Translations under genes and position numbers: made by a program | DNA from: Brevibacterium aurantiacum | Lineage (GTDB): Bacteria; Actinomycetota; Actinomycetes; Actinomycetales; Brevibacteriaceae | Assembly (NCBI RefSeq): GCF_900169065.1 | Contig: NZ_FXZB01000001.1 | Location: 248,001 to 312,000, forward strand | Reading direction: 5' to 3' | DNA length: 64,000 nt | Shown here: positions 1-64,000 of the stretch, piece after piece | Layout of the letters: the number at the start of each line of letters is the position of its first letter | How positions within the stretch are numbered: position 1 is the first letter of the stretch | The notes under the pieces: model-generated | The model's database searches: none | Told to the model about the DNA's origin: nothing | Seen by the model: the letters and a program-made list of their open reading frames with translations, nothing else

Positions 1-33
1 GTCACGCACGAGGCGTGTGATGAGATCCAGCAT
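1..33 (-). CDS. Start of a further gene downstream of DUF3710 (partial)
   Basis: An ATG lies 5 nt after the DUF3710 stop codon on the minus strand. Eleven codons (MLDLITRLVRD) run off the window edge without a stop. A purine-rich CGAGG lies about 12 nt upstream. In many actinobacteria dut and DUF3710 are followed by an OB-fold protein and a DUF3159 membrane protein, so this could be the start of one of those. The fragment is too short to identify. Confidence 0.35.
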   Translation of the reverse strand, partial: MLDLITRLVRD

Positions 34-38
34 GGATC

Positions 39-902
39 TCAGCGAACCTCGGTGATTTCCGGGCCGCGTTCGAACGGGTTGAGTTCGTCCTTGTCTTCGT
101 CCTCAGTCTCGGAATCTCCGTTGACCTCGGGTGCTGTGAGCACGATGAGCTCACGCGGAGCCATCGCCTCCTGGCCCCTGTCGACGATGACGCCGCGGAA
201 GAGTGCGCTGAGTTCGGACCGGATCTCATCGTTGGTCACCGCCTTGCCGGAGAACACCGCGCGTACGAACCAGCGTGGTCCGTCAACGCCTGCGAAACGC
301 ATGGCGCGCTTGCCGGGACGACCGTCCTCGGTCTTGGCTGGAACTTCGACGGCCAGTTCCCTGCCCAGCGCGGTGTGCAGCTCCGAGGCTTCCCCACCCT
401 GTGAGGTGACGCCGCTGGCCAGCTGTTTGCGGACCGTGTTCCACAGTCCCTCTGATCGCGGTGTAGCAAAGGCCTGCAGCTGGATTCCGCCACCTTCGTG
501 GATGAGCGTCACCGCCAGCACGCGCTGGGACTCGTCGTCGGTGTCCAGGCGCACCTGCATACCGTCGACGACTGGCACCTTGAGAGCACCCAGGTCGAGC
601 CTGTTGAGCTCGGGGTAGTCTTCCGAAGCGTCGAAGGGACCCTTCTCCGAACGGTCGTAGGGAGCGGACTTCTCGAGCAGGGCGTCCTCGTCGAGTTCGT
701 CGACATCTTCATCTTCGGCGGCGTCTTCGTCATCGGTGGAGTTGTCGGCGTCGCTCGGTTCGGCTTCGTCTGAATCGATGTCAGTCGATTCTTCGGCCTC
801 GGTGTCTTCTGTCGCAACGTCATCGACGTCGCGCTCCTCGTCGACGGTGTCGTCGATCTTCTCAGCGGAGGATTTCTTGGAGAATCGAGAGAACAGTCCC
901 AT
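39..902 (-). CDS. DUF3710 domain-containing protein
   Basis: A 287-residue cytoplasmic protein. It starts MGLFSRFSKK and has a long, strongly acidic, low-complexity stretch at about residues 15-80. The globular DUF3710 domain follows (about 85-255), including the VRLDTDDESQRVLAVTL region, and the C-terminal tail is again acidic. Function is unknown; the family is largely confined to Actinobacteria. It lies 6 nt downstream of dut on the same strand, so the two are probably co-transcribed, and the dut-DUF3710 pairing is conserved in the phylum. No catalytic motif is visible. Confidence 0.9.
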   Translation of the reverse strand: MGLFSRFSKKSSAEKIDDTVDEERDVDDVATEDTEAEESTDIDSDEAEPSDADNSTDDEDAAEDEDVDELDEDALLEKSAPYDRSEKGPFDASEDYPELNRLDLGALKVPVVDGMQVRLDTDDESQRVLAVTLIHEGGGIQLQAFATPRSEGLWNTVRKQLASGVTSQGGEASELHTALGRELAVEVPAKTEDGRPGKRAMRFAGVDGPRWFVRAVFSGKAVTNDEIRSELSALFRGVIVDRGQEAMAPRELIVLTAPEVNGDSETEDEDKDELNPFERGPEITEVR

Positions 903-908
903 GGTCGT

Positions 909-1382
909 TCACACCTCTTTCTCTGTCAGACCTGCTTTTACCCCACCAGTGGAGCCGAAGCCCCCTGCGCCGCGATCGCTGTCGTCCAGCGATTCGACGA
1001 GGGTGAAGTCTGCTTGTTTGATTTCTTGGATGACGAGCTGTGCAATGCGGTCTCCGCGCGAGATGCGCACCGGGGTCCGCGCGTCGAGGTTGATCAGCGG
1101 CACTTTGATCTCACCGCGATAGCCGGCGTCGATCGTGCCTGGGGCGTTGATCACAGTCACGCCGTGTTTGCTGGACAGCCCAGAGCGCGGATGGACGAAT
1201 CCTGCGGTACCGATCGGGAGGGCGATTGCAATGCCGGTGGGCACAACCTTGCGCTCAAATGGTTCGAGAACGAAGTCGATCGCTGAGCATAGATCTGCTC
1301 CCGCGTCGGACGCATGCGCGTACGAAGGAGGAGTGATGCCTGCGTCGAGCAGTTTGAGGTCAATTTTCAGGATTTCTGCCAC
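909..1382 (-). CDS. dut: dUTP diphosphatase
   Basis: This trimeric dUTPase (157 aa, normal size) hydrolyses dUTP to dUMP and pyrophosphate, keeping uracil out of DNA and feeding dTMP synthesis. All five family motifs are visible: DAGADLCS (1), PRSGLSSK (2), GTIDAGYRGEIKV (3, with the catalytic Asp and the uracil-binding Tyr), RGDRIAQLVI (4) and the flexible C-terminal RGAGGFGSTG (5). It is the first gene of a minus-strand pair with DUF3710. It diverges from the DUF3093 gene across a 64-bp gap that must hold both promoters. Confidence 0.97.
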   Translation of the reverse strand: MAEILKIDLKLLDAGITPPSYAHASDAGADLCSAIDFVLEPFERKVVPTGIAIALPIGTAGFVHPRSGLSSKHGVTVINAPGTIDAGYRGEIKVPLINLDARTPVRISRGDRIAQLVIQEIKQADFTLVESLDDSDRGAGGFGSTGGVKAGLTEKEV

Positions 1383-1446
1383 AAAGATGCACTCTAACGC
1401 CGAAGCCTGAGCGCTTCCAAAAAGTCCGTTATGGGAGAATGGCCCT

Positions 1447-1902
1447 ATGGCAACGACTCAACCCGAAACACGTGTGGTCTACACGGAAAAACTCGGCCCC
1501 TCGATCGGTATGTGGATTCTCATTGTGATCGCTGCGGCCTCGACCGCACTGATGGTGTTCCCCGTGTGGACGGCAGGCACCATCATCCTCCCAGTGGTCA
1601 GCTTCGTCCTTCTGGCCTGGTGGCTGCGCTCGCTCGGTATTTCGATCATCGTCACCGAACAACAGCTCTTCGTCGGGGACGCGCATATTGATCGCCGTTA
1701 CGTCACCGATGCCACGGGGTACGACGCTGAATCTGCACGAACCGCGCGGGGAACGGGCCTCGACGCCCGAGCCTTTTTGATGCTGCGTCCTTGGGCCAAA
1801 TGCGCGGTGCGCATCGACATCCACGATGAGTCCGATCCGACTCCCTATTGGCTGGTGTCGAGCAAACGTCCGATGGAACTCGCCGCCGCACTCAAACCCT
1901 GA
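1447..1902 (+). CDS. DUF3093 membrane protein
   Basis: A 151-residue protein with two hydrophobic helices near the N-terminus (about residues 20-40 and 43-65). A cytoplasmic-looking domain follows, with YVTDATGYDAES and the conserved-type segment ARAFLMLRPWAKCAVRIDI. This matches DUF3093, the Rv2698-type proteins that sit beside dut in mycobacteria. Function is unknown. The ATG follows GGGAGAATGGCCCT. A Rho-independent terminator closes the unit about 70 nt after the stop. Confidence 0.85.
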   Translation: MATTQPETRVVYTEKLGPSIGMWILIVIAAASTALMVFPVWTAGTIILPVVSFVLLAWWLRSLGISIIVTEQQLFVGDAHIDRRYVTDATGYDAESARTARGTGLDARAFLMLRPWAKCAVRIDIHDESDPTPYWLVSSKRPMELAAALKP

Positions 1903-1971
1903 GACCAGCTGCACCGCTCGGAGACGGCAGACACGTTCACAGGCAGGGATACCAGGTGCCAGAGATACAGA

Positions 1972-1995
1972 AACGCGCCCCGACAAGGGCGCGTT
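1972..1995. terminator. Bidirectional terminator between DUF3093 and DUF4193 genes
   Basis: A perfect 9-bp inverted repeat, AACGCGCCC / GGGCGCGTT, has a 6-nt loop (CGACAA) and is followed by CTTGT on the plus strand. It lies between two convergent stop codons and could serve both genes. Confidence 0.75.
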
Positions 1996-2017
1996 CTTGT
2001 ATCATCCGACAGTTGCT

Positions 2018-2317
2018 TCAGCCAGCACAGTCCGTGCAGATGGGGACTCCGCCTTCATCACTGGCCAACTGAGAGCGATGGCGGACCAGGAAGCATTCCA
2101 TGCAGGTGAACTCGTCATTCTGCTTAGGCAGCACTCGAACGGAGAGCTCTTCGTTCGACAGGTCCGCACCGGGCAGTTCGAACCCTTCCGCAACCGCGGT
2201 CTCATCTTCGTCAATCTTGCTGGCCTGCGCCTGCGAGCGTGAAGCCTTCAGCTGTTCAATCGAATCGCTTTTGATTTCATCGTCTTGCTTACGAGGTGCG
2301 TCGTAGTCTGTTGCCAT
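2018..2317 (-). CDS. DUF4193 domain-containing protein
   Basis: A 99-residue small acidic protein. Upstream in-frame codons exist, but the family-typical start MATDYDAPRKQDDE is at 2317. The C-terminal half carries two CxxC pairs (CMEC near residue 73, CTDC near residue 96), suggesting a small zinc ribbon. This is the Rv2699c-type family, encoded beside dut and DUF3093 in many actinobacteria. Its molecular role is not established. It converges with the DUF3093 gene at a shared terminator. Confidence 0.88.
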   Translation of the reverse strand: MATDYDAPRKQDDEIKSDSIEQLKASRSQAQASKIDEDETAVAEGFELPGADLSNEELSVRVLPKQNDEFTCMECFLVRHRSQLASDEGGVPICTDCAG

Positions 2318-2425
2318 ATGGCTCATCGCTCTCTGTCGGGTGTGCTGAAGAGGATTTTCGGCCCCTCTCGCCAAACGTGCCCCCAGCATTGTGCACTGTA
2401 TGCTTACCGTTGGCAAGACCAGATC

Positions 2426-2453
2426 GTGAATGTTCACAGTGATACTCGTCACT
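2426..2453. promoter_or_regulatory. Two abutting palindromes upstream of the DUF4193 gene
   Basis: GTGAATGTTCAC (2426-2437, 5-bp arms) is followed directly by AGTGATACTCGTCACT (2438-2453, 5-bp arms). They sit in the 286-bp divergent region between the DUF4193 gene (minus) and the small plus-strand gene at 2604. They resemble adjacent operator half-sites; no regulator can be named. Confidence 0.35.
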
Positions 2454-2603
2454 GATGTGTCAGTTCGTGACGGTTCGCACATACGACTCTCGAAAAGCTC
2501 TGCGAGAATACATAAGTCGAATAGTGCCGATTGAACATCGTCGGTGAACGAAACTGGGATCGCCCCATGCGTGGGAGACGACCCGAGGAAGGACGAATAC
2601 ACG

Positions 2604-2831
2604 ATGAGTGAATTCGCAAATCAACTCGATACCAGGATCGACGATGTCCGTCATCGCCTCCAGGAAGCCCGGTCCGAGGGAGACGACTATCTCGTCGAGA
2701 CACTCATCGACGACCTGCAGAATCTCTTGGAACTCGCCGATCGCAATGATGTGGACACAGGACCCATAGCCGCCGTCATCACAGCAGAGACCGGAGCCAT
2801 TCCGATCATTCCTGCACCCGAAGAGTCCTGA
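2604..2831 (+). CDS. Small acidic helical protein of unknown function
   Basis: A 75-residue protein beginning MSEFANQLDTRID. The N-terminal two-thirds is charged and predicted helical (RIDDVRHRLQEARSEGDDY, then LIDDLQNLLELADRN), with heptad-like leucines that could form a coiled coil. The rest is hydrophobic and proline-containing (PIAAVITAETGAIPIIPAP). GAAGGACGAATACACG precedes the ATG at 2604; an in-frame ATG exists at 2544 but lacks a clear ribosome site. The gene has its own terminator 25 nt after the stop, which supports expression. I do not recognise a family. Confidence 0.65.
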   Translation: MSEFANQLDTRIDDVRHRLQEARSEGDDYLVETLIDDLQNLLELADRNDVDTGPIAAVITAETGAIPIIPAPEES

Positions 2832-2855
2832 CTCCCCAGGACCGAAGCAACTGAG

Positions 2856-2890
2856 AATCCCTCCCCTGCGAATTCTGCAGAGGAGGGATT
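2856..2890 (+). terminator. Rho-independent terminator after the small acidic protein gene
   Basis: A 14-bp stem (left arm 2856-2869, right arm 2877-2890) with one mismatch and a 7-nt loop is followed by TCTGTTTG. It may also act for the convergent ferrochelatase gene. Confidence 0.8.
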
Positions 2891-2923
2891 TCTGTTTGCT
2901 GACGAGGCGTGGTGAGGCTTCTC

Positions 2924-4030
2924 TCAGGCCGGCCAGTTGGGTTCGGTCGCTCGTTCGATGCGTCCTCGGCAGCATTCGATGCTGCACGCGCCGCTGCCGG
3001 GAGTCAGCGCTGTGGAACCGGCAATGACAGGGGCAGCTGTCTGCTCACCGCGAAGCTGTGCGATTCTCTCCTCGACGAGGACGACGAGCCCGGAGACGAA
3101 CAGGGGATGAGTTCCGACTGTCGCAACGCGGGTGAATGCGAAGTCGAGTTCGGCAGCAGTCTCCTTCGCTTCGGTGTCGAGGTCGAAGGCAACTTCCATG
3201 TGATCGGAGATGAAGCCGATCGGCACGAGGACGACGCCGGTGACCCCGTCTTCGGAAAGCTCCCTCATCCGATCATTGACATCGGGTTCGAGCCACGGGA
3301 CCTCTGGGGATCCCGAACGAGAGCAGTACACCAGCTCCGCCGGAAGTGCTTCGGATTCCGAGAGTCCCTCGAGGAGGTGGGCCATCAGCTCTTCGTGCTG
3401 CGCCTGGTAGCCGCTCGTCGCCACCGCAGAAGCGTCCTGCATGACGTTGGGAATGGAATGCGTGACGAACAGTATCCGATGCTTCCCAGCATCTAGAGCC
3501 CCGACCTGCTTCGCAAAGTCGACCAGCCCCTCCTTCAGAAGCAGAGCGCAGGCCTGGGCATACCCAGGGTGGTTGTAGAACTGTCGGATCTTGTCGATCG
3601 TGACTGTCGTGCCCTCGGCTGACAGTTCCTGGATCGTCTTGGCGAAGTCCTCCCGGTACTGACGGCACGATGAGTACGACGAGTACGCCGAAGTGTCGAT
3701 GGACAGAAAACGTGTTCTTCCTGCCTCTGCCTCGGCACGGACCTCGTCTGTCAGGTACGGCTCCCAGTTGCGATTGCCCCAAATCAGTGGAGTATCAATT
3801 CCGCGGCGTTCGAGCTCTTCGCGCAATGCCTGCAGGAGCGCCTTGTTCTGATCGTTGATCGGCGACTTTCCGCCGAAGCCATAGTAGTGCTCACCGACTT
3901 CTTCGAGTCGCTCCTCCGGTATTCCGCGACCGGCGGTGACGTTTTTGAGGAAAGGGACGACTTCTTCTGGAGCCTCCGGTCCCCCGAAAGACATGAGGAC
4001 GAGAGTGTCAATGGGTGCAGTCTTATTCAC
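2924..4030 (-). CDS. hemH: Ferrochelatase (coproporphyrin-type)
   Basis: A 368-residue enzyme that inserts Fe2+ into a porphyrin; in actinobacteria the substrate is coproporphyrin III (CpfC). N-terminal LVLMSFGGPEAPEEVVPFL is the family signature. THSIPN carries the catalytic His, and VPIGFISDHMEVAFDLD contains the conserved active-site Glu. A Cys near residue 161 (YAQACALL) and a C-terminal cluster (ACSIECC) fit the four-cysteine [2Fe-2S] ligand set of actinobacterial ferrochelatases. The chosen start is GTG at 4030 with little Shine-Dalgarno signal, so it may be leaderless. The adjacent cytochrome bd operon needs haem. Confidence 0.95.
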   Translation of the reverse strand: MNKTAPIDTLVLMSFGGPEAPEEVVPFLKNVTAGRGIPEERLEEVGEHYYGFGGKSPINDQNKALLQALREELERRGIDTPLIWGNRNWEPYLTDEVRAEAEAGRTRFLSIDTSAYSSYSSCRQYREDFAKTIQELSAEGTTVTIDKIRQFYNHPGYAQACALLLKEGLVDFAKQVGALDAGKHRILFVTHSIPNVMQDASAVATSGYQAQHEELMAHLLEGLSESEALPAELVYCSRSGSPEVPWLEPDVNDRMRELSEDGVTGVVLVPIGFISDHMEVAFDLDTEAKETAAELDFAFTRVATVGTHPLFVSGLVVLVEERIAQLRGEQTAAPVIAGSTALTPGSGACSIECCRGRIERATEPNWPA

Positions 4031-4125
4031 AGTTACTGATTTTACAGCCAGTAGAGATGCCGCGCCCGTTGTCCATACAGTGAGTCAGTTCCTCTCACCG
4101 TTCAGACCAGAGATCGGTTCATGGA

Positions 4126-4188
4126 CCGATAGCCCTCTGGCCGTTGCCGATTGCGCGCTGACTGTTGCCGATGGCCCGCTGGCCGTTC
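4126..4188. repeat. Three tandem copies of a 21-bp repeat
   Basis: Copies at 4126-4146, 4147-4167 and 4168-4188 follow the pattern CCGATxGCxCxCTGxCxGTTG. They lie in the 252-bp divergent region between ferrochelatase and sepH. The copies differ at a few positions each, and the unit length is exactly 21 bp. Confidence 0.85.
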
Positions 4189-4282
4189 GCGGTGGGCATT
4201 TCGCGACTCGCGCGCAAATCTGCCCAACACGCGGTGCCGAACGTGACACGATGCAGGGAGACGCGATAAAGGAGCTTAAGGC

Positions 4283-5356
4283 ATGCGTGAACTGATCTTG
4301 AACGGAGTCGACGCCGACGGCACACATCTGCTGCTGAACGACGAAAACGGGCTGCAGTATCGATTGGCTCTCGACGAAGCTCTGTACGCCGCTGTCCGCA
4401 AGGACCGCACCACAGTCAAGCCCGAGACCCCTGTGCGCCCCCGGGACATCCAGGCGATGATCCGCGGCGGGATGAGCGCAGAGGAAGTCATTGCTTCCAC
4501 AGGTGCCGATATCGAACAGGTCCGCACCTACGAGCGACCAGCCCTGGCCGAACGCGCACACACCGCGTACACCGCCAGCCAGCATCCGATCTATTCCGAT
4601 CATGACCCCAATGGCGACCCGACTCCCCTGGTGGAGCTGTGCCAGACCCGTCTGGCGATGCGCGACGTCGACATCGAGACCATGGATTGGGATGCGTGGA
4701 AGCAGCAGGACGGCAACTGGTACATCCAGCTCAGCTTCACTGCCGCTGATCGGACTCGCACGGCCGGATGGAATTACTACCGCCGGTCACTGACACCCAT
4801 CGACGACGAAGCGAAGTGGTTGGCAGATTCCGGTCCGACGGATACGGGCCCCATCCCGAACTACGGTACCGGCGCCGAACGACAGAAGAACACCGAGGAG
4901 ATCGACACTCCGCCCGCTCCTCCGGCTTCATCCGAGCCCTCTCCCGCCGCCCGCGACCACCAGGCCGAGACCGGCCGGATCTTGGAGAATCTGCGCAAGC
5001 GGCGTCGCCATGAGGAAGAGGACGAACCCCGAGGTCGGCTCCGCGCCGTCACCGAGGACCCCGAGACCCACCCACAGGGTGCGCACACCGCACCGGGTCG
5101 GCCGGAGGACGCGACCGATGACGAGGTCTTCGCCTTCGAAGATCCTTCGAGGCCGGACCCGGACGAACCTCAGGAACCGACCCAGGAGGTCGGCAGATTC
5201 GATGACGACAACCAGCTGTCTCTGCTCAATGAGCCTGGAGTCAGCGAAGATTCGAATCAGTACAAGGACCCTGAGTCGAAGGCGAAGTCGAAGAAGAACA
5301 GCCGCGCATCCATTCCCAGCTGGGACGAGATCATGTTCGGCTCGAAGCGCGACTGA
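4283..5356 (+). CDS. sepH: Septation protein SepH (DUF3071)
   Basis: A 357-residue actinobacterial division regulator. In Streptomyces and mycobacteria SepH binds FtsZ and promotes Z-ring assembly. The N-terminal DUF3071 region (about residues 1-170) starts MRELILNGVDADGTHLLL. It includes a helix-turn-helix-like stretch (MIRGGMSAEEVIASTGADI) and the conserved WDAWKQQDGNWYIQLSF segment. The C-terminal half is long, acidic and disordered, ending in a basic/aromatic tip (SWDEIMFGSKRD), as in the family. A good ribosome site (AAAGGAGCTTAAGGC) precedes the ATG. Its last 26 bp overlap the convergent cydDC gene. Confidence 0.93.
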   Translation: MRELILNGVDADGTHLLLNDENGLQYRLALDEALYAAVRKDRTTVKPETPVRPRDIQAMIRGGMSAEEVIASTGADIEQVRTYERPALAERAHTAYTASQHPIYSDHDPNGDPTPLVELCQTRLAMRDVDIETMDWDAWKQQDGNWYIQLSFTAADRTRTAGWNYYRRSLTPIDDEAKWLADSGPTDTGPIPNYGTGAERQKNTEEIDTPPAPPASSEPSPAARDHQAETGRILENLRKRRRHEEEDEPRGRLRAVTEDPETHPQGAHTAPGRPEDATDDEVFAFEDPSRPDPDEPQEPTQEVGRFDDDNQLSLLNEPGVSEDSNQYKDPESKAKSKKNSRASIPSWDEIMFGSKRD

Positions 5357-8300
5357 GTTCGTCTCCCAACTCGACCAGTCGATCGCCCTCAGCGATCAGA
5401 CTGCGATCGTGAGTGACCATCACAACGGCGTGTGAGTCCAGGCTCATCCGCAGATCAGCCACCAGCCGATGAGCCATCTCATCGTCGAGGTGAGCCGTCG
5501 GCTCGTCGAGGACGATCACTTCGGCCCCGCTCAGGATCGTCCTGGCCACGGCCAGCCGCTGACGCTGCCCGCCGGAGATGTCAGCACCGTGATCGCCGAC
5601 CCACAGGTCCAGGCCAGCGGCATCTGCCCATTCGCCGAGGCCAGCGCGGGTCAGAGCCTCACACATCTCCTCTGTGGTGGGTGTGCCCGAACGTGCGATC
5701 GCGAGATTACCTCTCACCGTCGACCGGAAGATGTGCGCCTCCTGGGGACACCACGCAATCCTCCCTGCGAGGTCTGACGGTGCAAGGCTGAGCACATCCG
5801 TCTCGCGGCCTGCTTCGTCTTCGGCACGATAGCTGCCGGTCCACGGGTCGAGGAAGCGCAGGAGCACGCTCAGTGTCGTTGACTTGCCCGTCCCGCTGTC
5901 ACCGTGGAGAACCGTCCACTGCCCCGTCCGAGCACGCAGATCCACGTCTTCAACGACGGGGCCGGCTTCCCATCCGACGCTCATGCTTTCCAAATTGAGG
6001 GCGGTGAAGGAGCTGCCAGCAGCACGCTCGCCCCCGTTGCTCGCCCACGTGCCGTTCTCGTTTGAGCTACAACGTTCCGACTGGGCCGGTGGCATTGCGG
6101 GGAGACGGTCGAGAACGACACCGAGGCTCGGCAGCGCACGGAATGCGAGCATCGACTGTGAGAAGACATCCGCGCACCCCAGCGCAATGAGAACGACGAC
6201 GGCCCGGATCTCGGTCGGTGCCGATGAGGTCAAGGCGATGAGCACCGCGGCCCCGACCGTGCTCAGTTGCAGCCAGAGTTGGGCGATGCCGAGGTGGTGG
6301 GACGAGCGGCGCTGCACACGGCGCAGTTCCTGCTCTTCGCGGCCCAGTGCTGTCAGAACCGTGCCCACGCCGCGATTCGTTCGCAGGTCCGCTGTGGCAT
6401 TCAACGCACGTGCCAGGACAGAGAGGATCCGGTTGCGTGCAGTTCGGACGCCGCGGGCCAGACCGCTCTCACTCCTGATCACGGCTGCCGGCAGCAGGAT
6501 CAGGTTGAGGCCGCCGAGTATCAGGAACACCGGCAGCGACGCCGGGTCGAGGGCCCAGGCCGCGATGAGCACCGCGATGAAGACCAACGCCGAGGCGATT
6601 GGTGGGAACAGCGTCCGCGGAATCAGATCGCGAACATCATCGGCATCGGAGACCATGGTGCGCAGTGCGGCATCGGAGGTCAGCAGCTTCCGGTCCCCCA
6701 TTCCGACCGCTTCGAAGTGCTCCCACAGACGGGAGCGCAGCCTGCCCAAGGAAGCGAATATCGCCGAGTGCAGTTTGAGGCGACTGAGATAGAGCAGCAC
6801 GGACCGGCTCAGCCCGAAGAATCGCACCCCGACGATGGCGACGAGGAGAATCATGATGGGCGGCTGATAGGAGGCCTCGACGATGAGCCACGCGGAGACC
6901 GCGGTCAGTGCGATCGCGGCCAGACTCGAGGCACACGATGCGAGCAGCGCGATGATCATATTCGGTGTGAACAGAGGCATGCTCGAACGCAGGAGCGACC
7001 AACGGCGGCGAAGCCTCGCCCGCGGTTCTTCCGCTGCGAACTCACGGTTCGCCGCCGCCGTGTCTGTGTCCTGAGCTCCATCCTCCGATGACGGGACGGC
7101 AGGAACTTCCCCGCCCGCCGCAGACGCTGTCTCGGACACATTCGCAGAAGCAGGCTGGGCAACCATGCCCGAATCTGCGCTCCGAGCACGGGTGTGCGCA
7201 GTCGCCGAGTTGCGGAGTGCACTGCCGAGTTCATTAGGTCTGCTGGGCACGATCTCGTCCCCGGCCAGTGCGACGACACGGTCGTCATGGCTGGCCAGGA
7301 TGACACGCACACGCGTGGCCGCCTCGGCGATCATGCCGATGATGATCTCCGAGTTCTCATCGTCGAGGTGGGCGGTCGGCTCATCGAGGACGAGGGCTGT
7401 CGCATCATCGTCGATCAGATGCTGGACACGGACGAAGGCGAGTCGACGAAGCTGACCTGGACTCAGTGCCGAGGTCGACAGGTGCGTGTCCACGGGCAGT
7501 CGGGCACGGCTCAGAGCGGCAGTCTGCAGATCATGTGGGAGACCGTAGACATCGAGTTCAGCCCCGATCGTCGCGCCGAAGAATCGTGGAGCCTGCGGGA
7601 CGAACGCAACTCGGCGAGGTGCCACTGTGGTGCGGGCCTGGGCGGGCAGGTTGCCGGCCAGGGCCGAGAGAATCGTCGATTTTCCCGCGCCTGAGGGCCC
7701 TCGAACAGCGGTGATGCCCGGAGACTCCCGGAAATCACCGGACCACTCGATCGTCGTCCGATTCGGGTACACGACCCGGTGACGGACCTCCGTCGTCTCG
7801 TCATGGGCCTCGGCACTGGTCGCACTGTCCCGGTCTGGCCCTTCATGTGTCTCGCTCTCGGTGCTCTCGATCAGCGCATGTGCCCGGGCTTGGGCCTCAC
7901 GGCCGTTCTCGCTGGCGTGATAGCCGGCGCCCAGCTCACGTAGAGGGGTGAAGCACTCGGGTGCCAAGAGCAGGACGAAGAGACCGGAGCTCAGGTCCAT
8001 GGTTCCCGAGACCAGTCGCAGGCCGATGACGACGGCGACCAGGGCCACGGAGATCGTAGCGATGAGTTCGAGGGCGAGGCTTGAGAGGAATGCGATGCGC
8101 AGCGTTGCCAGGTTGGCGCCGTGGTACTTCTCCCCCAGGGCTCGCAGCGTGCGCGCGTGATCCCTGGATCGGCCCAGGCCGATGAGCACGGGCAGGCCCT
8201 CGGCCAACTCGGCGAGGTGATCGGACAGGCGCTCGAGTGCCGTGGTGCTGGCTGCCGTCGATTCCTCGGTGAAGCGGCCGATGAGGATCATGAAGATCGG

Positions 8301-8774
8301 AACCAGCGGCAGACACAGGGCGATGATGACCGCCGAGAGGACGTCGGTGAACACGATGCGCACAAGCAGCGTCACCGGAACCACCGCCGCCGCGGCCAGT
8401 GCCGGCACCACGGTCGTGAAGTAGTCGTCGAGGTCGTCGATGCCGCGGGTGACGGTGACTGCTGTGTTCATGCGAGGCTGGCCGCGCCCGGTCAGCAGCG
8501 AGGAGAGGATCGAGGACCGCAGCCGCTGTTTGTTCACCGCTGCCAGGGACGTGCCCAGGGTGTGATCTGCCCACAGGTTCGCTCCGCGCAGTGCCGCCCC
8601 CAGCAGTCCCAGCACCGCCCAGACTGCGACAGGGCTCGTGCCGATGATCGAACGCACCAGAGCCTCGGCGATGAGCACGATGCCGACGGCACGCGCCAGT
8701 GCACTGAACACGGAGAGGCAGAGTCCCCGCCGTCCAGCCGGCAGATCGAGCAGGATCCGCAGTGGCGAGCTCAT
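5331..8774 (-). CDS. cydDC: Fused CydDC thiol/haem ABC exporter
   Basis: This 1147-residue protein joins CydD and CydC, which are separate in E. coli. The heterodimer is needed for cytochrome bd assembly and exports reductant thiols and/or haem. Each half has about six membrane helices and an ATPase domain. CydD: Walker A GPSGAGKST, signature LSPGQ (not LSGGQ), Walker B ALVLDEPTAHL. CydC: GDSGTGKST, ISGGQRQRLA, VIVLDEPTAHL. A Ser/Ala/Asp-rich linker (about residues 490-580) joins the halves. The start MSSPLRILLDLPAGRRG at 8774 overlaps the cydB stop (ATGA). Upstream in-frame codons lie inside cydB and are rejected. Confidence 0.95.
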   Translation of the reverse strand: MSSPLRILLDLPAGRRGLCLSVFSALARAVGIVLIAEALVRSIIGTSPVAVWAVLGLLGAALRGANLWADHTLGTSLAAVNKQRLRSSILSSLLTGRGQPRMNTAVTVTRGIDDLDDYFTTVVPALAAAAVVPVTLLVRIVFTDVLSAVIIALCLPLVPIFMILIGRFTEESTAASTTALERLSDHLAELAEGLPVLIGLGRSRDHARTLRALGEKYHGANLATLRIAFLSSLALELIATISVALVAVVIGLRLVSGTMDLSSGLFVLLLAPECFTPLRELGAGYHASENGREAQARAHALIESTESETHEGPDRDSATSAEAHDETTEVRHRVVYPNRTTIEWSGDFRESPGITAVRGPSGAGKSTILSALAGNLPAQARTTVAPRRVAFVPQAPRFFGATIGAELDVYGLPHDLQTAALSRARLPVDTHLSTSALSPGQLRRLAFVRVQHLIDDDATALVLDEPTAHLDDENSEIIIGMIAEAATRVRVILASHDDRVVALAGDEIVPSRPNELGSALRNSATAHTRARSADSGMVAQPASANVSETASAAGGEVPAVPSSEDGAQDTDTAAANREFAAEEPRARLRRRWSLLRSSMPLFTPNMIIALLASCASSLAAIALTAVSAWLIVEASYQPPIMILLVAIVGVRFFGLSRSVLLYLSRLKLHSAIFASLGRLRSRLWEHFEAVGMGDRKLLTSDAALRTMVSDADDVRDLIPRTLFPPIASALVFIAVLIAAWALDPASLPVFLILGGLNLILLPAAVIRSESGLARGVRTARNRILSVLARALNATADLRTNRGVGTVLTALGREEQELRRVQRRSSHHLGIAQLWLQLSTVGAAVLIALTSSAPTEIRAVVVLIALGCADVFSQSMLAFRALPSLGVVLDRLPAMPPAQSERCSSNENGTWASNGGERAAGSSFTALNLESMSVGWEAGPVVEDVDLRARTGQWTVLHGDSGTGKSTTLSVLLRFLDPWTGSYRAEDEAGRETDVLSLAPSDLAGRIAWCPQEAHIFRSTVRGNLAIARSGTPTTEEMCEALTRAGLGEWADAAGLDLWVGDHGADISGGQRQRLAVARTILSGAEVIVLDEPTAHLDDEMAHRLVADLRMSLDSHAVVMVTHDRSLIAEGDRLVELGDELSRASSRT

Positions 8775-9793
8775 GATCTGATCGCGACCGGAACGCGGTG
8801 TGCCTCCGGGATGTGGGTCTCGGCGATCCGTCCCAGGAACATGCGGTAGCTGTAGATCTGGTAGGCGATGATGATCGGCAGGAAGACAGCGGTCACGACC
8901 AGCATCACCGTGAGGGTGTAGTCCGATGACGAGGCCGAGGCGATCGTCAGCGAGTTCGCCGAGTCCAGTGTTGAGGGCAGGACATTGGGATAGGCCCCGG
9001 CGAACACTGCGGCCAGTCCCGCCACGAGGTAGATCCCGTGGAGGGCGAAGGCTCGCTTCTCTGCCCCGGAACGCACCGCGAGGTACGCTGCCACCAGCGC
9101 GATCACGGCGACGACGACTAAGGCAATGAGCCACGGACGTGCGGTGATGGAGAGCCCGAACCAGATGAGGAAGCCGATCGACCCCGGCAGCATCAGTCTC
9201 CGCGCCCACCGCTGAGCCTTCTCTCGGATGTCGCCCTGAGTCTTGAGCCCCAGGAAGATCAGACCGTGGACGAGGGCGAAGCCGACCCCTCCCAGGCCGC
9301 CCAGGACCGCGGGCCATCCCATCCAGGCGAAAGCTCCGCCGACGATGTCACCGTGTTCGTTCAAGGGCAGTCCGCTGGAGGTGATGGCGAGCATGGCGCC
9401 GATGAAGAACGCGATTCCGGCCGAGCCCACTGCTATGGCCCACGTCCAGAAGGACTTCCACACCGCGCTGTGGCCCTTGCCGCGATATTCGATGGCGACG
9501 GCGCGGAAGATCAATGCCAGCAGGCACAGTGTCAGGGGGATGTAGAGCGCGCTGAACAGCGAGGCGTACCAATGGGGGAAGGCGGCGAAAGTGGCACCGG
9601 CAGCAGTGATCAGCCATACCTCGTTGCCGTCCCAGGTCGGTCCGATCGTGTTGAGCAGCACCCGTTTCTGCCGTTCGGTGCGGCTCAGCACCGGCATGAG
9701 CATCCCGACGCCGAGGTCGAAGCCGTCGAGGAACAGATACCCCATCCACAGCACGATGATGAGGACGAACCAGATCGTAGCGAGAGTTTCCAT
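8771..9793 (-). CDS. cydB: Cytochrome bd ubiquinol oxidase subunit II
   Basis: A 340-residue integral membrane protein, normal for the family. It has about nine hydrophobic helices, the N-terminal YLFLDGFDLGVGML signature and GPTWDGNEVWLI. With CydA it forms the high-affinity quinol oxidase that lets the cell respire at low oxygen. It lies 12 nt after cydA and overlaps cydDC by 4 nt, so the three genes are translationally coupled in one operon. Confidence 0.97.
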   Translation of the reverse strand: METLATIWFVLIIVLWMGYLFLDGFDLGVGMLMPVLSRTERQKRVLLNTIGPTWDGNEVWLITAAGATFAAFPHWYASLFSALYIPLTLCLLALIFRAVAIEYRGKGHSAVWKSFWTWAIAVGSAGIAFFIGAMLAITSSGLPLNEHGDIVGGAFAWMGWPAVLGGLGGVGFALVHGLIFLGLKTQGDIREKAQRWARRLMLPGSIGFLIWFGLSITARPWLIALVVVAVIALVAAYLAVRSGAEKRAFALHGIYLVAGLAAVFAGAYPNVLPSTLDSANSLTIASASSSDYTLTVMLVVTAVFLPIIIAYQIYSYRMFLGRIAETHIPEAHRVPVAIRS

Positions 9794-9805
9794 CGTGACT
9801 TCTCC

Positions 9806-11377
9806 TCAGTACGCGAACGACAGGACGTCGTCTTCGTCGTTCGTGATCTTTGGGGTGTGATTGGTCTTCGTGACCTCCGGCATCGCCGAGGCGACCCCTC
9901 CCCTGATGTAGACGATGAGCAGCCGCAGTTCCACGACCATGAGAATGCCGTAGACGAGACTGAGGCTGATCAATGAGAACAGCAGCATCCCCGGGGTGAG
10001 CTCAGGAGACAGCGCCGCTTGAGTGAACATGTACACGCCATCGAGCTGCGCGGGATTCGGCGCGACCACGAATGGCTGACGTCCCATCTCCGTGAAGATC
10101 CAGCCTGCGGAGTTGGCGATGAACGGGGCGGTGATCGACAGGAGCGCTCCGCGCATCAGCCACGGTGAGGCAGGGACGGTGCCCTTTCGGGTCAGCCACA
10201 GCCCCAACGCGCTGACTCCTGCCGCGATCATGCCGAACCCGATCATGAACCTGAAGCCCCAGTAGGTGACGATCATGATGGGCTGGTAGTCGATCTTCTC
10301 GCCCGAGTGCTGGCCGTAGCGTTCGTCCTCGGGCAGATGGGTGCCGTATTTCTCCTGGTAGTCAGGAAGCAGCGTCGTGACGCCGTGGACCGGAGTGTTG
10401 AAGTCTCCCTTGGCGAGGAAGGAGAGCAGCCCCGGGATCTCGAATACGTTCTCCACCCCGTCGCAGTCGTTTGATGAGGGATCGCCGATCGTGAGCACGG
10501 AGAACTCGGTGCCGTCGTGGCAGGCGGCCTCGGCTGAGGCCATCTTCATGGGCTGCTGTTCGAACATCAGCTTGGACTGGATGTCACCGGTGATCGCGAC
10601 TCCGACGAAGGCCACGAGGCCGACGACTGCCCCGATGCGCAGGGACCGGATCCAGACCTGATGGTCGATGGCGTCTCTGCCGGGCACATCAGGTGCGGAA
10701 CCGACGACGACCTTTCCGTCGGCCCCGATGGTGTCGATACCGTCCTTGCGTCGGCGGTACAGGTGATACCAGGAGATTCCGAGCAGGAAGCTGCCGCCCA
10801 CGGCCAACGCCCCGCACAGTGTGTGAGCGTAGGCCGCGAGAGCCGTGTTGTTCGTCAGCACTGCCCAGACGTCGGTCATCACCGCTCTGCCCTCGACCAG
10901 CTCGACACCGACGGGGTGCTGCATCCATGAGTTCGCAACGATGATGAAGTAGGCGGAGATCCACGATCCGATCACGGCACACCAGAGGCTGCCTAAGTGG
11001 ACGGCACGAGGGAGTCTGCCCCAGCCGAAGATCCAGAGCCCGAGGAACGTGGACTCCAGGAAGAACGCGAGCAGAGCCTCCAGCGCCAGAGGCGCACCGA
11101 AGACGTCGCCCACGAAGCGGGAGTACTCACTCCATGCCATGCCGAACTGAAATTCCTGGACCAGACCGGTGGCAACACCCATGATGAAGTTGATGAGGAA
11201 GAGCTTGCCGAAGAACTTGGTGCTGCGCAGGTACATTTCGTTGCCGGTGCGGTGGTACCTGGTCTGCAGAATCGCGACGAGCATGCCAAGGCCGAGGGTG
11301 AGCGGAACCATCCAGAAGTGATAGACGGTGGTGATGCCGAATTGCCAGCGCCCGATGAGAACCGGATCCAGGTCCAT
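9806..11377 (-). CDS. cydA: Cytochrome bd ubiquinol oxidase subunit I
   Basis: A 523-residue haem-bearing quinol oxidase subunit. Haem-ligand regions are visible: VYHFWMVPLTLG near residue 20 (b595 ligand His), AHTLCGA (b558 His) and MKMAS. The periplasmic Q-loop is short. It has two Cys (EAACHDG, SNDCDG) that could form the loop disulfide seen in mycobacterial CydA. The C-terminal GRQPFVV box is conserved. The ribosome site CGGAG lies 5 nt before the ATG. It heads cydA-cydB-cydDC, and its promoter overlaps two 13-bp palindromes. Confidence 0.97.
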   Translation of the reverse strand: MDLDPVLIGRWQFGITTVYHFWMVPLTLGLGMLVAILQTRYHRTGNEMYLRSTKFFGKLFLINFIMGVATGLVQEFQFGMAWSEYSRFVGDVFGAPLALEALLAFFLESTFLGLWIFGWGRLPRAVHLGSLWCAVIGSWISAYFIIVANSWMQHPVGVELVEGRAVMTDVWAVLTNNTALAAYAHTLCGALAVGGSFLLGISWYHLYRRRKDGIDTIGADGKVVVGSAPDVPGRDAIDHQVWIRSLRIGAVVGLVAFVGVAITGDIQSKLMFEQQPMKMASAEAACHDGTEFSVLTIGDPSSNDCDGVENVFEIPGLLSFLAKGDFNTPVHGVTTLLPDYQEKYGTHLPEDERYGQHSGEKIDYQPIMIVTYWGFRFMIGFGMIAAGVSALGLWLTRKGTVPASPWLMRGALLSITAPFIANSAGWIFTEMGRQPFVVAPNPAQLDGVYMFTQAALSPELTPGMLLFSLISLSLVYGILMVVELRLLIVYIRGGVASAMPEVTKTNHTPKITNDEDDVLSFAY

Positions 11378-11406
11378 GGGAACTCCGTTCGTGGAAGACC
11401 TAATTT

Positions 11407-11436
11407 CTACAACACGTAGAATTCTACAACACGTAG
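11407..11436 (-). promoter_or_regulatory. Tandem palindromic operators in the cydA promoter
   Basis: Two identical palindromes CTACAACACGTAG (11407-11419 and 11424-11436, offset 17 bp) lie 30-59 nt upstream of the cydA start. A -10-like TAGAAT (minus strand, 11421-11426) sits across their junction, so a bound protein would block transcription. The TAC...GTA half-site style fits BlaI/MecI/CopY-family repressors, and such a regulator is encoded divergently next door. Confidence 0.65.
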
Positions 11437-11605
11437 AGGACGTTGCGGCAATATTCTGCCCACTAAGATCTGCCGTCCCAGAATGAGCGTCATTGCCCGT
11501 TTGCGCTCACCCTACTCCGACGGAATGGGCGGGCAGACGAAACCGGCCCGAAAGCCGCACCCACAGCGGCCACGAAGCGGATTGCTGTTGATCTCACATG
11601 GAATT

Positions 11606-11618
11606 CGACAGCCTGTAG
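11606..11618 (+). promoter_or_regulatory. Related operator upstream of blaI
   Basis: CGACAGCCTGTAG has the CTAC-N5-GTAG layout of the two cydA palindromes, with one arm mismatch. It lies 52 nt before the blaI GTG, as expected for an autoregulated repressor. Confidence 0.45.
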
Positions 11619-11669
11619 AGTTAGACTGATCTGGCAAGAAGAAACATCTCCTCGAAGGACAAGGACACC

Positions 11670-12032
11670 GTGGGAACACTGGGCGAACTCGAACGCAGCG
11701 TCATGGACGCCATCTGGGTACATGATGATGGGTTGAGCGCGGCCGAGCTCCGCGATGTGCTCGCAGCACGCGACCTCGCACTGACCACCGTCCACACCGT
11801 CCTCACTCGACTGGAGAAGAAGGGCTTCGTCACTCGCGATCGCAGCATCCGCCCGCACCGCTACCTCGCGGTGTCAACACGCGAAGACCATGTCGCAGAG
11901 CTGATGACCGAAGTTCTGTCACAGGCACCTGATCGCCAGGCCGTTCTCGCCCGCTTCCTGGGCACTGTGTCGGAGGCCGATACGAAGGCTCTGCGCAATC
12001 TGCTGGGACGCAATCACTCAACCAACTCCTGA
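11670..12032 (+). CDS. blaI: BlaI/MecI/CopY-family transcriptional repressor
   Basis: A 120-residue winged-helix protein. Residues 1-75 form the DNA-binding domain (GELERSVMDAIW, then LTTVHTVLTRLEKKGFVTRDR, the recognition helix and wing); the rest is the dimerisation region. Family members bind dyads as dimers and are often inactivated by cleavage by a partner M56 protease, which is the next gene here (18-nt gap). The start is GTG at 11670. It diverges from cydA across 292 bp containing three related palindromes, suggesting it controls cytochrome bd and itself. The symbol is by family; the target is inferred. Confidence 0.9.
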   Translation: MGTLGELERSVMDAIWVHDDGLSAAELRDVLAARDLALTTVHTVLTRLEKKGFVTRDRSIRPHRYLAVSTREDHVAELMTEVLSQAPDRQAVLARFLGTVSEADTKALRNLLGRNHSTNS

Positions 12033-12050
12033 AGCAGGTAGTTCCCGAGC

Positions 12051-12944
12051 ATGAGCATCGTGGGATCCGTCCTCGCGGTACTTGCATTTCTCTTAGCGTG
12101 GCCGGTCCCGGCTGCGCTGTCTCGTTTTCGCGGAGACCCTATCTCGAAGGTCATTCTGTGGCAGGCCGTGGGCCTTTCCGGTGGCCTCTCACTTATCGGT
12201 ACGGCTTTGGCCTTCGCCGTGGCTCCGGACTCGCGCAGCCTGTCTGAGGGACTGTGGCAGCTTGCCAGAGGAGAGTCGCACACCACTCTCACGGTCTTCG
12301 GCTGGATCTTCCTCATCATCGCGGTGGCGCTCATCGCGCGCCTGCTGGGCTGTCTGGCGCTGACGTTCTACTCAGCGCGCAAGACTCGCGTTCGTCATGA
12401 TGAGATCCTGCATCTGCTCAGCGAACCGTCTGCCACGTACCCGGATACGCGGATCATCACGACCGACGAGGCTGTGGCCTATTGCCTGCCGCAGGGACCG
12501 CGCAAAGGCACTGCGGTCCTCTCCACCGGTCTGCTCGAAGTCCTCAGCGAGGACGAGCGCACTGCCGTCATCGCCCATGAGCGAGCTCACCTGGATTTTC
12601 GCCACGACGTGCTGGTCATTCCCTTTGCCGCATGGCATCGCGCCCTGCCGTTCTTCTCGGCCACCGCGATCGGACTCAACTCCATCAATGGTCAGATTGA
12701 GCTCATGGCCGATGACCAAGCGCGTGAACAAGTCGATCCTGCGATTCTGGCCCAGGCGGTGCGTGAAGCAGCAGGCATCAGCCCGGAGCACCGCAGCGAT
12801 CTTTCGGTGCAGAGAATCGACCGTCTCTCGCGTCCGCTGGACCCTGCGCGGATCCCGGTGCGTGTGACGTCGAGCCTCGTCGCACTGGGACTGCTGCTCG
12901 TCCCCAGTCTGCTGCTCTTCGCTCCGATCGCCGCCGGAATCTGA
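12051..12944 (+). CDS. M56-family membrane metalloprotease
   Basis: A 297-residue BlaR1/MecR1-like peptidase with helices at about residues 4-22, 35-58, 83-112 and 275-295. The zinc motif HERAH is in AVIAHERAHLDFRHD (near residue 175), followed by ELMADDQAR, which supplies the downstream Glu ligand. There is no penicillin-binding sensor domain, as in the Rv1845c type, so the inducing signal is not a built-in beta-lactam receptor. It is co-transcribed with the BlaI-type repressor, which it may cleave. Confidence 0.88.
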   Translation: MSIVGSVLAVLAFLLAWPVPAALSRFRGDPISKVILWQAVGLSGGLSLIGTALAFAVAPDSRSLSEGLWQLARGESHTTLTVFGWIFLIIAVALIARLLGCLALTFYSARKTRVRHDEILHLLSEPSATYPDTRIITTDEAVAYCLPQGPRKGTAVLSTGLLEVLSEDERTAVIAHERAHLDFRHDVLVIPFAAWHRALPFFSATAIGLNSINGQIELMADDQAREQVDPAILAQAVREAAGISPEHRSDLSVQRIDRLSRPLDPARIPVRVTSSLVALGLLLVPSLLLFAPIAAGI

Positions 12945-12958
12945 GCTGGACGGGAGCG

Positions 12959-12991
12959 CCGCCTAGCTGAACACCGTAGTTCAGCTGGCGG
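12959..12991. terminator. Bidirectional terminator between M56 gene and parE
   Basis: A stem of CCGCC-(T bulge)-AGCTGAAC pairs with GTTCAGCT-GGCGG around a 6-nt loop. It lies between two convergent stop codons. There is no strong T-tract on either side. Confidence 0.6.
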
Positions 12992-13009
12992 GGCCCCACC
13001 TCGTTCGGT

Positions 13010-15121
13010 TCAGCTGTCGATGCGCTCGGCGTCGAGGACAGCGGCCCCCGAGACGATGAATTCCTTGCGCGGGCCAACGGAGGAACCCATCAGGAGCTCG
13101 AAGGTGTTCTCCGCCGCTTCGGCATCGGCCATTGTGACCCGACGCAGTGTGCGCATACTCGGATCCATCGTCGTCTCCGCCAACTGGTCGGCATCCATCT
13201 CGCCGAGGCCCTTGTAGCGCTGAATGGGTTCCTTGTACGTCTTCTTCGACTTCTCCAGCTTCTTCAGCAGCGCTTGGAGCTCTGCCTCGCTGTAGGTGTA
13301 GATGACATCGTTCGGTGTTCCTCGCTTCGTGACCACTTCCACGCGGTGGAGCGGTGGAACGGCGGCGAACACTCGCCCCTGTTCGACCAGCGGCTTCATG
13401 TAGCGGAAGAACAGGGTCAGCAGCAGGGTACGGATGTGGGCACCGTCGACGTCGGCATCGGTCATGATGATGACACGCCCGTAGCGGGCGGCATCGATGT
13501 CGAAGCTGCGGCCGGACCCCGCCCCGATGACCTGAATCAGAGCGGCACATTCGACATTGGCCAACATGTCAGACAGAGATGCCTTCTGCACGTTGAGGAT
13601 CTTGCCGCGGATCGGAAACAGCGCCTGATGGTCGGAGTTGCGAGCAGCTTTCGCCGTCCCCATCGCGGAGTCACCCTCGACGATGAACAGCTCCGTGTTC
13701 TCCACCCCGTTGTCACGGCAGTCGTAGAGCTTGGCAGGCAGAGACGATGCCTCGAGTGCCGTCTTGCGACGCTGATTCTCTTTGTGCGTGCGTGCCGAGA
13801 TGCGCGATTTGAGTTCGGCGACGACCTTCTCCATGAGGACGGCCGCCTGCTGCTTCTCTGCGCGTTTGGTCGAGGACAGTATGTCGCCCAGCTGCCTCTC
13901 GACCGTCTTCGCCACGATCTGCCTCACCGCAGCCGTACCCAGGACTTCCTTGGTCTGTCCTTCGAACTGAGGTTCTGCCAACTGCACCGTGACCACGGCG
14001 GTCAGCCCAGCCAGGACGTCGTCCTTTTCGAGTTTGTCCTTGCCCAGTTTGAGCTTGCGGGCATTGGCTTCAACGGCCTTGCGCATCGCTTTCAGACTGG
14101 CCTGTTCGAAGCCGGACAAGTGCGTTCCGCCGTGCGGAGTGGACACAACATTGACGAAGGACTTCACCTTCGTGTCGTAGCCGGTCCCCCACCGCAGAGC
14201 GATGTCGACACCGACCTCGCGTTCAACCTCCTTCGAGACCAGATGGCCCGAGGAATCGAGCACCGGAACTGTCTCACTGAATTTCCCGGTGTCCTGCAGA
14301 CGCCAGGTGTCCGTCATCGGCGGATCGATCGACAGGTGGTCGACGAATTCGGTGATGCCGCCGTCGAAGCGGAAGACCTCGAGTCGTTCGGCGATGACTT
14401 CACCGGTCTCGTCACGTGCGACTCCACGGCGGTCTTCGATCCGCAGCTCGAGACCGGGGACGAGGAATGCCGTCTGACGAGCGCGCTCGACGAGATGCTG
14501 GTAGTCGAACTGAGCTTTGGACAGGAAGATCTGCGGATCGGCCCAGTATTGGACGCGGGTTCCGGTGACTCCCTTCTTCGCCTTGCGGACGACGTCGAGC
14601 CCGGTCGGCTCGTGGAATTCTTCGAACGGATTGTCTGGCCCCGGCTGACCGGACGAGTCATCGAATCGTCCCGGCACTCCGCGACGGAAGGACATCTTGT
14701 GAACCTTCGACCCTCGGGTGACTTCGACATCGAGGCGAGCAGAGAGCGCATTGACGACTGAGGCGCCGACTCCGTGCAGGCCGCCGGATGCGGCATATGA
14801 GCTGCCGCCGAACTTGCCTCCGGCGTGGAGCTTGGTCAGGACAACCTCGACGCCGGTCAAACCGGTCTTGGGCTCAATGTCCACGGGGATGCCACGGCCG
14901 CTGTCTGTGACAGCCACCGAACCATCTGGTTCCAGTTCGATGAGGATCGATTTGCCGAAACCACCCAGAGCCTCATCAACAGCGTTGTCGATGATCTCCC
15001 ACAGGCAGTGCATCAGCCCTCGGGAATCAGTGGTCCCGATGTACATGCCCGGACGCTTGCGAACCGCTTCGAGACCCGACAAGACGGACAGATGCCTGGC
15101 GCCGTAACTTTCCTCTTCCAC
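13010..15121 (-). CDS. parE: DNA topoisomerase IV / gyrase-type subunit B
   Basis: A 703-residue ATPase subunit of a type IIA topoisomerase, which relaxes and decatenates DNA with a GyrA/ParC partner not in this window. GHKL ATPase: EIIDNAVDEA (catalytic Glu, Mg-binding Asn), TDSGRGIP, GGKFGGSSYAASGGLHGVG. A transducer domain follows, then TOPRIM with EGDSA (IVEGDSAMGTAKAARN) and DADVDGAHI. The start is GTG after AGAGGAAAC. A second gyrB-like gene near the primary sigma factor is common in actinobacteria. The family alone does not separate parE from a gyrB paralogue. Confidence 0.9.
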   Translation of the reverse strand: MEEESYGARHLSVLSGLEAVRKRPGMYIGTTDSRGLMHCLWEIIDNAVDEALGGFGKSILIELEPDGSVAVTDSGRGIPVDIEPKTGLTGVEVVLTKLHAGGKFGGSSYAASGGLHGVGASVVNALSARLDVEVTRGSKVHKMSFRRGVPGRFDDSSGQPGPDNPFEEFHEPTGLDVVRKAKKGVTGTRVQYWADPQIFLSKAQFDYQHLVERARQTAFLVPGLELRIEDRRGVARDETGEVIAERLEVFRFDGGITEFVDHLSIDPPMTDTWRLQDTGKFSETVPVLDSSGHLVSKEVEREVGVDIALRWGTGYDTKVKSFVNVVSTPHGGTHLSGFEQASLKAMRKAVEANARKLKLGKDKLEKDDVLAGLTAVVTVQLAEPQFEGQTKEVLGTAAVRQIVAKTVERQLGDILSSTKRAEKQQAAVLMEKVVAELKSRISARTHKENQRRKTALEASSLPAKLYDCRDNGVENTELFIVEGDSAMGTAKAARNSDHQALFPIRGKILNVQKASLSDMLANVECAALIQVIGAGSGRSFDIDAARYGRVIIMTDADVDGAHIRTLLLTLFFRYMKPLVEQGRVFAAVPPLHRVEVVTKRGTPNDVIYTYSEAELQALLKKLEKSKKTYKEPIQRYKGLGEMDADQLAETTMDPSMRTLRRVTMADAEAAENTFELLMGSSVGPRKEFIVSGAAVLDAERIDS

Positions 15122-15248
15122 ACGTTTCCTCTCGTTCGATTAAATTCTAATCGCTCAGTCGACTCTGTCCCGGCCATTGCGAGCCGTGTCTCGCTTCGAT
15201 TCTGCCGAATCCTCCTGCGCAAAGCATCTTTGCTGGAACAATGGCACT

Positions 15249-16088
15249 ATGTCTCCACGTCGCAGCCTCGCAGTCCCCCTGGTGTGTGCAGCACTCGCCT
15301 TTCCCACCCTCACCTCGTGCGGACCGGAGCCGCAGGAAGATGCGGCTGCCTCCACCTCAGCTGCCTCCGCCTCGGCCGCACCCGAGGGAACGGAGCGTTC
15401 GGCGAGTGCTGAGACACAGAAGACTCCGACCACGGAGCCTGCCGTCGACCTCAGTGGACGGACAATCGCCATTGATCCCGGCCACAATGGAGGCAATGCC
15501 TCGCACCCGAGCGAGATCGCGAGCCCAGTACCGGATGGTCGCGGTGGAGCCAAGGCCTGCAACACCACGGGAACATCAACGAACTCCGACTTTCCCGAGA
15601 CCGACTTCAACTGGGGAGTCGCTCAGAAGCTCGAGAAGGATCTCGAAGACGCCGGAGCGAAGGTGGTGATGAGTCGCGATGACAATGATGGCGTTGGCCC
15701 CTGCGTCGATGAGCGCGGCACATTCGCCGATGATGCCGACCTCATGGTCAGCATCCATGCCAACGGAAGCGAATCGTCCACGACAAAGGGCTTTCATGTC
15801 ATTGTGGCCGAACCAGGCAGTTCGGATACCGTCGAGGACGACTCGAATCGTCTTGCCGATGCCATGAGCAAGGCTTTTGCCGGCCCCTTCACACCCAACA
15901 GCGCCTATGGAAAGGACGCGATCAGTCGGCGTCCGGACCTGGCTGGGCTCAACAACGCCTCCGTGCCTGCTGTCATCGTCGAGTGCGGCGAGATGCGCAA
16001 CCCGGATGAAGCCAAGTCCATGGAATCGAAATCCGGTCAGCAGAAATATGCTGACGCTCTGATGGACGGCATCGTCGACTGGTACTGA
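15249..16088 (+). CDS. Lipoprotein N-acetylmuramoyl-L-alanine amidase (Amidase_3)
   Basis: A 279-residue exported cell-wall hydrolase. A basic N-terminus and hydrophobic segment lead to the lipobox LTSC, so it should be lipid-anchored after LspA cleavage. A Ser/Ala/Thr/Glu-rich linker (about 30-75) precedes the Amidase_3 catalytic domain: IDPGHNGG (Zn His), FPETDFNW (Zn Glu), SIHANGS (Zn His) and VIVECGEM (catalytic Glu). This is the Rv3717-type zinc amidase that cuts the MurNAc-L-Ala bond. The ATG at 15249 begins MSPRRSLAV; an upstream in-frame start at 15177 would bury the signal peptide. Confidence 0.92.
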   Translation: MSPRRSLAVPLVCAALAFPTLTSCGPEPQEDAAASTSAASASAAPEGTERSASAETQKTPTTEPAVDLSGRTIAIDPGHNGGNASHPSEIASPVPDGRGGAKACNTTGTSTNSDFPETDFNWGVAQKLEKDLEDAGAKVVMSRDDNDGVGPCVDERGTFADDADLMVSIHANGSESSTTKGFHVIVAEPGSSDTVEDDSNRLADAMSKAFAGPFTPNSAYGKDAISRRPDLAGLNNASVPAVIVECGEMRNPDEAKSMESKSGQQKYADALMDGIVDWY

Positions 16089-16126
16089 ACCTCATCGCGA
16101 CCAGAGGACTCCCTGAAAGGCAAGAC

Positions 16127-16147
16127 GACGTCTCAAAGAGAGACGTC
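16127..16147. terminator. Small hairpin 3' of the amidase gene
   Basis: GACGTCTC / GAGACGTC, an 8-bp perfect stem with a 5-nt loop (AAAGA), lies just upstream of a stronger hairpin in the amidase-sigA convergent gap. Confidence 0.45.
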
Positions 16148-16159
16148 CCTGAACAGAGA

Positions 16160-16199
16160 GATCGCCTGCGGTCGCGAGAATTCGCGTCCGCAGGCGATC
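16160..16199. terminator. Strong terminator between amidase and sigA
   Basis: A 12-bp perfect outer stem, GATCGCCTGCGG / CCGCAGGCGATC, encloses an inner CGCGA/TCGCG stem and is followed by GTTGTC. It sits between convergent stop codons and can serve both directions. Confidence 0.75.
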
Positions 16200-16249
16200 G
16201 TTGTCACCGGCTCAGAGCCAGAGTGCAGCCCAGGCTGTCGGCAGCCGAC

Positions 16250-17686
16250 TCAGTCGAGGTAATCGCGCAGAACCTGTGAGCGTGAGGGGTGCCGCAGCTT
16301 CGCCATGGTCTTCGACTCTATCTGGCGGATGCGCTCACGCGTGACGCCGTAGACCTTGCCGATCTCGTCTAAAGTCTTCGGCTGGCCGTCGTTGAGTCCG
16401 AAGCGCATCGACACGACTCCGGCCTCACGCTCGGACAAGGTGTCGAGAACCGAGTGGAGCTGTTCCTGCAGCAGCGTGAAGCTGACCGAGTCCGACGGGA
16501 CGACGGCCTCGGAGTCTTCGATGAGGTCACCGAACTCAGAGTCACCGTCTTCGCCGAGCGGAGTGTGCAGAGAGATCGGCTCGCGACCGTACTTCTGAAC
16601 CTCCACGACACGCTCAGGTGTCATGTCAAGTTCCTTGGCAAGCTCTTCTGGGCTTGGTTCCCGTCCGAGATCCTGCAGCATCTGGCGCTGGACGCGAGCA
16701 AGCTTGTTGATGACCTCGACCATGTGCACCGGAATGCGAATGGTACGAGCCTGATCGGCCATGGCGCGGGTGATGGCCTGACGAATCCACCACGTGGCGT
16801 AGGTCGAGAACTTGAATCCCTTCGTGTAGTCGAACTTCTCGACTGCACGAATGAGGCCCAGGTTGCCTTCCTGGATCAGGTCGAGGAAGAGCATTCCACG
16901 ACCGGTGTAGCGCTTGGCCAGCGAGACCACGAGACGCAGGTTGGCCTCGAGGAGGTGGTTCTTCGCGATGCGGCCGTCGTGGATGATCCACTTGTAGTCC
17001 ATGGATTCGCGCGGTTCGGTGATGCCACCGGCGTCGAGCAGATGCTCGGCATACATGCCGGCTTCGATGCGCTTGGCCAGATCGACCTCTTCGGCCGCGT
17101 TGAGCAGTGCGACCTTGCCGATCTGCTTGAGGTAGTCCTTGACCGGGTCAGCGGTGGCGCCGGCAGACACGACCTGCTGTGCTGGCGCATCCTCTTCGTC
17201 GGCATCGGAGACGATGAAGCCGCCTGCTTCGGTGACCGCGGCGTTCTTCTCCTTCTCTTCGGAGTTCTTCGTCTCAGTCGCCTCGGCGGGGCTCTGTTCG
17301 GTTCCGAGTGTGTCGGTTGCCGGCTCGACGGTCTCGCCCGCTTCGAGCACATCGTCGGACTTCTTCTTCGCGCCGCCGGCCTTGGTGGTCTTCGCAGCAG
17401 TCTTCTTCGCCACGGTGGTCTTTGCTCCGGTGGTCTTTGCTCCGGTGGTCTTCGCCACCTTGGCTGCCGTCGATTTCGTGGCAGCAGTTTTGGCCGTCGC
17501 CGTCTTGCGGGCGGCGGTGGTCTGCTTGGTCCCGGTCGCCGCGGCGGTCGCTGAAGCCGATGTCTTCGTCGTCTTCTTGGCTCCCTTCGACGCCGCAGTG
17601 GTCTTGGATCCAGCGGTGGAGGTCTTGGCGGCCGTTTCCTCCGACTTTTCCGTCACCGTCGTGGATTCCTTGTCGACTCTCGGCAC
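16250..17686 (-). CDS. sigA: Primary sigma factor SigA/HrdB
   Basis: A 478-residue principal RNA polymerase sigma factor. Residues 1-175 form a disordered Ala/Lys/Thr-rich then acidic extension, as in HrdB. Region 1.2 starts near residue 180 ([16 protein letters not shown]). Region 2 includes [27 protein letters not shown] and [13 protein letters not shown]. Region 4 has the [21 protein letters not shown]. The start VPRVDKEST is GTG at 17686, with AAAGGTGA 5 nt upstream; upstream in-frame residues lack a ribosome site. The DUF4192 gene lies 203 bp upstream, leaving room for a dedicated promoter. Confidence 0.97.
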
Positions 17687-17889
17687 GTGTTCACCTTTCG
17701 CGAGCGTTGAAACTTCTCGAATGCACCAGGACATTACTAAGACCCATGTCAAGAGGTCCGAGGATCGGGCCCGAGGGGAACACATAGTTCGCCCATGATG
17801 CTATGACAGGGTCAACACCCAATTTTCGCACGATATTCCCGGCTTTGCGAATTGAGCCCGGGACGGTGAGTCGAGGGTGTGTCACGGCC

Positions 17890-19095
17890 TCATCCGGGGC
17901 CGCGACGCACCGGCATCAGCCACCGTGGGAGATACCCATGTTGAACGGCGTTGATGATCAGTGTAGCCATCGAATGATCAGCATCGAGGTCAAGCCCGGC
18001 CTGGGCGTAGTGCTCTGCCATCGTCGACCCTCCCAACGACCATTCGAACCATGCGATCACAGCATAGGCGGTGGCCCGGACATCCGGGTGGCCCAGAGGG
18101 ATGTAGGCCTCGAGGAACTCGATGCCCAACTGAACATCGCTTGGCTTCGGAGCGCGATCGGACAGGCCCACCATGTGCTGGGCAGCCTGCGGGGATCTTC
18201 CATATCGCTGTGCGCGACGGTGCAGCTGTCCGGGACCGCATTTCTTCAGATCAGAGCGTGAGAAGTTCGGGTGGTCGAAGCTGAGGATCATCTCGAGTGC
18301 GTCCCGAGACCACTTCTCCCCCAGAATCGCATCGATGGCCATGACCGTCTGCAGCGTCATCAGCTCTGTGAGGGCGGCTCGGTCGATGGGGTCGTCTCCC
18401 TCGCTCAGGCGGACCAGCCGCGGATAGACCTCGGAGATGATGTCGAAACCCTCGCCGATGGTCAGCCGGGTGTCTGCGCAGTCTCTGCGGCTGTCTTGGA
18501 ACTCCGCTGCTGAAACGGGCCTGGCCACGAGCTCCTTCGCTGATGCCGCGGGCGCTGAGCCGCCGGCGATGAGTTCGGTGGCGCAGGCCGAGGTCGCTGC
18601 GGCCTCAAGCAGGGTGCTGGTCAGCCCATCGCCATCGATGCGACCGAATCTCTCCTCACTCACCCACCACGCGCCCAGAGTGTCGATGCCTCGGTCCCCC
18701 AGCGCCATGGCAATCTCGTCGATGGCGGCCCGGATGAGATCCCGGCGAACGTATGAGTACTCGTCGCCGTTGTCCCCGCCTTGCGCAGGATCTGTGTCCG
18801 GCCTCCGCCCTGCCCCGGGCAGATCGCGCTGATATTCCGAGTCGTAGAGGGCCAGGAACACTCCCGAGGCGGCGCAGGCTCCGGCGATGAGATCGCTGTA
18901 CCACTGCCCTCCCTCGGCAACGATGTGCGCGGCCGTCTCCAGGTCGAAGTCGACGCGCAGCGTCGTGGCACATGACTGACCGCCGTCTTCGTCGGTTCCC
19001 ACGATGATGGCCACAAGGCTCTCGCGTGGAATGTAGCCGAGCGTATGGGGCACGATTCCGATGATGTCTTCTGCTGTCTTCGCTGTCGTCTGCAT
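17890..19095 (-). CDS. DUF4192 domain-containing protein
   Basis: A 401-residue predicted cytoplasmic protein. It starts MQTTAKTAEDIIGIVPHTLG, followed by the typical PRESLVAIIV stretch. Internal conserved regions include VWWVSEERFGRID-like residues and a helical C-terminal half ending YARWLMPVRR-like. The family is actinobacterial with no established biochemistry. The gene lies upstream of sigA on the same strand and diverges from a spermidine-synthase-like gene. No signal peptide or membrane segment is seen. Confidence 0.88.
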   Translation of the reverse strand: MQTTAKTAEDIIGIVPHTLGYIPRESLVAIIVGTDEDGGQSCATTLRVDFDLETAAHIVAEGGQWYSDLIAGACAASGVFLALYDSEYQRDLPGAGRRPDTDPAQGGDNGDEYSYVRRDLIRAAIDEIAMALGDRGIDTLGAWWVSEERFGRIDGDGLTSTLLEAAATSACATELIAGGSAPAASAKELVARPVSAAEFQDSRRDCADTRLTIGEGFDIISEVYPRLVRLSEGDDPIDRAALTELMTLQTVMAIDAILGEKWSRDALEMILSFDHPNFSRSDLKKCGPGQLHRRAQRYGRSPQAAQHMVGLSDRAPKPSDVQLGIEFLEAYIPLGHPDVRATAYAVIAWFEWSLGGSTMAEHYAQAGLDLDADHSMATLIINAVQHGYLPRWLMPVRRGPG

Positions 19096-19259
19096 GGGAT
19101 CACTTCAGCTTCTCCTCTGCCGGAATGACCAGGGTTGATCAGATGCCTGTGGATTCGCTCGAAGCATCCACAGGCCGAGAGCACATGAGTCCGGTCCGCT
19201 GTCCCCACGCTGCGACACCCGGAATTGCCACCGAGGCACATCTGGCATACAAGTGAGGG

Positions 19260-20051
19260 GTGGCGAAACGACGGATATACACAGCACCCGGCTCACAAGT
19301 CGTCGATATCTCGACCGGCACCGCGCGGCTGGAGAAGGTCGACGGTGAGGTCGACAGCTACGTCCTTCATGTCAACGGTGTGCCGTCTTCGTCGATCACT
19401 CTGAGTGAGCCGACTCGTCTGGACTTCGAATATCTGGATTGGATGTCGCGGATCATCGACGTCCAGTTCGCACCGGGACCGCTGCGAGCGGTCCACATCG
19501 GGGCCGCCGGATGCGCCCTCGCTCGTGCCCTCCATGCACAGCGCCCGGGGTCGAAGCAGACGGCAATCGACATCGACCCGGTTCTCCTCGACTATTCGCG
19601 CGACTGGTTTGATCTGCCGCGCTCCCCCGCGCTTGCACTGCGCGCCGGCGACGGTGCCCTCGAAGTTGAGAAGTTCCGGCCCGACACCCTTGATGTGCTC
19701 ATCCGTGATGCCTTCGATCACGACTCTGTGCCCCCGACGCTGCAGACTTCGGAGTTCTTCACCACCAGCGCACGAATCCTCAAGGACACGGGGGTCTATA
19801 TCGCCAACGTCCCCGACTCCGGCGACCATCGGGTCCTCCGGGCCGAGCTTGAGCTGCTGTACTCTGCCTTCGACCACGTTGCTGCGGCCGCCGAACCGGG
19901 GATTCTCAAGGGCCGTCGACGCGGCAATGTGGTCGTCATCGCCTCGGCTTCTCCACTGGAAGTGCCCGAACTCGACAGGAGTCTGCGGACCGCCGCGACC
20001 ATGGCGACCTTCCTTTCCGGGCACAGTCTGAAGTCGCGGCTGGGGCTGTGA
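19260..20051 (+). CDS. Spermidine-synthase-like methyltransferase-fold protein
   Basis: A 263-residue protein with a Rossmann fold of the spermidine synthase/SAM-methyltransferase superfamily. Glycine motif I is VHIGAAGCALARAL (about residues 77-90), followed by AIDIDPVLLDYSRDWFDLP and DVLIRDAFDHDSVPPTLQTSEFF. The DAFD/P region replaces the usual aminopropyltransferase D(S/T)TDP catalytic loop, so polyamine synthesis is uncertain. Such orphan proteins are common in actinobacteria. The start is GTG at 19260 directly after GAGGG, too close for normal spacing, so initiation may be leaderless. helD follows after 86 nt. Confidence 0.8.
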   Translation: MAKRRIYTAPGSQVVDISTGTARLEKVDGEVDSYVLHVNGVPSSSITLSEPTRLDFEYLDWMSRIIDVQFAPGPLRAVHIGAAGCALARALHAQRPGSKQTAIDIDPVLLDYSRDWFDLPRSPALALRAGDGALEVEKFRPDTLDVLIRDAFDHDSVPPTLQTSEFFTTSARILKDTGVYIANVPDSGDHRVLRAELELLYSAFDHVAAAAEPGILKGRRRGNVVVIASASPLEVPELDRSLRTAATMATFLSGHSLKSRLGL

Positions 20052-20104
20052 CGGAACACACCAGCATTGTTTCAGTGCTTCCAACTACTCCCGGTGAGAA
20101 AAGT

Positions 20105-20124
20105 TCGGCATAATGGAATGCCGA
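20105..20124 (+). promoter_or_regulatory. Palindrome immediately upstream of helD
   Basis: TCGGCAT-AATGGA-ATGCCGA, 7-bp perfect arms with a 6-nt spacer, ends 13 nt before the helD ATG and contains a -10-like CATAAT. It could be an operator or a 5'-UTR hairpin. Confidence 0.45.
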
Positions 20125-20137
20125 TTGGGAAGGTGAG

Positions 20138-22348
20138 ATGACCGAGACTTCAGAAATACGCGTCGAGCAGGTCAAGCTTGACGAGCTCTATGCACGACTC
20201 GACGAATTGCGAGATGAGGCCACGGCCCGACTGGGCAAGGTGAGGATCTCCGAGGTCGGCGGCAATCATCAGCACCGGAGTGAGCGCGATGCGTTCGCAA
20301 CTCTGTATGAGGACCAGCTGATCCGACTCAACAGCGCTGAGGACGGGCTGTGCTTCGGCCGTCTCGATCTCAGATCGGACGCGGAGCCCAGCTATATCGG
20401 ACGGATCGGGCTCACCGACGCCAACCGTCAGCAGATCCTCATCGACTGGCGTGCTCCGGCCTCGGAGCGCTTCTACCAGTCGACTGCTGCCAATCCGGCC
20501 GGTGTCATCCGGCGTCGCCATCTGGTGACGAAGAACCGCACGGTCACCGACCTCGAGGACGATGTGCTCGACATCGAGGCCCTCGATGATGATGAACGGT
20601 CGAATCTGCAGGGCGAGGGCGCGCTGATCGCGGCCCTGACCAATCACCGCACCGGTCGCATGGGCGATATCGTCGCAACCATTCAGGCCGAGCAGGACGC
20701 CATCATCCGCCAGCCGCTGCAGGGTGTGCTCGTCGTCCAAGGCGGACCGGGAACAGGGAAGACGGCGGTGGCACTCCACCGTGCGGCCTTCCTCCTCTAC
20801 CGTCACCGGGAGCGCATCGCGAAATCGGGTGTGCTGCTGGTCGGCCCCTCGGCGGTGTTCCTCAAGTACATCGAGAAGGTCCTGCCCAGCCTCGGCGAAA
20901 CGGGTGCCCTTCTGCTCACCCCCGGACAGCTCTACCCCGGTCTCGAGACCGAGCTGAGCGATGACACGGATGTCGCGGTGATCAAGGGGCGATCCGAGAT
21001 GGCCACGGTGCTGAGGAATCACATCGCCAACTACGAGCGGATCCCCGAGCAGGACGAAGAGCTGCGAGTCGGCTCGCACACCATCTGGCTGCGTCGCCGC
21101 GACGTGCGCGGGGCCCGCGATCGAGCCCGTCGCAGCGGTGACGCTCACAATGCCGCCCGCAACGGCTTCGTCTCCGGTCTGCTCAAGACCCTCGCAGAGG
21201 ATCTGGCACGGCAGATGGGCCTCGACGGTGCAGGTGAGCGACTGCCGGAGCTGATGGACGAACTGCGTTCGAGCGTGGACGTGCGCCGGGCTCTCAATCT
21301 CGCCTGGTTCCCCATCAGTCCCGCTGCGGCTCTGCGTGCGTTGCTGTCCAAGCCGCACAAGCTGCAGGCCGCCGCCGAGCGACTGCTGTCCCCCGAAGAC
21401 CAGCAGAGACTGATCCGCCCTGCGAACGCAGAGCTGACCATCGAGGACGTTCCTCTCCTCGACGAGCTCGCGGAGCTGCTCGGCAGCAGCCCGCAGCAGA
21501 CTGCCGCGCGCGATGAATCGGCTCGGGAATACGCCGAGGCGGTCCTCGACATGACGGACACCTCGGCTCTCATCGATGCGGAGACACTGGCTGCCCGATG
21601 GGAGGAGGAAGGCCCGACAGTCACGTTGGCCGAGCGTGCGCTCGACGATCGCGAATGGACCTACGGCCACCTCGTCGTCGACGAGGCTCAGGAACTCTCC
21701 CCCATGCAGTGGCGGGTGCTCTTCCGTCGAGTTCCGTCGAAGTCCGCGACTGTCGTGGGTGACCTGGCTCAGTCCTCGCACGTGGACAACACCCGGACTT
21801 GGAATTCCATCCTGTCCGAGTTCGTCGGCGATCGCTACAGCCTGCAGGTGCTCACCGTCTCCTACCGAACTCCGCAGTCGGTCATGGACCTGGCTAACCG
21901 CTACCTGCATCGCCATTTCCCGCAGCTCGAACTCGTCGAATCGGTTCGCCAGGGCGGTCCCGACCCACGAATGGACTCGTTCTCCTCGACGCAGGAGACA
22001 CTCGCGGCACTCGTTCCCACTGTCAGGGATGAGGTCGAGACCGTCGGCGGCGGCAAGATCGCCGTGATCGCTGCGCGCGATCTCATCGATTCCGTCGCCG
22101 AGGTGCTGGCCGGCTTCGACATCGGCCGTTCAGTCACCGGCCTCGACCATCAGATCGCGGTCATCACCGCTCAGCAGGCGAAGGGCCTGGAATTCGATTC
22201 CGTGGTCATCGTCGAACCCGGTCTGATCGCTCCCGAGGGGCACGAAGACGGGGTCGGAGCGCTCTATGTGTCGTTGACCCGTACGACGGATAGGCTGCGG
22301 ATCTTGGCTTCTGCGCCGACCGAGCTGTCAGAGCTCATCGCAGACTGA
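20138..22348 (+). CDS. helD: HelD-type RNA polymerase-recycling ATPase
   Basis: A 736-residue SF1 helicase-like motor. HelD proteins pull stalled RNA polymerase off DNA, and actinobacterial members can displace rifamycins. The N-terminal coiled coil (about residues 1-60) is the secondary-channel arm. The 1A domain holds Walker A GGPGTGKTAVALHRAAFLLYRH (GGPGTGKT at 202-209). A central clamp-opening insertion follows, then the second ATPase half with Walker B LVVDEAQELSPMQWRVLFRR, LTVSYRTPQSVMDLANRYL and QQAKGLEFDSVVIVEP. The ATG follows AAGGTGAG. A strong terminator lies 46 nt downstream. It is not UvrD or PcrA, because the N-terminal arm is present. Confidence 0.9.
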   Translation: MTETSEIRVEQVKLDELYARLDELRDEATARLGKVRISEVGGNHQHRSERDAFATLYEDQLIRLNSAEDGLCFGRLDLRSDAEPSYIGRIGLTDANRQQILIDWRAPASERFYQSTAANPAGVIRRRHLVTKNRTVTDLEDDVLDIEALDDDERSNLQGEGALIAALTNHRTGRMGDIVATIQAEQDAIIRQPLQGVLVVQGGPGTGKTAVALHRAAFLLYRHRERIAKSGVLLVGPSAVFLKYIEKVLPSLGETGALLLTPGQLYPGLETELSDDTDVAVIKGRSEMATVLRNHIANYERIPEQDEELRVGSHTIWLRRRDVRGARDRARRSGDAHNAARNGFVSGLLKTLAEDLARQMGLDGAGERLPELMDELRSSVDVRRALNLAWFPISPAAALRALLSKPHKLQAAAERLLSPEDQQRLIRPANAELTIEDVPLLDELAELLGSSPQQTAARDESAREYAEAVLDMTDTSALIDAETLAARWEEEGPTVTLAERALDDREWTYGHLVVDEAQELSPMQWRVLFRRVPSKSATVVGDLAQSSHVDNTRTWNSILSEFVGDRYSLQVLTVSYRTPQSVMDLANRYLHRHFPQLELVESVRQGGPDPRMDSFSSTQETLAALVPTVRDEVETVGGGKIAVIAARDLIDSVAEVLAGFDIGRSVTGLDHQIAVITAQQAKGLEFDSVVIVEPGLIAPEGHEDGVGALYVSLTRTTDRLRILASAPTELSELIAD

Positions 22349-22394
22349 GGCAGGCTGACCTCCCGGTCTCTCAGCACGCCTGAGAGAAGACGAA

Positions 22395-22432
22395 CAGAGG
22401 GCGCATCGGAATCATTCCCGATGCGCCCTCTG
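22395..22432 (+). terminator. helD terminator
   Basis: A 15-bp stem, CAGAGGGCGCATCGG / CCGATGCGCCCTCTG, has an 8-nt loop and is followed by TCGTCGT. It lies 46 nt after the helD stop. Confidence 0.8.
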
Positions 22433-22466
22433 TCGTCGTGGAGCAAGTCTCACGGAGAAATTAAAG

Positions 22467-22509
22467 GGCCGCTTGACGGTTCGGCTTCCCCTCCGAACCG
22501 CAAGCGGCC
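22467..22509 (-). terminator. nrdR-side terminator
   Basis: A 17-bp stem with one bulged A (left arm 22467-22484, right arm 22493-22509) has an 8-nt loop. On the minus strand it is followed by CTTTAATTTCTCC, a T-rich tail, so it most likely ends the hisD-nrdR transcript about 85 nt beyond nrdR. Confidence 0.75.
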
Positions 22510-22593
22510 GCGCGCCGAAGCGCGCACTGTCAATATTACACAAGAATCGGTGCGCTGGACTACTCCGCTCACAGAATTCTGTCGGTGATTTTC

Positions 22594-23091
22594 TCAGGCT
22601 TGGAAATCTTCGGGAATTGCCTGCCTGGCATCGCCCGATTTCAATGCGGCGTCGGCACGCAGCGAGTCGATCGCCGCCTCGAAGTCTTCGAGGGAGTCGA
22701 AGCCCTGGTAGACGCTGGCGAATCTCAGGTAGGCGACCTGGTCGAGTTCGCGCAGCGGTTCGAGGATGCTCAGACCCACCTCGTCGGCATCGATCTCGGC
22801 GATCCCTTTGGACCGAATGTCTTCTTCGACCTTCTGCGCGAGCTTCGCCAGGTCGTCGTCATTGACCGGACGCCCCTGGCAGGCCTTGCGCACACCCGAC
22901 ATGATCTTCTGTCGGGAGAACTCCTCGGTCACACCGGAACGCTTGATCACCGAGAGGCTGGTCGCCTCCATGGTCGTGAAGCGGCGCCCGCAATGACGGC
23001 ACTGCCGGCGACGCCGGATCGCGGCGCCGTCTTCGCTGGTCCGCGAATCGACGACTCGGGAATCTGATTCACGACAGAACGGACAACGCAT
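22594..23091 (-). CDS. nrdR: Transcriptional repressor NrdR
   Basis: A 165-residue regulator of ribonucleotide reductase genes. The N-terminal zinc ribbon is MRCPFC...CRHCGRRF (two CxxC pairs), followed by an ATP-cone (about residues 49-139: [16 protein letters not shown]) that senses ATP/dATP. It starts 2 nt after the hisD stop, an unusual tight pairing. No ribonucleotide reductase gene is in the window. Confidence 0.97.
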
Positions 23092-23093
23092 AT

Positions 23094-24404
23094 CTACTCC
23101 TCGAACCGGATGCTGACGGCGCGACCGTGGGCGGGCAGCTGTTCACTGTCGGCCAGCACCTCGATGTGGTCGGCGACCTCGGCCAGTGCCGAACGGTCAT
23201 AGTCGATGACCTGGCTGACCTTGATGAATGAGTGCACTCCGAGGCCGGAGCCGTGTGCCGCGGTTCCCATGGTGGGCAGGACGTGGTTCGAGCCTGCGCA
23301 GTAGTCGCCCAGGGACACCGGGGACCAATCTCCGACGAACACCGCTCCCCCGTTGGTGATGCGGGCAGCGACGGTATCAGCCTCGGCGGTGTGGACCTCG
23401 ACGTGCTCCCCGGCGTAGCCGTTTACGACATCGATTCCTGCGTCGATATCGTCGACGAGGACGATGGCGGACTGCTGACCCGACAGTGCGGTGTTGATCC
23501 GCGCTTCGTGTGCGGCGGCCGGGACCTGGGTGAGCAGTTCTACCTGGACCCGTTCGGAGAGTTCGGTCGAGTCCGTAACGAGAACGGAGGCCGCCAGTTC
23601 GTCGTGTTCGGCTTGGCTGATGAGATCGGCGGCGACGAAGGCCGGATCGGCGTTCGCGTCTGCGAGGATGATGATTTCGGTGGGTCCGGCCACGGCGTCG
23701 ATGCCGACCTGGGATCGCATGAGCGATTTGGCGGCGGCGACGTAGGCGTTGCCCGGACCGGTGATGAGGTCGACGGGGTCGAGCTGCTCCTCATCATCGA
23801 GGCCGTAGGCCAGCGCTCCGATGGCTTGGGCACCGCCCATGGCCCAGACCTCGTCGACGCCGAGGATGTGGGCTGTGGCGAGCACCGTGGGGTGGGGCAG
23901 TCCGTTGCTCTGCGGTGGGCTGGCGATAGCCAGTGAGGCTGACCCTGCAGCCTGTGCCGGCACGACGTTCATCACGACGGTCGATGGGTAGACTGCCAGC
24001 CCGCCGGGAACATAGAGACCGACTCGTTCGATCGGCAGGTGCCGTGTCGTCACGTGCGCACCGGAGGCCAACTGTGTGCGGACGTCTGTGGGTCGCTGGT
24101 CCGCAGCAACCTTCCTGGCTCGGGAGATCGATTCGACCAGGGCAGCCTTGACCGAGGGGTCCAGTTCGGCTTCGGCGCGTTCCAGTTCGGAGGCGGGCAC
24201 ACGCAGCGACTCAAGGGTGACCGAGTCGAACCTCTCGGTGAATTCCTTCACGGCACGGGTTCCCCCAGCCTGTACCTGAGCCAGGAGCTCGGCGACTCGT
24301 CGTTCGATGTCGGCATGCGTCTCGGCGGCACGAGGCAGTCTCTGCTTGAGGAATCGCTTGTTCAGTCTCTCGCCGCGGAAGTCCAGAATGTTCACCCGCA
24401 CCAT
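23094..24404 (-). CDS. hisD: Histidinol dehydrogenase
   Basis: A 436-residue zinc enzyme that oxidises L-histidinol to L-histidine through the aldehyde in two NAD-dependent steps, the last in histidine synthesis. Motifs: [24 protein letters not shown] (Zn-binding Gln/His), [14 protein letters not shown] and [12 protein letters not shown]. The start [11 protein letters not shown] at 24404 is preferred, with GGGCGGGGA upstream, over an in-frame ATG 18 nt earlier. Only 29 bp separate it from the dnaE stop, so it may be read through from dnaE. The other his genes are not here. Confidence 0.95.
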
Positions 24405-24433
24405 TCTAGTCCCCGCCCTCACCGCTCGTGTTC

Positions 24434-27400
24434 TCAGGCTGTCAGACAGCGGGATCCCAGCAGTGCCTTGAGGTCACCGTAGAGGCTCGGATTGGGATCG
24501 ACGCGGATGGCGCGATCCAGACGCATCACCGTCTGCCGGCCCGGCTGCGAGAGCACCAGGTGCACATCGGTCTGGCCCTTGTGGGATTCGAGGACCTGGA
24601 GCAGCTTCGAGGCCATCTCCTCTGTGGCCTTCTCCATCGGCAGCATGAGGTTGAGCGGACGATCCTTCGGGTCGGTGACATCGGGAATCGTCATCGACAT
24701 CGCCATCATCGACGTCGGGCGGTCATCGGAATGGCGGATGCGTCCGGTCAGCGAGATGACGAGGTCGTTGGTCAGCAGGCTCGCCACAGGTTCGTAGGTG
24801 TCACCGAAGAACATGACCTCCACCTCGGCGTTCAGGTCCTCCACGGTCACGATCGCGTACGGCTTGCCTGAGTTCTTCGACACCTTGCGGCTGACTTGGG
24901 TGATCATGCCGCAGATCTTGACCTGCGATCCATCGTGGCGGTGGGACTCCGGATCCACCACCTCGGCGATGGAGGCCTCCGACTCAGCTGCCAGGACTCC
25001 TTCGAGACCATTGAGCGGGTGGTCGGAGACGTAGAGGCCGATCATGTCGCGTTCGAACGCGAGCTTCTCCTTCTTCTCCCATTCCGGTCGGTCGGGAATC
25101 GCCACGGAGAAGCTCGGCTCGTCATCGTCCCCGCCGAGTCCGGCGAACAGATCGAACTGGCCGTTGGCCTCCTGACGTTTGACGCCGATGACCGAGTCGA
25201 CGGCCTCCTCATGGACCTCGACGAGTGATCTGCGAGTCTGGCCCAGCGAATCGAAGCCGCCGGCCTTGATGAGCGATTCGATCGTGCGCTTGTTGCAGAC
25301 GTGGCTGGGCACCTTGTCGAGGAAGTCCGTGAAGGAGGTGTATGCCCCCTTCTCCCCACGGGCTTCGACGATGCCGTCGACGACGTTGGCGCCGACGTTG
25401 CGCACGGCTCCCATACCGAAGCGGATGTCCTCACCGACTGGGGTGAAGTGCAGGGCCGAGTCGTTGACGTCTGGCGGCAGCACCGTGATGCCCAGGCGTC
25501 GACACTCATTGAGGTAGATCGCGAGTTTGTCCTTGTTGTCGCCCACCGAGGTGAGCAGCGCGGCCATGTACTCCGCCGTGTAGTGAGCCTTGAGGAAGGC
25601 CGTCCAATAGGACACGAGACCGTAGGCCGCCGAGTGGGCCTTGTTGAACGCATAGTCGGAGAAGGGCAGCAGAATGTCCCACAGGGCCTGCGCCGCCGCC
25701 TCGGAGTAGCCGCGTTCCTTCATGCCGCCGAAGAAGCCGACCTGCTGTTTGTCCAGCTCGGACTTCTTCTTCTTGCCCATGGCGCGACGCAGAATATCCG
25801 CCTGGCCCAGCGAGTACCCGGCGACCTTCTGCGCGATCGCCATCACCTGCTCCTGGTAGATGATGAGACCGTAGGTCGTGCCGAGGATATCCTCGAGAGG
25901 CTCCTCGAGCTCCGGATGGATCGGGGTGACCTCCTGCAGACCGTTCTTGCGCAGCGCGAAGTTCGTGTGGGAGTCGGCACCCATGGGGCCCGGACGGTAG
26001 AGCGCAATCGTTGCGGAGATGTCTTCGAAGTTGTCCGGCTTCATCAGTCGCAGCAGGGCGCGCAGTCCACCGCCGTCGAGCTGGAACACGCCGAGTGTGT
26101 CACCACGGGAGAGCAGATCGTAGGCCCCGCGGTCGTCGAGGTCGAGGTGTTCGAGATCGAGATCGTAATCGCGGTTCGCTTTGATGTTCTCAACCGCGTC
26201 GGAGATGATCGTGAGGTTTCTCAGCCCCAGGAAGTCCATCTTGATCAGTCCGAGGCCCTCAGAGGTGGGGTAGTCGAACTGGGTGATGACCTGGCCGTCC
26301 TGGAAACGACGCATGATCGGAATGACATCGATGATCGGGTCCGAGGACATGATCACTCCGGCAGCGTGGACGCCCCACTGCCGCTTCAGTCCCTCGATGC
26401 CCTTCGCCGTCTCGAAGGTCTCACGCGCATCCGGGTCGGAGTCGACGAATTCTCTGAACTCCCCCGCCTCGTTGTAGCGCTTCGATTCGGCGTTCTCGAT
26501 GTCGGCCAGCGGAATGTCCTTGGCCATCTCGGCCGGGGGCAGAGCCTTGGTCAGACGCTCCCCCATCGAGAACGGCTTGCCGAGGACGCGCGCGGAGTCC
26601 TTGAGCGCCATCTTCGTCTTGATCGTGCCGTAGGTGACGATCATGGCGACACGTTCGTCACCGTACTTCCGTGTCACATAGTCGATGACCTCGCCGCGGC
26701 GACGATCATCGAAGTCGACGTCGAAGTCGGGCATGGAGACACGGTCAGGGTTGAGGAAGCGCTCGAAGAACAGTCCGTGCTTGAGCGGGTCGAGGTCGGT
26801 GATGCGCATCGCGTAGGCGACCATAGAGCCGGCACCCGAACCACGTCCGGGTCCGACGCGGATGCCGTTGTCCTTCGACCAGTTGATGAAGTCGGCGACG
26901 ACGAGGAAGTAACCGGGGAAGCCCATCGAGATGATGACGTCGAGCTCGTAGTCGGCCTGCTTGCGCACATCGTCGGGGATTCCTCCCGGGTACCGGTATT
27001 CGAGTCCCGTCTGCACCTCTTTGACCAGCCAGGACGTTTCGTCTTCGCCGGGAGGGCAGGGGAACTTCGGCATGTAGTTCGCCGAGGTGTCGAAGGAGAC
27101 TTCGCACTTCTCGGCGATCTCGAGGGTGTTGTCGCAGGCCTCGGGGAATTCGGAGAACAGGGCGCGCATCTCCGCACCCGATTTGAGGTAGTAGCCGGAT
27201 CCGGAGAAGGCGAAGCGGGAGCCGCCCTGGTCATAGGTGGGCTCGATGAGCTTCGACCCGGATTGGATGGCCAGCAGCGCTTCGTGGGCCTTCGCATCGG
27301 ACTCATGCGTGTAGTGCAGGTCGTTGGTCGCGACCAAGGGAATGTCCATCTCCTTCGACAGACGGATGAGGTCCTTGGTCACACGCTTTTCGATCGAGAG

Positions 27401-27991
27401 CCCATGGTCCATGAGCTCGACATAGTAGTTGTCCTTGCCGAACATCTCACGGTATTTGCCGGCAGCGGCCCTGGCCTCTTCGTACTGCCCGAGGCGCAGG
27501 CGGACCTGGATCTCCCCCGAGGGACAGCCCGTGGTCGCGATGAGCCCCTCCGAGTAGGTCTCGAGCAGGTCCTGGTCGATGCGCGGCCACTTGCTGAAGA
27601 CAGAGTCGAGGGAAGCGTAGGACGAGGCCTTGAAGAGATTGCGCATGCCCGTGTTGTTGCGTGAGAGCAGGGTCATGTGGGTGTAGGCACCACCGCCGGA
27701 GAGATCGTCACGTTTCTGCGACTCATCCGTGCGCCATTTCACCCTGGTCTTATCGCGCCGGTCGGTGCCGGGAGTGACATAGGCCTCGACGCCGATGATG
27801 GGTTTGATGCCGGCTGCGGTCGCCTGCGACCAGAAGTCGAAGGCACCGAAGAGATAGCCGTGGTCCGTGGTCGCGATGGCCGACATTCCCGATGCCTTGG
27901 TCGCGGCCATCAGGTCCGTGAGTCGGGCGGCTCCGTCCAACATGGAGTATTCGGTGTGGACGTGAAGATGGACGAAATCGTCTTTCGGCAC
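24434..27991 (-). CDS. dnaE: DNA polymerase III alpha subunit DnaE
   Basis: The replicative polymerase (1185 aa, typical DnaE1 size). The PHP domain begins HLHVHTEYSMLDGAARL (residues 8-24) and carries the metal-binding, probably proofreading site of actinobacterial DnaE1. The polymerase core includes GPGRGSGAGSMVAYAM and, near residue 420, PDFDVDFDDRRRGEVIDYV with catalytic Asp residues. RRAMGKKKK, a helix-hairpin-helix region (CNKRTIESLIKAGGFD) and a C-terminal OB fold (KICGMITQVSRKV) follow. It is the essential replicase, distinct from imuA/B-linked DnaE2. Confidence 0.98.
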   Translation of the reverse strand: MPKDDFVHLHVHTEYSMLDGAARLTDLMAATKASGMSAIATTDHGYLFGAFDFWSQATAAGIKPIIGVEAYVTPGTDRRDKTRVKWRTDESQKRDDLSGGGAYTHMTLLSRNNTGMRNLFKASSYASLDSVFSKWPRIDQDLLETYSEGLIATTGCPSGEIQVRLRLGQYEEARAAAGKYREMFGKDNYYVELMDHGLSIEKRVTKDLIRLSKEMDIPLVATNDLHYTHESDAKAHEALLAIQSGSKLIEPTYDQGGSRFAFSGSGYYLKSGAEMRALFSEFPEACDNTLEIAEKCEVSFDTSANYMPKFPCPPGEDETSWLVKEVQTGLEYRYPGGIPDDVRKQADYELDVIISMGFPGYFLVVADFINWSKDNGIRVGPGRGSGAGSMVAYAMRITDLDPLKHGLFFERFLNPDRVSMPDFDVDFDDRRRGEVIDYVTRKYGDERVAMIVTYGTIKTKMALKDSARVLGKPFSMGERLTKALPPAEMAKDIPLADIENAESKRYNEAGEFREFVDSDPDARETFETAKGIEGLKRQWGVHAAGVIMSSDPIIDVIPIMRRFQDGQVITQFDYPTSEGLGLIKMDFLGLRNLTIISDAVENIKANRDYDLDLEHLDLDDRGAYDLLSRGDTLGVFQLDGGGLRALLRLMKPDNFEDISATIALYRPGPMGADSHTNFALRKNGLQEVTPIHPELEEPLEDILGTTYGLIIYQEQVMAIAQKVAGYSLGQADILRRAMGKKKKSELDKQQVGFFGGMKERGYSEAAAQALWDILLPFSDYAFNKAHSAAYGLVSYWTAFLKAHYTAEYMAALLTSVGDNKDKLAIYLNECRRLGITVLPPDVNDSALHFTPVGEDIRFGMGAVRNVGANVVDGIVEARGEKGAYTSFTDFLDKVPSHVCNKRTIESLIKAGGFDSLGQTRRSLVEVHEEAVDSVIGVKRQEANGQFDLFAGLGGDDDEPSFSVAIPDRPEWEKKEKLAFERDMIGLYVSDHPLNGLEGVLAAESEASIAEVVDPESHRHDGSQVKICGMITQVSRKVSKNSGKPYAIVTVEDLNAEVEVMFFGDTYEPVASLLTNDLVISLTGRIRHSDDRPTSMMAMSMTIPDVTDPKDRPLNLMLPMEKATEEMASKLLQVLESHKGQTDVHLVLSQPGRQTVMRLDRAIRVDPNPSLYGDLKALLGSRCLTA

Positions 27992-28070
27992 TGACAGCCT
28001 TCCCTCAGATATGACCTTTGCTGCGACCCCCAGCTTAGACCATCTCCGGGTCTGCCAGCGGAGCCCGAAA

Positions 28071-28113
28071 CGCCACCTCGGCGACCGAGAAGATGTCGGT
28101 CAGCGAGGTGGCG
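28071..28113 (-). terminator. Terminator after the rluD-like gene
   Basis: The outer stem CGCCACCTCG / CGAGGTGGCG (10 bp) and inner GACCGA / TCGGTC (6 bp) are followed on the minus strand by TTTCGGGC. It separates the lspA-rluD unit from dnaE. Confidence 0.75.
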
Positions 28114-28146
28114 CTACGGAGCTGCGACGCAGTTTCCGAGGTGAGA

Positions 28147-29070
28147 TCAGGACGTACGGATGCGATCGATCGCGTACTGCAGGTCCTCGGGGTATCCGCT
28201 CTCGAATTCGACCCATTCGTTCGACTCCGGGTGATGGAAGCCGAGCTTGACGGCGTGCAGCCATTGACGTTCCAGGTGAAGGTCCTTGGCCAGAGTCGGA
28301 TCCGCACCGTAGGGAAGATCACCGACGCAGGGGCGTTTCAGCGCAGAGAAGTGGACTCGGATCTGGTGGGTGCGCCCGGTTTCGAGATGCACCTCGACCA
28401 GGGACGCTCGTCGGTGAGCTTCGAGCACCTCATAGTGGGTGATCGCGTTCTTACCTCCGCTGTGGACGGCGTAGAGACCGTCATGGCGAGGGTTGCGGGC
28501 GATGGGCGCGTCGATGGTGCCGAGCACAGGATCCGGCAGTCCCTGGACGACGGCGTGATAGGTCTTCTCCACGGTGCGTTCCTTGAACGCGCGTTTGAGC
28601 ACGCTGTAGGCGTATTCGCTCTTTGCGATGACCATCAGGCCCGAGGTGCCGACGTCGAGGCGCTGGACGATTCCCTGTCGTTCGGGTGCACCCGAGGTCG
28701 CGATTCTGAAGCCGGCTGCGGCGAGTCCGCCCACGACGGTCCTCCCCTTCCAGCCCAGTGCCGGGTGAGCGGCGACGCCGACGGGTTTGTCGACGACGAC
28801 GAAGGAATCCTCGTCGTGGACGACCTTCATTCCGGGCACGGGATCCGGGACGACTTCCAGCGGTCGCGGAGGTTCGGGCATCTCGATGTCCAGACGCTCT
28901 CCGGCGGAGACCCGATCCGATTTTGCGACGACCTGTCCTGACAGCTGCACGCCCCCTTCGGCGCAGATGTCGGCGGCTGCTGTGCGGGAGAGCCCCAGCA
29001 GCTTCGACAGCGCAGAGTCCACCCGTTGGGCTTCGAGGCCCTCGGGTACCAGGATCGAGCGTTCAGCCAT
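28147..29070 (-). CDS. RluD-family 23S rRNA pseudouridine synthase
   Basis: A 307-residue RluA/RluD family enzyme that isomerises uridine to pseudouridine in rRNA. An N-terminal S4 RNA-binding domain (QRVDSALSKLLGLSRTAAADICAEGGVQLSGQ) precedes the catalytic domain. The catalytic Asp is in VQRLDVGTSGLMVIAKSEYA (Gln replaces the usual His of HRLD), and GRTHQIRVHF follows. The start MAERSILVPEG at 29070 overlaps the lspA 3' end by 8 nt, a pairing conserved widely in bacteria. The exact target uridines cannot be told from sequence. Confidence 0.93.
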   Translation of the reverse strand: MAERSILVPEGLEAQRVDSALSKLLGLSRTAAADICAEGGVQLSGQVVAKSDRVSAGERLDIEMPEPPRPLEVVPDPVPGMKVVHDEDSFVVVDKPVGVAAHPALGWKGRTVVGGLAAAGFRIATSGAPERQGIVQRLDVGTSGLMVIAKSEYAYSVLKRAFKERTVEKTYHAVVQGLPDPVLGTIDAPIARNPRHDGLYAVHSGGKNAITHYEVLEAHRRASLVEVHLETGRTHQIRVHFSALKRPCVGDLPYGADPTLAKDLHLERQWLHAVKLGFHHPESNEWVEFESGYPEDLQYAIDRIRTS

Positions 29071-29617
29071 GTGTGTCCTCTCCGACCGTGTTCTCGTGCT
29101 TCGAGTCCGATCCGTCCAGTTCAATGCCTTTGAGGCTGACGACCACGAGGGTGACAGCCGCTGCGGATATCGCAATGTCAGCGACATTGCAGATGAAAAA
29201 CGATAGGTCGATGAAATCGACTACGGCACCGTGGAGGAATCCCGGTTGTCGGAACAGCCGGTCCACGAGGTTGCCGAACAGTCCGCCCAACAGCAGACCC
29301 AGTCCGATGGCCCAGGCCACGGAGCCCAACTTCCTCGACAACATGATGATCGCGACGAAGACAGCGATTGCGATGAGAGGGAAGATCCACGTCACACCGG
29401 ACCCGAGTCCGAGTGCCGCACCTGGGTTCCGATAGAAGTTGAAGCCTGCCAGAGTGCCGATGACGGCGACTGGCTCCTGTCCTTCGAGAAATCGGACCGC
29501 GAGGAACTTCGTGAACTGATCCACGATAAGGACGATCCCGGCAATGCCGAACAGCATCCCGAGCATTCTGCGCCGCCGGGGTCTTGTCTCAGTGGCATCA
29601 TCGTTCATTTGGCTCAT
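29063..29617 (-). CDS. lspA: Lipoprotein signal peptidase II
   Basis: A 184-residue membrane aspartyl protease that removes signal peptides from diacylglyceryl-modified prolipoproteins. It has four hydrophobic helices. Conserved blocks DQFTKFLAVRFL, NPGAALGLGSG, GNLVDRLFRQPGFLHGAVVDFID contain both catalytic Asp residues. The basic N-terminal extension ETRPRRRRML is short. It is coupled to the pseudouridine synthase gene. Likely substrates in this window are the amidase at 15249 and the lipoprotein at 55863. Confidence 0.96.
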   Translation of the reverse strand: MSQMNDDATETRPRRRRMLGMLFGIAGIVLIVDQFTKFLAVRFLEGQEPVAVIGTLAGFNFYRNPGAALGLGSGVTWIFPLIAIAVFVAIIMLSRKLGSVAWAIGLGLLLGGLFGNLVDRLFRQPGFLHGAVVDFIDLSFFICNVADIAISAAAVTLVVVSLKGIELDGSDSKHENTVGEDTHG

Positions 29618-29686
29618 TCTAACTCACTGACTGATGACGCGATGGCACGGAAGGAGCCGTTATGCGCCATCTCACCCGGGCACGAA

Positions 29687-29722
29687 CAAGGCCCGGGATC
29701 TCCATGGAGCTCCCGGACCTTG
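29687..29722 (-). terminator. Terminator after divIVA
   Basis: A long inverted repeat, CAAGGxCCGGGA...TCCCGGxCCTTG, has a mismatch that becomes a G-U wobble in the minus-strand RNA and a CTCCATGGAG core. It is followed on the minus strand by TTCGTG. It separates divIVA from lspA. Confidence 0.7.
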
Positions 29723-29740
29723 CGTGTCTGCTGTGACGAA

Positions 29741-30580
29741 TCAGAGTTTGTGATTCGACGACGAACCGAAGGAGTTCCCGTCCAGGGTCTCCGGTGCCAG
29801 ACTTGTCGAATTCTCGAGGTCGCGCAGCTGATCGTTGAGGTAGCTCTTGAGCCGCGTGCGGTACTGACGCTCGAAGTTCGAGAGCTGATCGATGGAGCGC
29901 TCGAGGGTCGACTTCTGGGTTTCCAGGGTCGACAGTGTCTCGTCGCGCTTGGTCTCAGCCTTGCCAACGATGTCCTTGGCTTCGGTCTCTGCAGACCTGA
30001 TGAGCTCGTCGCGGCGGCGTTCGCCTTCAGCCACATGCTCGTCGTGGACGCGCTGTGCAAGAGCGATGAGCCCGTGGGCGTCGCCGTCTCCGCTGCCGAG
30101 ACCCGAACCGAGGCCGAGACCAGCGGCTGTGCCTGCTGCAGCAGCTGGTGCTGCGTTGTTGCCGGCAGAAGCAGATTCCTTCGCTGCAGGAGCCTGAGCG
30201 GCAGGTGCTGCTTCCTTGACTGCAGGTGCGGAAGGCTGTTCGGTGGTTTCCGGGACAGCAGGTGCTGCTGGGGTCTGCTCCTGCTTCGGCGCTTCGGCGG
30301 CCTTCTTCGAGGAGGGAGCCGGCACCGCGGCAGGCATTGCCTGAGTGGCGTCGATGTCCTTAGCGGGTGCGGCAGCAGATGCTCCGCCGGCGTCGAGCTC
30401 CTTGACGCGCTGTTCGGCGGTGGAGAGCTTCTGACGAAGTTCGTCGTTCTCCTGGTAGAGACGGCGGATCTCTACGACTACCTCATCGAGGAAATCGTCG
30501 ACTTCATCCTGGTCGTACCCGTCGCGGAACTTCACATGCTGGAACCGCTTGTTTACTACGTCTTCAGGCGTGAGCGCCAT
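29741..30580 (-). CDS. divIVA: DivIVA/Wag31 polar growth scaffold
   Basis: A 279-residue coiled-coil protein that binds curved membrane at poles and septum and recruits wall synthesis in actinobacteria. The N-terminal DivIVA domain MALTPEDVVNKRFQHVKFRDGYDQDEVDDFLDEVV carries the F/R membrane-binding tip. A first coiled coil (about 35-65), an Ala/Pro/Glu-rich linker (about 70-150) and a long second coiled coil (about 160-260) follow. The start at 30580 is set by the family N-terminus. In Wag31 the linker region is a Ser/Thr-kinase target; a PASTA kinase lies at 59248. The 262-bp region upstream of divIVA shows no further gene. Confidence 0.95.
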   Translation of the reverse strand: MALTPEDVVNKRFQHVKFRDGYDQDEVDDFLDEVVVEIRRLYQENDELRQKLSTAEQRVKELDAGGASAAAPAKDIDATQAMPAAVPAPSSKKAAEAPKQEQTPAAPAVPETTEQPSAPAVKEAAPAAQAPAAKESASAGNNAAPAAAAGTAAGLGLGSGLGSGDGDAHGLIALAQRVHDEHVAEGERRRDELIRSAETEAKDIVGKAETKRDETLSTLETQKSTLERSIDQLSNFERQYRTRLKSYLNDQLRDLENSTSLAPETLDGNSFGSSSNHKL

Positions 30581-30842
30581 GAGGTCACCTTTGGTCGATC
30601 TACATTCATTACGCTGCCGCCTTAAAGACGGCTTCAACGTCACATTAGCGTAACACCTGCAGTTTTGTCCTGCAGAAATGCCGTGTCGCAATTTTCATAT
30701 GACGAAGTTGTAATAATCGAGCCTAGCAACACCCGGTTCTGTTCCGCGAACTGAGCACCTTCTCAGGACAGCCGCAGTGATGCGTGTAACAGTAGTGAAA
30801 CGAAGAGGAAGCTCGTGCTGTAAGTGTTCTCAGCGAGTTGCT

Positions 30843-31142
30843 TCAGGCGCTCACCCTCGAGAAGTTGAACAGAACAGATGCAAGGATCTGGATTCCGATC
30901 AGCAGCACGATGAAGCCCAGATCCAGTGAGATCTGACCCAGGCGCAGGGGCGGAATCACCTTGCGCAGGAGGCGCAGCGGCGGATCGGTCAGCGTGTACA
31001 CGATCTCTGCCAGAACAAGGAAGAAACCAGCAGGTTTCCATTCGCGTGAGAAGACCTGGACGAGGTCGAGGACGACTCGCGCCAGCAGAACATAGACGTA
31101 AAGACTGAGTGCCGTGCCGAGGATGTAGAAGATGATGGCCAC
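30843..31142 (-). CDS. YggT family membrane protein
   Basis: A 99-residue protein with two hydrophobic segments (about 5-25 and 68-90) flanking the conserved VLDLVQVFSREWKP and YTLTDPPLRLLRKVIPP motifs. YggT proteins lie between sepF and divIVA in most Gram-positive dcw clusters; their role is not settled, with proposals of membrane or osmotic function. Here it is separated from sepF by 328 bp with a repeat array. Confidence 0.93.
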   Translation of the reverse strand: MAIIFYILGTALSLYVYVLLARVVLDLVQVFSREWKPAGFFLVLAEIVYTLTDPPLRLLRKVIPPLRLGQISLDLGFIVLLIGIQILASVLFNFSRVSA

Positions 31143-31308
31143 GTGTTTCCTCGTACCTTTCTTTGGTGCTTAGCTGTCGATCCCCAGCGTATACGGTCGA
31201 GCTGAGGATGAGATCAGAATGACTTCGACCAGAGCCCGAACGCGTTGCACGGACTACGCCCCAGCAGGTCCGACCGGGTGATCTCAGTTCAGTTCCGGGC
31301 GGGTGATC

Positions 31309-31490
31309 TCAGTGCTGGTCCAGGCGAATTCGCCTGAGTTCGCGAGGTTCAGTTCTGGTCGATGAGGCTGCGTCTGAGTTGACGCAACCCCGCTCCGGTT
31401 GAACGTGCCCAACTCTGGTTGAACGAATCTGAGTTCTGTTTGAACGGGACTCAGTTCTGTTGAACCAGTCTCAGCTCTGGTTGAAGAAGC
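31309..31490. repeat. Array of degenerate ~20.5-bp repeats derived from the sepF tail
   Basis: Recognisable units recur at about 31389, 31410, 31430, 31451 and 31471, and weaker ones at 31309, 31349 and 31372, a phase of 20-21 bp. Read on the minus strand the unit is close to TTCAACCAGAGCTGA, the last codons (Phe-Asn-Gln-Ser-stop) of sepF. The array fills much of the 328-bp gap between sepF and yggT, and I see no gene there. Confidence 0.8.
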
Positions 31491-31962
31491 TCGCCTGGGT
31501 GTCGGGGTCGGACTCGTTCTCGCCGCTGACCTCGATGTCCTCAGGGGTGAGAAGAAACACCTTGTTGGTCACACGCTCGATCGAGCCGTGCAGACCGAAG
31601 ATCAGGCCGGCGGAGAAGTCGACGAGGCGCTTTGAGTTGTTCTCGTCCATTTCGGACAGGTTCATGATCACCGGGGTTCCCTCACGGAACGCGGCACCGA
31701 TCACCATCGCGTCGTTGTAGCTGCGGGGGTGGATTGTCTTAATGCGGTTCATGGAGATTCCTGGCGCGGGAGAGTCGACTGGACGAATCGGTGACGGATG
31801 GATCGGCGTCACCTGGGCGGAGGGCCGTTCCTCTTCTTCCTCGACATGATCGTCGACGGGCTCTTCGTAGGTGTCGATGACCTCGCGGTCACGACGTTCG
31901 ATGGGCTCGTCCTCTTCTTCGACGAAACCCAGGTATTCCAGCGTCTTCTTGATTGCTGACAT
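31471..31962 (-). CDS. sepF: Cell division protein SepF
   Basis: A 163-residue membrane anchor for FtsZ (the actinobacterial Z-ring tether, since FtsA is absent). An N-terminal amphipathic helix (MSAIKKTLEYLGFVEEED) precedes an acidic linker. The SepF core (about residues 75-150) contains TIHPRSYNDAMVIGAAFREGTPVIMNLSEMD and GLIFGLHGSIERV. The start at 31962 gives the canonical N-terminus. It lies 76 nt downstream of pgeF in the ftsZ-pgeF-sepF order. Its 3' end forms the first unit of a repeat array. Confidence 0.96.
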   Translation of the reverse strand: MSAIKKTLEYLGFVEEEDEPIERRDREVIDTYEEPVDDHVEEEEERPSAQVTPIHPSPIRPVDSPAPGISMNRIKTIHPRSYNDAMVIGAAFREGTPVIMNLSEMDENNSKRLVDFSAGLIFGLHGSIERVTNKVFLLTPEDIEVSGENESDPDTQASFFNQS

Positions 31963-32038
31963 TTTTCCACTCCTCGGCCTTCGGCACTTCCTCGCCTGCC
32001 GCCAAACTATCTCAACAGACCGGCCTGGCGGGTGAGTC

Positions 32039-32797
32039 TCATGGGTGTGTCGTGGGGTTTTCTTCCTGGAGCCAGACCACGCCTGCGAATCTGCCTGTGC
32101 TCTGGTGTCTGCGGTAGGAGAACAGGTCCTCGGACTCGCGGGTGCAGGTGCGGGAGAAATGATCGATGTGCACGTCCGCCCGACGCAGCTGTTCGGCCAC
32201 TGCCCCGGCGACGTCAAGTGCCGGGGTTCCGGTCACCGACACCGAGGCGGCCACTGGTTCGACCGCTGCGACTTCGTCCCTCATCGCGGCCGGGACCTCG
32301 TAGCACCGTGGGCACACAGAGGGTCCGATGATCGCGTGGATGTTCGCAGCGCCCAGATCCCGCATATGGGTGATCGTCTCCGCCACCACGCCTGCGGCCA
32401 TTCCGGGGCGTCCGGCATGAATCGCGCCGATGACTCCGACGTCCGGGTCCGCGAGCATGATCGGTGTGCAGTCTGCGACCATGATGGCCAAGCCGATGCC
32501 ACCGCGGGTGGTGACCTGCGCATCTGCCGTCGCCGGAGCCTCCCGCAGCTGCTCCGGTGACTCGACGGTGTGCACGTCGGTCCCGTGGACCTGGGACACG
32601 AAGCTCAGTCGTTCTCCGCTCAGCCCGAGGACCTGGGCCAGAGCTGCGCGGTTCGCTGCGACCAGCTCATCATCGTCCCCGACGTGTCGTGCGAGGTTGA
32701 ATGATGACAGATCTCCCCTCGAGTAGCCGCCGTGCCGGTCGGTGAACGCCACATGTGCGTTCAGCCTTCCGGGGACGACGAATCTCGAGTGCAGCAT
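32039..32797 (-). CDS. pgeF: PgeF/YlmD family multicopper-like protein
   Basis: A 252-residue DUF152/laccase-domain protein. In E. coli PgeF (YfiH) removes misincorporated L-Ser from UDP-MurNAc peptide; related proteins are purine nucleosidases. Metal-site motifs: SFVSQVHGTDVHTV (His), MVADCTPIMLAD (Cys) and GAIHAGRPGMAAGVV (His). It begins 1 nt after ftsZ, fitting a wall-precursor quality role. Confidence 0.92.
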   Translation of the reverse strand: MLHSRFVVPGRLNAHVAFTDRHGGYSRGDLSSFNLARHVGDDDELVAANRAALAQVLGLSGERLSFVSQVHGTDVHTVESPEQLREAPATADAQVTTRGGIGLAIMVADCTPIMLADPDVGVIGAIHAGRPGMAAGVVAETITHMRDLGAANIHAIIGPSVCPRCYEVPAAMRDEVAAVEPVAASVSVTGTPALDVAGAVAEQLRRADVHIDHFSRTCTRESEDLFSYRRHQSTGRFAGVVWLQEENPTTHP

Positions 32798-32798
32798 G

Positions 32799-33980
32799 TT
32801 ACTTCAGGAAATCCGGGATATCGAGGTCGTTGTCGAAGCTCGATGAGCTGCGCTCGTTGGGCAGTGAGGTCGGAATCTGATGATCCTCGTTGCGAGGCTC
32901 AGGCTCGGCCGCTGCCGCTGGTGCAGCGGGCTCGGCGTCTTCTGCCGGCGGTGCGGATTCGATGTCCGAGGGATTCGTCGCCATCGGGATCGAGGCAGGA
33001 GCAGCCTCGACCGGGGCTGAATCCTGACCGGCGACCGTGTTGTCGAATCCGGCGGCGATGACCGTGACGCGGCATTCGTCGCCGATGTTGTCATCGATGA
33101 CTGCACCGAAGATGATGTTGGCTTCGGGGTGTGCAGCCTCCTGCACCAGACGAGCAGCTTCGTTGACTTCGAACAGGCCGAGGTCGGCACCGCCCTGGAT
33201 GCAGAACAGCACGCCGTGGGCGCCGTCGATGCTGGCCTCGAGCAGAGGCGAGGCGATGGCGGATTCGGCGGCCTGGACGGCACGGTCATCACCGGTCGCA
33301 GCTCCGATGCCCATGAGCGCGGTTCCGGCGTCCTGCATGACCGACTTCACGTCGGCGAAGTCGAGGTTGATAAGTCCCGGGACGGAGATCAGGTCCGTGA
33401 TGCCCTGGACACCCGAGCGCAGGACCTCATCGGCCGAACGGAACGCGTCGACGACGGAGACGCTGCGGTCCGAGATGGAGAGCAGACGGTCGTTGGGGAT
33501 GACGATGAGGGTGTCGACCTCTTCGCGCAGTGCCGCGATGCCTGCCTCGGCCTGCGCGGAACGACGACGTCCCTCGAAGGTGAATGGGCGGGTGACGACA
33601 CCGATCGTCAGTGCTCCCAGAGATCGTGCGACACGAGCCACGACAGGGGCTGCGCCCGTGCCGGTTCCGCCGCCTTCGCCTGCGGTGACGAAGACCATGT
33701 CGGCACCATCGAGTGCGTCGCGGATGGCTTCTTCGCTGGAGTCTGCGGCCTTCCGGCCGATCTCCGGATCAGCACCGGCACCGAGTCCGCGAGTCTGGTC
33801 GCGGCCGATCTCCAGCTTCACATCTGCGTCCGAGAGCACGAGTGCCTGGGCGTCCGTGTTGATCGCGATGAACTCCACGCCGCGCAAACCGACGTCGATC
33901 ATCCTCTGAACAGCGTTGACACCGCCGCCGCCGGTACCGGCAACCTTGATATCCGCTCCGGAATTTGGGAATTCAGCCAA
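32799..33980 (-). CDS. ftsZ: Cell division GTPase FtsZ
   Basis: The tubulin homologue that forms the Z ring (393 aa). Nucleotide site: [13 protein letters not shown] near the N-terminus, NTDAQAL, tubulin signature GGGTGTG at 103-109, and the T7 loop [12 protein letters not shown] disordered Pro/Ala/Glu linker (about 320-380) leads to the C-terminal peptide DLDIPDFL that binds SepF and SepH. The start is TTG at 33980, with AGAGGA 7 nt upstream. An upstream in-frame ATG at 34016 lacks such a site and would add a Cys/Arg-rich leader. The 190-bp gap to ftsQ should hold a separate promoter. Confidence 0.96.
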
Positions 33981-34170
33981 GTCGGTTCCTCTTTCGGCGC
34001 ATCGTCCACGCATCATCTGCGTGCAAATTCGAAAAGTCTTCTTTGCCCTGAGGCTATTGTCCGGGGCAACACCACTGCAACCATTCTCGCCGGAGTGTCG
34101 GACATCGGCCAAACTTCAGCCCCGGTGTGTCGGCGGCAATGAGAGGCAACTGCTCCGGAATCGACGGTTT

Positions 34171-34926
34171 TCAGTTCGTCACGGGCACCGAGGGGACGGA
34201 GACGTCGATCTCGGTGCGTCCGTCGGCCGCCAGCTGCAGCGCGGTGCGCATCTTCAGGCCGGCGCTCGAGTCGTCACCGAAGACCACCTTCGCCTTCGTC
34301 TTTCCGGTGTCGATGACCCCTGACAGGTTCTTCTCATCCTTCGCCTGGATCGAGTGCAGGTCGGAGCGCAGCTTGGGTGGTAGCTCGGCCATGAAGCGGA
34401 TCACGGCGGCCACCGTCTTCTCATCGGGTGCGCCCCCGGACTCTTTGAGCACGGTCACACCCTTCGGCGCCTTCTTGACGGTGCCAAGGTTCACGGCCTC
34501 ATCGTCGAAGAGCTCGTATCCGTCACTCGTTGTGATCGCCAGAACCGGGTCCCTGTCGGTGATTTCGATGCTCAGGCTGCGCGGACCTGAGTAGTGCACC
34601 GAGGCCTCCTTCGCGCGGGGGAACTCCTTGAGCACGTTCTTCTCCACGGTTCCCGGTCGGACCTGGGGAAGCGGTGTCCCTCCCTCGGTGCGGAGAACCT
34701 CCTCAGTGACCTTCTCACCGTCGACCAGGTTACTGTCCTTGACGCTGACCTTGTCCAAGGCCAGCAGGGGCGAGAACCAGAGCACAGCGACGATGATGAG
34801 GACCGCAGCGACTGCGCCGATGAGAATCAGGCGGGAGCGCCACACCTGTCTCCGGCGGGCACGGATGACCCCGGTGAGGTCCGCGGTCGAGTTGTCGTCG
34901 GTGCGCGGTTCGGGAAGAGGCACCAC
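34171..34926 (-). CDS. ftsQ: Cell division protein FtsQ
   Basis: A 251-residue bitopic divisome protein that connects FtsL/B to the septal synthase. A basic cytoplasmic tail (about 1-32) precedes one transmembrane helix (LILIGAVAAVLIIVAVLWFS, about 33-52). The extracytoplasmic POTRA domain follows (LLALDKVSVKDSNLVDGEKV...) and then the FtsQ beta domain, with ITDRDPVLAI-type sequence and DEAVNLG. It starts 5 nt after murC. Confidence 0.93.
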   Translation of the reverse strand: MVPLPEPRTDDNSTADLTGVIRARRRQVWRSRLILIGAVAAVLIIVAVLWFSPLLALDKVSVKDSNLVDGEKVTEEVLRTEGGTPLPQVRPGTVEKNVLKEFPRAKEASVHYSGPRSLSIEITDRDPVLAITTSDGYELFDDEAVNLGTVKKAPKGVTVLKESGGAPDEKTVAAVIRFMAELPPKLRSDLHSIQAKDEKNLSGVIDTGKTKAKVVFGDDSSAGLKMRTALQLAADGRTEIDVSVPSVPVTN

Positions 34927-34931
34927 GGGGT

Positions 34932-36332
34932 TCAGGCCTCCAGCGCGGTGAGCAGCTCAGGACCGAGGATCGTCACATCCCCGGCACCGAGGGTGAGCAC
35001 GAGATCGCCGGGACGCACCCGTGCGGCCACGTAGGGCACCGCTTCGCTGAATGACTCGACGAAGGTCACATTCTCGTGTGGGACACGATCGGCGATGAGC
35101 GCACCGGTGACACCTGGCACCGGATCCTCCCGGGCGGGGAACACGTCGAGGACGACCACCTCGTCGGCAAGTCCGAGCGCCTCACCGAATTCGGTCCGGA
35201 ACTCCATCGTGCGTGAGTACAGGTGCGGCTGGAAGATCGCCCACACCCGGCCTTCGTCGGTGACGACCCCGCGGGCCGCACTGAGAACGGCGCGCAGCTC
35301 TGTCGGGTGGTGGGCATAGTCGTCGATGACACGGACTCCCGCGGCGATTCCGCGCTCTTCGAAGCGGCGTCGAGTTCCTCCGTAGCCTCCGAGACCGCTG
35401 GCCGCCTTGGCCACATCGGCACCGAGGCTGTGGGCGACTGCGATCGCCGCCGTCGCATTGAGGGCGTTGTGGGTGCCCGGCTGCCGCAGCGCCACCGGCA
35501 ATGGCTCTGCCTGTCCCGGGACGTCGAGAACGAATTCCGAGACCAGGCCCGATTGAAGTTCACGCAGGCGCACATCGGCTGACTCCGAGGTGCCGTAGAG
35601 GATGACCGACGTTCCCTGTGCCCGGGCCTGTTGGGCTACGTCGAGCGAACCCGGGTCATCGGCGCACGCGATGACGGTGCCGCCGTCGGCACCGATCCCA
35701 GCACAGAATTCGACGAACGCCTCCCGCACCTTCTCTGGAGTCCCGTAGTAGTCCAGGTGGTCCGCTTCGACGTTGGTGAGGATGCCGATGGTGGGTTCGT
35801 AGAGCAGGAACGAGCCGTCCGATTCGTCGGCTTCTGCGACGAAGACGTCTCCGGTCCCCAGGTGGGCGTTGGTGCCTGTGGTCGACAGCACTCCCCCGAT
35901 GACGAACGAGGGGTCGAGCCCGCATGCCTGCAGCGCGACGGTCGTCATGGAGGTTGTCGTGGTCTTGCCATGGGTTCCGGCCACCGCCACGGCCCGTTTG
36001 CCCGCCATCAGTGAGGCCAGGGCTCCCGAGCGGTGCAGGATCCGCAGACCCCTGCGTTCGGCTTCGACGAGTTCGGGGTTGTCCTTGCGGATGGCTGAGG
36101 AGATGACCAGTGTGTCGGCCTCGCCGAGGTTGTCCGCCGAGTGTCCGATCTCGACTCTGGCACCCAGCGTGCGCAGAACGTCGACGCCTGCTGATCCCTT
36201 CGCATCGGAACCGGAGACTGCGACGCCGTTCATCACCATGATCCGCGCGATCCCGGACATGCCCGAACCGCCGATTCCGATGAAGTGGACGGCACCGAGT
36301 TCTGTGGCCGGGACGATTTCAGGTGTTGACAT
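34932..36332 (-). CDS. murC: UDP-N-acetylmuramate--L-alanine ligase
   Basis: A 466-residue cytoplasmic ligase that adds L-Ala to UDP-MurNAc with ATP. N-terminal nucleotide fold HFIGIGGSGMSGIA, ATP P-loop GTHGKTTTTSM, central EADESDGSFL and DDYAHHPTE are all present. The ATG at 36332 has GAGAGG 6 nt upstream. An in-frame TTG at 36338, overlapping the murG stop, has no room for a ribosome site. It sits between murG and ftsQ, the usual actinobacterial order without ddl. Confidence 0.96.
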   Translation of the reverse strand: MSTPEIVPATELGAVHFIGIGGSGMSGIARIMVMNGVAVSGSDAKGSAGVDVLRTLGARVEIGHSADNLGEADTLVISSAIRKDNPELVEAERRGLRILHRSGALASLMAGKRAVAVAGTHGKTTTTSMTTVALQACGLDPSFVIGGVLSTTGTNAHLGTGDVFVAEADESDGSFLLYEPTIGILTNVEADHLDYYGTPEKVREAFVEFCAGIGADGGTVIACADDPGSLDVAQQARAQGTSVILYGTSESADVRLRELQSGLVSEFVLDVPGQAEPLPVALRQPGTHNALNATAAIAVAHSLGADVAKAASGLGGYGGTRRRFEERGIAAGVRVIDDYAHHPTELRAVLSAARGVVTDEGRVWAIFQPHLYSRTMEFRTEFGEALGLADEVVVLDVFPAREDPVPGVTGALIADRVPHENVTFVESFSEAVPYVAARVRPGDLVLTLGAGDVTILGPELLTALEA

Positions 36333-36334
36333 GT

Positions 36335-37435
36335 TCAACCTCTCAGAACGCGGGTTGCGATTGTGGCCATGGTGGTGGCGGCGTTGGTCGGATAGTGCAG
36401 ATCGAGGGCCGCTGCGCTCATGGCATCCAGGCGGGCCTGGTCGCTCACCAGCGGCAGAATCTGATCGGTCACGGTCGACGGGGAGAATTCCGCATTGTCG
36501 ACGAGCAGCGAGGCTCCGGCCTTGACGCTTCCGGCTGCGTTGAGGCGCTGTTCACCGTTGCCGATGGCCAAGGGAACGTAGAGGGCGGGAACCCCGACCA
36601 CGGTGGCTTCGGAGACGGTGGCGGCTCCCGAACGTGCCACGAGCAGGTCCGCGACCGCGTATGCTCTGTGCATTCCGTCGACGTAGTCGACGACGTGATA
36701 GTCAGGCAGCTGGGCCGCGGCTTCCCGCAGGGCGTCGTCCTTACCGGCTCCGGTGATGTGGAGGACCTGGACCCCGGCCTCCTGGCACAGAGGTGCTGCT
36801 GCGAGGAATGCGTCGTTGATGCGCTGTGCGCCTGAGGAGCCACCGGTCACGACCAGTACGGGTTTGTCATCGCTCAGGCCGAGGTCGGCCCGCCATGCCT
36901 GTCGTTGGGCGGAGTCGCTGCGGTCCAACGAGGAGATCTCGGTCGGCATCGGCATGCCGACCAGCGTCGAATTGCGCAGCTTCGTGTCGGGGAAGGTGGC
37001 CCCGACCAGACCTTGCGTCGTCAGGGCCGCGCCGAGGCGGTTCGCCATTCCGGGCTTCGCATTGGCTTCGTGGACGAGCAGTGGGATCTTCGCCTGTTTG
37101 GCTGCGATGAACGCCGGTGGGCAGACATACCCGCCGACTCCGACCACTGCCTTGACGTCACGTTCGGCGATGATCTTCTTGACGTGGGAGATATTGGCGG
37201 CGAATCGTTTGGGGAACTTCAGCGCGGCGGGCGAGATCGAACGCGGCATGGGAACCTTGTCGATCGTGAGGAGTTCGAAGCCGGCCTTCGGAACGATGTC
37301 GGCTTCGAGCCCGTCTGCGGTTCCCAGCGCGAAGACGTCCCACTCGGGATGGTTGGCACGCAGCTCACGGCCGATCGCCAGCATGGGCGATATGTGTCCG
37401 GTGGTGCCTCCACCGGCAAGGAGAATGCTCGTCAT
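36335..37435 (-). CDS. murG: MurG GlcNAc transferase (lipid II synthesis)
   Basis: A 366-residue peripheral membrane GT28 glycosyltransferase that adds GlcNAc to lipid I. N-terminal glycine loop LLAGGGTTGHISPMLAI, GVGGYVCPPAF, donor-binding VTGGSSGAQRIND and RSGAATVSE-type C-terminal motif are present, with PLAIGNGEQRLNA. The start MTSILLAGG at 37435 lies 1 nt after the ftsW stop, and murC follows 2 nt after its stop. Confidence 0.96.
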   Translation of the reverse strand: MTSILLAGGGTTGHISPMLAIGRELRANHPEWDVFALGTADGLEADIVPKAGFELLTIDKVPMPRSISPAALKFPKRFAANISHVKKIIAERDVKAVVGVGGYVCPPAFIAAKQAKIPLLVHEANAKPGMANRLGAALTTQGLVGATFPDTKLRNSTLVGMPMPTEISSLDRSDSAQRQAWRADLGLSDDKPVLVVTGGSSGAQRINDAFLAAAPLCQEAGVQVLHITGAGKDDALREAAAQLPDYHVVDYVDGMHRAYAVADLLVARSGAATVSEATVVGVPALYVPLAIGNGEQRLNAAGSVKAGASLLVDNAEFSPSTVTDQILPLVSDQARLDAMSAAALDLHYPTNAATTMATIATRVLRG

Positions 37436-37436
37436 C

Positions 37437-39053
37437 TCACTTCTTTCTCTTTCTGGCAAGTACGGCGAACGACGATCTCACTCGATCTTTGTGCACCTTG
37501 ATCGCGGCGGGTGCACCGTCCTCTGTTCTGGCGAAGGACAGTATCACCCCGACGGCGAGCAGAGACGCGACGATGGAGGATCCGCCATAGGACACGAAGG
37601 GCAGGGGCAGGCCGATGACCGGCAGAAGTCCGGTCACGACAGCGATGTTGATTGCGGCCTGGCCGATCAGCCAGGCGAAGAGTCCGGCCGTGGTGATCTG
37701 GATGAATCTGGACTTCGAGCGCAGGATGACCCGAATCATTCCGCAGGCCAGGGCCACGAACATCAGGATCACGGCCAGTGAGCCGAGGAGTCCGAGTTCT
37801 TCGCCGATGATGGCGAAGATGAAGTCGTTGTGAGCCTCGGGCAGCCAGGACCATTTCTCTCGGCTGGCACCGAGCCCCACTCCCAGCCAACCACCGGAGG
37901 CCAATGAGAACAGTCCGTGGTTGGACTGCCAGGCCTGGCCGGTGATGTCGGAGGCGCTCTGGTCTGCGTGGCCGGTGAGTGCCGCGGTGATGCGATTGAG
38001 CCGGTTCTCCGAACTGAAGACGAAGAACGCGGCGACAGCGGCCAAGCCGCCGAAGAGCAGAAGGAAGTACTTCCATGGGAAGAAGCCGATGAACAGACAC
38101 ACGAGTGCCATGGCCATGAGCACCAAGGCCGTGCCGAGGTCGTTGCCGCCGACGACGAGGCCGACAGCGAGGATGATGCCCGGGACGACGGGGATCATGG
38201 CGTGGCCGAAGGTCGTCATCTTTCCATATTTGCTGGCCAGCACGGCTCCCAGCCACACGGCCAGGGCAATCTTGAGGAATTCGGAGGGCTGCAGCTGGAA
38301 GCCGCCGAACTGGATCCAGTTGGCGTTGCCCTTCGTTGACTTGCCGAGTCCGGGGATGAAGACGGACGCCTGCATGCCCACGCCGAGCAGCAGCGCCCAC
38401 CATGACACTTTCCGCCACACGTGGACCGGGAAAAACGAGGCCGCGACCATGAGGATGATGCCCAACGCGACGAACCCCGCCTGCTTGTTGAAGTAGGCGA
38501 AGGACGATCCCTCTCCCCCGTCGTAGGAGGTGATGGAGGACGCCGAGAGGACCATGACGAGTCCGAGCGACGTCAGCGCGAGGACCGAGACGAGAATCAG
38601 ATAGTAGGTCGTGAGCGGGTAGGCAGAGACTCGCCCGAACTCACGGCGCACAGTCGACAGCATGGTCCGTACGGCACCGGTCCCGGGTCGATTCTCTGTA
38701 TCGGTCGCCTGAGGGCTGTGAGCGCTCGTCGCCTGTTTCCGGGTGCGTGAGGCGCTGGCCCCGGCGGGCTTCTTCGGCGAGTGTTTCTTCGGTGCCTGTT
38801 TCTTCGCTGACTGCTTCGTCGCGGCCGACTTCGTGGCCACAGACTTCTTCGCTGTCGACTTCTGCTGCGACTGAGTCGCCTGCTGTGACAGCGGCTTGGG
38901 CTTCGACTGCGACAGCGACTTCTGCTGGGACCGAGGCTTCCGCTGAGGCTGTGACTGCGACTTCTGCTGTGACTGCGACTTCTGCTGTGACTGCGGTTTC
39001 ACGGCCTGGGGCTTGCGCTTGGCCTGCGGCTTCGCGGTTGTCTGCCGTCCCAT
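37437..39053 (-). CDS. ftsW: Septal peptidoglycan polymerase FtsW with a long basic N-terminal extension
   Basis: A 538-residue SEDS glycosyltransferase that polymerises lipid II at the septum with FtsI. Residues 1-130 are a low-complexity Gln/Lys/Ser extension with repeats of the type SQQKSQ, then AKK/SPKKP, with no membrane helix. The ten-helix SEDS core starts near residue 148 (PLTTYYLILVSVLALTSLG). Core motifs: VMVLSASS, GKSTKGNANWIQFG, QPSEFLKIAL, GNDLGTALV and PVIGLPLPFVSYGGSS. The start MGRQTTAKPQ at 39053 lies 1 nt after murD; later starts would lose only the extension. Confidence 0.94.
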   Translation of the reverse strand: MGRQTTAKPQAKRKPQAVKPQSQQKSQSQQKSQSQPQRKPRSQQKSLSQSKPKPLSQQATQSQQKSTAKKSVATKSAATKQSAKKQAPKKHSPKKPAGASASRTRKQATSAHSPQATDTENRPGTGAVRTMLSTVRREFGRVSAYPLTTYYLILVSVLALTSLGLVMVLSASSITSYDGGEGSSFAYFNKQAGFVALGIILMVAASFFPVHVWRKVSWWALLLGVGMQASVFIPGLGKSTKGNANWIQFGGFQLQPSEFLKIALAVWLGAVLASKYGKMTTFGHAMIPVVPGIILAVGLVVGGNDLGTALVLMAMALVCLFIGFFPWKYFLLLFGGLAAVAAFFVFSSENRLNRITAALTGHADQSASDITGQAWQSNHGLFSLASGGWLGVGLGASREKWSWLPEAHNDFIFAIIGEELGLLGSLAVILMFVALACGMIRVILRSKSRFIQITTAGLFAWLIGQAAINIAVVTGLLPVIGLPLPFVSYGGSSIVASLLAVGVILSFARTEDGAPAAIKVHKDRVRSSFAVLARKRKK

Positions 39054-39054
39054 C

Positions 39055-40590
39055 TCAGCTCCCCAGGTGTGCGTGGACAGCCTGAGTGAAGAGTTCACCT
39101 CGAGTGTTGTAGTTGAGGAATTGGTCCATGCTTGCTGCTGCAGGAGCCAACAGCACGGTGTCACCGGAGGTGGCGATGCCCGCAGCGGCTTCCACTGCGG
39201 CAGCGACCACGGCTTCACCGCGACGTCGAGGCACGCCCGAGTCCACCGCGAGTGCGGGCTCGATCCGGATCACGTCGAGATCGGGAGCGGTCGCCGCGAT
39301 GGCATCGCGGAAGGCTGAGTCATCGGATCCGATGAGCACAAGCGCGCGCAGCCGGTGTCCGTGGTCGGCGAAGAGAGAGGTGAAGTCCGCCCCTTTGGGC
39401 AGTCCTCCGGCGATCCAGACGATCGAGTCGAAGCTGCCGAGCGAGGCATTGGCGGCGTGTGTGTTCGTCGCCTTCGAATCATCGACCCAGGTGATCCCGT
39501 TGTTCTCCGCGACGGTGACCATGCGGTGGGCTCCAAGTGAGTGGTTCTTCAGTCCCTCAGAGATGGCCTGACCAGGTACCCCGATGCTCCGTGCCAGGGC
39601 AGCGGCAGCGAGTGCGTTCGCAACCTGGTGGTCTGCTGGAGCACGGCCGGGAACTCCGGTCGCCGCGGCCACATCGTCCAAGGATGCGAGTTCGGCGGCC
39701 GAGGAGTAGCGCTGTGGGATGAAGGCACGATCGACGAGGATGTCCTCGACGACGCCCAGCTCTCCCGGACGCGGAATTCCTGTGGTGAAGCCGATGGCCT
39801 TAGCCCCGTCGACGACGTCGGCCTCTTCGACCATGTGCAGGGTCACCTCGTCGGCGACGTTGTAGATGCACGCGGTCTTCGCCTGATGGTAGATCTTGGC
39901 CTTCGCGGCCACGTAGGCGTCGGCGCTGCCGTGCCAGTCCAGATGATCGGGGGCGATATTGAGCACGGCGGCGGCATCGGCGCTCAGCGAATACTGCCAG
40001 TGGAGCTGGAAGCTCGAGAGTTCGATGGCCAGGACCTCAAGGCCAGGTTCGAGGACGGCCTCGAGCAGCGGTGCTCCGATGTTTCCGCACGCCTTGGCCT
40101 TCATGCCATTGGCCACGAGCATCGATTCGAGCATCGTCGTGGTCGTGGTCTTGCCGTTGGTGCCGGTGATGGCCAACCAGGTGGCGTCGTTGGTGCCGCG
40201 GATGCGCCATGCCAACTCGACTTCGCCGATCACGGGCACCCCCGCCTCGGCGGCGGCCAGAAGCAGCGGGTGGTCGGGCCGCCAGCCCGGGGAGGTCACA
40301 ACCAGATCGAGGGCTTCCTCGGGCAGCGAGGTGACGTGCTGCTCTCCGCGTCGGATGTCGACGTCGAAGACCTCGAGGATCTGGATCTTCTCGCTGACAT
40401 CGGCATGCTCATCACCGTCGACGACGATGACGTCTGCGCCACGTTCGCCGAGGTGGACCGCCGCAGGGAATCCCGTCACACCGAGACCGGTGACGAGGAT
40501 CCGCAGGCCGTCCAATGACGAGCTCGGCCCCTCGAGTGCGGCCGGGATCGCGTCGGCGTTCGGATAGTCCGTGCGGGGATTCTCAGCCAA
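39055..40590 (-). CDS. murD: UDP-N-acetylmuramoylalanine--D-glutamate ligase
   Basis: A 511-residue Mur ligase that adds D-Glu. The N-terminal domain has [16 protein letters not shown]. The ATP loop is [17 protein letters not shown], and [10 protein letters not shown] and [12 protein letters not shown] are the typical MurD blocks. It is slightly longer than E. coli MurD (438 aa) because of an N-terminal extension and insertions. Its start overlaps the mraY 3' end by 8 nt. Confidence 0.96.
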
Positions 40591-41671
40591 CGCGAGACAC
40601 CCATTCGGCGTAGAAGAGGCAGATTCCGGCGATGACGAAGAGCGCTGCGATGATCCAGAACCGGACCACGATGGTGACTTCGGCCCATCCCTTGAGTTCG
40701 AAGTGATGTTGGAGCGGTGCCATTCGGAACACGCGTTTCCCGGTGGTCTTGAACGACACGACCTGGATGATCACGGAGAGGGTGATGATGACGAAGAGAC
40801 CGCCGAGGACAACGAGCAGAAGTTCGGTCCGCGACATGATCGCGAGACCGGCGATTGCGCCGCCGATGGCCAGAGAACCGGTGTCGCCCATGAAGATCTT
40901 CGCCGGGGAGGTGTTGAACCACAGGAAGCCGAAGCAGGCGGCTGCCATAGCGCCGGCGACCATCGCGAGATCACGTGGGTCGCGCATGTAGTAGCAGGCG
41001 TTGGTGGCGTCCGTCATCAGGTTGCAGTTCTGTGTCGACTGCCAGGTGCCGATGACGACGTAGGCGGCGAAGACGACCACCGAGGCGCCGGCTGCCAGAC
41101 CGTCGAGGCCGTCGGTGAGGTTCACTGCGTTGGATACCGCGGTGACGATGAGGTTGGCCCAGATGACGAAGAGGATGAGACCGAGGACCGCGGACCCGAA
41201 AGCCAGATCGAGGTTGGTATCGCGGATGAACGACACCTTCGTCGATGCCGGCGTCTCTCCGAACGAGTTCGGGAACTGCAGTGCCAGAACTGCGAAGGAG
41301 ATTCCGACGAAGGCCTGGCCGAGCAGCTTCGGCACCGGGCGCAGGCCCAGTGAGCGCTGCCTCTTGATCTTGATGAAGTCGTCGAGGAAGCCGACGACGC
41401 CGAGTCCGGCGGCAAGCCAGAGGACGAGGAGTCCGGAGGCCGTCGGGACCGACCCTGTGAACAGGTGCCCGAGAAGGTAGGCGAGGATGGCGGCACCGAT
41501 GATGACGACGCCGCCCATGGTCGGTGTGCCGCGCTTCGTGGCATGCGACGTCGGGCCGTCATCACGGACGAACTGGCCGTAGCCTCGTTTGACGAGAACA
41601 CGGATGAACAGCGGTGTGCCGACCAGCGCGAAGATCAGTGCCAGACAGGCAGCAAGCAGTACGGCGATCAT
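40583..41671 (-). CDS. mraY: Phospho-N-acetylmuramoyl-pentapeptide transferase
   Basis: A 362-residue polytopic enzyme that transfers phospho-MurNAc-pentapeptide to undecaprenyl phosphate, making lipid I. It has ten hydrophobic helices. Signatures: [37 protein letters not shown] (catalytic Asp pair), [13 protein letters not shown] and the loop [19 protein letters not shown]. It overlaps murF by 4 nt (ATGA) and murD by 8 nt. Confidence 0.97.
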
Positions 41672-43134
41672 TGGCCCCCCGATACACCGGCGATTTCATC
41701 TCCAAGATAGCGCAGACCGGCATCTCTGGAGGATTTGAACAAGACGATGTCTCCCGGAGCCAGTTCCGCGTTCAGGAGGTCCCTAGCCTCAGCAGCGGTG
41801 GGAACCCAGGCTGCTTCGTTGCCCCATGAACCTTCGAGGTTCGCGGCATTGAAGATGGGCTTTGCTCCGTCGCCGACGACGATGGTGCGAGTGATGTTGA
41901 GTCGTACGACGAGTTCTCCGATGTCGGAGTGGGCTGAGATCGATTCGTCGCCGAGCTCGAGCATTTCACCGAGGACTGCGAAGGTCCGCCGTGGTCGGCT
42001 CTCCTCGTCGCCGCGGCCCATCGATGCCAGCGTCTTCAACGAGGCTCGCATTGATTCCGGGTTCGCGTTGTACGCGTCGTTGAGCACGGTCACACCGGAC
42101 GGGGAGTCGATGAGCTCCATCCTCCACCGGCTCGCGGCCGAGGAAGTGGAGAGTGTGGTCACGATGGACTTCATGCCCACCCCGCAGGCGTGGGCGATGG
42201 CGGCCGAGGCAAGTGCGTTGCCGACATGGTGTTCGCCGATCAGGGCCAGGCGCACGTCCTGCGGCTCTTCACCGGGCAGGTTCAGTGAGAAGGTGGCGTG
42301 TCCCGAGGCGTCGGTGGTGACACCAGTTCCGCGCACGACCGAGTCCTCGTCCGCAACCCATTCGGGCAGTGACTCACGCTGTGAGAACCACAGGGTGCTG
42401 ACATCGGGTGAGAGGACCTCACGCATCCCGGCCACTCGTGAGTCATCGGCGTTGAGGATCGCGACGGATCCTGCTGTCAGGGACTCGACGAGCTCGGCCT
42501 TGGCCCGCGCGGTGTTCTCGATCGAGCCGAACACGCCGGAGTGGGCTGTGCCGACTGCGAGTTCGACCGCAATATCGGGGCGGACCAGGCTGGTGAGGTA
42601 GGCCAGGTTGCCGATGGATCGGGCACCCATCTCGAGGACGAGGAAGCGGGTGGTCTCCCCTGCCCGCAGCGCGGTCAATGGCACGCCGACCTCGTTGTTG
42701 TATGAGTTGGGCGGCCATACCGTCTCGTCCTCGCCGGCGAGCAGGTCGGCGGCGAGATCCTTCACCGTCGTCTTGCCGACCGAGCCGGTGATCGCGATGA
42801 CCGTGATCTCACCGGCCTCACGCAGCGATTCGATATTGCACTTGGCCAACTGGCCCAGCGCCTCCGTGGCATCGGAGACGAGGACGGTGGGCAGCGTCGC
42901 ATCGTCAAGGGTGGGGACGGATTCGCCGATGATCAGCGCTGCGCCGGCCTCGACGGCTGCCGCTGCGAATTCGATGCCGTCGAAGGATTCACCTCGGCGG
43001 GCAACGTAGATATCGCCGGGTCCGACTTCTCTCGAATCGGTTACCACTCCGGCGGACAATTTGGTCTCGGGGTCAACGCCGTACAACTCGCCGGAGACGG
43101 CGGTTGCTATTTCGGCTGCACTCAGTCGCTTCAT
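41668..43134 (-). CDS. murF: UDP-MurNAc-tripeptide--D-alanyl-D-alanine ligase
   Basis: A 488-residue ligase that adds D-Ala-D-Ala to complete the UDP-MurNAc-pentapeptide. ATP loop [28 protein letters not shown] and [16 protein letters not shown] are MurF-typical. The start [13 protein letters not shown] at 43134 is 1 nt after murE; an upstream in-frame ATG lies within murE. The D-Ala-D-Ala ligase gene is not in this cluster. Confidence 0.96.
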
Positions 43135-43135
43135 A

Positions 43136-44698
43136 TCAACTGTGAACTTTACCTGTTTGTGCGCCGCCAAGTCGCGTGCACAGCGCTGAGCGTGTCCTCG
43201 ATCTGTCGTCGAAGTCGGTCACAACGCCGCCAGCGGACTGTCCGGTTTCGTGGCCCTTCCCTGCAATGAGCACGGTTGTGGAGGCCTCAGCGGCGGCAAT
43301 CGCCTCGTCGATGGCGGACCCCCTCTCGGCAACTTCAATGACTTTCTTCACACGCGCGCGTCCGTTTGAGATCTCTGCATCGATGCCTTCTCTGATGGCG
43401 GCTCGAATCAAGTTCGGATCCTCGGTGCGCGGGTTGTCATCGGTGAGGACGATCACGTCTGCCCCGCGAGCGGCGGCCTGACCCATCCCATATCGCTTCC
43501 CCCTGTCACGGTCACCACCTGCGCCGAAGACGATGACGAGTTCCTCACTGTCGGCATGAAGCGAGGCCAGGGCCTTCTCGATCGCATCGGGCGTGTGGGA
43601 GTAGTCGACGATCGCACGGGGCAGGCGTTCCGGATGCGTCTGCCCTTCTGCACGCGGGCCGCTGACATCGATGATCTCCATCCGGCCTGGGACTGAGGCA
43701 CTGAAGGTGCGTCCGATCGCGTTGAGATCCGAGACGGCGATTCCGGCTTCCAGCAGCATCGCCGCGGCCAGCGCGGTGTTCGTGACGTTGAAGTCCCCCG
43801 GCAGCGGAGAGCGCAGGGCGATGGTCTCGTCGGCGGATCCGCCGAGGTGGAGGATGAAGTCGGATACGCCTGGAGTGTGTTCGATCCGCAGTTCGCTGCG
43901 GTCGTCTCGCCCCAGCGTGCGCACCGGCACCTGAGCGGCTTCGACCATCTTCTCGCCCCACCTGTCCTCGACAACGATGACAGCGGCATCGGAGAAGGTT
44001 CGAGTGAACAGCTGGGCCTTGACGTCGAAGTACTCGTCCATGGAGTTGTGGAAGTCGAGATGATCCTGGGAGAGGTTCGTGAAACCCGAGACCGCGAAGT
44101 GAGCCCCGTCGACCCGGTGCTGGCTCAGCGCATGTGAGGACACCTCCATGGCACAGGTGTCGACGTCAGCGGCGCGCATCTTCGCGAACAGGGCATGCAG
44201 CTCGGGAGCTTCAGGGGTCGTACGCACGCTCGGTTCTCTCACGCCGGCGATGAGCGTCGCCACAGTGCCGATGACTCCGGTGCGGTGTCCGAGGGCTTCA
44301 AGCATCCCGTCGACGAGGTAGGTCGTCGTCGTCTTCCCATTGGTTCCGGTCACACCGATCAGCTGTGGAGACACCGAGGTGCCGTACACGGCTGCCGAGA
44401 CGAACCCCAGGACCGACCGGGGGTGTTCCACGATCAGCCCGGTCACCTCGGCGAGGGTCTGCGGGTCAACGGCAGCGGAGATCATGTCCCAACCGGCGGC
44501 ATCGGTGAGGATCGCGGTGATCCCGCGCTCCATGAGATCCGGTGCGAACTTCGCTCCGTGGACGTTCGCACCCGGCAGCGCTGCGTACAGCTGACCCGGG
44601 GAAACGGTGCGCGAATCGTGGGAGACTCCCCCGACCTCGCGTTCAGGATCTCCGTGGACTGTTCCAGGGGCTGCCGGCAGCAGCTGTGAGATACGCAT
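43136..44698 (-). CDS. murE: UDP-MurNAc-L-Ala-D-Glu--meso-DAP ligase
   Basis: A 520-residue ligase that adds the third stem residue. ATP loop [19 protein letters not shown] and NLSQDHLDFHNSMDEYF are present. The substrate-specificity motif is DDNPRTEDP; DNPR marks enzymes that use meso-diaminopimelate rather than L-Lys, which fits Brevibacterium-type walls. The ATG at 44698 shares one base with the ftsI TAA (TAATG). An alternative ATG at 44707 would add three residues. Confidence 0.95.
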   Translation of the reverse strand: MRISQLLPAAPGTVHGDPEREVGGVSHDSRTVSPGQLYAALPGANVHGAKFAPDLMERGITAILTDAAGWDMISAAVDPQTLAEVTGLIVEHPRSVLGFVSAAVYGTSVSPQLIGVTGTNGKTTTTYLVDGMLEALGHRTGVIGTVATLIAGVREPSVRTTPEAPELHALFAKMRAADVDTCAMEVSSHALSQHRVDGAHFAVSGFTNLSQDHLDFHNSMDEYFDVKAQLFTRTFSDAAVIVVEDRWGEKMVEAAQVPVRTLGRDDRSELRIEHTPGVSDFILHLGGSADETIALRSPLPGDFNVTNTALAAAMLLEAGIAVSDLNAIGRTFSASVPGRMEIIDVSGPRAEGQTHPERLPRAIVDYSHTPDAIEKALASLHADSEELVIVFGAGGDRDRGKRYGMGQAAARGADVIVLTDDNPRTEDPNLIRAAIREGIDAEISNGRARVKKVIEVAERGSAIDEAIAAAEASTTVLIAGKGHETGQSAGGVVTDFDDRSRTRSALCTRLGGAQTGKVHS

Positions 44699-46479
44699 TA
44701 TTTCCATTCTCGAGCGGGTAGCTGGGGATCCTCGGTCGATGGAGGGATCTTGAGGTGACGCATGGTGAAGCCGGCGACATCAGAGAACACCGGGGCCGCG
44801 GCACTTCCACCGTAATAGCCGTTTCGGGGCCGCTGCAACGTCACCGAGATCGCGATCTGCGGGTCCTCGGCGGGGAGGACACCGACGAACGAGGCTGTGT
44901 AGCCGTCGTAGCCGCCGCCTTCGGCTGCCGGAGCCTGCGCGGTTCCTGTCTTTCCCGCCACCCGGTAGCCGGAGACCTGCGCCGACTTGCCGGTGCCCTT
45001 GGCGACGACGCCTTCGAGCATGGACAGTGTCTGGTCAGCGGCCTTCTTGCTGATGACCCGCTCGGGTTCACCTGCCGGGTTCGGGATCGTCTTCCCTGAG
45101 GGAGAGACCGTTCCATCGACGAGCGTCGAGGGCACGTGCACCCCGCCGTTGGCGATGGTCGCGATGACATCGGTGGTCTGGACAGCGTTCGCGGCCACAC
45201 CCTGGCCGAACATCACCGTGTATTTGGTGCGACCGTCCCACTCCTTATAGGGGTGGAGGATGCCTGAGGTCTGTGCAGGGAACTTGACGCCTGTCGGCGT
45301 ACCGAAGCCGAACTTCTTCAGGTAGCCGTAACGCTGCTCTTCTGAGAGCGCGTTTCCTGCCAGAATGGTGCCGGTGTTCGACGATTCGGAGAGGATCCCC
45401 GCGAACGTGAGCTTCTCGTCTGGGTGCGGGTGGGAGTCACGGAACTCTTCGTCGTTGGGTGCCTTCCACTTATCGGGCACCGTGAATTCCTGCTCCGGAG
45501 TCACCAGTCCCTGGTCGAGCAGTGCGGCGGCCGTGACCATTTTGGCCGTCGAACCGGGCTCGAAGACATCGGTGAAGATGCGAGACCCACGGTCCTCGCC
45601 GTCGACCTTGCCCGGTGAGTTCGGATCGACGCTGGGGGCATCCGCGGCAGTCAGGATCTTGCCGGTTTTGATGTCCTTGATCACGATCGACGCGGATTCT
45701 GCCTCGTGCTTCTTGCGCTGTTCCTCGATCGCCTGCTGGGCGTAGTACTGCAGGGCCGGGTCGATCGTCGTCTGCAGACCTTTTCCGTCGACGGCGGCAC
45801 GGGTGTTGTTGTCCCCGAGCGGGATGATCTCACCGCGTGCACCACGCTCGTACTGCTGCTGACCGTCGCGCCCGCTCAGCTGTTCGTTGTAGGCCATCTC
45901 AAGCCCAGCCTGAGGCTGGCCGTCGGAGCTGAGGAAGCCCACGAGGTTCCCGGCCACCGCGCCGGACGGATAGGAGCGCACTGCGTACTCCTCCGCGGAG
46001 AGGCCGAGGATGTTGAGATCCTTCACCTCGCGCCAGGTCTCGGAGGTCAGTCCCTTCGCAACAGGGTTCCAGCGTTTGTCGCCGACCAGCTTAGGGTACA
46101 GCAGACCGGGGTCGGTGTCGAGTGGAGCGGCCAGAGCCTCAGCAGCACCCCAGGCGCCGACCAGCTTTCCGTCCACCTTGTACTGCGCCACGTTCTGCTG
46201 GTCCACGACGAGCTGATAGCGGGAGACGCTGTCGGCGAGAACTGTGCCATCGGCGGCCAGGATCTGTCCGCGCGAAGCCGGCAGGGTTTTGGTGACGAGC
46301 CGGTTGGAGAGAGCCTTCTCCGCCAGTTTCATCGAATCCATGCCCTGGATCGAGATCAGGCGCCCCGAGGTGACGAGGAGAACCAGGATGGACAGGCTCG
46401 CGATCAGCGCCATCCGCAGGCGCAGATTCGGTTTGCCTCGTCCGCCTTTTTTCTTCACCCGAGTTGCTCGTGGGCCCAT
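44698..46479 (-). CDS. ftsI: Septal transpeptidase FtsI (class B PBP)
   Basis: A 593-residue class B penicillin-binding protein that cross-links septal peptidoglycan with FtsW. A basic cytoplasmic tail and one membrane anchor (about 22-44) precede the dimerisation/pedestal domain. The transpeptidase domain has active-site Ser310 in STAK, SSN at 366-368 and KTGTA at 510-514. No PASTA repeats are present. It is 49 nt downstream of ftsL. Confidence 0.95.
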   Translation of the reverse strand: MGPRATRVKKKGGRGKPNLRLRMALIASLSILVLLVTSGRLISIQGMDSMKLAEKALSNRLVTKTLPASRGQILAADGTVLADSVSRYQLVVDQQNVAQYKVDGKLVGAWGAAEALAAPLDTDPGLLYPKLVGDKRWNPVAKGLTSETWREVKDLNILGLSAEEYAVRSYPSGAVAGNLVGFLSSDGQPQAGLEMAYNEQLSGRDGQQQYERGARGEIIPLGDNNTRAAVDGKGLQTTIDPALQYYAQQAIEEQRKKHEAESASIVIKDIKTGKILTAADAPSVDPNSPGKVDGEDRGSRIFTDVFEPGSTAKMVTAAALLDQGLVTPEQEFTVPDKWKAPNDEEFRDSHPHPDEKLTFAGILSESSNTGTILAGNALSEEQRYGYLKKFGFGTPTGVKFPAQTSGILHPYKEWDGRTKYTVMFGQGVAANAVQTTDVIATIANGGVHVPSTLVDGTVSPSGKTIPNPAGEPERVISKKAADQTLSMLEGVVAKGTGKSAQVSGYRVAGKTGTAQAPAAEGGGYDGYTASFVGVLPAEDPQIAISVTLQRPRNGYYGGSAAAPVFSDVAGFTMRHLKIPPSTEDPQLPAREWK

Positions 46480-46528
46480 TGCTCTGTCCTTGGTCCTTGC
46501 TGATCGGCGAATGGCTGTCGGACTCGCC

Positions 46529-47095
46529 TTATTTCGGAGTGTCCTGAGCCGGTGGGGCGATGTCCTTGCTGGGACTGCCGCCGACTACTGGCAGCTTCTC
46601 ATCCGATCGTAGATTGGGACGGAGGTCTTCGCGGGTATTGGCACGCGGGCCGGGGACAACTGTCGGCTTCTTTTCTCCGCTGACGTCGATCGGAGGGGCG
46701 TCGATGATCTTCCCTGTCTTCGCATCGAGGAATTCGGGCGACGAGTCACGAACCAGCCCGAGCTCTTCGGCCGCAATGGAGATGTTCTGCGGTGACTCTC
46801 GGTAGGAGTTGTCTTCGACCAGTCGGTCCTTCTGCTCGGCCAGCTGCTCCTTCTCGGAGTTGAGCTGGTCGATCTGATAGGAGGTGTGGGAGATGAAGAT
46901 GTTGAGCAGCAGCACCGCGACGAGGGTCGCGACGAGGATCGCCACGCACAGCATCGAGAACGGCACTCGGGCCTTCGGCAGCTCGAACTTCAGCAGCTTC
47001 AGGCTCGGTGGTGTCAGCCGAGAGCTCGACTCCCCTGCGACGCGGCTGCGCTCGGTGAGGTGCGGGCGGCGGACGGCGGCTTGGGCGTTGTTCAC
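46529..47095 (-). CDS. ftsL: FtsL-like divisome protein
   Basis: A 188-residue bitopic protein. A cytoplasmic tail (about 1-45) and one membrane helix (VPFSMLCVAILVATLVAVLL, about 43-63) precede a coiled coil (SYQIDQLNSEKEQLAEQKDRLVEDN). The tail is Pro-rich. It is assigned as FtsL by topology and its position between rsmH and ftsI, since sequence conservation is low. The start is GTG at 47095, overlapping the rsmH stop (GTGA), with GGGAGG 8 nt upstream. Confidence 0.87.
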   Translation of the reverse strand: MNNAQAAVRRPHLTERSRVAGESSSRLTPPSLKLLKFELPKARVPFSMLCVAILVATLVAVLLLNIFISHTSYQIDQLNSEKEQLAEQKDRLVEDNSYRESPQNISIAAEELGLVRDSSPEFLDAKTGKIIDAPPIDVSGEKKPTVVPGPRANTREDLRPNLRSDEKLPVVGGSPSKDIAPPAQDTPK

Positions 47096-48054
47096 GATTG
47101 TGCCTCCCTGATCTTCTGTACTGCACGCAATCGCACGCTCTTGGCGCGAGGGTTTCTGTCGGCTTCGTCGCTGTCGGCCAGTTCCGCACCGCGGATGATC
47201 TCCGACAGCCACGGCTGGAGCTCTTCGGGAACGACCGGCATGTCCGGCGGCGCCGAGGTGGTGGTTCCGGCGCGGAAGATCTTCTTGACAATCGTGTCCT
47301 CAAGGGACTGGTAGGACTCGATCACGGCCACTCCCCCGAGGTGGAGTGCCTGCAGCGCCTCCGGGAGCGCGGTCCGCAGCACTCCGAGTTCGTCGTTGAC
47401 CTCGATGCGCAGAGCCTGGAATGTGCGTTTTGCCGGGTGAGACTTCTTCTTCGTCTGCGGAAGGACTCGGCTGAGCATCGCTGCCAGCTGCTGCGAGGTC
47501 TCCCACGGTGTGGTCTCACGGTCGGTGACGATGATGTTCGCGATCCGGCCCGCCATCTTCTCTTCCCCGTATTCACGGAGAATGCGGCGCAGTTCGGCTT
47601 CGGAATAGGTGGCCAGCACCTCGGCGGCGGTGAGGGACTGGGTTCGATCCATCCTCATGTCCAAGGGGGCCGGACGGGAGTAGGAGAACCCACGCTCGTC
47701 CTCGTCCAGCTGCAGGGAGGAGACCCCGAGGTCGAGGAGGACCGCGCTGATGCGGTCGACGCCGAGGTCGTCAAGGATCTCTGGGATCTCGTCATCGACG
47801 GCATGGACGATGTCGGTCCGGTCGGCGAAGGGAGCGAGCCGCTTCGTGGCGATGTCGATGGCCTGGGTGTCGCGATCGACTCCGATGAGGTGCACATCGG
47901 GGAAAGCGGTGAGAATGGCTTCCGAATGTCCGCCCATTCCCAGGGTTCCGTCCACGACGATCGGCGCGTAGCCATTGTCCCTGGCGGCCTGGACCCCGAC
48001 TCCGATGAGCTCGACCACGCGCTCCAAGAGGACCGGTACGTGCTGGTCGTTCAT
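47092..48054 (-). CDS. rsmH: 16S rRNA (cytosine(1402)-N4)-methyltransferase
   Basis: A 320-residue SAM-dependent methyltransferase that methylates N4 of C1402 in the ribosomal P site. It has the N-terminal HVPVLLERVVELI box and the SAM loop DGTLGMGGHSEAIL. DLGVSSLQLDEDERGFSY is the catalytic-site block. The start MNDQHVPVLLE at 48054 is set by the family N-terminus. It is second in the dcw operon; a 166-bp gap with a small hairpin separates it from mraZ. Confidence 0.96.
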   Translation of the reverse strand: MNDQHVPVLLERVVELIGVGVQAARDNGYAPIVVDGTLGMGGHSEAILTAFPDVHLIGVDRDTQAIDIATKRLAPFADRTDIVHAVDDEIPEILDDLGVDRISAVLLDLGVSSLQLDEDERGFSYSRPAPLDMRMDRTQSLTAAEVLATYSEAELRRILREYGEEKMAGRIANIIVTDRETTPWETSQQLAAMLSRVLPQTKKKSHPAKRTFQALRIEVNDELGVLRTALPEALQALHLGGVAVIESYQSLEDTIVKKIFRAGTTTSAPPDMPVVPEELQPWLSEIIRGAELADSDEADRNPRAKSVRLRAVQKIREAQS

Positions 48055-48165
48055 AGGTGAGTCCTTCGTGGGTGGTGGTCGTGGGGGTGAAACGCTGGAG
48101 CCAGAACCTTGTCCGCCGCTGCCCTGGCACCGGGGAAGTGTGTCAGGACTGCCGAGCTTCGGAAA

Positions 48166-48180
48166 CGGGGAAGTTCCCCG
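48166..48180 (-). other. Compact hairpin between mraZ and rsmH
   Basis: CGGGGAAGTTCCCCG is followed on the minus strand by TTTCCG. Its position in the mraZ-rsmH gap would suit partial termination after mraZ, but the stem is short. Confidence 0.35.
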
Positions 48181-48220
48181 AAACTCGAACACGGCGGGCA
48201 AGGATCAAACCCGAGCAGAA

Positions 48221-48652
48221 TCAGATCACTCCGGGGATCACCTCGTTCTCACGTTCAGCGAATGCCTGCTGAGCGCCGACCAGGTAGTTGTCCCATGTCG
48301 GTGAGTCCCAGATCTCGACGCGGTTGCCCATGCCGATCACTGCCACTTCCCGATCAAGTGATGCGTACTGCCGCAATATGTTCGGAACCGTGATGCGTCC
48401 CTGTTTGTCCGGTTGGTCCGCAAAGGCCGCCGACAGGAACACACGCTGGTAATCGCGGGCTTCCTTATTCGTCTTCGGCGCGTTCTGGATTCGCTCATGC
48501 TCGGCTTCGAACTCCGTGGTGGGGAACAGGGTGAGGCAGTTCTCCTGTCCACGGGTCAGTACGAGACCGGGCGAAAGCTCCTCCCGGAACTTTGCGGGCA
48601 GGATGAGCCGACCTTTGTCGTCGAGCTTCTGCAAATGAGTGCCCAAGAACAT
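48221..48652 (-). CDS. mraZ: Transcriptional regulator MraZ
   Basis: A 143-residue protein with two SpoVT-AbrB-type half-barrels, each with a DxxGR motif (KLDDKGRLILPAKFRE near residue 10; DKQGRITVPNILRQ near residue 85). MraZ forms ring-shaped oligomers that bind closely spaced TGG-type repeats upstream of the dcw operon and usually repress it. The ATG follows GAAAGGGGTGAGACGAC. Candidate boxes lie 51-66 nt upstream, with a mirror set toward moxR. Confidence 0.97.
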   Translation of the reverse strand: MFLGTHLQKLDDKGRLILPAKFREELSPGLVLTRGQENCLTLFPTTEFEAEHERIQNAPKTNKEARDYQRVFLSAAFADQPDKQGRITVPNILRQYASLDREVAVIGMGNRVEIWDSPTWDNYLVGAQQAFAERENEVIPGVI

Positions 48653-48702
48653 GTCGTCTCACCCCTTTCGAAACCCAATTGGCTCCGATAGCAACCACAG
48701 TA

Positions 48703-48718
48703 CTCCACTTCCCTCCAC
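48703..48718 (-). promoter_or_regulatory. MraZ-box pair in the mraZ promoter
   Basis: On the minus strand this reads GTGGAGGGAAGTGGAG, two GTGGAG units with a 10-bp period, matching the one-turn spacing of known MraZ boxes. A -10-like TAGATT lies just upstream (minus strand). Confidence 0.65.
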
Positions 48719-48778
48719 CTAATCTAGTATCTGACCCCATTGCGGTCTCATTGACCTATAAAAGCCCAGGTCAGATAG

Positions 48779-48794
48779 GTGGAGGAAAGTGGGG
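48779..48794 (+). promoter_or_regulatory. Mirror MraZ-box pair facing moxR
   Basis: GTGGAGGAAAGTGGGG is nearly identical to the box pair on the mraZ side and has the same 10-bp period, but points the other way. Both pairs are preceded by GGTCAGATA in their own direction (inverted arms 48728-48736 and 48769-48777). The intervening DNA is the divergent promoter. Confidence 0.6.
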
Positions 48795-48935
48795 AAAATT
48801 TCCGATCGGCGCGTCGAACGGGGGTTTCAAAGGGGCCATTTCGGGTCTTTTCGGCTTCCAGGTCCCCATCTGCTCGGATCGTGCCAGACCCTCAGATCCC
48901 TGACTTCCCGGGGAAGTTCGCGGTGTCGAGCCGTA

Positions 48936-49037
48936 CGGGGAGGAAAGTGGGGAGGGAAATGGGGAGGAAAGTGGGGGTCCCGGTGGAGCGAAGTGGGGAG
49001 GAGTGTGGGGAGGGAAGTGGGGAGCGAAGTGGAGGGG
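48936..49037 (+). repeat. Array of TGGGG units with mostly 12-bp period in the moxR leader
   Basis: TGGRG units (TGGGG or TGGAG) start at 48948, 48960, 48972, 48984, 48994, 49006, 49018 and 49030, plus a degenerate unit near 48936. Spacing is 12 bp except one 10-bp step. The usual unit is AGTGGGGAGGGA. The array is G-rich on the coding strand, with many G3-G4 runs that could form G-quadruplexes in DNA or leader RNA. It lies in the 483-bp mraZ-moxR gap. The peptide-like frame through it (repeating GKWG) is not regarded as a gene. Confidence 0.85.
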
Positions 49038-49135
49038 GCCGGCGGATGAGTGTGGGAACAGCTGCGCAGGTGCGGAAAGTGCGGCCCGAAGACACCTATG
49101 TGGATGCTGGGGTCGGGATAGGGGACAATGGGATC

Positions 49136-50125
49136 ATGTCGATCAGCCAAGAAGGTACACAGACCAATTCCGTGATCGGTGCCGAGCACATCGAATGGGT
49201 GCAGCAACTCACCTCACGGGCACGCACAGCAATGAACGCCGTCCTCGAAGGCAAGGACGAAGCCGTCGGACTGTCGCTGATAGCGCTCCTGGCAGGGGGC
49301 CATGTCCTCCTTGAGGACGTGCCCGGAGTCGGGAAGACTCTGCTGGCTCGGGCCATGGGCAAAGTCGTCGACGGTTCTGTGAGGCGCATCCAGTTCACTC
49401 CCGACCTGCTCCCGACAGACGTCGTCGGTGTGAACCTGTTCAACCAGGAGACCCGTCACTTCGAATTCCGCCAGGGTCCGGTGTTCGCCAATATCGTCAT
49501 CGCCGATGAGATCAACCGCGCCTCCCCCAAAACCCAGTCTGCGATGTTGGAGTGCATGGCCGAGGGGCAGGCCACCATTGACGGTGAGACCTACCAGATG
49601 CCCTCGCCATTCATCGTCGTCGCTACTCAGAACCCGATCGACATGGAAGGCACGTACGCCCTTCCCGAAGCGCAGCGCGACCGCTTCATGACTCGCATCT
49701 CCCTTGGCTACCCCAATACTGCTGACGAAATCGACCTGCTCGACAACCAGATCGAGCATGATCCGCTCTCCAGTGCGACTCCGGTCACCAGCCTTGAGCA
49801 GATCAACCAGGCCCGAGGAATCGTCCGACATGTCAGTGCAACCCGAGAGCTGCGCGAATACATCGTCTCCATCCTCCATGCCAGCCGAAACGACGAGGCT
49901 ATCCTCCTCGGCTCCTCCCCCCGCGGCGGTGTCCACCTCCTCCGTGCGGCCAAGGCTCGCGCCGCGCTTTCGGGACGCACCTTCGTGACCCCGGACGACA
50001 TCCAGGCGTTGGCTCCCTACATCCTGGCTCACCGAATCATCCCGCGCGATGGCGACGACTCCGAGCTGGCAGCCGAGCTGGTCGGACGGCTCCTGGCCCG
50101 AGTGCCCATTTCGACGGTTCAGTGA
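49136..50125 (+). CDS. MoxR-family AAA+ ATPase
   Basis: A 329-residue AAA+ chaperone-like ATPase. Walker A is GVGKTLLARAMG, Walker B is IVIADEINRASPKTQSAMLE, sensor 1 is VVATQNPIDMEGTYALPEAQRDRF, and a C-terminal lid follows. MoxR proteins pair with DUF58 (von Willebrand-like) proteins, as here. The start MSISQEGTQ at 49136 is used. An in-frame ATG at 49046, with GGAGGGGG upstream, would add 30 residues and is a serious alternative. The gene diverges from mraZ and is first of three. Confidence 0.92.
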   Translation: MSISQEGTQTNSVIGAEHIEWVQQLTSRARTAMNAVLEGKDEAVGLSLIALLAGGHVLLEDVPGVGKTLLARAMGKVVDGSVRRIQFTPDLLPTDVVGVNLFNQETRHFEFRQGPVFANIVIADEINRASPKTQSAMLECMAEGQATIDGETYQMPSPFIVVATQNPIDMEGTYALPEAQRDRFMTRISLGYPNTADEIDLLDNQIEHDPLSSATPVTSLEQINQARGIVRHVSATRELREYIVSILHASRNDEAILLGSSPRGGVHLLRAAKARAALSGRTFVTPDDIQALAPYILAHRIIPRDGDDSELAAELVGRLLARVPISTVQ

Positions 50126-50129
50126 CCAC

Positions 50130-51278
50130 ATGCGTCTGAGCACCTCAGGAATCATCTTCGTCCTCGCCGGGGCGGCACTGATCGTGACCGCCTATCGGTT
50201 CTCGCTGCCCGGGCTGCTGCCTGCGGGGATTCTGCTTCTTGCGCTGGTCTTCCTCTCGGCACTGCTGATCACCTGGGGAACCAGGCGTGTTTCGATCACT
50301 CTGCGCACAGGGCTGCCCACCGTGGCGCTGCCTCAGTCCAGAGACCGCTACCCGCTTGCCCACGAGGGAAAAGAGGTCGAGGTCGAGGCTCTGGTGACGA
50401 ACACCGGGCGTCTGGCGATCCCGGCCTCGACGATCGACTTCGTGGCGGCCGAAGGATTCGGCGATTCCACGGTCGGACAGGTCCCTCCGCTGGCTCACGG
50501 CGCCTCTCAGACGGTCTTGACGTCCTTCACCCCGCATCGTCGGGGTCTGAGCGGAGTTCAGACCGTTCTCATCACTGTCTCGGGTCCCTTCGGCCTCGTC
50601 ACAAGGAAGAAGAAGGTGATCGCCGGTCACCCTGTTGCAGTATCGGTGCCCATCCTTCCGGCACGGATCCCCTCCGACTCGGCGATCAGACCAGCCCGAC
50701 TCGACGATGGCAAGTCTCGTCCGGGCCACACAGCTCGAGACTTCCACACCCGGGAATACGTCCCGGGAGACGACCTCAGACACGTCCATTGGCCGAGCAC
50801 CGCGAAGTCCGGTGAGCTCATGGTCCGACACGAAGCCGACGAGGAGACGCTCTATGCGCTCATCGTCGTCGATCTCAAGGGTGAGGGCGAACGTCCGGAC
50901 TCCCTCGAGATCGAATTCCTCCTTGCCGCAGCCGCAGCAGCCGGAACGGCGTTCCTGCGTGCAGGCTACGAGGTCTTCGTCGTTGCACCCGGCCATCAGA
51001 TCAGGTTCAAAGGACAACGCGATATCGACCGACTGCGATTGCTCACCGCCCTCGTCGAGGCCGGCAGAGTGCAACTTCCTGCCCATGACAATCCCAACCA
51101 CATCCTCATCTGTGCCGTCGACGACGCTCGTGGGCAGGAGCTGGCCGCACAGTTCTCCCGCCGCGTGCCGGTGACCGTCCGCAGCCTCGATGACATCAAT
51201 GACCTGACGATGGTGGGTCTGAGCGAGGACCTGCCCGAATCATGGACCGCGTTCGATTCGAAGCGGGTGAAGCGATGA
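50130..51278 (+). CDS. DUF58 domain-containing protein
   Basis: A 382-residue protein with two N-terminal membrane helices (about 6-24 and 28-48). An Ig-like stretch precedes the DUF58 core, with its signature YVPGDDLRHVHWPSTAKSGELMVRH (about residues 208-232) and a vWA-like fold after it. DUF58 proteins are presumed MoxR partners in assembling or activating other proteins. It starts 4 nt after moxR and overlaps the next gene by ATGA. Confidence 0.9.
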   Translation: MRLSTSGIIFVLAGAALIVTAYRFSLPGLLPAGILLLALVFLSALLITWGTRRVSITLRTGLPTVALPQSRDRYPLAHEGKEVEVEALVTNTGRLAIPASTIDFVAAEGFGDSTVGQVPPLAHGASQTVLTSFTPHRRGLSGVQTVLITVSGPFGLVTRKKKVIAGHPVAVSVPILPARIPSDSAIRPARLDDGKSRPGHTARDFHTREYVPGDDLRHVHWPSTAKSGELMVRHEADEETLYALIVVDLKGEGERPDSLEIEFLLAAAAAAGTAFLRAGYEVFVVAPGHQIRFKGQRDIDRLRLLTALVEAGRVQLPAHDNPNHILICAVDDARGQELAAQFSRRVPVTVRSLDDINDLTMVGLSEDLPESWTAFDSKRVKR

Positions 51279-53626
51279 GCACCGACACACGTGAGAGCAC
51301 CGAGAAGCAGTCTCCCGCCTTGCTCGAGGCCTGCACCGTATTTGTGGCCATGGTCTTGGCCGCCGTCGGACTCTCGGCCGTCTTCTCCGACTTCGCCTGG
51401 CTTCCCCCCGTCCTCATCTCGATCTTCCTCATCGTCATCGTCGGGGCGATCTTCCGCAGCATCCCGGTCCTCCGAGCCACTGGTGCGGCCGTCATCGCGC
51501 AATGCCTCGTGGGGCTCATCGCAGTTCTCGTACTCTGTGCACCCAGCACGCTGATCCTCGGCGTCATCCCCACCGGCAGCTCTTTCACCAGTGTGATCGA
51601 TCTGCTGTCCTCCGGGGTCAGCGATCTGTACGCCACGGTTCCGCCGGCTCCGAGCACTCCCGGTTTCACCACGATGCTGACCATCGCGTTCACTCTGATC
51701 ACCATCCTCATCGACGGCCTCGTCTGCGACCTCAAAGCTCCCAAGGTCAGCGGTGTTCTGCTCTTGGTGCTCTGGATGATCCCCGTGTTCTTCGCTCCCA
51801 CCCAGGTGCAGTGGTGGCATGTGGTCGCGATCTTGGCGGCCTTCCTCATCCTCATGCTCAGCCCGTATCTCCCAGCAGCGAAGTGGCGCGGCGGTCTGAC
51901 CGCGACCGTGGCCGGAGCTGTGGCCGTTGCCATCGGCATCGGGCTCCCCGTGCTGCTTCCGGAGGTGCCGTCGCTGCCCAATCGCGCGGCAAGCGACAAG
52001 GGCGACCTCACCGTGACGAACCCGTTCCTCGATCTGCGTGCTGATCTGGGCGACCGTGACGACTCGACTCTCTTCGACTACACGAGCACTGAATCGCAGG
52101 GGCAGCCGATCAGGCTGACATCGATCAACTCCTTCGACGGTCAGACCTGGGCACCGACCCCGTTCCCGCTCGATTCGTTTGCGATCGCAAATGAAGGTCT
52201 GCCCTGGCCGCAGGGGCTCCCACGGAGCAAGAACTACAGCCAAGAGCGCATCGACGTCTCTATCACTGACGAATACGATCAGCAGTATCTTCCTTCCCCA
52301 TACGCTCCACAGCAGCCGACAGGTTTGGATCGGCGTTGGATCTATGACGAGAAGTCGCTGACGGTCGTCGGCAATGGTGAGAAGTCCGGTGGGCAGGACT
52401 ACTCGATGGAGTACGTGTCCATCAACCCCGACGTCAAGGACCTGCAGAGTGCAACACCGGTGAACACCAGTGACTTCGAAACCGAACTCGAAGTCCCGGA
52501 CAGTCTGCCCACCAGCGTCAAGGAGACCGCAGAGAAGGTCACTGCGGATGCGGACAACCAGTGGGAAGCCGCTGTGCTGCTCCAAGCCTATTTCCGCAGC
52601 GGTGACTTCGAGTACTCGCTGGATGCCCCGGAAAGGGCCAGCGGAGATGCGATCTCTGATTTCCTCGTCGACAAGAAGGGCTACTGTGTCCAGTTCTCGT
52701 CGGCGATGACGATCATGGCCCGAACCATGGGAATTCCCGCACGCATCGGAGTCGGCTTCGGTGAGGGAAGCAAGTCAGGTGAGGGCTACGAGGTCAGCAT
52801 GCAGGATTCGCATGCATGGCCGGAACTGTACTTCGAAGGCGCCGGGTGGGTTCGGTTCGAACCCACTCCAGGTGGACCCGCCGGTGACCCGCCTAAGTGG
52901 TCGGTCGCCAGCGGCAGCACCGATGGTGACTCCGAAGAGGATTCCGAAGAGTCCTCCTCACCCTCAGAGGAGCCCACAGACGGCGCCGAAGAGTCCGAGG
53001 CAACGGAGTCGGAGAGCTCCAGCGAAGAGACCTCAGCTGCGGGAGAGCCTGCCGGTGCGAGTATCGGCAAGTACCTCTGGGCAGGTCTCATCGTTTTGGT
53101 GATCCTGCTGCTCGCGGCGATCCCCGCGCTGTGGAGGCTGATCCTTCGTCGTCGTCGCACAAGCGATCCCAAGCAGCTCGAAAAGGTCTGGACCGAGGTG
53201 CGAGCGCTGTCGACCGACTACGGTCAGAGCCTTGACCCGAGCAAGACGCTGAGGTTCAACGAACTCGTGCTGGCCAGCAGGGCCCAAGGCGGGACCGAAG
53301 AGCCTGACAGCTCCTCTGCAGAGTCTGATTCCGGCGCTGACTCAGTCTCCTCGGGAACCCGAGGAGACTCCGGGGATCAATTCACCGCGCTGCGCAGCCC
53401 AGCTCCCCCAGCGGGTACACGCACTGCCGGCGATGACACCGCCCTGTCAGCCTTCGTTGATGCCCTTGAGGCGCACCGCTACGGCGGCAGTGAACAGAGC
53501 ATCTCGTCAACTGAGGTCAGTGCCCTCATCGACGAGGTCAGGTCCGATCTGTCGGCCAATGCCACACCCGGCAGTCGGATCACCGCCCGCATCTGGCCGG
53601 CCAGCATCTTCAATCCGCCTCGCTGA
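51275..53626 (+). CDS. Transglutaminase-like membrane protein (DUF3488/TgpA type)
   Basis: A 783-residue protein. About six N-terminal helices (residues 22-235) precede an extracellular region with a transglutaminase-like core. The catalytic Cys471 is in GYCVQFSSAMTIMART, the His513 is in DSHAWPELYF, and the third position is Glu in GWVRFEPTPGG where many family members have Asp. A Ser/Glu-rich linker, another helix (about 607-627) and a cytoplasmic DUF4129-like tail follow. It completes moxR-DUF58-TgpA. Its substrate is unknown; position opposite mraZ suggests a wall or envelope link. Confidence 0.88.
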   Translation: MSTDTRESTEKQSPALLEACTVFVAMVLAAVGLSAVFSDFAWLPPVLISIFLIVIVGAIFRSIPVLRATGAAVIAQCLVGLIAVLVLCAPSTLILGVIPTGSSFTSVIDLLSSGVSDLYATVPPAPSTPGFTTMLTIAFTLITILIDGLVCDLKAPKVSGVLLLVLWMIPVFFAPTQVQWWHVVAILAAFLILMLSPYLPAAKWRGGLTATVAGAVAVAIGIGLPVLLPEVPSLPNRAASDKGDLTVTNPFLDLRADLGDRDDSTLFDYTSTESQGQPIRLTSINSFDGQTWAPTPFPLDSFAIANEGLPWPQGLPRSKNYSQERIDVSITDEYDQQYLPSPYAPQQPTGLDRRWIYDEKSLTVVGNGEKSGGQDYSMEYVSINPDVKDLQSATPVNTSDFETELEVPDSLPTSVKETAEKVTADADNQWEAAVLLQAYFRSGDFEYSLDAPERASGDAISDFLVDKKGYCVQFSSAMTIMARTMGIPARIGVGFGEGSKSGEGYEVSMQDSHAWPELYFEGAGWVRFEPTPGGPAGDPPKWSVASGSTDGDSEEDSEESSSPSEEPTDGAEESEATESESSSEETSAAGEPAGASIGKYLWAGLIVLVILLLAAIPALWRLILRRRRTSDPKQLEKVWTEVRALSTDYGQSLDPSKTLRFNELVLASRAQGGTEEPDSSSAESDSGADSVSSGTRGDSGDQFTALRSPAPPAGTRTAGDDTALSAFVDALEAHRYGGSEQSISSTEVSALIDEVRSDLSANATPGSRITARIWPASIFNPPR

Positions 53627-53642
53627 GCCACCTGACTGCCCC

Positions 53643-53681
53643 GACGCTGCCCCGGATGCCCCACGCATCCGGGGCAGCGTC
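53643..53681 (+). terminator. Strong terminator after the transglutaminase operon
   Basis: A 17-bp perfect stem (53643-53659 with 53665-53681, GACGCTGCCCCGGATGC) has a 5-nt loop. It starts 16 nt after the stop. Confidence 0.85.
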
Positions 53682-53707
53682 GTCTGAGGCAGCGGGCAAG
53701 AGCGCAG

Positions 53708-53765
53708 TTCTGCCGATGAGTGTGCACTTCTGCTGACAAGTGTGGTTCCTGCCCCTGCGTGCAGA
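53708..53765. repeat. Degenerate ~20-bp tandem repeat
   Basis: TTCTGCCGATGAGTGTGCAC and TTCTGCTGACAAGTGTGG, then a third TTCCTGCCCCTGCGTGC, start at 53708, 53728 and 53746. They lie in the 368-bp gap between the transglutaminase and DUF3040 genes. Confidence 0.6.
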
Positions 53766-53840
53766 GACACACGCGATTACCACGTCGTGTGTCGGACAAG
53801 TCCTGCAGGGGCCGACGCATGGAGCCAGAGCGAGTCTACG

Positions 53841-53895
53841 GGTCCATACACCGTCGCTACCGGTTCATACGCGGTCGCTAGGGACTCACACGCAC
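53841..53895. repeat. 21-bp tandem repeat, 2.5 copies
   Basis: Copies begin at 53841, 53862 and 53883 with pattern GGTxCATACxCxGTCGCTAxx; the third copy is partial. The same convergent gap also holds an inverted repeat ACACACG / CGTGTGT (53767-53792). I see no gene in the gap. Confidence 0.65.
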
Positions 53896-53901
53896 ACGAA
53901 A

Positions 53902-53926
53902 AAGCGCCCTCGAGACGAGGACGCTT
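53902..53926 (-). terminator. Terminator after the DUF3040 gene
   Basis: On the minus strand the 11-bp stem AAGCGTCCTCG / CGAGGGCGCTT (one G-U pair in RNA) has a TCT loop and is followed by TTTCG, a classical intrinsic terminator 69 nt after the stop. Confidence 0.8.
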
Positions 53927-53994
53927 CGTTGGTGCGCGTTGGTGTGATCAGCAGTTGTCGGAGGGAATCTGCTCAGCCGGGGACGGCCGTGCAA

Positions 53995-54405
53995 TCATTC
54001 TCCGCGCTGGCGCTTCTCCCACCGGTCTTCGATGCGGTTCATGAAACCTGACGGGCCCTTCGCCTCAGGCTTGGGACCATTCGACGGCTGTGCACGCTTC
54101 GCTTTGTCGCCGATCTGACGCGGCCGACTGAAGGCCCAGTACATACCGGCAACCATGAGACCGAATCCGACGACGCCGAGGATGATCCACCATGCGGTGT
54201 TCGCGACCATCGAGATGGCGAAGATCGTCGCGGCAAGCCCGACCAGCGTGACCAGAATGCCCACCACGAATCGCTTCGCGGAGAAGCCTGGACCATTGGC
54301 GGCTGCCTGTGTTTCGGAAATATTGCGTGCGAAACGTGGGTCTTCACTGCGCAGCTGCTTCTCCAACTGATCGAGCAGCTGCTGTTCGTGATCGGAGAGT
54401 GGCAT
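53995..54405 (-). CDS. DUF3040 membrane protein
   Basis: A 136-residue small membrane protein. MPLSDHEQQLLDQLEKQLRSEDPRFA is the DUF3040 hallmark, and two membrane helices follow (about 50-72 and 77-97). The tail is basic and Pro-rich. Function is unknown. DUF3040 genes lie near mraZ and dinB in many actinobacteria. The start at 54405 matches the family. Confidence 0.92.
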   Translation of the reverse strand: MPLSDHEQQLLDQLEKQLRSEDPRFARNISETQAAANGPGFSAKRFVVGILVTLVGLAATIFAISMVANTAWWIILGVVGFGLMVAGMYWAFSRPRQIGDKAKRAQPSNGPKPEAKGPSGFMNRIEDRWEKRQRGE

Positions 54406-54535
54406 CTCGAACCCCCGTTTCCTTACTCTGGCCTGATGACACAATCATAGTCTCTGAACCCTGAAAAAACATCTTGAGGACCTTTGCATCCCCCGGATTC
54501 TCACCACGTCCTCAGACTATGGCGCACCTCACCGC

Positions 54536-55795
54536 CTAAACATGGTCAGGACCCGTATTGTCATGCTCAGGACGCTTCCTGAGCAGAGAGGCCTGCGAGA
54601 TCGCGGCAGTCCCGAACTTCTTGCGCACATCGTCCAGAGCAACCTCGGCTTCTCTGCCCGAATCCTCGGCCTCATCCAATCTCACCTGGCGCCCGCTGGC
54701 CGAGAAGTCCATCAAGCCGGCCGCTCGGACTCCCAGCAGGCGCACCCCTTTCGACTTCTGCTCCCGCAGATTCCTCATCGCTGGCCGCAGGGCCTCATAG
54801 ATCTCACGGGCCAGGTCTGTCGGGGCATCGAGAGTGATCGACCGTGACAGCGTCGTGAAATCGGCCAAGCGATATTTCAATCCCAAGGTGGTCGCGACCT
54901 TGCCATCGGCCCGGACCCTGTGTGCCACCTTGTCCGCCAACCTCAGCAGCTCGTGTTCGAGTTGGCTCAGGTCCCAGACGTCCTCGTTGAACGTGTGCTC
55001 GGCACTGATGGACCGATCCTTCACCTGCCTGTCCATCCCATGCGAGTCCAGCCCGTGGGCGCTGCGCCACAGATGATGCCCATGGGCCCCAAAGACCCGG
55101 CCTGCCCATGCTTCGTCGACGGCTGCCAGATCACCGATCAGTCGAATGCCGTATCTGAAGAACCCCTCCTTCGTCTTCTCCCCCACGCCGGGAAGCGCTT
55201 CGATCGGCATCGGGTCGAGGAACTCCCGAGTCGCCGACAGCGGGACGAGCAGCTGCCCATGCGGCTTGGCTCGAGTGGACGCGAGTTTCGCCACCACCCG
55301 ACTGCCGGCGATGCCCACAGATGCGCTCAACCCCGTCTGTGCCTCGATCTCGGCTCTCAGCTGTGAGGTGATCCGCACCGGGGAACCCAATCTGCGGACG
55401 GCTGCAGAGACGTCGATATAGGCTTCGTCGACACTGACCTGCTGAAAATCGGGCGTCACCTGAGCGACCAGATCGAAGACCTTCTGCGAGTACGAGGAGT
55501 ACAGGCCATGGGAAGGAGGGATCACCTCGGCGAAGGGACACAGATTCATCGCTCGACCCATCGGCATGGCCGCATGGACACCGAACTCTCGGGCCTCGTA
55601 GCTGGCTGAGACCACGACTCCCCGCCCGCTGCGACCACCGACGATGACGGGTCTGCCCACAAGTTCAGGGCGGCTCAGAAGCTCCACCGAGACGAAGAAG
55701 GAGTCCATGTCGAGATGGAGCATTGTGGCTCCGGTGTCGTCCGTGCCGAGACGGCTCAGATCGCCGCCGGAACGTGCCAGCTGTTTACGACTCAT
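54536..55795 (-). CDS. dinB: DNA polymerase IV (Y family)
   Basis: An about 419-residue translesion polymerase. Catalytic motifs are MLHLDMDSFFVSVELLSRPE and SVDEAYIDVSAA. A thumb helix-hairpin-helix (PIEALPGVGEKTKEGF) and little-finger domain follow. No clear beta-clamp peptide is seen at the C-terminus (HDNTGPDHV). The start is uncertain: MSRKQLARSG at 55795 is used; a GTG at 55840 is also in frame, and an AAAGGAG lies between. No LexA box is evident in the 67-bp divergent promoter. Confidence 0.93.
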   Translation of the reverse strand: MSRKQLARSGGDLSRLGTDDTGATMLHLDMDSFFVSVELLSRPELVGRPVIVGGRSGRGVVVSASYEAREFGVHAAMPMGRAMNLCPFAEVIPPSHGLYSSYSQKVFDLVAQVTPDFQQVSVDEAYIDVSAAVRRLGSPVRITSQLRAEIEAQTGLSASVGIAGSRVVAKLASTRAKPHGQLLVPLSATREFLDPMPIEALPGVGEKTKEGFFRYGIRLIGDLAAVDEAWAGRVFGAHGHHLWRSAHGLDSHGMDRQVKDRSISAEHTFNEDVWDLSQLEHELLRLADKVAHRVRADGKVATTLGLKYRLADFTTLSRSITLDAPTDLAREIYEALRPAMRNLREQKSKGVRLLGVRAAGLMDFSASGRQVRLDEAEDSGREAEVALDDVRKKFGTAAISQASLLRKRPEHDNTGPDHV

Positions 55796-55862
55796 CGAGC
55801 ATCCATGTTGTCTGCGCCTGCTCCTTTCGGCTCCCGTCACTCAGTCCGGGTAGTCTGTAGTC

Positions 55863-56405
55863 ATGGTAACGCGCGCCACTGTCATGACATTGCCCCTCGC
55901 CGCCGCCCTCGTCCTCGCAGGATGCTCGGGCCCGGACAATGAGGCGGCCGAAGGATCACCCACTGCGGAGGAGACCCAGTCTTCAGCCGCCGCATCAACA
56001 CCGGCGGCCTCTGAGTCTGCCGGCACCAAGCAGGCGAGTGAGGATTCAGACGCTGCTTCCACAGACGTCAAAGATTTCCCGAAGTATCTCAAGCCCTACC
56101 CGGACTCGACCGTGCTGTCGAGTGCTCGTGCGAAGGCGGAGAACGGAGCCGATTCGGGGAAGCTCGAACAGGTCAGCCTGGTGATGAGCGCCAAAGCCGA
56201 GCCGAAGGACATCTTCGAGTTCTACTCCAAGGCGCTGAAGAAGGCCGGGTTCGAAGAGTACGGTGACCAGGTCAAGACGAAGAGTGCCCAAGTCGTGAAC
56301 TTCCGCCATAAGGACAATGAAGGCCTCCTCGTCGTCACCATCGCAGAGGATCCCTCGGAGAAGAAGAATTCGATCGTCACGGTCGGCGGGAACATCGTTC
56401 CATGA
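55863..56405 (+). CDS. Putative lipoprotein
   Basis: A 180-residue exported protein. MVTRATVMTLPLAAALVLAGC has a clean lipobox (LAGC, Cys at 21). A Ser/Ala/Glu-rich tether (about 22-65) follows, then a compact alpha/beta domain (about 68-180, FPKYLKPYPDSTVLSSAR...). I do not recognise the domain; its strand-helix order is not enzyme-like. The stop overlaps the following prenyl synthase start by ATGA, so the two are coupled. Confidence 0.8.
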   Translation: MVTRATVMTLPLAAALVLAGCSGPDNEAAEGSPTAEETQSSAAASTPAASESAGTKQASEDSDAASTDVKDFPKYLKPYPDSTVLSSARAKAENGADSGKLEQVSLVMSAKAEPKDIFEFYSKALKKAGFEEYGDQVKTKSAQVVNFRHKDNEGLLVVTIAEDPSEKKNSIVTVGGNIVP

Positions 56406-57607
56406 CGCCTGCCGATGCTCCGGGCACTGGTAGCACGGAGACTGCACGGTCAACCGAACCCTCCCAGCACGGCACCACTGTCAGCGAACTGGACTCGCCT
56501 GAGTCCATCGCGGCTGAGGTCTCCGCAGGGATAGAGGCATTCCTCGAGCTGAAGGCGGCCGAGTTCCTCGCGATCTCACCGGATGCCGATGACATCGGTC
56601 GGGCCCTGCTCGAGTTCACACGGGGCGGCAAGATGATCCGCCCGGTCCTGCTGTGGTGGGGCTTCCAATTGGCCTCCGGCGATGATTCCTCGCGCAGCGC
56701 CCTGAACGGGGGTGTCGCCGAGGCGGCCGGGTCGCTTGAACTCCTCCACGCCGCTGCTCTCATCCATGACGATGTCATCGATCATTCCGATACTCGCCGT
56801 GGCAAGCCGGCATTGCATCGACAGTTCGAGTCGCGGCACTCCGAGCGCCGCTTCCAGGGCGGGGCCGAGCCCTTCGGTGTGGCGGCCGCCATCGTCATCG
56901 GAGACATCTGTCTTGCGCTCAGCGAAGAGCTCTTCGAAAAGTCCCAGAGCGTCCTGGGCATCACGCCTTCGGCACGTGACCTGCGCGCCACGCTCCGGAG
57001 AGATGTGATGGTCGGTCAGTACCTCGATGTCCTCGCCGAGGTGGTTCCCCTTGACGACGCACGCATCGGTGAACGCGCGTGGGAAGTTCTCAGCTTCAAG
57101 TCGGCGAAGTATTCGGTCGAGCAGCCGCTCCTCCTCGGTGCCGCACTCGGCGGCGCAGACGAGGAACAGCTCGCGGAGATCTCCCGGTTCGGGCTGCCGC
57201 TGGGCCAGGCGTTTCAGCTGCGCGACGACGTGCTCGGCATCTTCGGCGACCCCGCCGCCACGGGCAAACCAGCAGGCGATGACATTCGTGAGGGCAAGCG
57301 CACGGTCCTCATCGCCGAAAGCATGAAGAACCTCAACTCAGAGCAGACTCAGATCATGGCCGAACGACTCGGTGATCCGGATCTCTCCGATTCCGAGGTC
57401 GCAGAATGCGTGTCGATGCTCACGGAATCAGGGGGTCTGGACGCAGTCGAATCCTTCATCCGGTCCAAGCATGACGAGGCACTGTCCGTGGTCCGAGAAT
57501 GGGCGACCGACAGCTCACCTGTCTCTTCGACCCGAACGAGGATCGGCCCCACGGCGCAGCGACAGCTCACGAAATTCGCGGAGGCGCTCAGCTACCGCAA
57601 GAGCTGA
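56402..57607 (+). CDS. Polyprenyl diphosphate synthase
   Basis: A 401-residue trans-isoprenyl diphosphate synthase that condenses IPP with allylic diphosphates. First Asp-rich motif is HDDVIDHSDTRRG; second is QAFQLRDDVLGIFGD; both bind Mg-diphosphate. GGKMIRPVLLWW is the IPP site. The residues before the first motif (LLHAAALIHDD) have small side chains, suggesting a C20 or longer chain, but length is not certain. In M. tuberculosis the matching gene before Rv2175c is idsA2. Products could feed menaquinone or carotenoid synthesis. Confidence 0.92.
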   Translation: MTPADAPGTGSTETARSTEPSQHGTTVSELDSPESIAAEVSAGIEAFLELKAAEFLAISPDADDIGRALLEFTRGGKMIRPVLLWWGFQLASGDDSSRSALNGGVAEAAGSLELLHAAALIHDDVIDHSDTRRGKPALHRQFESRHSERRFQGGAEPFGVAAAIVIGDICLALSEELFEKSQSVLGITPSARDLRATLRRDVMVGQYLDVLAEVVPLDDARIGERAWEVLSFKSAKYSVEQPLLLGAALGGADEEQLAEISRFGLPLGQAFQLRDDVLGIFGDPAATGKPAGDDIREGKRTVLIAESMKNLNSEQTQIMAERLGDPDLSDSEVAECVSMLTESGGLDAVESFIRSKHDEALSVVREWATDSSPVSSTRTRIGPTAQRQLTKFAEALSYRKS

Positions 57608-57631
57608 GAGATCAGTCAGACGAGAGAAGAC

Positions 57632-57982
57632 TCAGAAGGCCAGAGCCTGTGCACGGCGCCGGACCTCTTTGCGATTGCCGGCGCGCAGCAGATCAATGGG
57701 GCGACCTGGCAGGGAATCATCCGGGGTGAAGAGCCAGTGGATGGATTCCTGATCGTCGAAGCCCGCATCCCGCAGGGTGCTCAGAGTGCCCTTGAGCGGA
57801 GTGAGCACTGATCCGTCGACGAAGAACGCCGTCGGCACCTGCATCACTTTGGGGCTCCCGTGCTTGTAACCGCAGATCGCACCGTCTTCCAGGAGCCTGC
57901 GCACCTGCATGATGTCGAGACCAGTCGACTCGGCGATATCTGGCAATGTGGCCCATTCCTGGACGAGTTCTTCCGTATTCAC
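57632..57982 (-). CDS. Rv2175c-family DNA-binding protein
   Basis: A 116-residue protein. An N-terminal winged-helix/HTH (LPDIAESTGLDIMQVRRLLEDGAICGYKHG) is followed by a conserved C-terminal region (VPTAFFVDGSVLTPLKGTLSTLRDAGFDDQESIHWLF). In M. tuberculosis Rv2175c is a PknL substrate and DNA-binding protein; a PASTA kinase lies 1.3 kb away here. The start is GTG at 57982; an in-frame alternative at 58015 is possible. It converges with the prenyl synthase gene. Confidence 0.88.
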   Translation of the reverse strand: MNTEELVQEWATLPDIAESTGLDIMQVRRLLEDGAICGYKHGSPKVMQVPTAFFVDGSVLTPLKGTLSTLRDAGFDDQESIHWLFTPDDSLPGRPIDLLRAGNRKEVRRRAQALAF

Positions 57983-58111
57983 ATCATTAAGCCTAGCAAT
58001 ATTTGAAAGACACACCCCGCCATGCGGGGCCGAATGCTCGGGTGTGGGCCGGGCACTCGATACTCTGGAGTGTGAAACTTCCCCATCCGATATGAAGTCA
58101 ACAGGTGACAG

Positions 58112-59251
58112 ATGACACGAATGCGACGGAATCCCCAGGTGCCCGTTACCGCCGCTCCTGACATCCGTGCTGCTTCAAAGGTGAACTCCACGGGTCCCAT
58201 CCCGGGCTTCACTGACCGTGATTCCACGGACCACGATGTTGAGATCGACTTCGCCGAGGTTGCTCCTTCCCCTGGCGTCGAAACACCTGCAGACCCCGCG
58301 AATACGTATGCAGACTCCCCCTCCTCACCGATGGCTGCACCGGGACCACAGTGGACGTCGGGAACCAGCGGAGAGACCGTTCCCGTCACTCACGGCGGCC
58401 GAACCTATAAGACCCGCGACGGTGACACACTGTACGGAGTGGCCAGCAAACACGGCGTCTCAGTCCCTGCTCTGGCCGAACTCAACGCCATCTCGCCGCG
58501 TCAGAACCTCCACCAGGGCCAGGTGCTGTCCCTGCCGGAGAAGAATGACCTGCCCGATACGGATCCCTCCCACGTCGTGGCACCGGGTGAGACACTGGCC
58601 GGGATTGCGGCCAGGCATCAGATGTCGCCCGGATCGCTGCGTCGGGCCAACTCCATGGGCGAGGAGTCCTTTCTCCAGGTTGGCGAACTGCTCCTGCTCA
58701 GGGATTCGACGGCCCGCCGGCACCGCACCCCTCCCGAACCTCCGACGGATGTCCCCCGCGTCGCCACGAGTGCCCAGGTCGAAGGCATCCGACCCGCTGT
58801 GCTCGCGGCCGCACGACTCAACAAGTTCACCCTGCTGCGCAGGACCCACCCGGCTCCGGCCCAGGCTCGTCTCATCGTGGCATCCATCGCCGAGGAACTC
58901 GGTGCCGATCCGGCTCTCATGCAGGCCGTCGCGGCGCAGGAGTCGGGATTCCAGCACACCACGGTCTCGGCAGGCAATGCCATCGGCATCATGCAGGTCA
59001 CCCCGAGATCGGGTCGTTGGGCCAGCGACATCGTCGGCCGCAGCCTCGATCTGCTCGATGTCGCCGACAACATCGTTGCCGGAACAGTCATCTTGGGGTG
59101 GCTGATCGAAACGGCAGAATCAGAGAACGACGCTCTGGCCGGGTACTACCAGGATCTGCGCTCCGTGAGAAGCGAAGGGCTGCTGCCCGAGACGAAGGCC
59201 TTCGTCCGCGCCGTTCAGATGCAGCGACAGCGAATGCAGGAGGCGCTATGA
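58112..59251 (+). CDS. LysM-lytic transglycosylase without an N-terminal signal peptide
   Basis: A 379-residue protein with two LysM domains (about 98-142, TYKTRDGDTLYGVASKHG; about 153-196, HVVAPGETLAGIAARH). A C-terminal lytic-transglycosylase-like domain follows (about 255-379; catalytic Glu277 in VAAQESGFQ, then GIMQVTPRSGRWA). It should cleave MurNAc-GlcNAc glycan. No hydrophobic signal or anchor is seen; the N-terminus is MTRMRRNPQVPVTAAP and an in-frame stop lies two codons upstream. It overlaps the kinase start by ATGA, so co-expression is expected. Export route is unclear. Confidence 0.85.
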   Translation: MTRMRRNPQVPVTAAPDIRAASKVNSTGPIPGFTDRDSTDHDVEIDFAEVAPSPGVETPADPANTYADSPSSPMAAPGPQWTSGTSGETVPVTHGGRTYKTRDGDTLYGVASKHGVSVPALAELNAISPRQNLHQGQVLSLPEKNDLPDTDPSHVVAPGETLAGIAARHQMSPGSLRRANSMGEESFLQVGELLLLRDSTARRHRTPPEPPTDVPRVATSAQVEGIRPAVLAAARLNKFTLLRRTHPAPAQARLIVASIAEELGADPALMQAVAAQESGFQHTTVSAGNAIGIMQVTPRSGRWASDIVGRSLDLLDVADNIVAGTVILGWLIETAESENDALAGYYQDLRSVRSEGLLPETKAFVRAVQMQRQRMQEAL

Positions 59252-61389
59252 GTGCCCGCACGGATCCGCTCATCGGCACCGTACTCAATGACCGGTATCG
59301 CATCGATGCGAAGATCGCGCGCGGTGGAATGGCCATGGTCTACCGCGGCACCGACCTGCGACTCGACCGTGAGATCGCGATCAAGGTCATGCATGAGCAC
59401 CTCATCAGCGACGAGACCTTCGTCGAGCGGTTCCGCCGCGAGGCCATCAACGCCGGGCGGCTGACTCATCCGAACCTCGTCGCCATCCATGATCAGTCGC
59501 GTGACGGCGACACCGTCTACCTCGTGATGGAGCACCTGCCCTCGGTGACCCTGCGCCGTGAGCTCAAGCACCGCGGCACGTTCACTCCGCGACAGGCGAT
59601 CGTGGTTCTCGATGCGATCCTGGCTGCGCTCGAAGCAGTCCATTCCACCGGGATCATCCACCGAGATCTCAAACCCGACAATGTCCTCCTGGGCACAGAC
59701 GGTCAGGTCAAGCTCGCAGACTTCGGGCTCGCACGCGCCGTGACCACCGCAACGACGACGAAGACACTCATCGGCACCGTCGGATATGTCGCACCCGAGC
59801 TCGTCACACGTGCCGGTGCCGATATCCGCACCGACCTCTACACCGTCGGCATCATGTTCTACGAGATGCTCACCGGCAAACAGCCCTACACGGATGAGGT
59901 CCCGATCCAGGTCGCCTACCGTCACGTCCACGATTCCGTGCCTCCCCCATCGGATCAGATCACGGGCCTGAGTCCCCGGCTCGATGCCTTGGTGCTGTGG
60001 GCGACGTCGAAGGATCCCAACGACCGCCCCGACGATGCGGCAGAGTTCAGGCTTGCTCTCGCCGAGGCGCGATCTGAGATGAGTGACACCGAGCTCGATT
60101 TCGGTGACCCGAATGTGCTCCCCGGCGAGCACTCCCCCGCGCTGACGGCGAGCATCGATCTCGGAGCCGAAGCTCCGAAGGAGAAGCGATCGCGCACGGA
60201 CGAGATCCCCTACCTCGACAATGACGAAGAGGAAAGCGAGACCGCCGCGGCGGCTGACTCGGATGACTCCTCGGACCAGGACACAGGTGGTGGCGCGGGC
60301 ACTGCAGCAGCGGCCGGTGTTGCGGGTGCCGGTGCAGCTGCCATCGGAGCGGCAGGAGCTGCTGCTGCTGCGACGGCAGACGACTCCGGAGAGCCTTCCG
60401 ACGACGCATCGCAGGACGACACGGATCACTCCGACGACGAATCTCGTGACGGCAAGCCCGACTCCGTCGACAAGCACGCGGGCGCGGCCTCCGCAGCCAG
60501 CGCAGCCGCTGCTGGAGGCGCCGGCGGGGCTGGGGCGACCGGCGAGAGCGGCACCGAAGCTGCGGGTGCGAGTGCAGCGGCCTCTGCGGCGCCGCATCGC
60601 AGGCGCAGACGACGACTGGCAACGACCATCGGCGCTGCCCTGCTCGTCCTCGCACTCGTGGCCTGGCTGGTCATTGCCAATCTCCCCGCACCGACCTCCA
60701 TCGTCCCTGCCCAGCTGGCAGGCAAGGACATCGACAAGGTGTCCTCGCAGATTGAGAACAGCGGCCTCGAGGCTCAGCCGAAGGAGGTCTTCGACGACAC
60801 TGTGCCGGCCGGAACCGTCATCGGCACCGACCCGGTGGGAGGATCCGAGCTGGCACCAGATTCGACCGTCACTGTCGTCGTGTCCAAGGGCGAAGAGATG
60901 TTTGCAGTGCCCAAGCTCAAAGGCCTCAGCAAAGATAAGGCCGAGGACGCTCTGAATAAAGCCGATCTGAAACTCGGCAAGGTTGATGAGGAGTACAGCG
61001 ACTCGGTCGACAAGGACACTGTCATCTCAGCGTCGAAGAAGTCAGGTGACGAACTGTCCAAGGACACGAAGGTCGACCTCGTCGTCTCCAAAGGCGTCAA
61101 ACCGACTCCCGTGCCCAATGTCGAGGGACTGACCTTCGACGCCGCCTATGCCACCTTGGCCAAACGCGGATTCCGTGTGGGCAAGGACGAAGTGTTCTCC
61201 GACGACATTCCCAAGGGCAAAGTGGTCTCCCAATGGCCGAAGAGCTCCGAAGCCAAGCCCTATGACTCCCTCATCATCGTCCGCGTCTCCAAGGGCAAAG
61301 AGAAGAAGGAAGAGTCCAAGGACGACAAGAAGGATGAGAAGAAGAAGGACGAAGACAAGAAGAAAGACTCTGACAAGAAGGACGACTGA
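59248..61389 (+). CDS. pknL: PASTA Ser/Thr protein kinase
   Basis: A 713-residue kinase. Catalytic domain (residues 17-275): GGMAMVYRG, Lys46 in AIKV, HRDLKPDN (138-145), DFG (158-160), GTVGYVAPE. A long Ala/Gly/Asp-rich juxtamembrane linker (about 310-450) ends in six arginines before the single membrane helix (about 458-477). Three PASTA domains (about 483-690) sense muropeptides or lipid II. The tail is Lys/Asp/Glu-only. The RBS CAGGAGG is inside the preceding gene. Order prenyl synthase-Rv2175c-kinase-DAHP synthase matches M. tuberculosis pknL. Confidence 0.93.
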   Translation: MSARTDPLIGTVLNDRYRIDAKIARGGMAMVYRGTDLRLDREIAIKVMHEHLISDETFVERFRREAINAGRLTHPNLVAIHDQSRDGDTVYLVMEHLPSVTLRRELKHRGTFTPRQAIVVLDAILAALEAVHSTGIIHRDLKPDNVLLGTDGQVKLADFGLARAVTTATTTKTLIGTVGYVAPELVTRAGADIRTDLYTVGIMFYEMLTGKQPYTDEVPIQVAYRHVHDSVPPPSDQITGLSPRLDALVLWATSKDPNDRPDDAAEFRLALAEARSEMSDTELDFGDPNVLPGEHSPALTASIDLGAEAPKEKRSRTDEIPYLDNDEEESETAAAADSDDSSDQDTGGGAGTAAAAGVAGAGAAAIGAAGAAAAATADDSGEPSDDASQDDTDHSDDESRDGKPDSVDKHAGAASAASAAAAGGAGGAGATGESGTEAAGASAAASAAPHRRRRRRLATTIGAALLVLALVAWLVIANLPAPTSIVPAQLAGKDIDKVSSQIENSGLEAQPKEVFDDTVPAGTVIGTDPVGGSELAPDSTVTVVVSKGEEMFAVPKLKGLSKDKAEDALNKADLKLGKVDEEYSDSVDKDTVISASKKSGDELSKDTKVDLVVSKGVKPTPVPNVEGLTFDAAYATLAKRGFRVGKDEVFSDDIPKGKVVSQWPKSSEAKPYDSLIIVRVSKGKEKKEESKDDKKDEKKKDEDKKKDSDKKDD

Positions 61390-61457
61390 GCCCGACAGGT
61401 TCCTTCAGTGACCAGTGTCAGCCTCTGAACAGCAATGTCCAGTCTTTGAATACAGTG

Positions 61458-61498
61458 AAACCGGTGGCCGTGCGATTGGATCGCACGGCCACCGGTTT
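61458..61498. terminator. Strong bidirectional terminator between kinase and aroG
   Basis: A 19-bp perfect stem (61458-61476 with 61480-61498) with a 3-nt TGG loop begins AAA and ends TTT, so each strand supplies a short U-run. It is flanked by CTTCTCT on the plus strand. Confidence 0.9.
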
Positions 61499-61508
61499 CT
61501 TCTCTGCT

Positions 61509-61562
61509 GTCTGAGACGACCGGTTACGGTCTGAGACGACAGCTACAGTCTGTGACTACCAG
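61509..61562. repeat. Degenerate ~20-bp tandem repeat next to the terminator
   Basis: GTCTGAGACGACCGGTTACG, GTCTGAGACGACAGCTACA and GTCTGTGACTACCAGG start at 61509, 61529 and 61548. On the other side of the terminator, CCTCTGAACAGCAATGT and GTCTTTGAATACAGTGA (about 61422 and 61442) repeat with a 20-21-bp offset. Confidence 0.65.
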
Positions 61563-61588
61563 GCAGCGGCCACTGGCACATCGTCATA

Positions 61589-62983
61589 TCAGTTGCGGCG
61601 TGTGAGGTACTCCGCGACCTGGAATGCCATCTCCAGCGACTGGTCGTGATTGAGGCGAGGATCAACGAGCGTCTCGTAGCGACGGCGCAGTCCCTCGTCG
61701 TCGATCTCGGTCGCACCACCCATGATCTCGGTGACATCGTCACCGGTGAGCTCGATGTGCAGTCCGCCCGGAATGGTTCCGGCCTCCTGATGCGCTGTGA
61801 AGAAGCCTTCGACTTCAGCCATGACGTCTTCGAACCGACGGGTCTTGTAACCGGTGTTCGAGGTGATGGTGTTTCCGTGCATCGGATCGCAGACCCAGGT
61901 CACGTGCGGAAGACGGTCCCCGATCCCGGACAGCAGATTCGGCAGCGCTTCGGTGATCTTCCCTGCACCCATACGGGTGACAAAAGTCAGCCTGCCAGGT
62001 TCTGCATCCGGATCGAGCTTTTCTGCCAGGGCCAGAGCGTCGTCCGCAGTGGCCGTGGGGCCGAGCTTGACGCCGATCGGATTGCGAACCTTCGACAGGA
62101 AGTCCACGTGGGCTCCGTTGATATCGCGGGTGCGTTCGCCGATCCACAGGAAATGTCCCGATACGTCGTATGGCTGTCCGGTGCGCGAATCAATCCGGGT
62201 CAGTGCCCGTTCGTACTCGAGCAGCAGAGCCTCATGAGCGGCATAGAATTCGGTGGTCTTCAGTGCGTCGAAGTCTGCACCGCATGCGTCCATGAACCGG
62301 ATGGCGCGATCGATCTCGCGCGCAGTCTGTTCATAGCGTTGGTACCCGGGGTTCGATGCCAGGAACCCGCGATTCCACTCATGGACGAGACGCAGGTCGG
62401 CGAAACCGCCCTGGGTGAAGGCCCGGATGAGATTGAGAGTCGAAGCGGAGACATGGTAACCCTGGAGCAGCCGAGCCGGATCGTGACGACGAGACTCCTC
62501 GGTGAACTCGTAGCCGTTGACGATGTCGCCGCGGTATGAGGGAAGCGTGGCACCGTCTCGTGTCTCCATGTCCGCAGAGCGGGGCTTGGCGAACTGACCG
62601 GCCATGCGACCGATCTTGACGACGGGCATCGAACCGCCGTAGGTGAGCACCGCAGCCATCTGCAGCACCGTCTGGACTCGGGCCCGGATCTTGTCGGCCT
62701 GAGCACCGGCGAAGGACTCGGCACAGTCACCACCGGCCAGGACGAAGGCTTCACCTCGGGAGGCGGCTGCGATGCGCTGTTTGAGCACGTCGGCTTCTCC
62801 GGCGAAGATCAGCGGCGGAGAGTTGCGCAGGCTGGTCAGAGCCTCGTCGAGTGCTGGAGTATCAAGATAGGTCGGCTGCTGCTGCGGATCCATCTCACGC
62901 CAGGCATCGAGACCACTGAGGTCATTCGTGCCTGCTGGGGCGCTGTCTCTGTTGGCGAATACCGGATCGATATGGAAGCTCAC
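61589..62983 (-). CDS. aroG: Class II DAHP synthase
   Basis: A 464-residue 3-deoxy-D-arabino-heptulosonate-7-phosphate synthase, the first shikimate-pathway step joining PEP and erythrose 4-phosphate. It is plant/mycobacterial class II: FVLAGGDCAESFAG (metal-binding Cys), RMAGQFAKPRS, WIGERTRD, GVKLGPTAT, RMGAGKI and WVCDPMHGNT. Its place beyond the PASTA kinase matches the pknL-aroG order of M. tuberculosis. It starts 10 nt after the DUF151 gene, so it may be read from the FHA-DUF151 transcript. Confidence 0.96.
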   Translation of the reverse strand: MSFHIDPVFANRDSAPAGTNDLSGLDAWREMDPQQQPTYLDTPALDEALTSLRNSPPLIFAGEADVLKQRIAAASRGEAFVLAGGDCAESFAGAQADKIRARVQTVLQMAAVLTYGGSMPVVKIGRMAGQFAKPRSADMETRDGATLPSYRGDIVNGYEFTEESRRHDPARLLQGYHVSASTLNLIRAFTQGGFADLRLVHEWNRGFLASNPGYQRYEQTAREIDRAIRFMDACGADFDALKTTEFYAAHEALLLEYERALTRIDSRTGQPYDVSGHFLWIGERTRDINGAHVDFLSKVRNPIGVKLGPTATADDALALAEKLDPDAEPGRLTFVTRMGAGKITEALPNLLSGIGDRLPHVTWVCDPMHGNTITSNTGYKTRRFEDVMAEVEGFFTAHQEAGTIPGGLHIELTGDDVTEIMGGATEIDDEGLRRRYETLVDPRLNHDQSLEMAFQVAEYLTRRN

Positions 62984-62993
62984 AATCGTTCTT

Positions 62994-63479
62994 TCATGAT
63001 GTTTCGGTACCGGTTTCGAAGTCCTCTGCCGAGACGTTGTCGAGGAAGTCCCTGAATTGGGCGACTTCCTCTTCGTCGGCTTCGGGTGCTTCGATTCCGG
63101 CGTCTTCGAGAAGTTCTGAATCGACGTAGACGGGACACTGAGCCGTGAGGGCCAGCGTCACTGCGTCGGAGGGACGTGCAGAGATCGACTTGCCATCGTT
63201 CGTGTGTAGCTCGGCCAGGAAGATCTGTCCGTCGCGGCCGGTGATCGTGACATCGGCCAACGACGTCTCATACGCTTCGAGAGTATCGAGCAGCAGCGCA
63301 TGCGCCATCGGTCGCGGTGGGGTCAGTCCCCGCTGCGCAATCGAGAGTGCATTGGCTTCGATGGCACCCACCCAGATGGGCAGGTAGTAGGCAGGCTCAG
63401 TGGCTTTGAGCAAAAGGATCGGCTGGTTGGCAGGCATCTCGATGCGAACACCAACAACCTCAACTTCAATGTTTGACAT
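62994..63479 (-). CDS. Bifunctional nuclease family protein (DUF151)
   Basis: A 161-residue protein starting MSNIEVEVVGVRIE. The family core PAYYLPIWVGAIEANALSIAQRGLTPPRPMAHALLLD and ISARPSDAVTLALTAQCPVYV is intact, with an acidic C-terminal tail. Related proteins were described as bifunctional nucleases in plants; the actinobacterial role is unproven. In mycobacteria (Rv1829) it lies between two MerR genes near garA; here no MerR gene separates it from the FHA gene (10-nt gap). Confidence 0.88.
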   Translation of the reverse strand: MSNIEVEVVGVRIEMPANQPILLLKATEPAYYLPIWVGAIEANALSIAQRGLTPPRPMAHALLLDTLEAYETSLADVTITGRDGQIFLAELHTNDGKSISARPSDAVTLALTAQCPVYVDSELLEDAGIEAPEADEEEVAQFRDFLDNVSAEDFETGTETS

Positions 63480-63489
63480 TATCCCCCGG

Positions 63490-64000
63490 TCAGGAGCGCG
63501 GACGCTGCTGGAAAATCATCCGGAACTTGCCGATCTGCACATCGGCTCCGTTCTGCAATTCAATCGAATCGATGAGCTGACGACCCACGTAGGTTCCGTT
63601 GAGTGAGCCTGTGTCGCGCAGTGTGAAACCACTTGGAGTCCGAATGAATTCAGCATGCTTGCGCGAAACGGTGACATCGTCAAGGAAGATATCAGCGTTC
63701 GGACTGCGACCCACGGTCACCACATCAGTGTCGAGCAGAATCTGTGAACCCGAGTCCGGGCCCGAAACGACGACGAGAAGCGCATCCGTGTCCTGCAGTC
63801 CTTCAAGGTCGGGCACAGGGTAGATCTCACCGGTATGCGGATCCAGGATCCCCTGGAACTGCTGGTTACCGGAGTCGCCGGAGACCGGCTCATCGTTGCG
63901 ATACTGCTGCTCCTGGCCGCCGTACTGCGGCTGATTGCCGTACTGCTGACCCTGGCTGCCGTACTGCTGTCCCTGGCTGCCATACTGCGGCTGATTACCC
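63490..64000 (-). CDS. FHA-domain protein with Gln/Gly/Tyr-rich repeats (partial, 5' end outside window)
   Basis: The C-terminal FHA domain binds phosphothreonine: VVTVGRSPNADIFLDDVTVSRKHAEF, RDTGSLNGTYVGRQ. The frame stays open to the window edge at about 63999. It encodes a repeat-rich region of QYG/NQPQYG/SQGQQ type (about 34 residues seen) and then HTGEIYPVPDLEGLQD. A GTG at 63816 could give a minimal GarA-sized protein, but the open frame and repeat composition favour a longer protein. It is a likely target or partner of Ser/Thr kinase signalling. GarA/OdhI-type pThr peptide was not seen in the part present. Confidence 0.85.
   Translation of the reverse strand, partial: GNQPQYGSQGQQYGSQGQQYGNQPQYGGQEQQYRNDEPVSGDSGNQQFQGILDPHTGEIYPVPDLEGLQDTDALLVVVSGPDSGSQILLDTDVVTVGRSPNADIFLDDVTVSRKHAEFIRTPSGFTLRDTGSLNGTYVGRQLIDSIELQNGADVQIGKFRMIFQQRPRS

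Follow-up and report, generated by a model that had tools for sequence, protein, structure and literature searches.

An array of GTGG(A/G)G units between mraZ and moxR in Brevibacterium as a candidate amplified distal operator for MraZ

The gap between mraZ and the divergent moxR gene of Brevibacterium aurantiacum carries a long array of G-rich units that is best read, with a probability of roughly 0.65, as an amplified distal operator for MraZ. The position of the array is conserved, its length is not, and its 12-bp phase is largely illusory, concealing the 10-bp spacing of half-sites (GGAG-N4-GTGG). On this reading from sequence comparison, the array would be tied mainly to autoregulation of mraZ, and the moxR genes on its other side may be co-regulated by it.

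The mraZ-moxR gap and its array

The window, i.e., the 64,000-nt stretch of DNA that was analysed, comes from a genome (G000) of 4,147,494 bases on 70 contigs. In it, mraZ is followed on the same strand by rsmH and other dcw genes, and 483-484 bp separate the mraZ start (48652, minus strand) from the moxR ATG (49136, plus strand). The features of the locus are as follows:

48221..48652, minus strand: mraZ, 143 aa (Pfam MraZ PF02381, E 4e-37, two stretches)
48693-48698, minus strand: imperfect third box GTGGTT in the sequence, 10 bp beyond the proximal pair
48703-48719, minus strand: promoter-proximal pair GGTGGAGGGAAGTGGAG, an exact match; the whole box set spans 48693..48719
48778-48794, plus strand: first distal pair GGTGGAGGAAAGTGGGG, forward, an exact match 75 bp from the proximal pair
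48936..49034, plus strand: array of eight TGG(G/A)G units and one degenerate CGGGG unit, from the sequence, TRF and chain counts
48982-48998, plus strand: canonical pair GGTGGAGCGAAGTGGGG within the array, an exact match and the third copy in the genome
49124..49129, plus strand: GACAAT, 6 nt before the ATG, a putative -10 element of moxR
49136..50125, plus strand: moxR, which leads the divergent moxR-DUF58-transglutaminase set (Pfam AAA_3, E 1.2e-62; AAA_lid_2)
50049..51278, plus strand: ORF of a DUF58 protein as mechanically listed (Pfam DUF58, E 2.5e-8)
51242..53626, plus strand: TgpA_N/transglutaminase membrane protein (Pfam TgpA_N, Transglut_core)

The DUF58 ORF probably starts later than listed, close to the moxR stop codon. 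Between mraZ and DUF3040/DinB, the moxR-DUF58-transglutaminase genes (window 49136-55840) have a cassette-like appearance. The imperfect GTGGTT box (48693-48702) overlaps TACTGT, a possible -10 element of mraZ. Relatives of MraZ in the PDB, matched by sequence only, were 9qlr, 9qlg, 9sx6 and 1n0e, and the predicted structure of the protein was poor (mean pLDDT 44.9, from a shallow alignment).

The TGG(G/A)G units of the array start at 48948, 48960, 48972, 48984, 48994, 49006, 49018 and 49030, with steps of 12, 12, 12, 10, 12, 12 and 12 bp, so that six of the seven literal TGGRG-to-TGGRG steps measure 12 bp; the degenerate CGGGG unit lies 12 bp upstream of the first. Like the direct repeats of known MraZ boxes, the eight units share a GTGG core and a single orientation, and the unit consensus across the genus is GTGGgG. 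TRF reported a period of 12 bp with 8.2 copies at 48937-49032. When the gap was subjected to 5000 dinucleotide shuffles, the longest chain with 10- or 12-bp steps was 3, as it was in 5000 shuffles of the array alone, compared with the 8 observed. Both the coordinates and the shuffles thus bear out the sequence-only reading of this DNA, which had described at least eight TGGGG/TGGAG units at 12-bp steps with one 10-bp step. The step from 48972 to 48984 looks like a shortened spacer, since L007 and L009, among other relatives, have 13 bp in its place. On the moxR side the array ends ~100 bp short of the ATG. Elsewhere in the window, TRF found tandem repeats at 38880-38995 (42-bp/18-bp), 31414-31485 (20-21-bp) and 63902-63988 (21-bp).

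Exact box pairs are confined to the mraZ region

The 10-bp pair has the layout GTGGAG-NNNN-GTGGRG. Its exact form, GGTGGAGNNAAGTGGRG, matched three times in the 4.15-Mb genome, each time within the mraZ-moxR gap. Among 57 Brevibacterium genomes with mraZ, 68 exact matches were found in 39, all of them no more than 400 bp upstream of mraZ when coordinates were compared by eye; the motif had no match in the other 18 of the 57, and a reversed control pattern had none in any. Every one of the 68 pairs therefore adjoins mraZ, which in the window is identified by Pfam and adjoins the dcw operon, and this confinement across the genus upholds the proposed link between array and mraZ. With up to two mismatches allowed, the pair matched 22 times in the B. 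aurantiacum genome, 7 times at the mraZ-moxR locus, and the reversed control 25 times. Because exact matches are lacking elsewhere in this genome and the mismatched count is close to that of the control, no further MraZ targets stand out. We also considered whether the units belong to a genome-wide repeat family. The three-unit 12-bp pattern matched five times in the genome, four times in the array and once on contig C21; with that single match outside the array, and with the exact pair restricted to the locus, such a family is unsupported.

Conservation of the array across Brevibacterium

Of the 57 genomes, three (L013, L030 and L115) were dropped from the gap comparison because their contigs end with little or no sequence upstream; the remaining 54, which have moxR on the fetched stretch, comprise 36 close-clade and 18 distant Brevibacterium gaps. 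In all 54, moxR is divergent from mraZ. A forward chain of at least three GTGGRG units with 10-, 12- or 13-bp steps was present in 47 of the 54 gaps and absent from seven, and chains of at least six occurred in 27; outside the genus, the same criterion gave at least three units in 10/80 loci and at least six in none of the 80. The length of the array is therefore as unusual as the sequence-only reading had supposed. Species with the array include B. linens ATCC 9172, B. casei, B. iodinum, B. epidermidis, B. sediminis and B. aurantiacum XU54, and a pair or single unit occupies the position of the first distal pair (about 48778-48794) in most Brevibacterium gaps.

The number of units varied widely, from 2 to 19 by chaining across the close-clade gaps, a procedure that in L026 and L012 selects a late chain, and in L020, L026, L031 and L091 adds a stray ATG-side TGGRG. 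Two close-clade members are exceptions, L026 with a 10-bp pair alone and L012 with short runs, and several distant species carry few units. Within B. permense the array is contracted in Ln26 and full in VKM Ac-2280. Such variability, together with the short forms in L026 and L012, argues that a long array is not essential. Conservation among relatives, proposed as a check on the array, thus extends to its position in most of the 54 gaps but not to its length.

The 12-bp period conceals a 10-bp relation

A typical 12-bp step has the layout GTGGGGAG-NNNN-GTGGRG. When right-aligned with the 10-bp pair, it differs mainly by a single T-to-G change in the first half-site. In 105 of the 125 12-bp steps found in the 54 gaps, window included, GGAG preceded the next GTGG by exactly 10 bp, and the corresponding GG(A/G)G at -10 was seen in just 3 of 54 13-bp steps. 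Positions 5-6 of the 12-bp step (A, G) changed at a rate of ~0.10, equal to that of the first T (0.10); core positions as a whole ranged from 0.01 to 0.11, and the four spacer positions from 0.28 to 0.30. Since the AG changes as rarely as the core T, the concealed 10-bp relation appears to be maintained by selection. The spacing known for MraZ boxes (a 7-nt repeat plus a 3-nt spacer) is accordingly found in the 48982-48998 pair and in these 105 steps, and the earlier description of the array as differently phased gives way, for most of its 12-bp steps, to a concealed GGAG-N4-GTGG arrangement. The 12- and 13-bp steps nevertheless misfit a strict model in which neighbouring subunits of one ring bind at every unit.

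TRF reported a repeat row for 46 of the 54 Brevibacterium gaps, with periods of 12, 22, 23, 24, 35, 36 and 46-47 bp among others. Periods as varied as these fit repeated amplification of box pairs and not selection for 12 bp.

A two-sided layout in other actinomycetes

Outgroup loci were hand-picked for family and genus spread, 40 from a class search (259 genomes with MraZ) and 40 mostly from an order search (144 genomes with a match, Brevibacterium included); leaving out L170 and L198, whose upstream sequence is short, the 80 became 78. Outside Brevibacterium, adjacent GTGGRG units were spaced by 10 bp 190 times, 11 bp 9 times, 12 bp 7 times, 13 bp 8 times and 20 bp 9 times, and in a control region 900-1500 bp upstream the 10-bp spacing occurred once. 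The corresponding counts in Brevibacterium were 187 for 10 bp, 107 for 12 bp and 54 for 13 bp. Four-box clusters spaced 10-12/13-10 were seen in L145, L149, L162, L173 and L203. When the class was searched for triplets of GTGGRG at 12-bp steps, the control pattern also matched frequently; among the matches listed, the sole recognised mraZ locus outside Brevibacterium with a 12-bp triple was G184.

Reverse pairs were found no more than 200 bp from mraZ in 68 of the 78 loci (36/40 of those with moxR beside mraZ and 32/38 of the others; missing in 10) and at 200-420 bp in none of the 78. Forward pairs at 90-420 bp occurred in 45 loci, the distal forward pair being missing in 33, and a control zone at 960-1290 bp contained no pairs. 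These counts indicate an oriented, two-sided layout, which some loci lack: in the sampled actinomycetes it commonly consists of reverse boxes at the mraZ promoter and forward pairs ~80 and 150-300 bp further upstream.

We also compared the boxes with the presence of mraZ itself. Among 37 class genomes without a MraZ match, 12 of genus g30 were examined together with G238, a g30 genome with a marginal match (E 5.9e-4). These 13 large, complete genomes (L219-L231) have no clear mraZ but keep rsmH and a divergent moxR, separated by 596-1280 bp, roomy enough for another gene. In none of the 13 did the 1000 bp upstream of rsmH contain a GTGGRG 10-bp pair, whichever strand was read. The boxes are thus absent where mraZ is absent, in one lineage only, so that the result may reflect a single evolutionary event. 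Because pairs persist without moxR, as detailed below, and vanish without mraZ, the array appears to be tied mainly to mraZ autoregulation and not to a moxR leader.

Alternative explanations

A different assignment would see the array as an operator through which MraZ mainly controls the divergent moxR-DUF58-transglutaminase genes and links cell division to an envelope gene set. The boxes do point toward moxR, and moxR is divergent not only throughout the Brevibacterium gaps but also in all 40 of the 80 outgroup loci where it lies beside mraZ. Distal forward pairs, however, are about as frequent without moxR (20/38 loci) as with it (25/40). In 32 of the 38 loci without moxR a DUF3040 gene (by tblastn) faces mraZ instead, always in that orientation, and a forward pair lies between the aligned end of DUF3040 and mraZ in 17 of these 32, small unlisted genes in between being possible. 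Moreover, across the 36 close-clade gaps the distance from the first array unit to mraZ is 250-342 bp, with quartiles at 284 and 294, whereas that from the last unit to moxR varies over 63-319 bp, dropping to 3-4 bp in the four gaps whose chain takes in a stray TGGRG at the ATG. An array anchored to mraZ in this way loosens the previously suggested tie to the moxR operon, and we regard a primary role at moxR as unlikely. It is extremely unlikely that the array instead belongs to the 5' leader of moxR and tunes its translation or mRNA stability, as its location ahead of moxR, on the coding strand, had suggested. A hexamer of the form [AG]A[CT]AAT lies no more than 16 nt from the moxR ATG in 33 of the 36 close-clade gaps, window included, which suggests a transcription start at or near the ATG and hence a leaderless or short-leader moxR mRNA. 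The ~100 bp between array and ATG and the GACAAT-like hexamer near the ATG make the label "leader" doubtful; with a start at GACAAT, the array would fall outside that transcript. The distance from array to ATG is not conserved, the RNA fold z-score was 0.08 (from a method that does not model G-quadruplexes), and a search of Rfam returned no match above the gathering threshold, only two sub-threshold miRNA matches. Translational tuning of a possibly leaderless moxR gains little from such values.

Replication slippage could also have expanded a functionless G-rich unit as a neutral minisatellite, an explanation that accommodates the range of 2-19 units and the amplification of different periods in different lineages. 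We examined it through substitutions among the 36 close-clade gaps, using, of the 630 possible pairs, 98 with an identity of 0.75-0.999 and 357 with one of 0.60-0.75. The mismatch counts are pairwise and so lack phylogenetic independence; moreover, the motif in a single member of each pair served to define the core, which slightly favours a low core mismatch. For the two identity bands, respectively, mismatch was 0.047 and 0.064 in the array core, 0.155 and 0.250 in the array spacer, 0.204 and 0.257 between the forward pair and the array, and 0.146 and 0.229 after the array, with low values in the first distal pair (0.050 and 0.092) and the proximal box zone (0.043 and 0.087). Compared with the flank beyond the array, the core is thus better conserved and the spacer is not. 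For TGGRG outside the array (148-250 bp), 95% of 119 comparisons showed a change; in the zone from 250 bp to the end, the figure was 20% of 6106. These figures, the slow change of the core relative to the spacer within 12-bp steps, and the retention of a 10-bp relation by the differing periods make neutral slippage very improbable. Equally improbable is control of mraZ or moxR transcription by a G-quadruplex on the G-rich strand, for which there is a precedent near the mraZ promoter of Staphylococcus aureus, where a G-quadruplex lies downstream of the promoter and conserved motifs in other bacteria are claimed (PMC11796246). Four runs of at least three G with loops of up to 12 nt do occur in 33/36 close-clade and 12/18 distant Brevibacterium gaps, and to that extent the G-quadruplex proposed earlier retains a basis. 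Loops of that length, however, are found in only 33/78 other actinomycete loci, and short-loop motifs (up to 7 nt) in just 17/36 close-clade gaps and 22/78 other loci. In addition, the first half-site is mostly GTGGAG, which breaks the G3 run (TGGAG in 122 of the 131 Brevibacterium 10-bp pairs), and what is conserved is the GGAG-N4-GTGG spacing.

Proposed model

In the operator model that we favour, MraZ, a ring-forming repressor from the neighbouring gene, would read GTGG(A/G)G half-sites 10 bp apart. The outer pair would have been multiplied in Brevibacterium, typically to ~5-19 units, through tandem duplication of modules of 12, 22, 23, 24 or 35 bp, each keeping the 10-bp half-site relation. 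The array could then hold several MraZ rings and raise the local MraZ concentration; several rings are envisaged because neighbouring 12-bp units have overlapping half-sites, not all of which can be in use together. Array-bound rings might bridge or loop to the promoter-proximal boxes of opposite polarity, which probably overlap the mraZ promoter. As an outcome, mraZ and the dcw operon would be autorepressed more strongly or in a more graded way, with control of the divergent moxR genes as a possible side effect. MraZ binding, looping and the sign of regulation at the array are all predictions of this model. It is conceivable, given that in Dietzia MtrA is reported to bind the mraZ promoter (PMC9602371), that a regulator other than MraZ, e.g., MtrA, acts at the array.

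A wider proposal, which we offer tentatively and with the odds against it, is that MraZ of actinomycetes might form a two-sided system in which one or more rings join proximal boxes and distal boxes of opposite orientation into a loop. The number of copies in the multivalent Brevibacterium array would then be an evolvable dial for autorepression of the dcw operon, and the array possibly a sink for MraZ or a condensate nucleus that also gates the moxR genes. An oriented second set of operator sites, expanded in one genus, provides a natural series for tests of ring repressors such as MraZ, whose ring is widely conserved, and could be used to probe operator number, spacing, polarity and the control of a division and cell-wall operon by looping.

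Comparison with known systems

Repressors of the LacI, AraC and GalR type use auxiliary distal operators with DNA looping. The mraZ locus resembles them in having paired operators ~60-250 bp apart, one of which is at the promoter. Unlike in those systems, the distal element here consists of many arrayed copies with reversed polarity, and its looping to the promoter is a prediction.

No description of this array or of the mraZ-moxR arrangement was found in the open-licence literature, covered mostly by title and including parts of PMC5055667 and PMC8430577, and no such array appeared by title among the open-licence matches listed for Brevibacterium and mraZ. As in S. aureus, a G-rich tract lies near mraZ; in S. 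aureus, however, the G-quadruplex is downstream of the mraZ promoter (PMC11796246), whereas the Brevibacterium array is >280 bp upstream of mraZ, carries its runs of G on the opposite strand and shows a short-loop pattern that is patchy in relatives.

The closest likeness is to MraZ boxes themselves. According to PMC7761207 and PMC8475190, MraZ assembles into octameric rings, recognises GTG repeats spaced by 10 bp and, in E. coli, acts as a repressor of its own operon. The boxes described in Burkholderia, E. coli, Bacillus and mycoplasmas share with the present locus GTG direct repeats, 10-bp spacing and placement at the mraZ promoter, and several units at the array locus read AAAGTGG, resembling the Mollicutes direct repeats AAAGTG[T/G] given in PMC8475190. 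The Burkholderia site, as presented in PMC7761207, consists of four repeats of 7 nt at one place, separated by 3-nt spacers; the repeats contain GTG, as they do in other bacteria. Brevibacterium differs in possessing a second, opposite set ~125-400 bp upstream of mraZ, and this distal set is made up of many units with 12- and 13-bp joints between modules.
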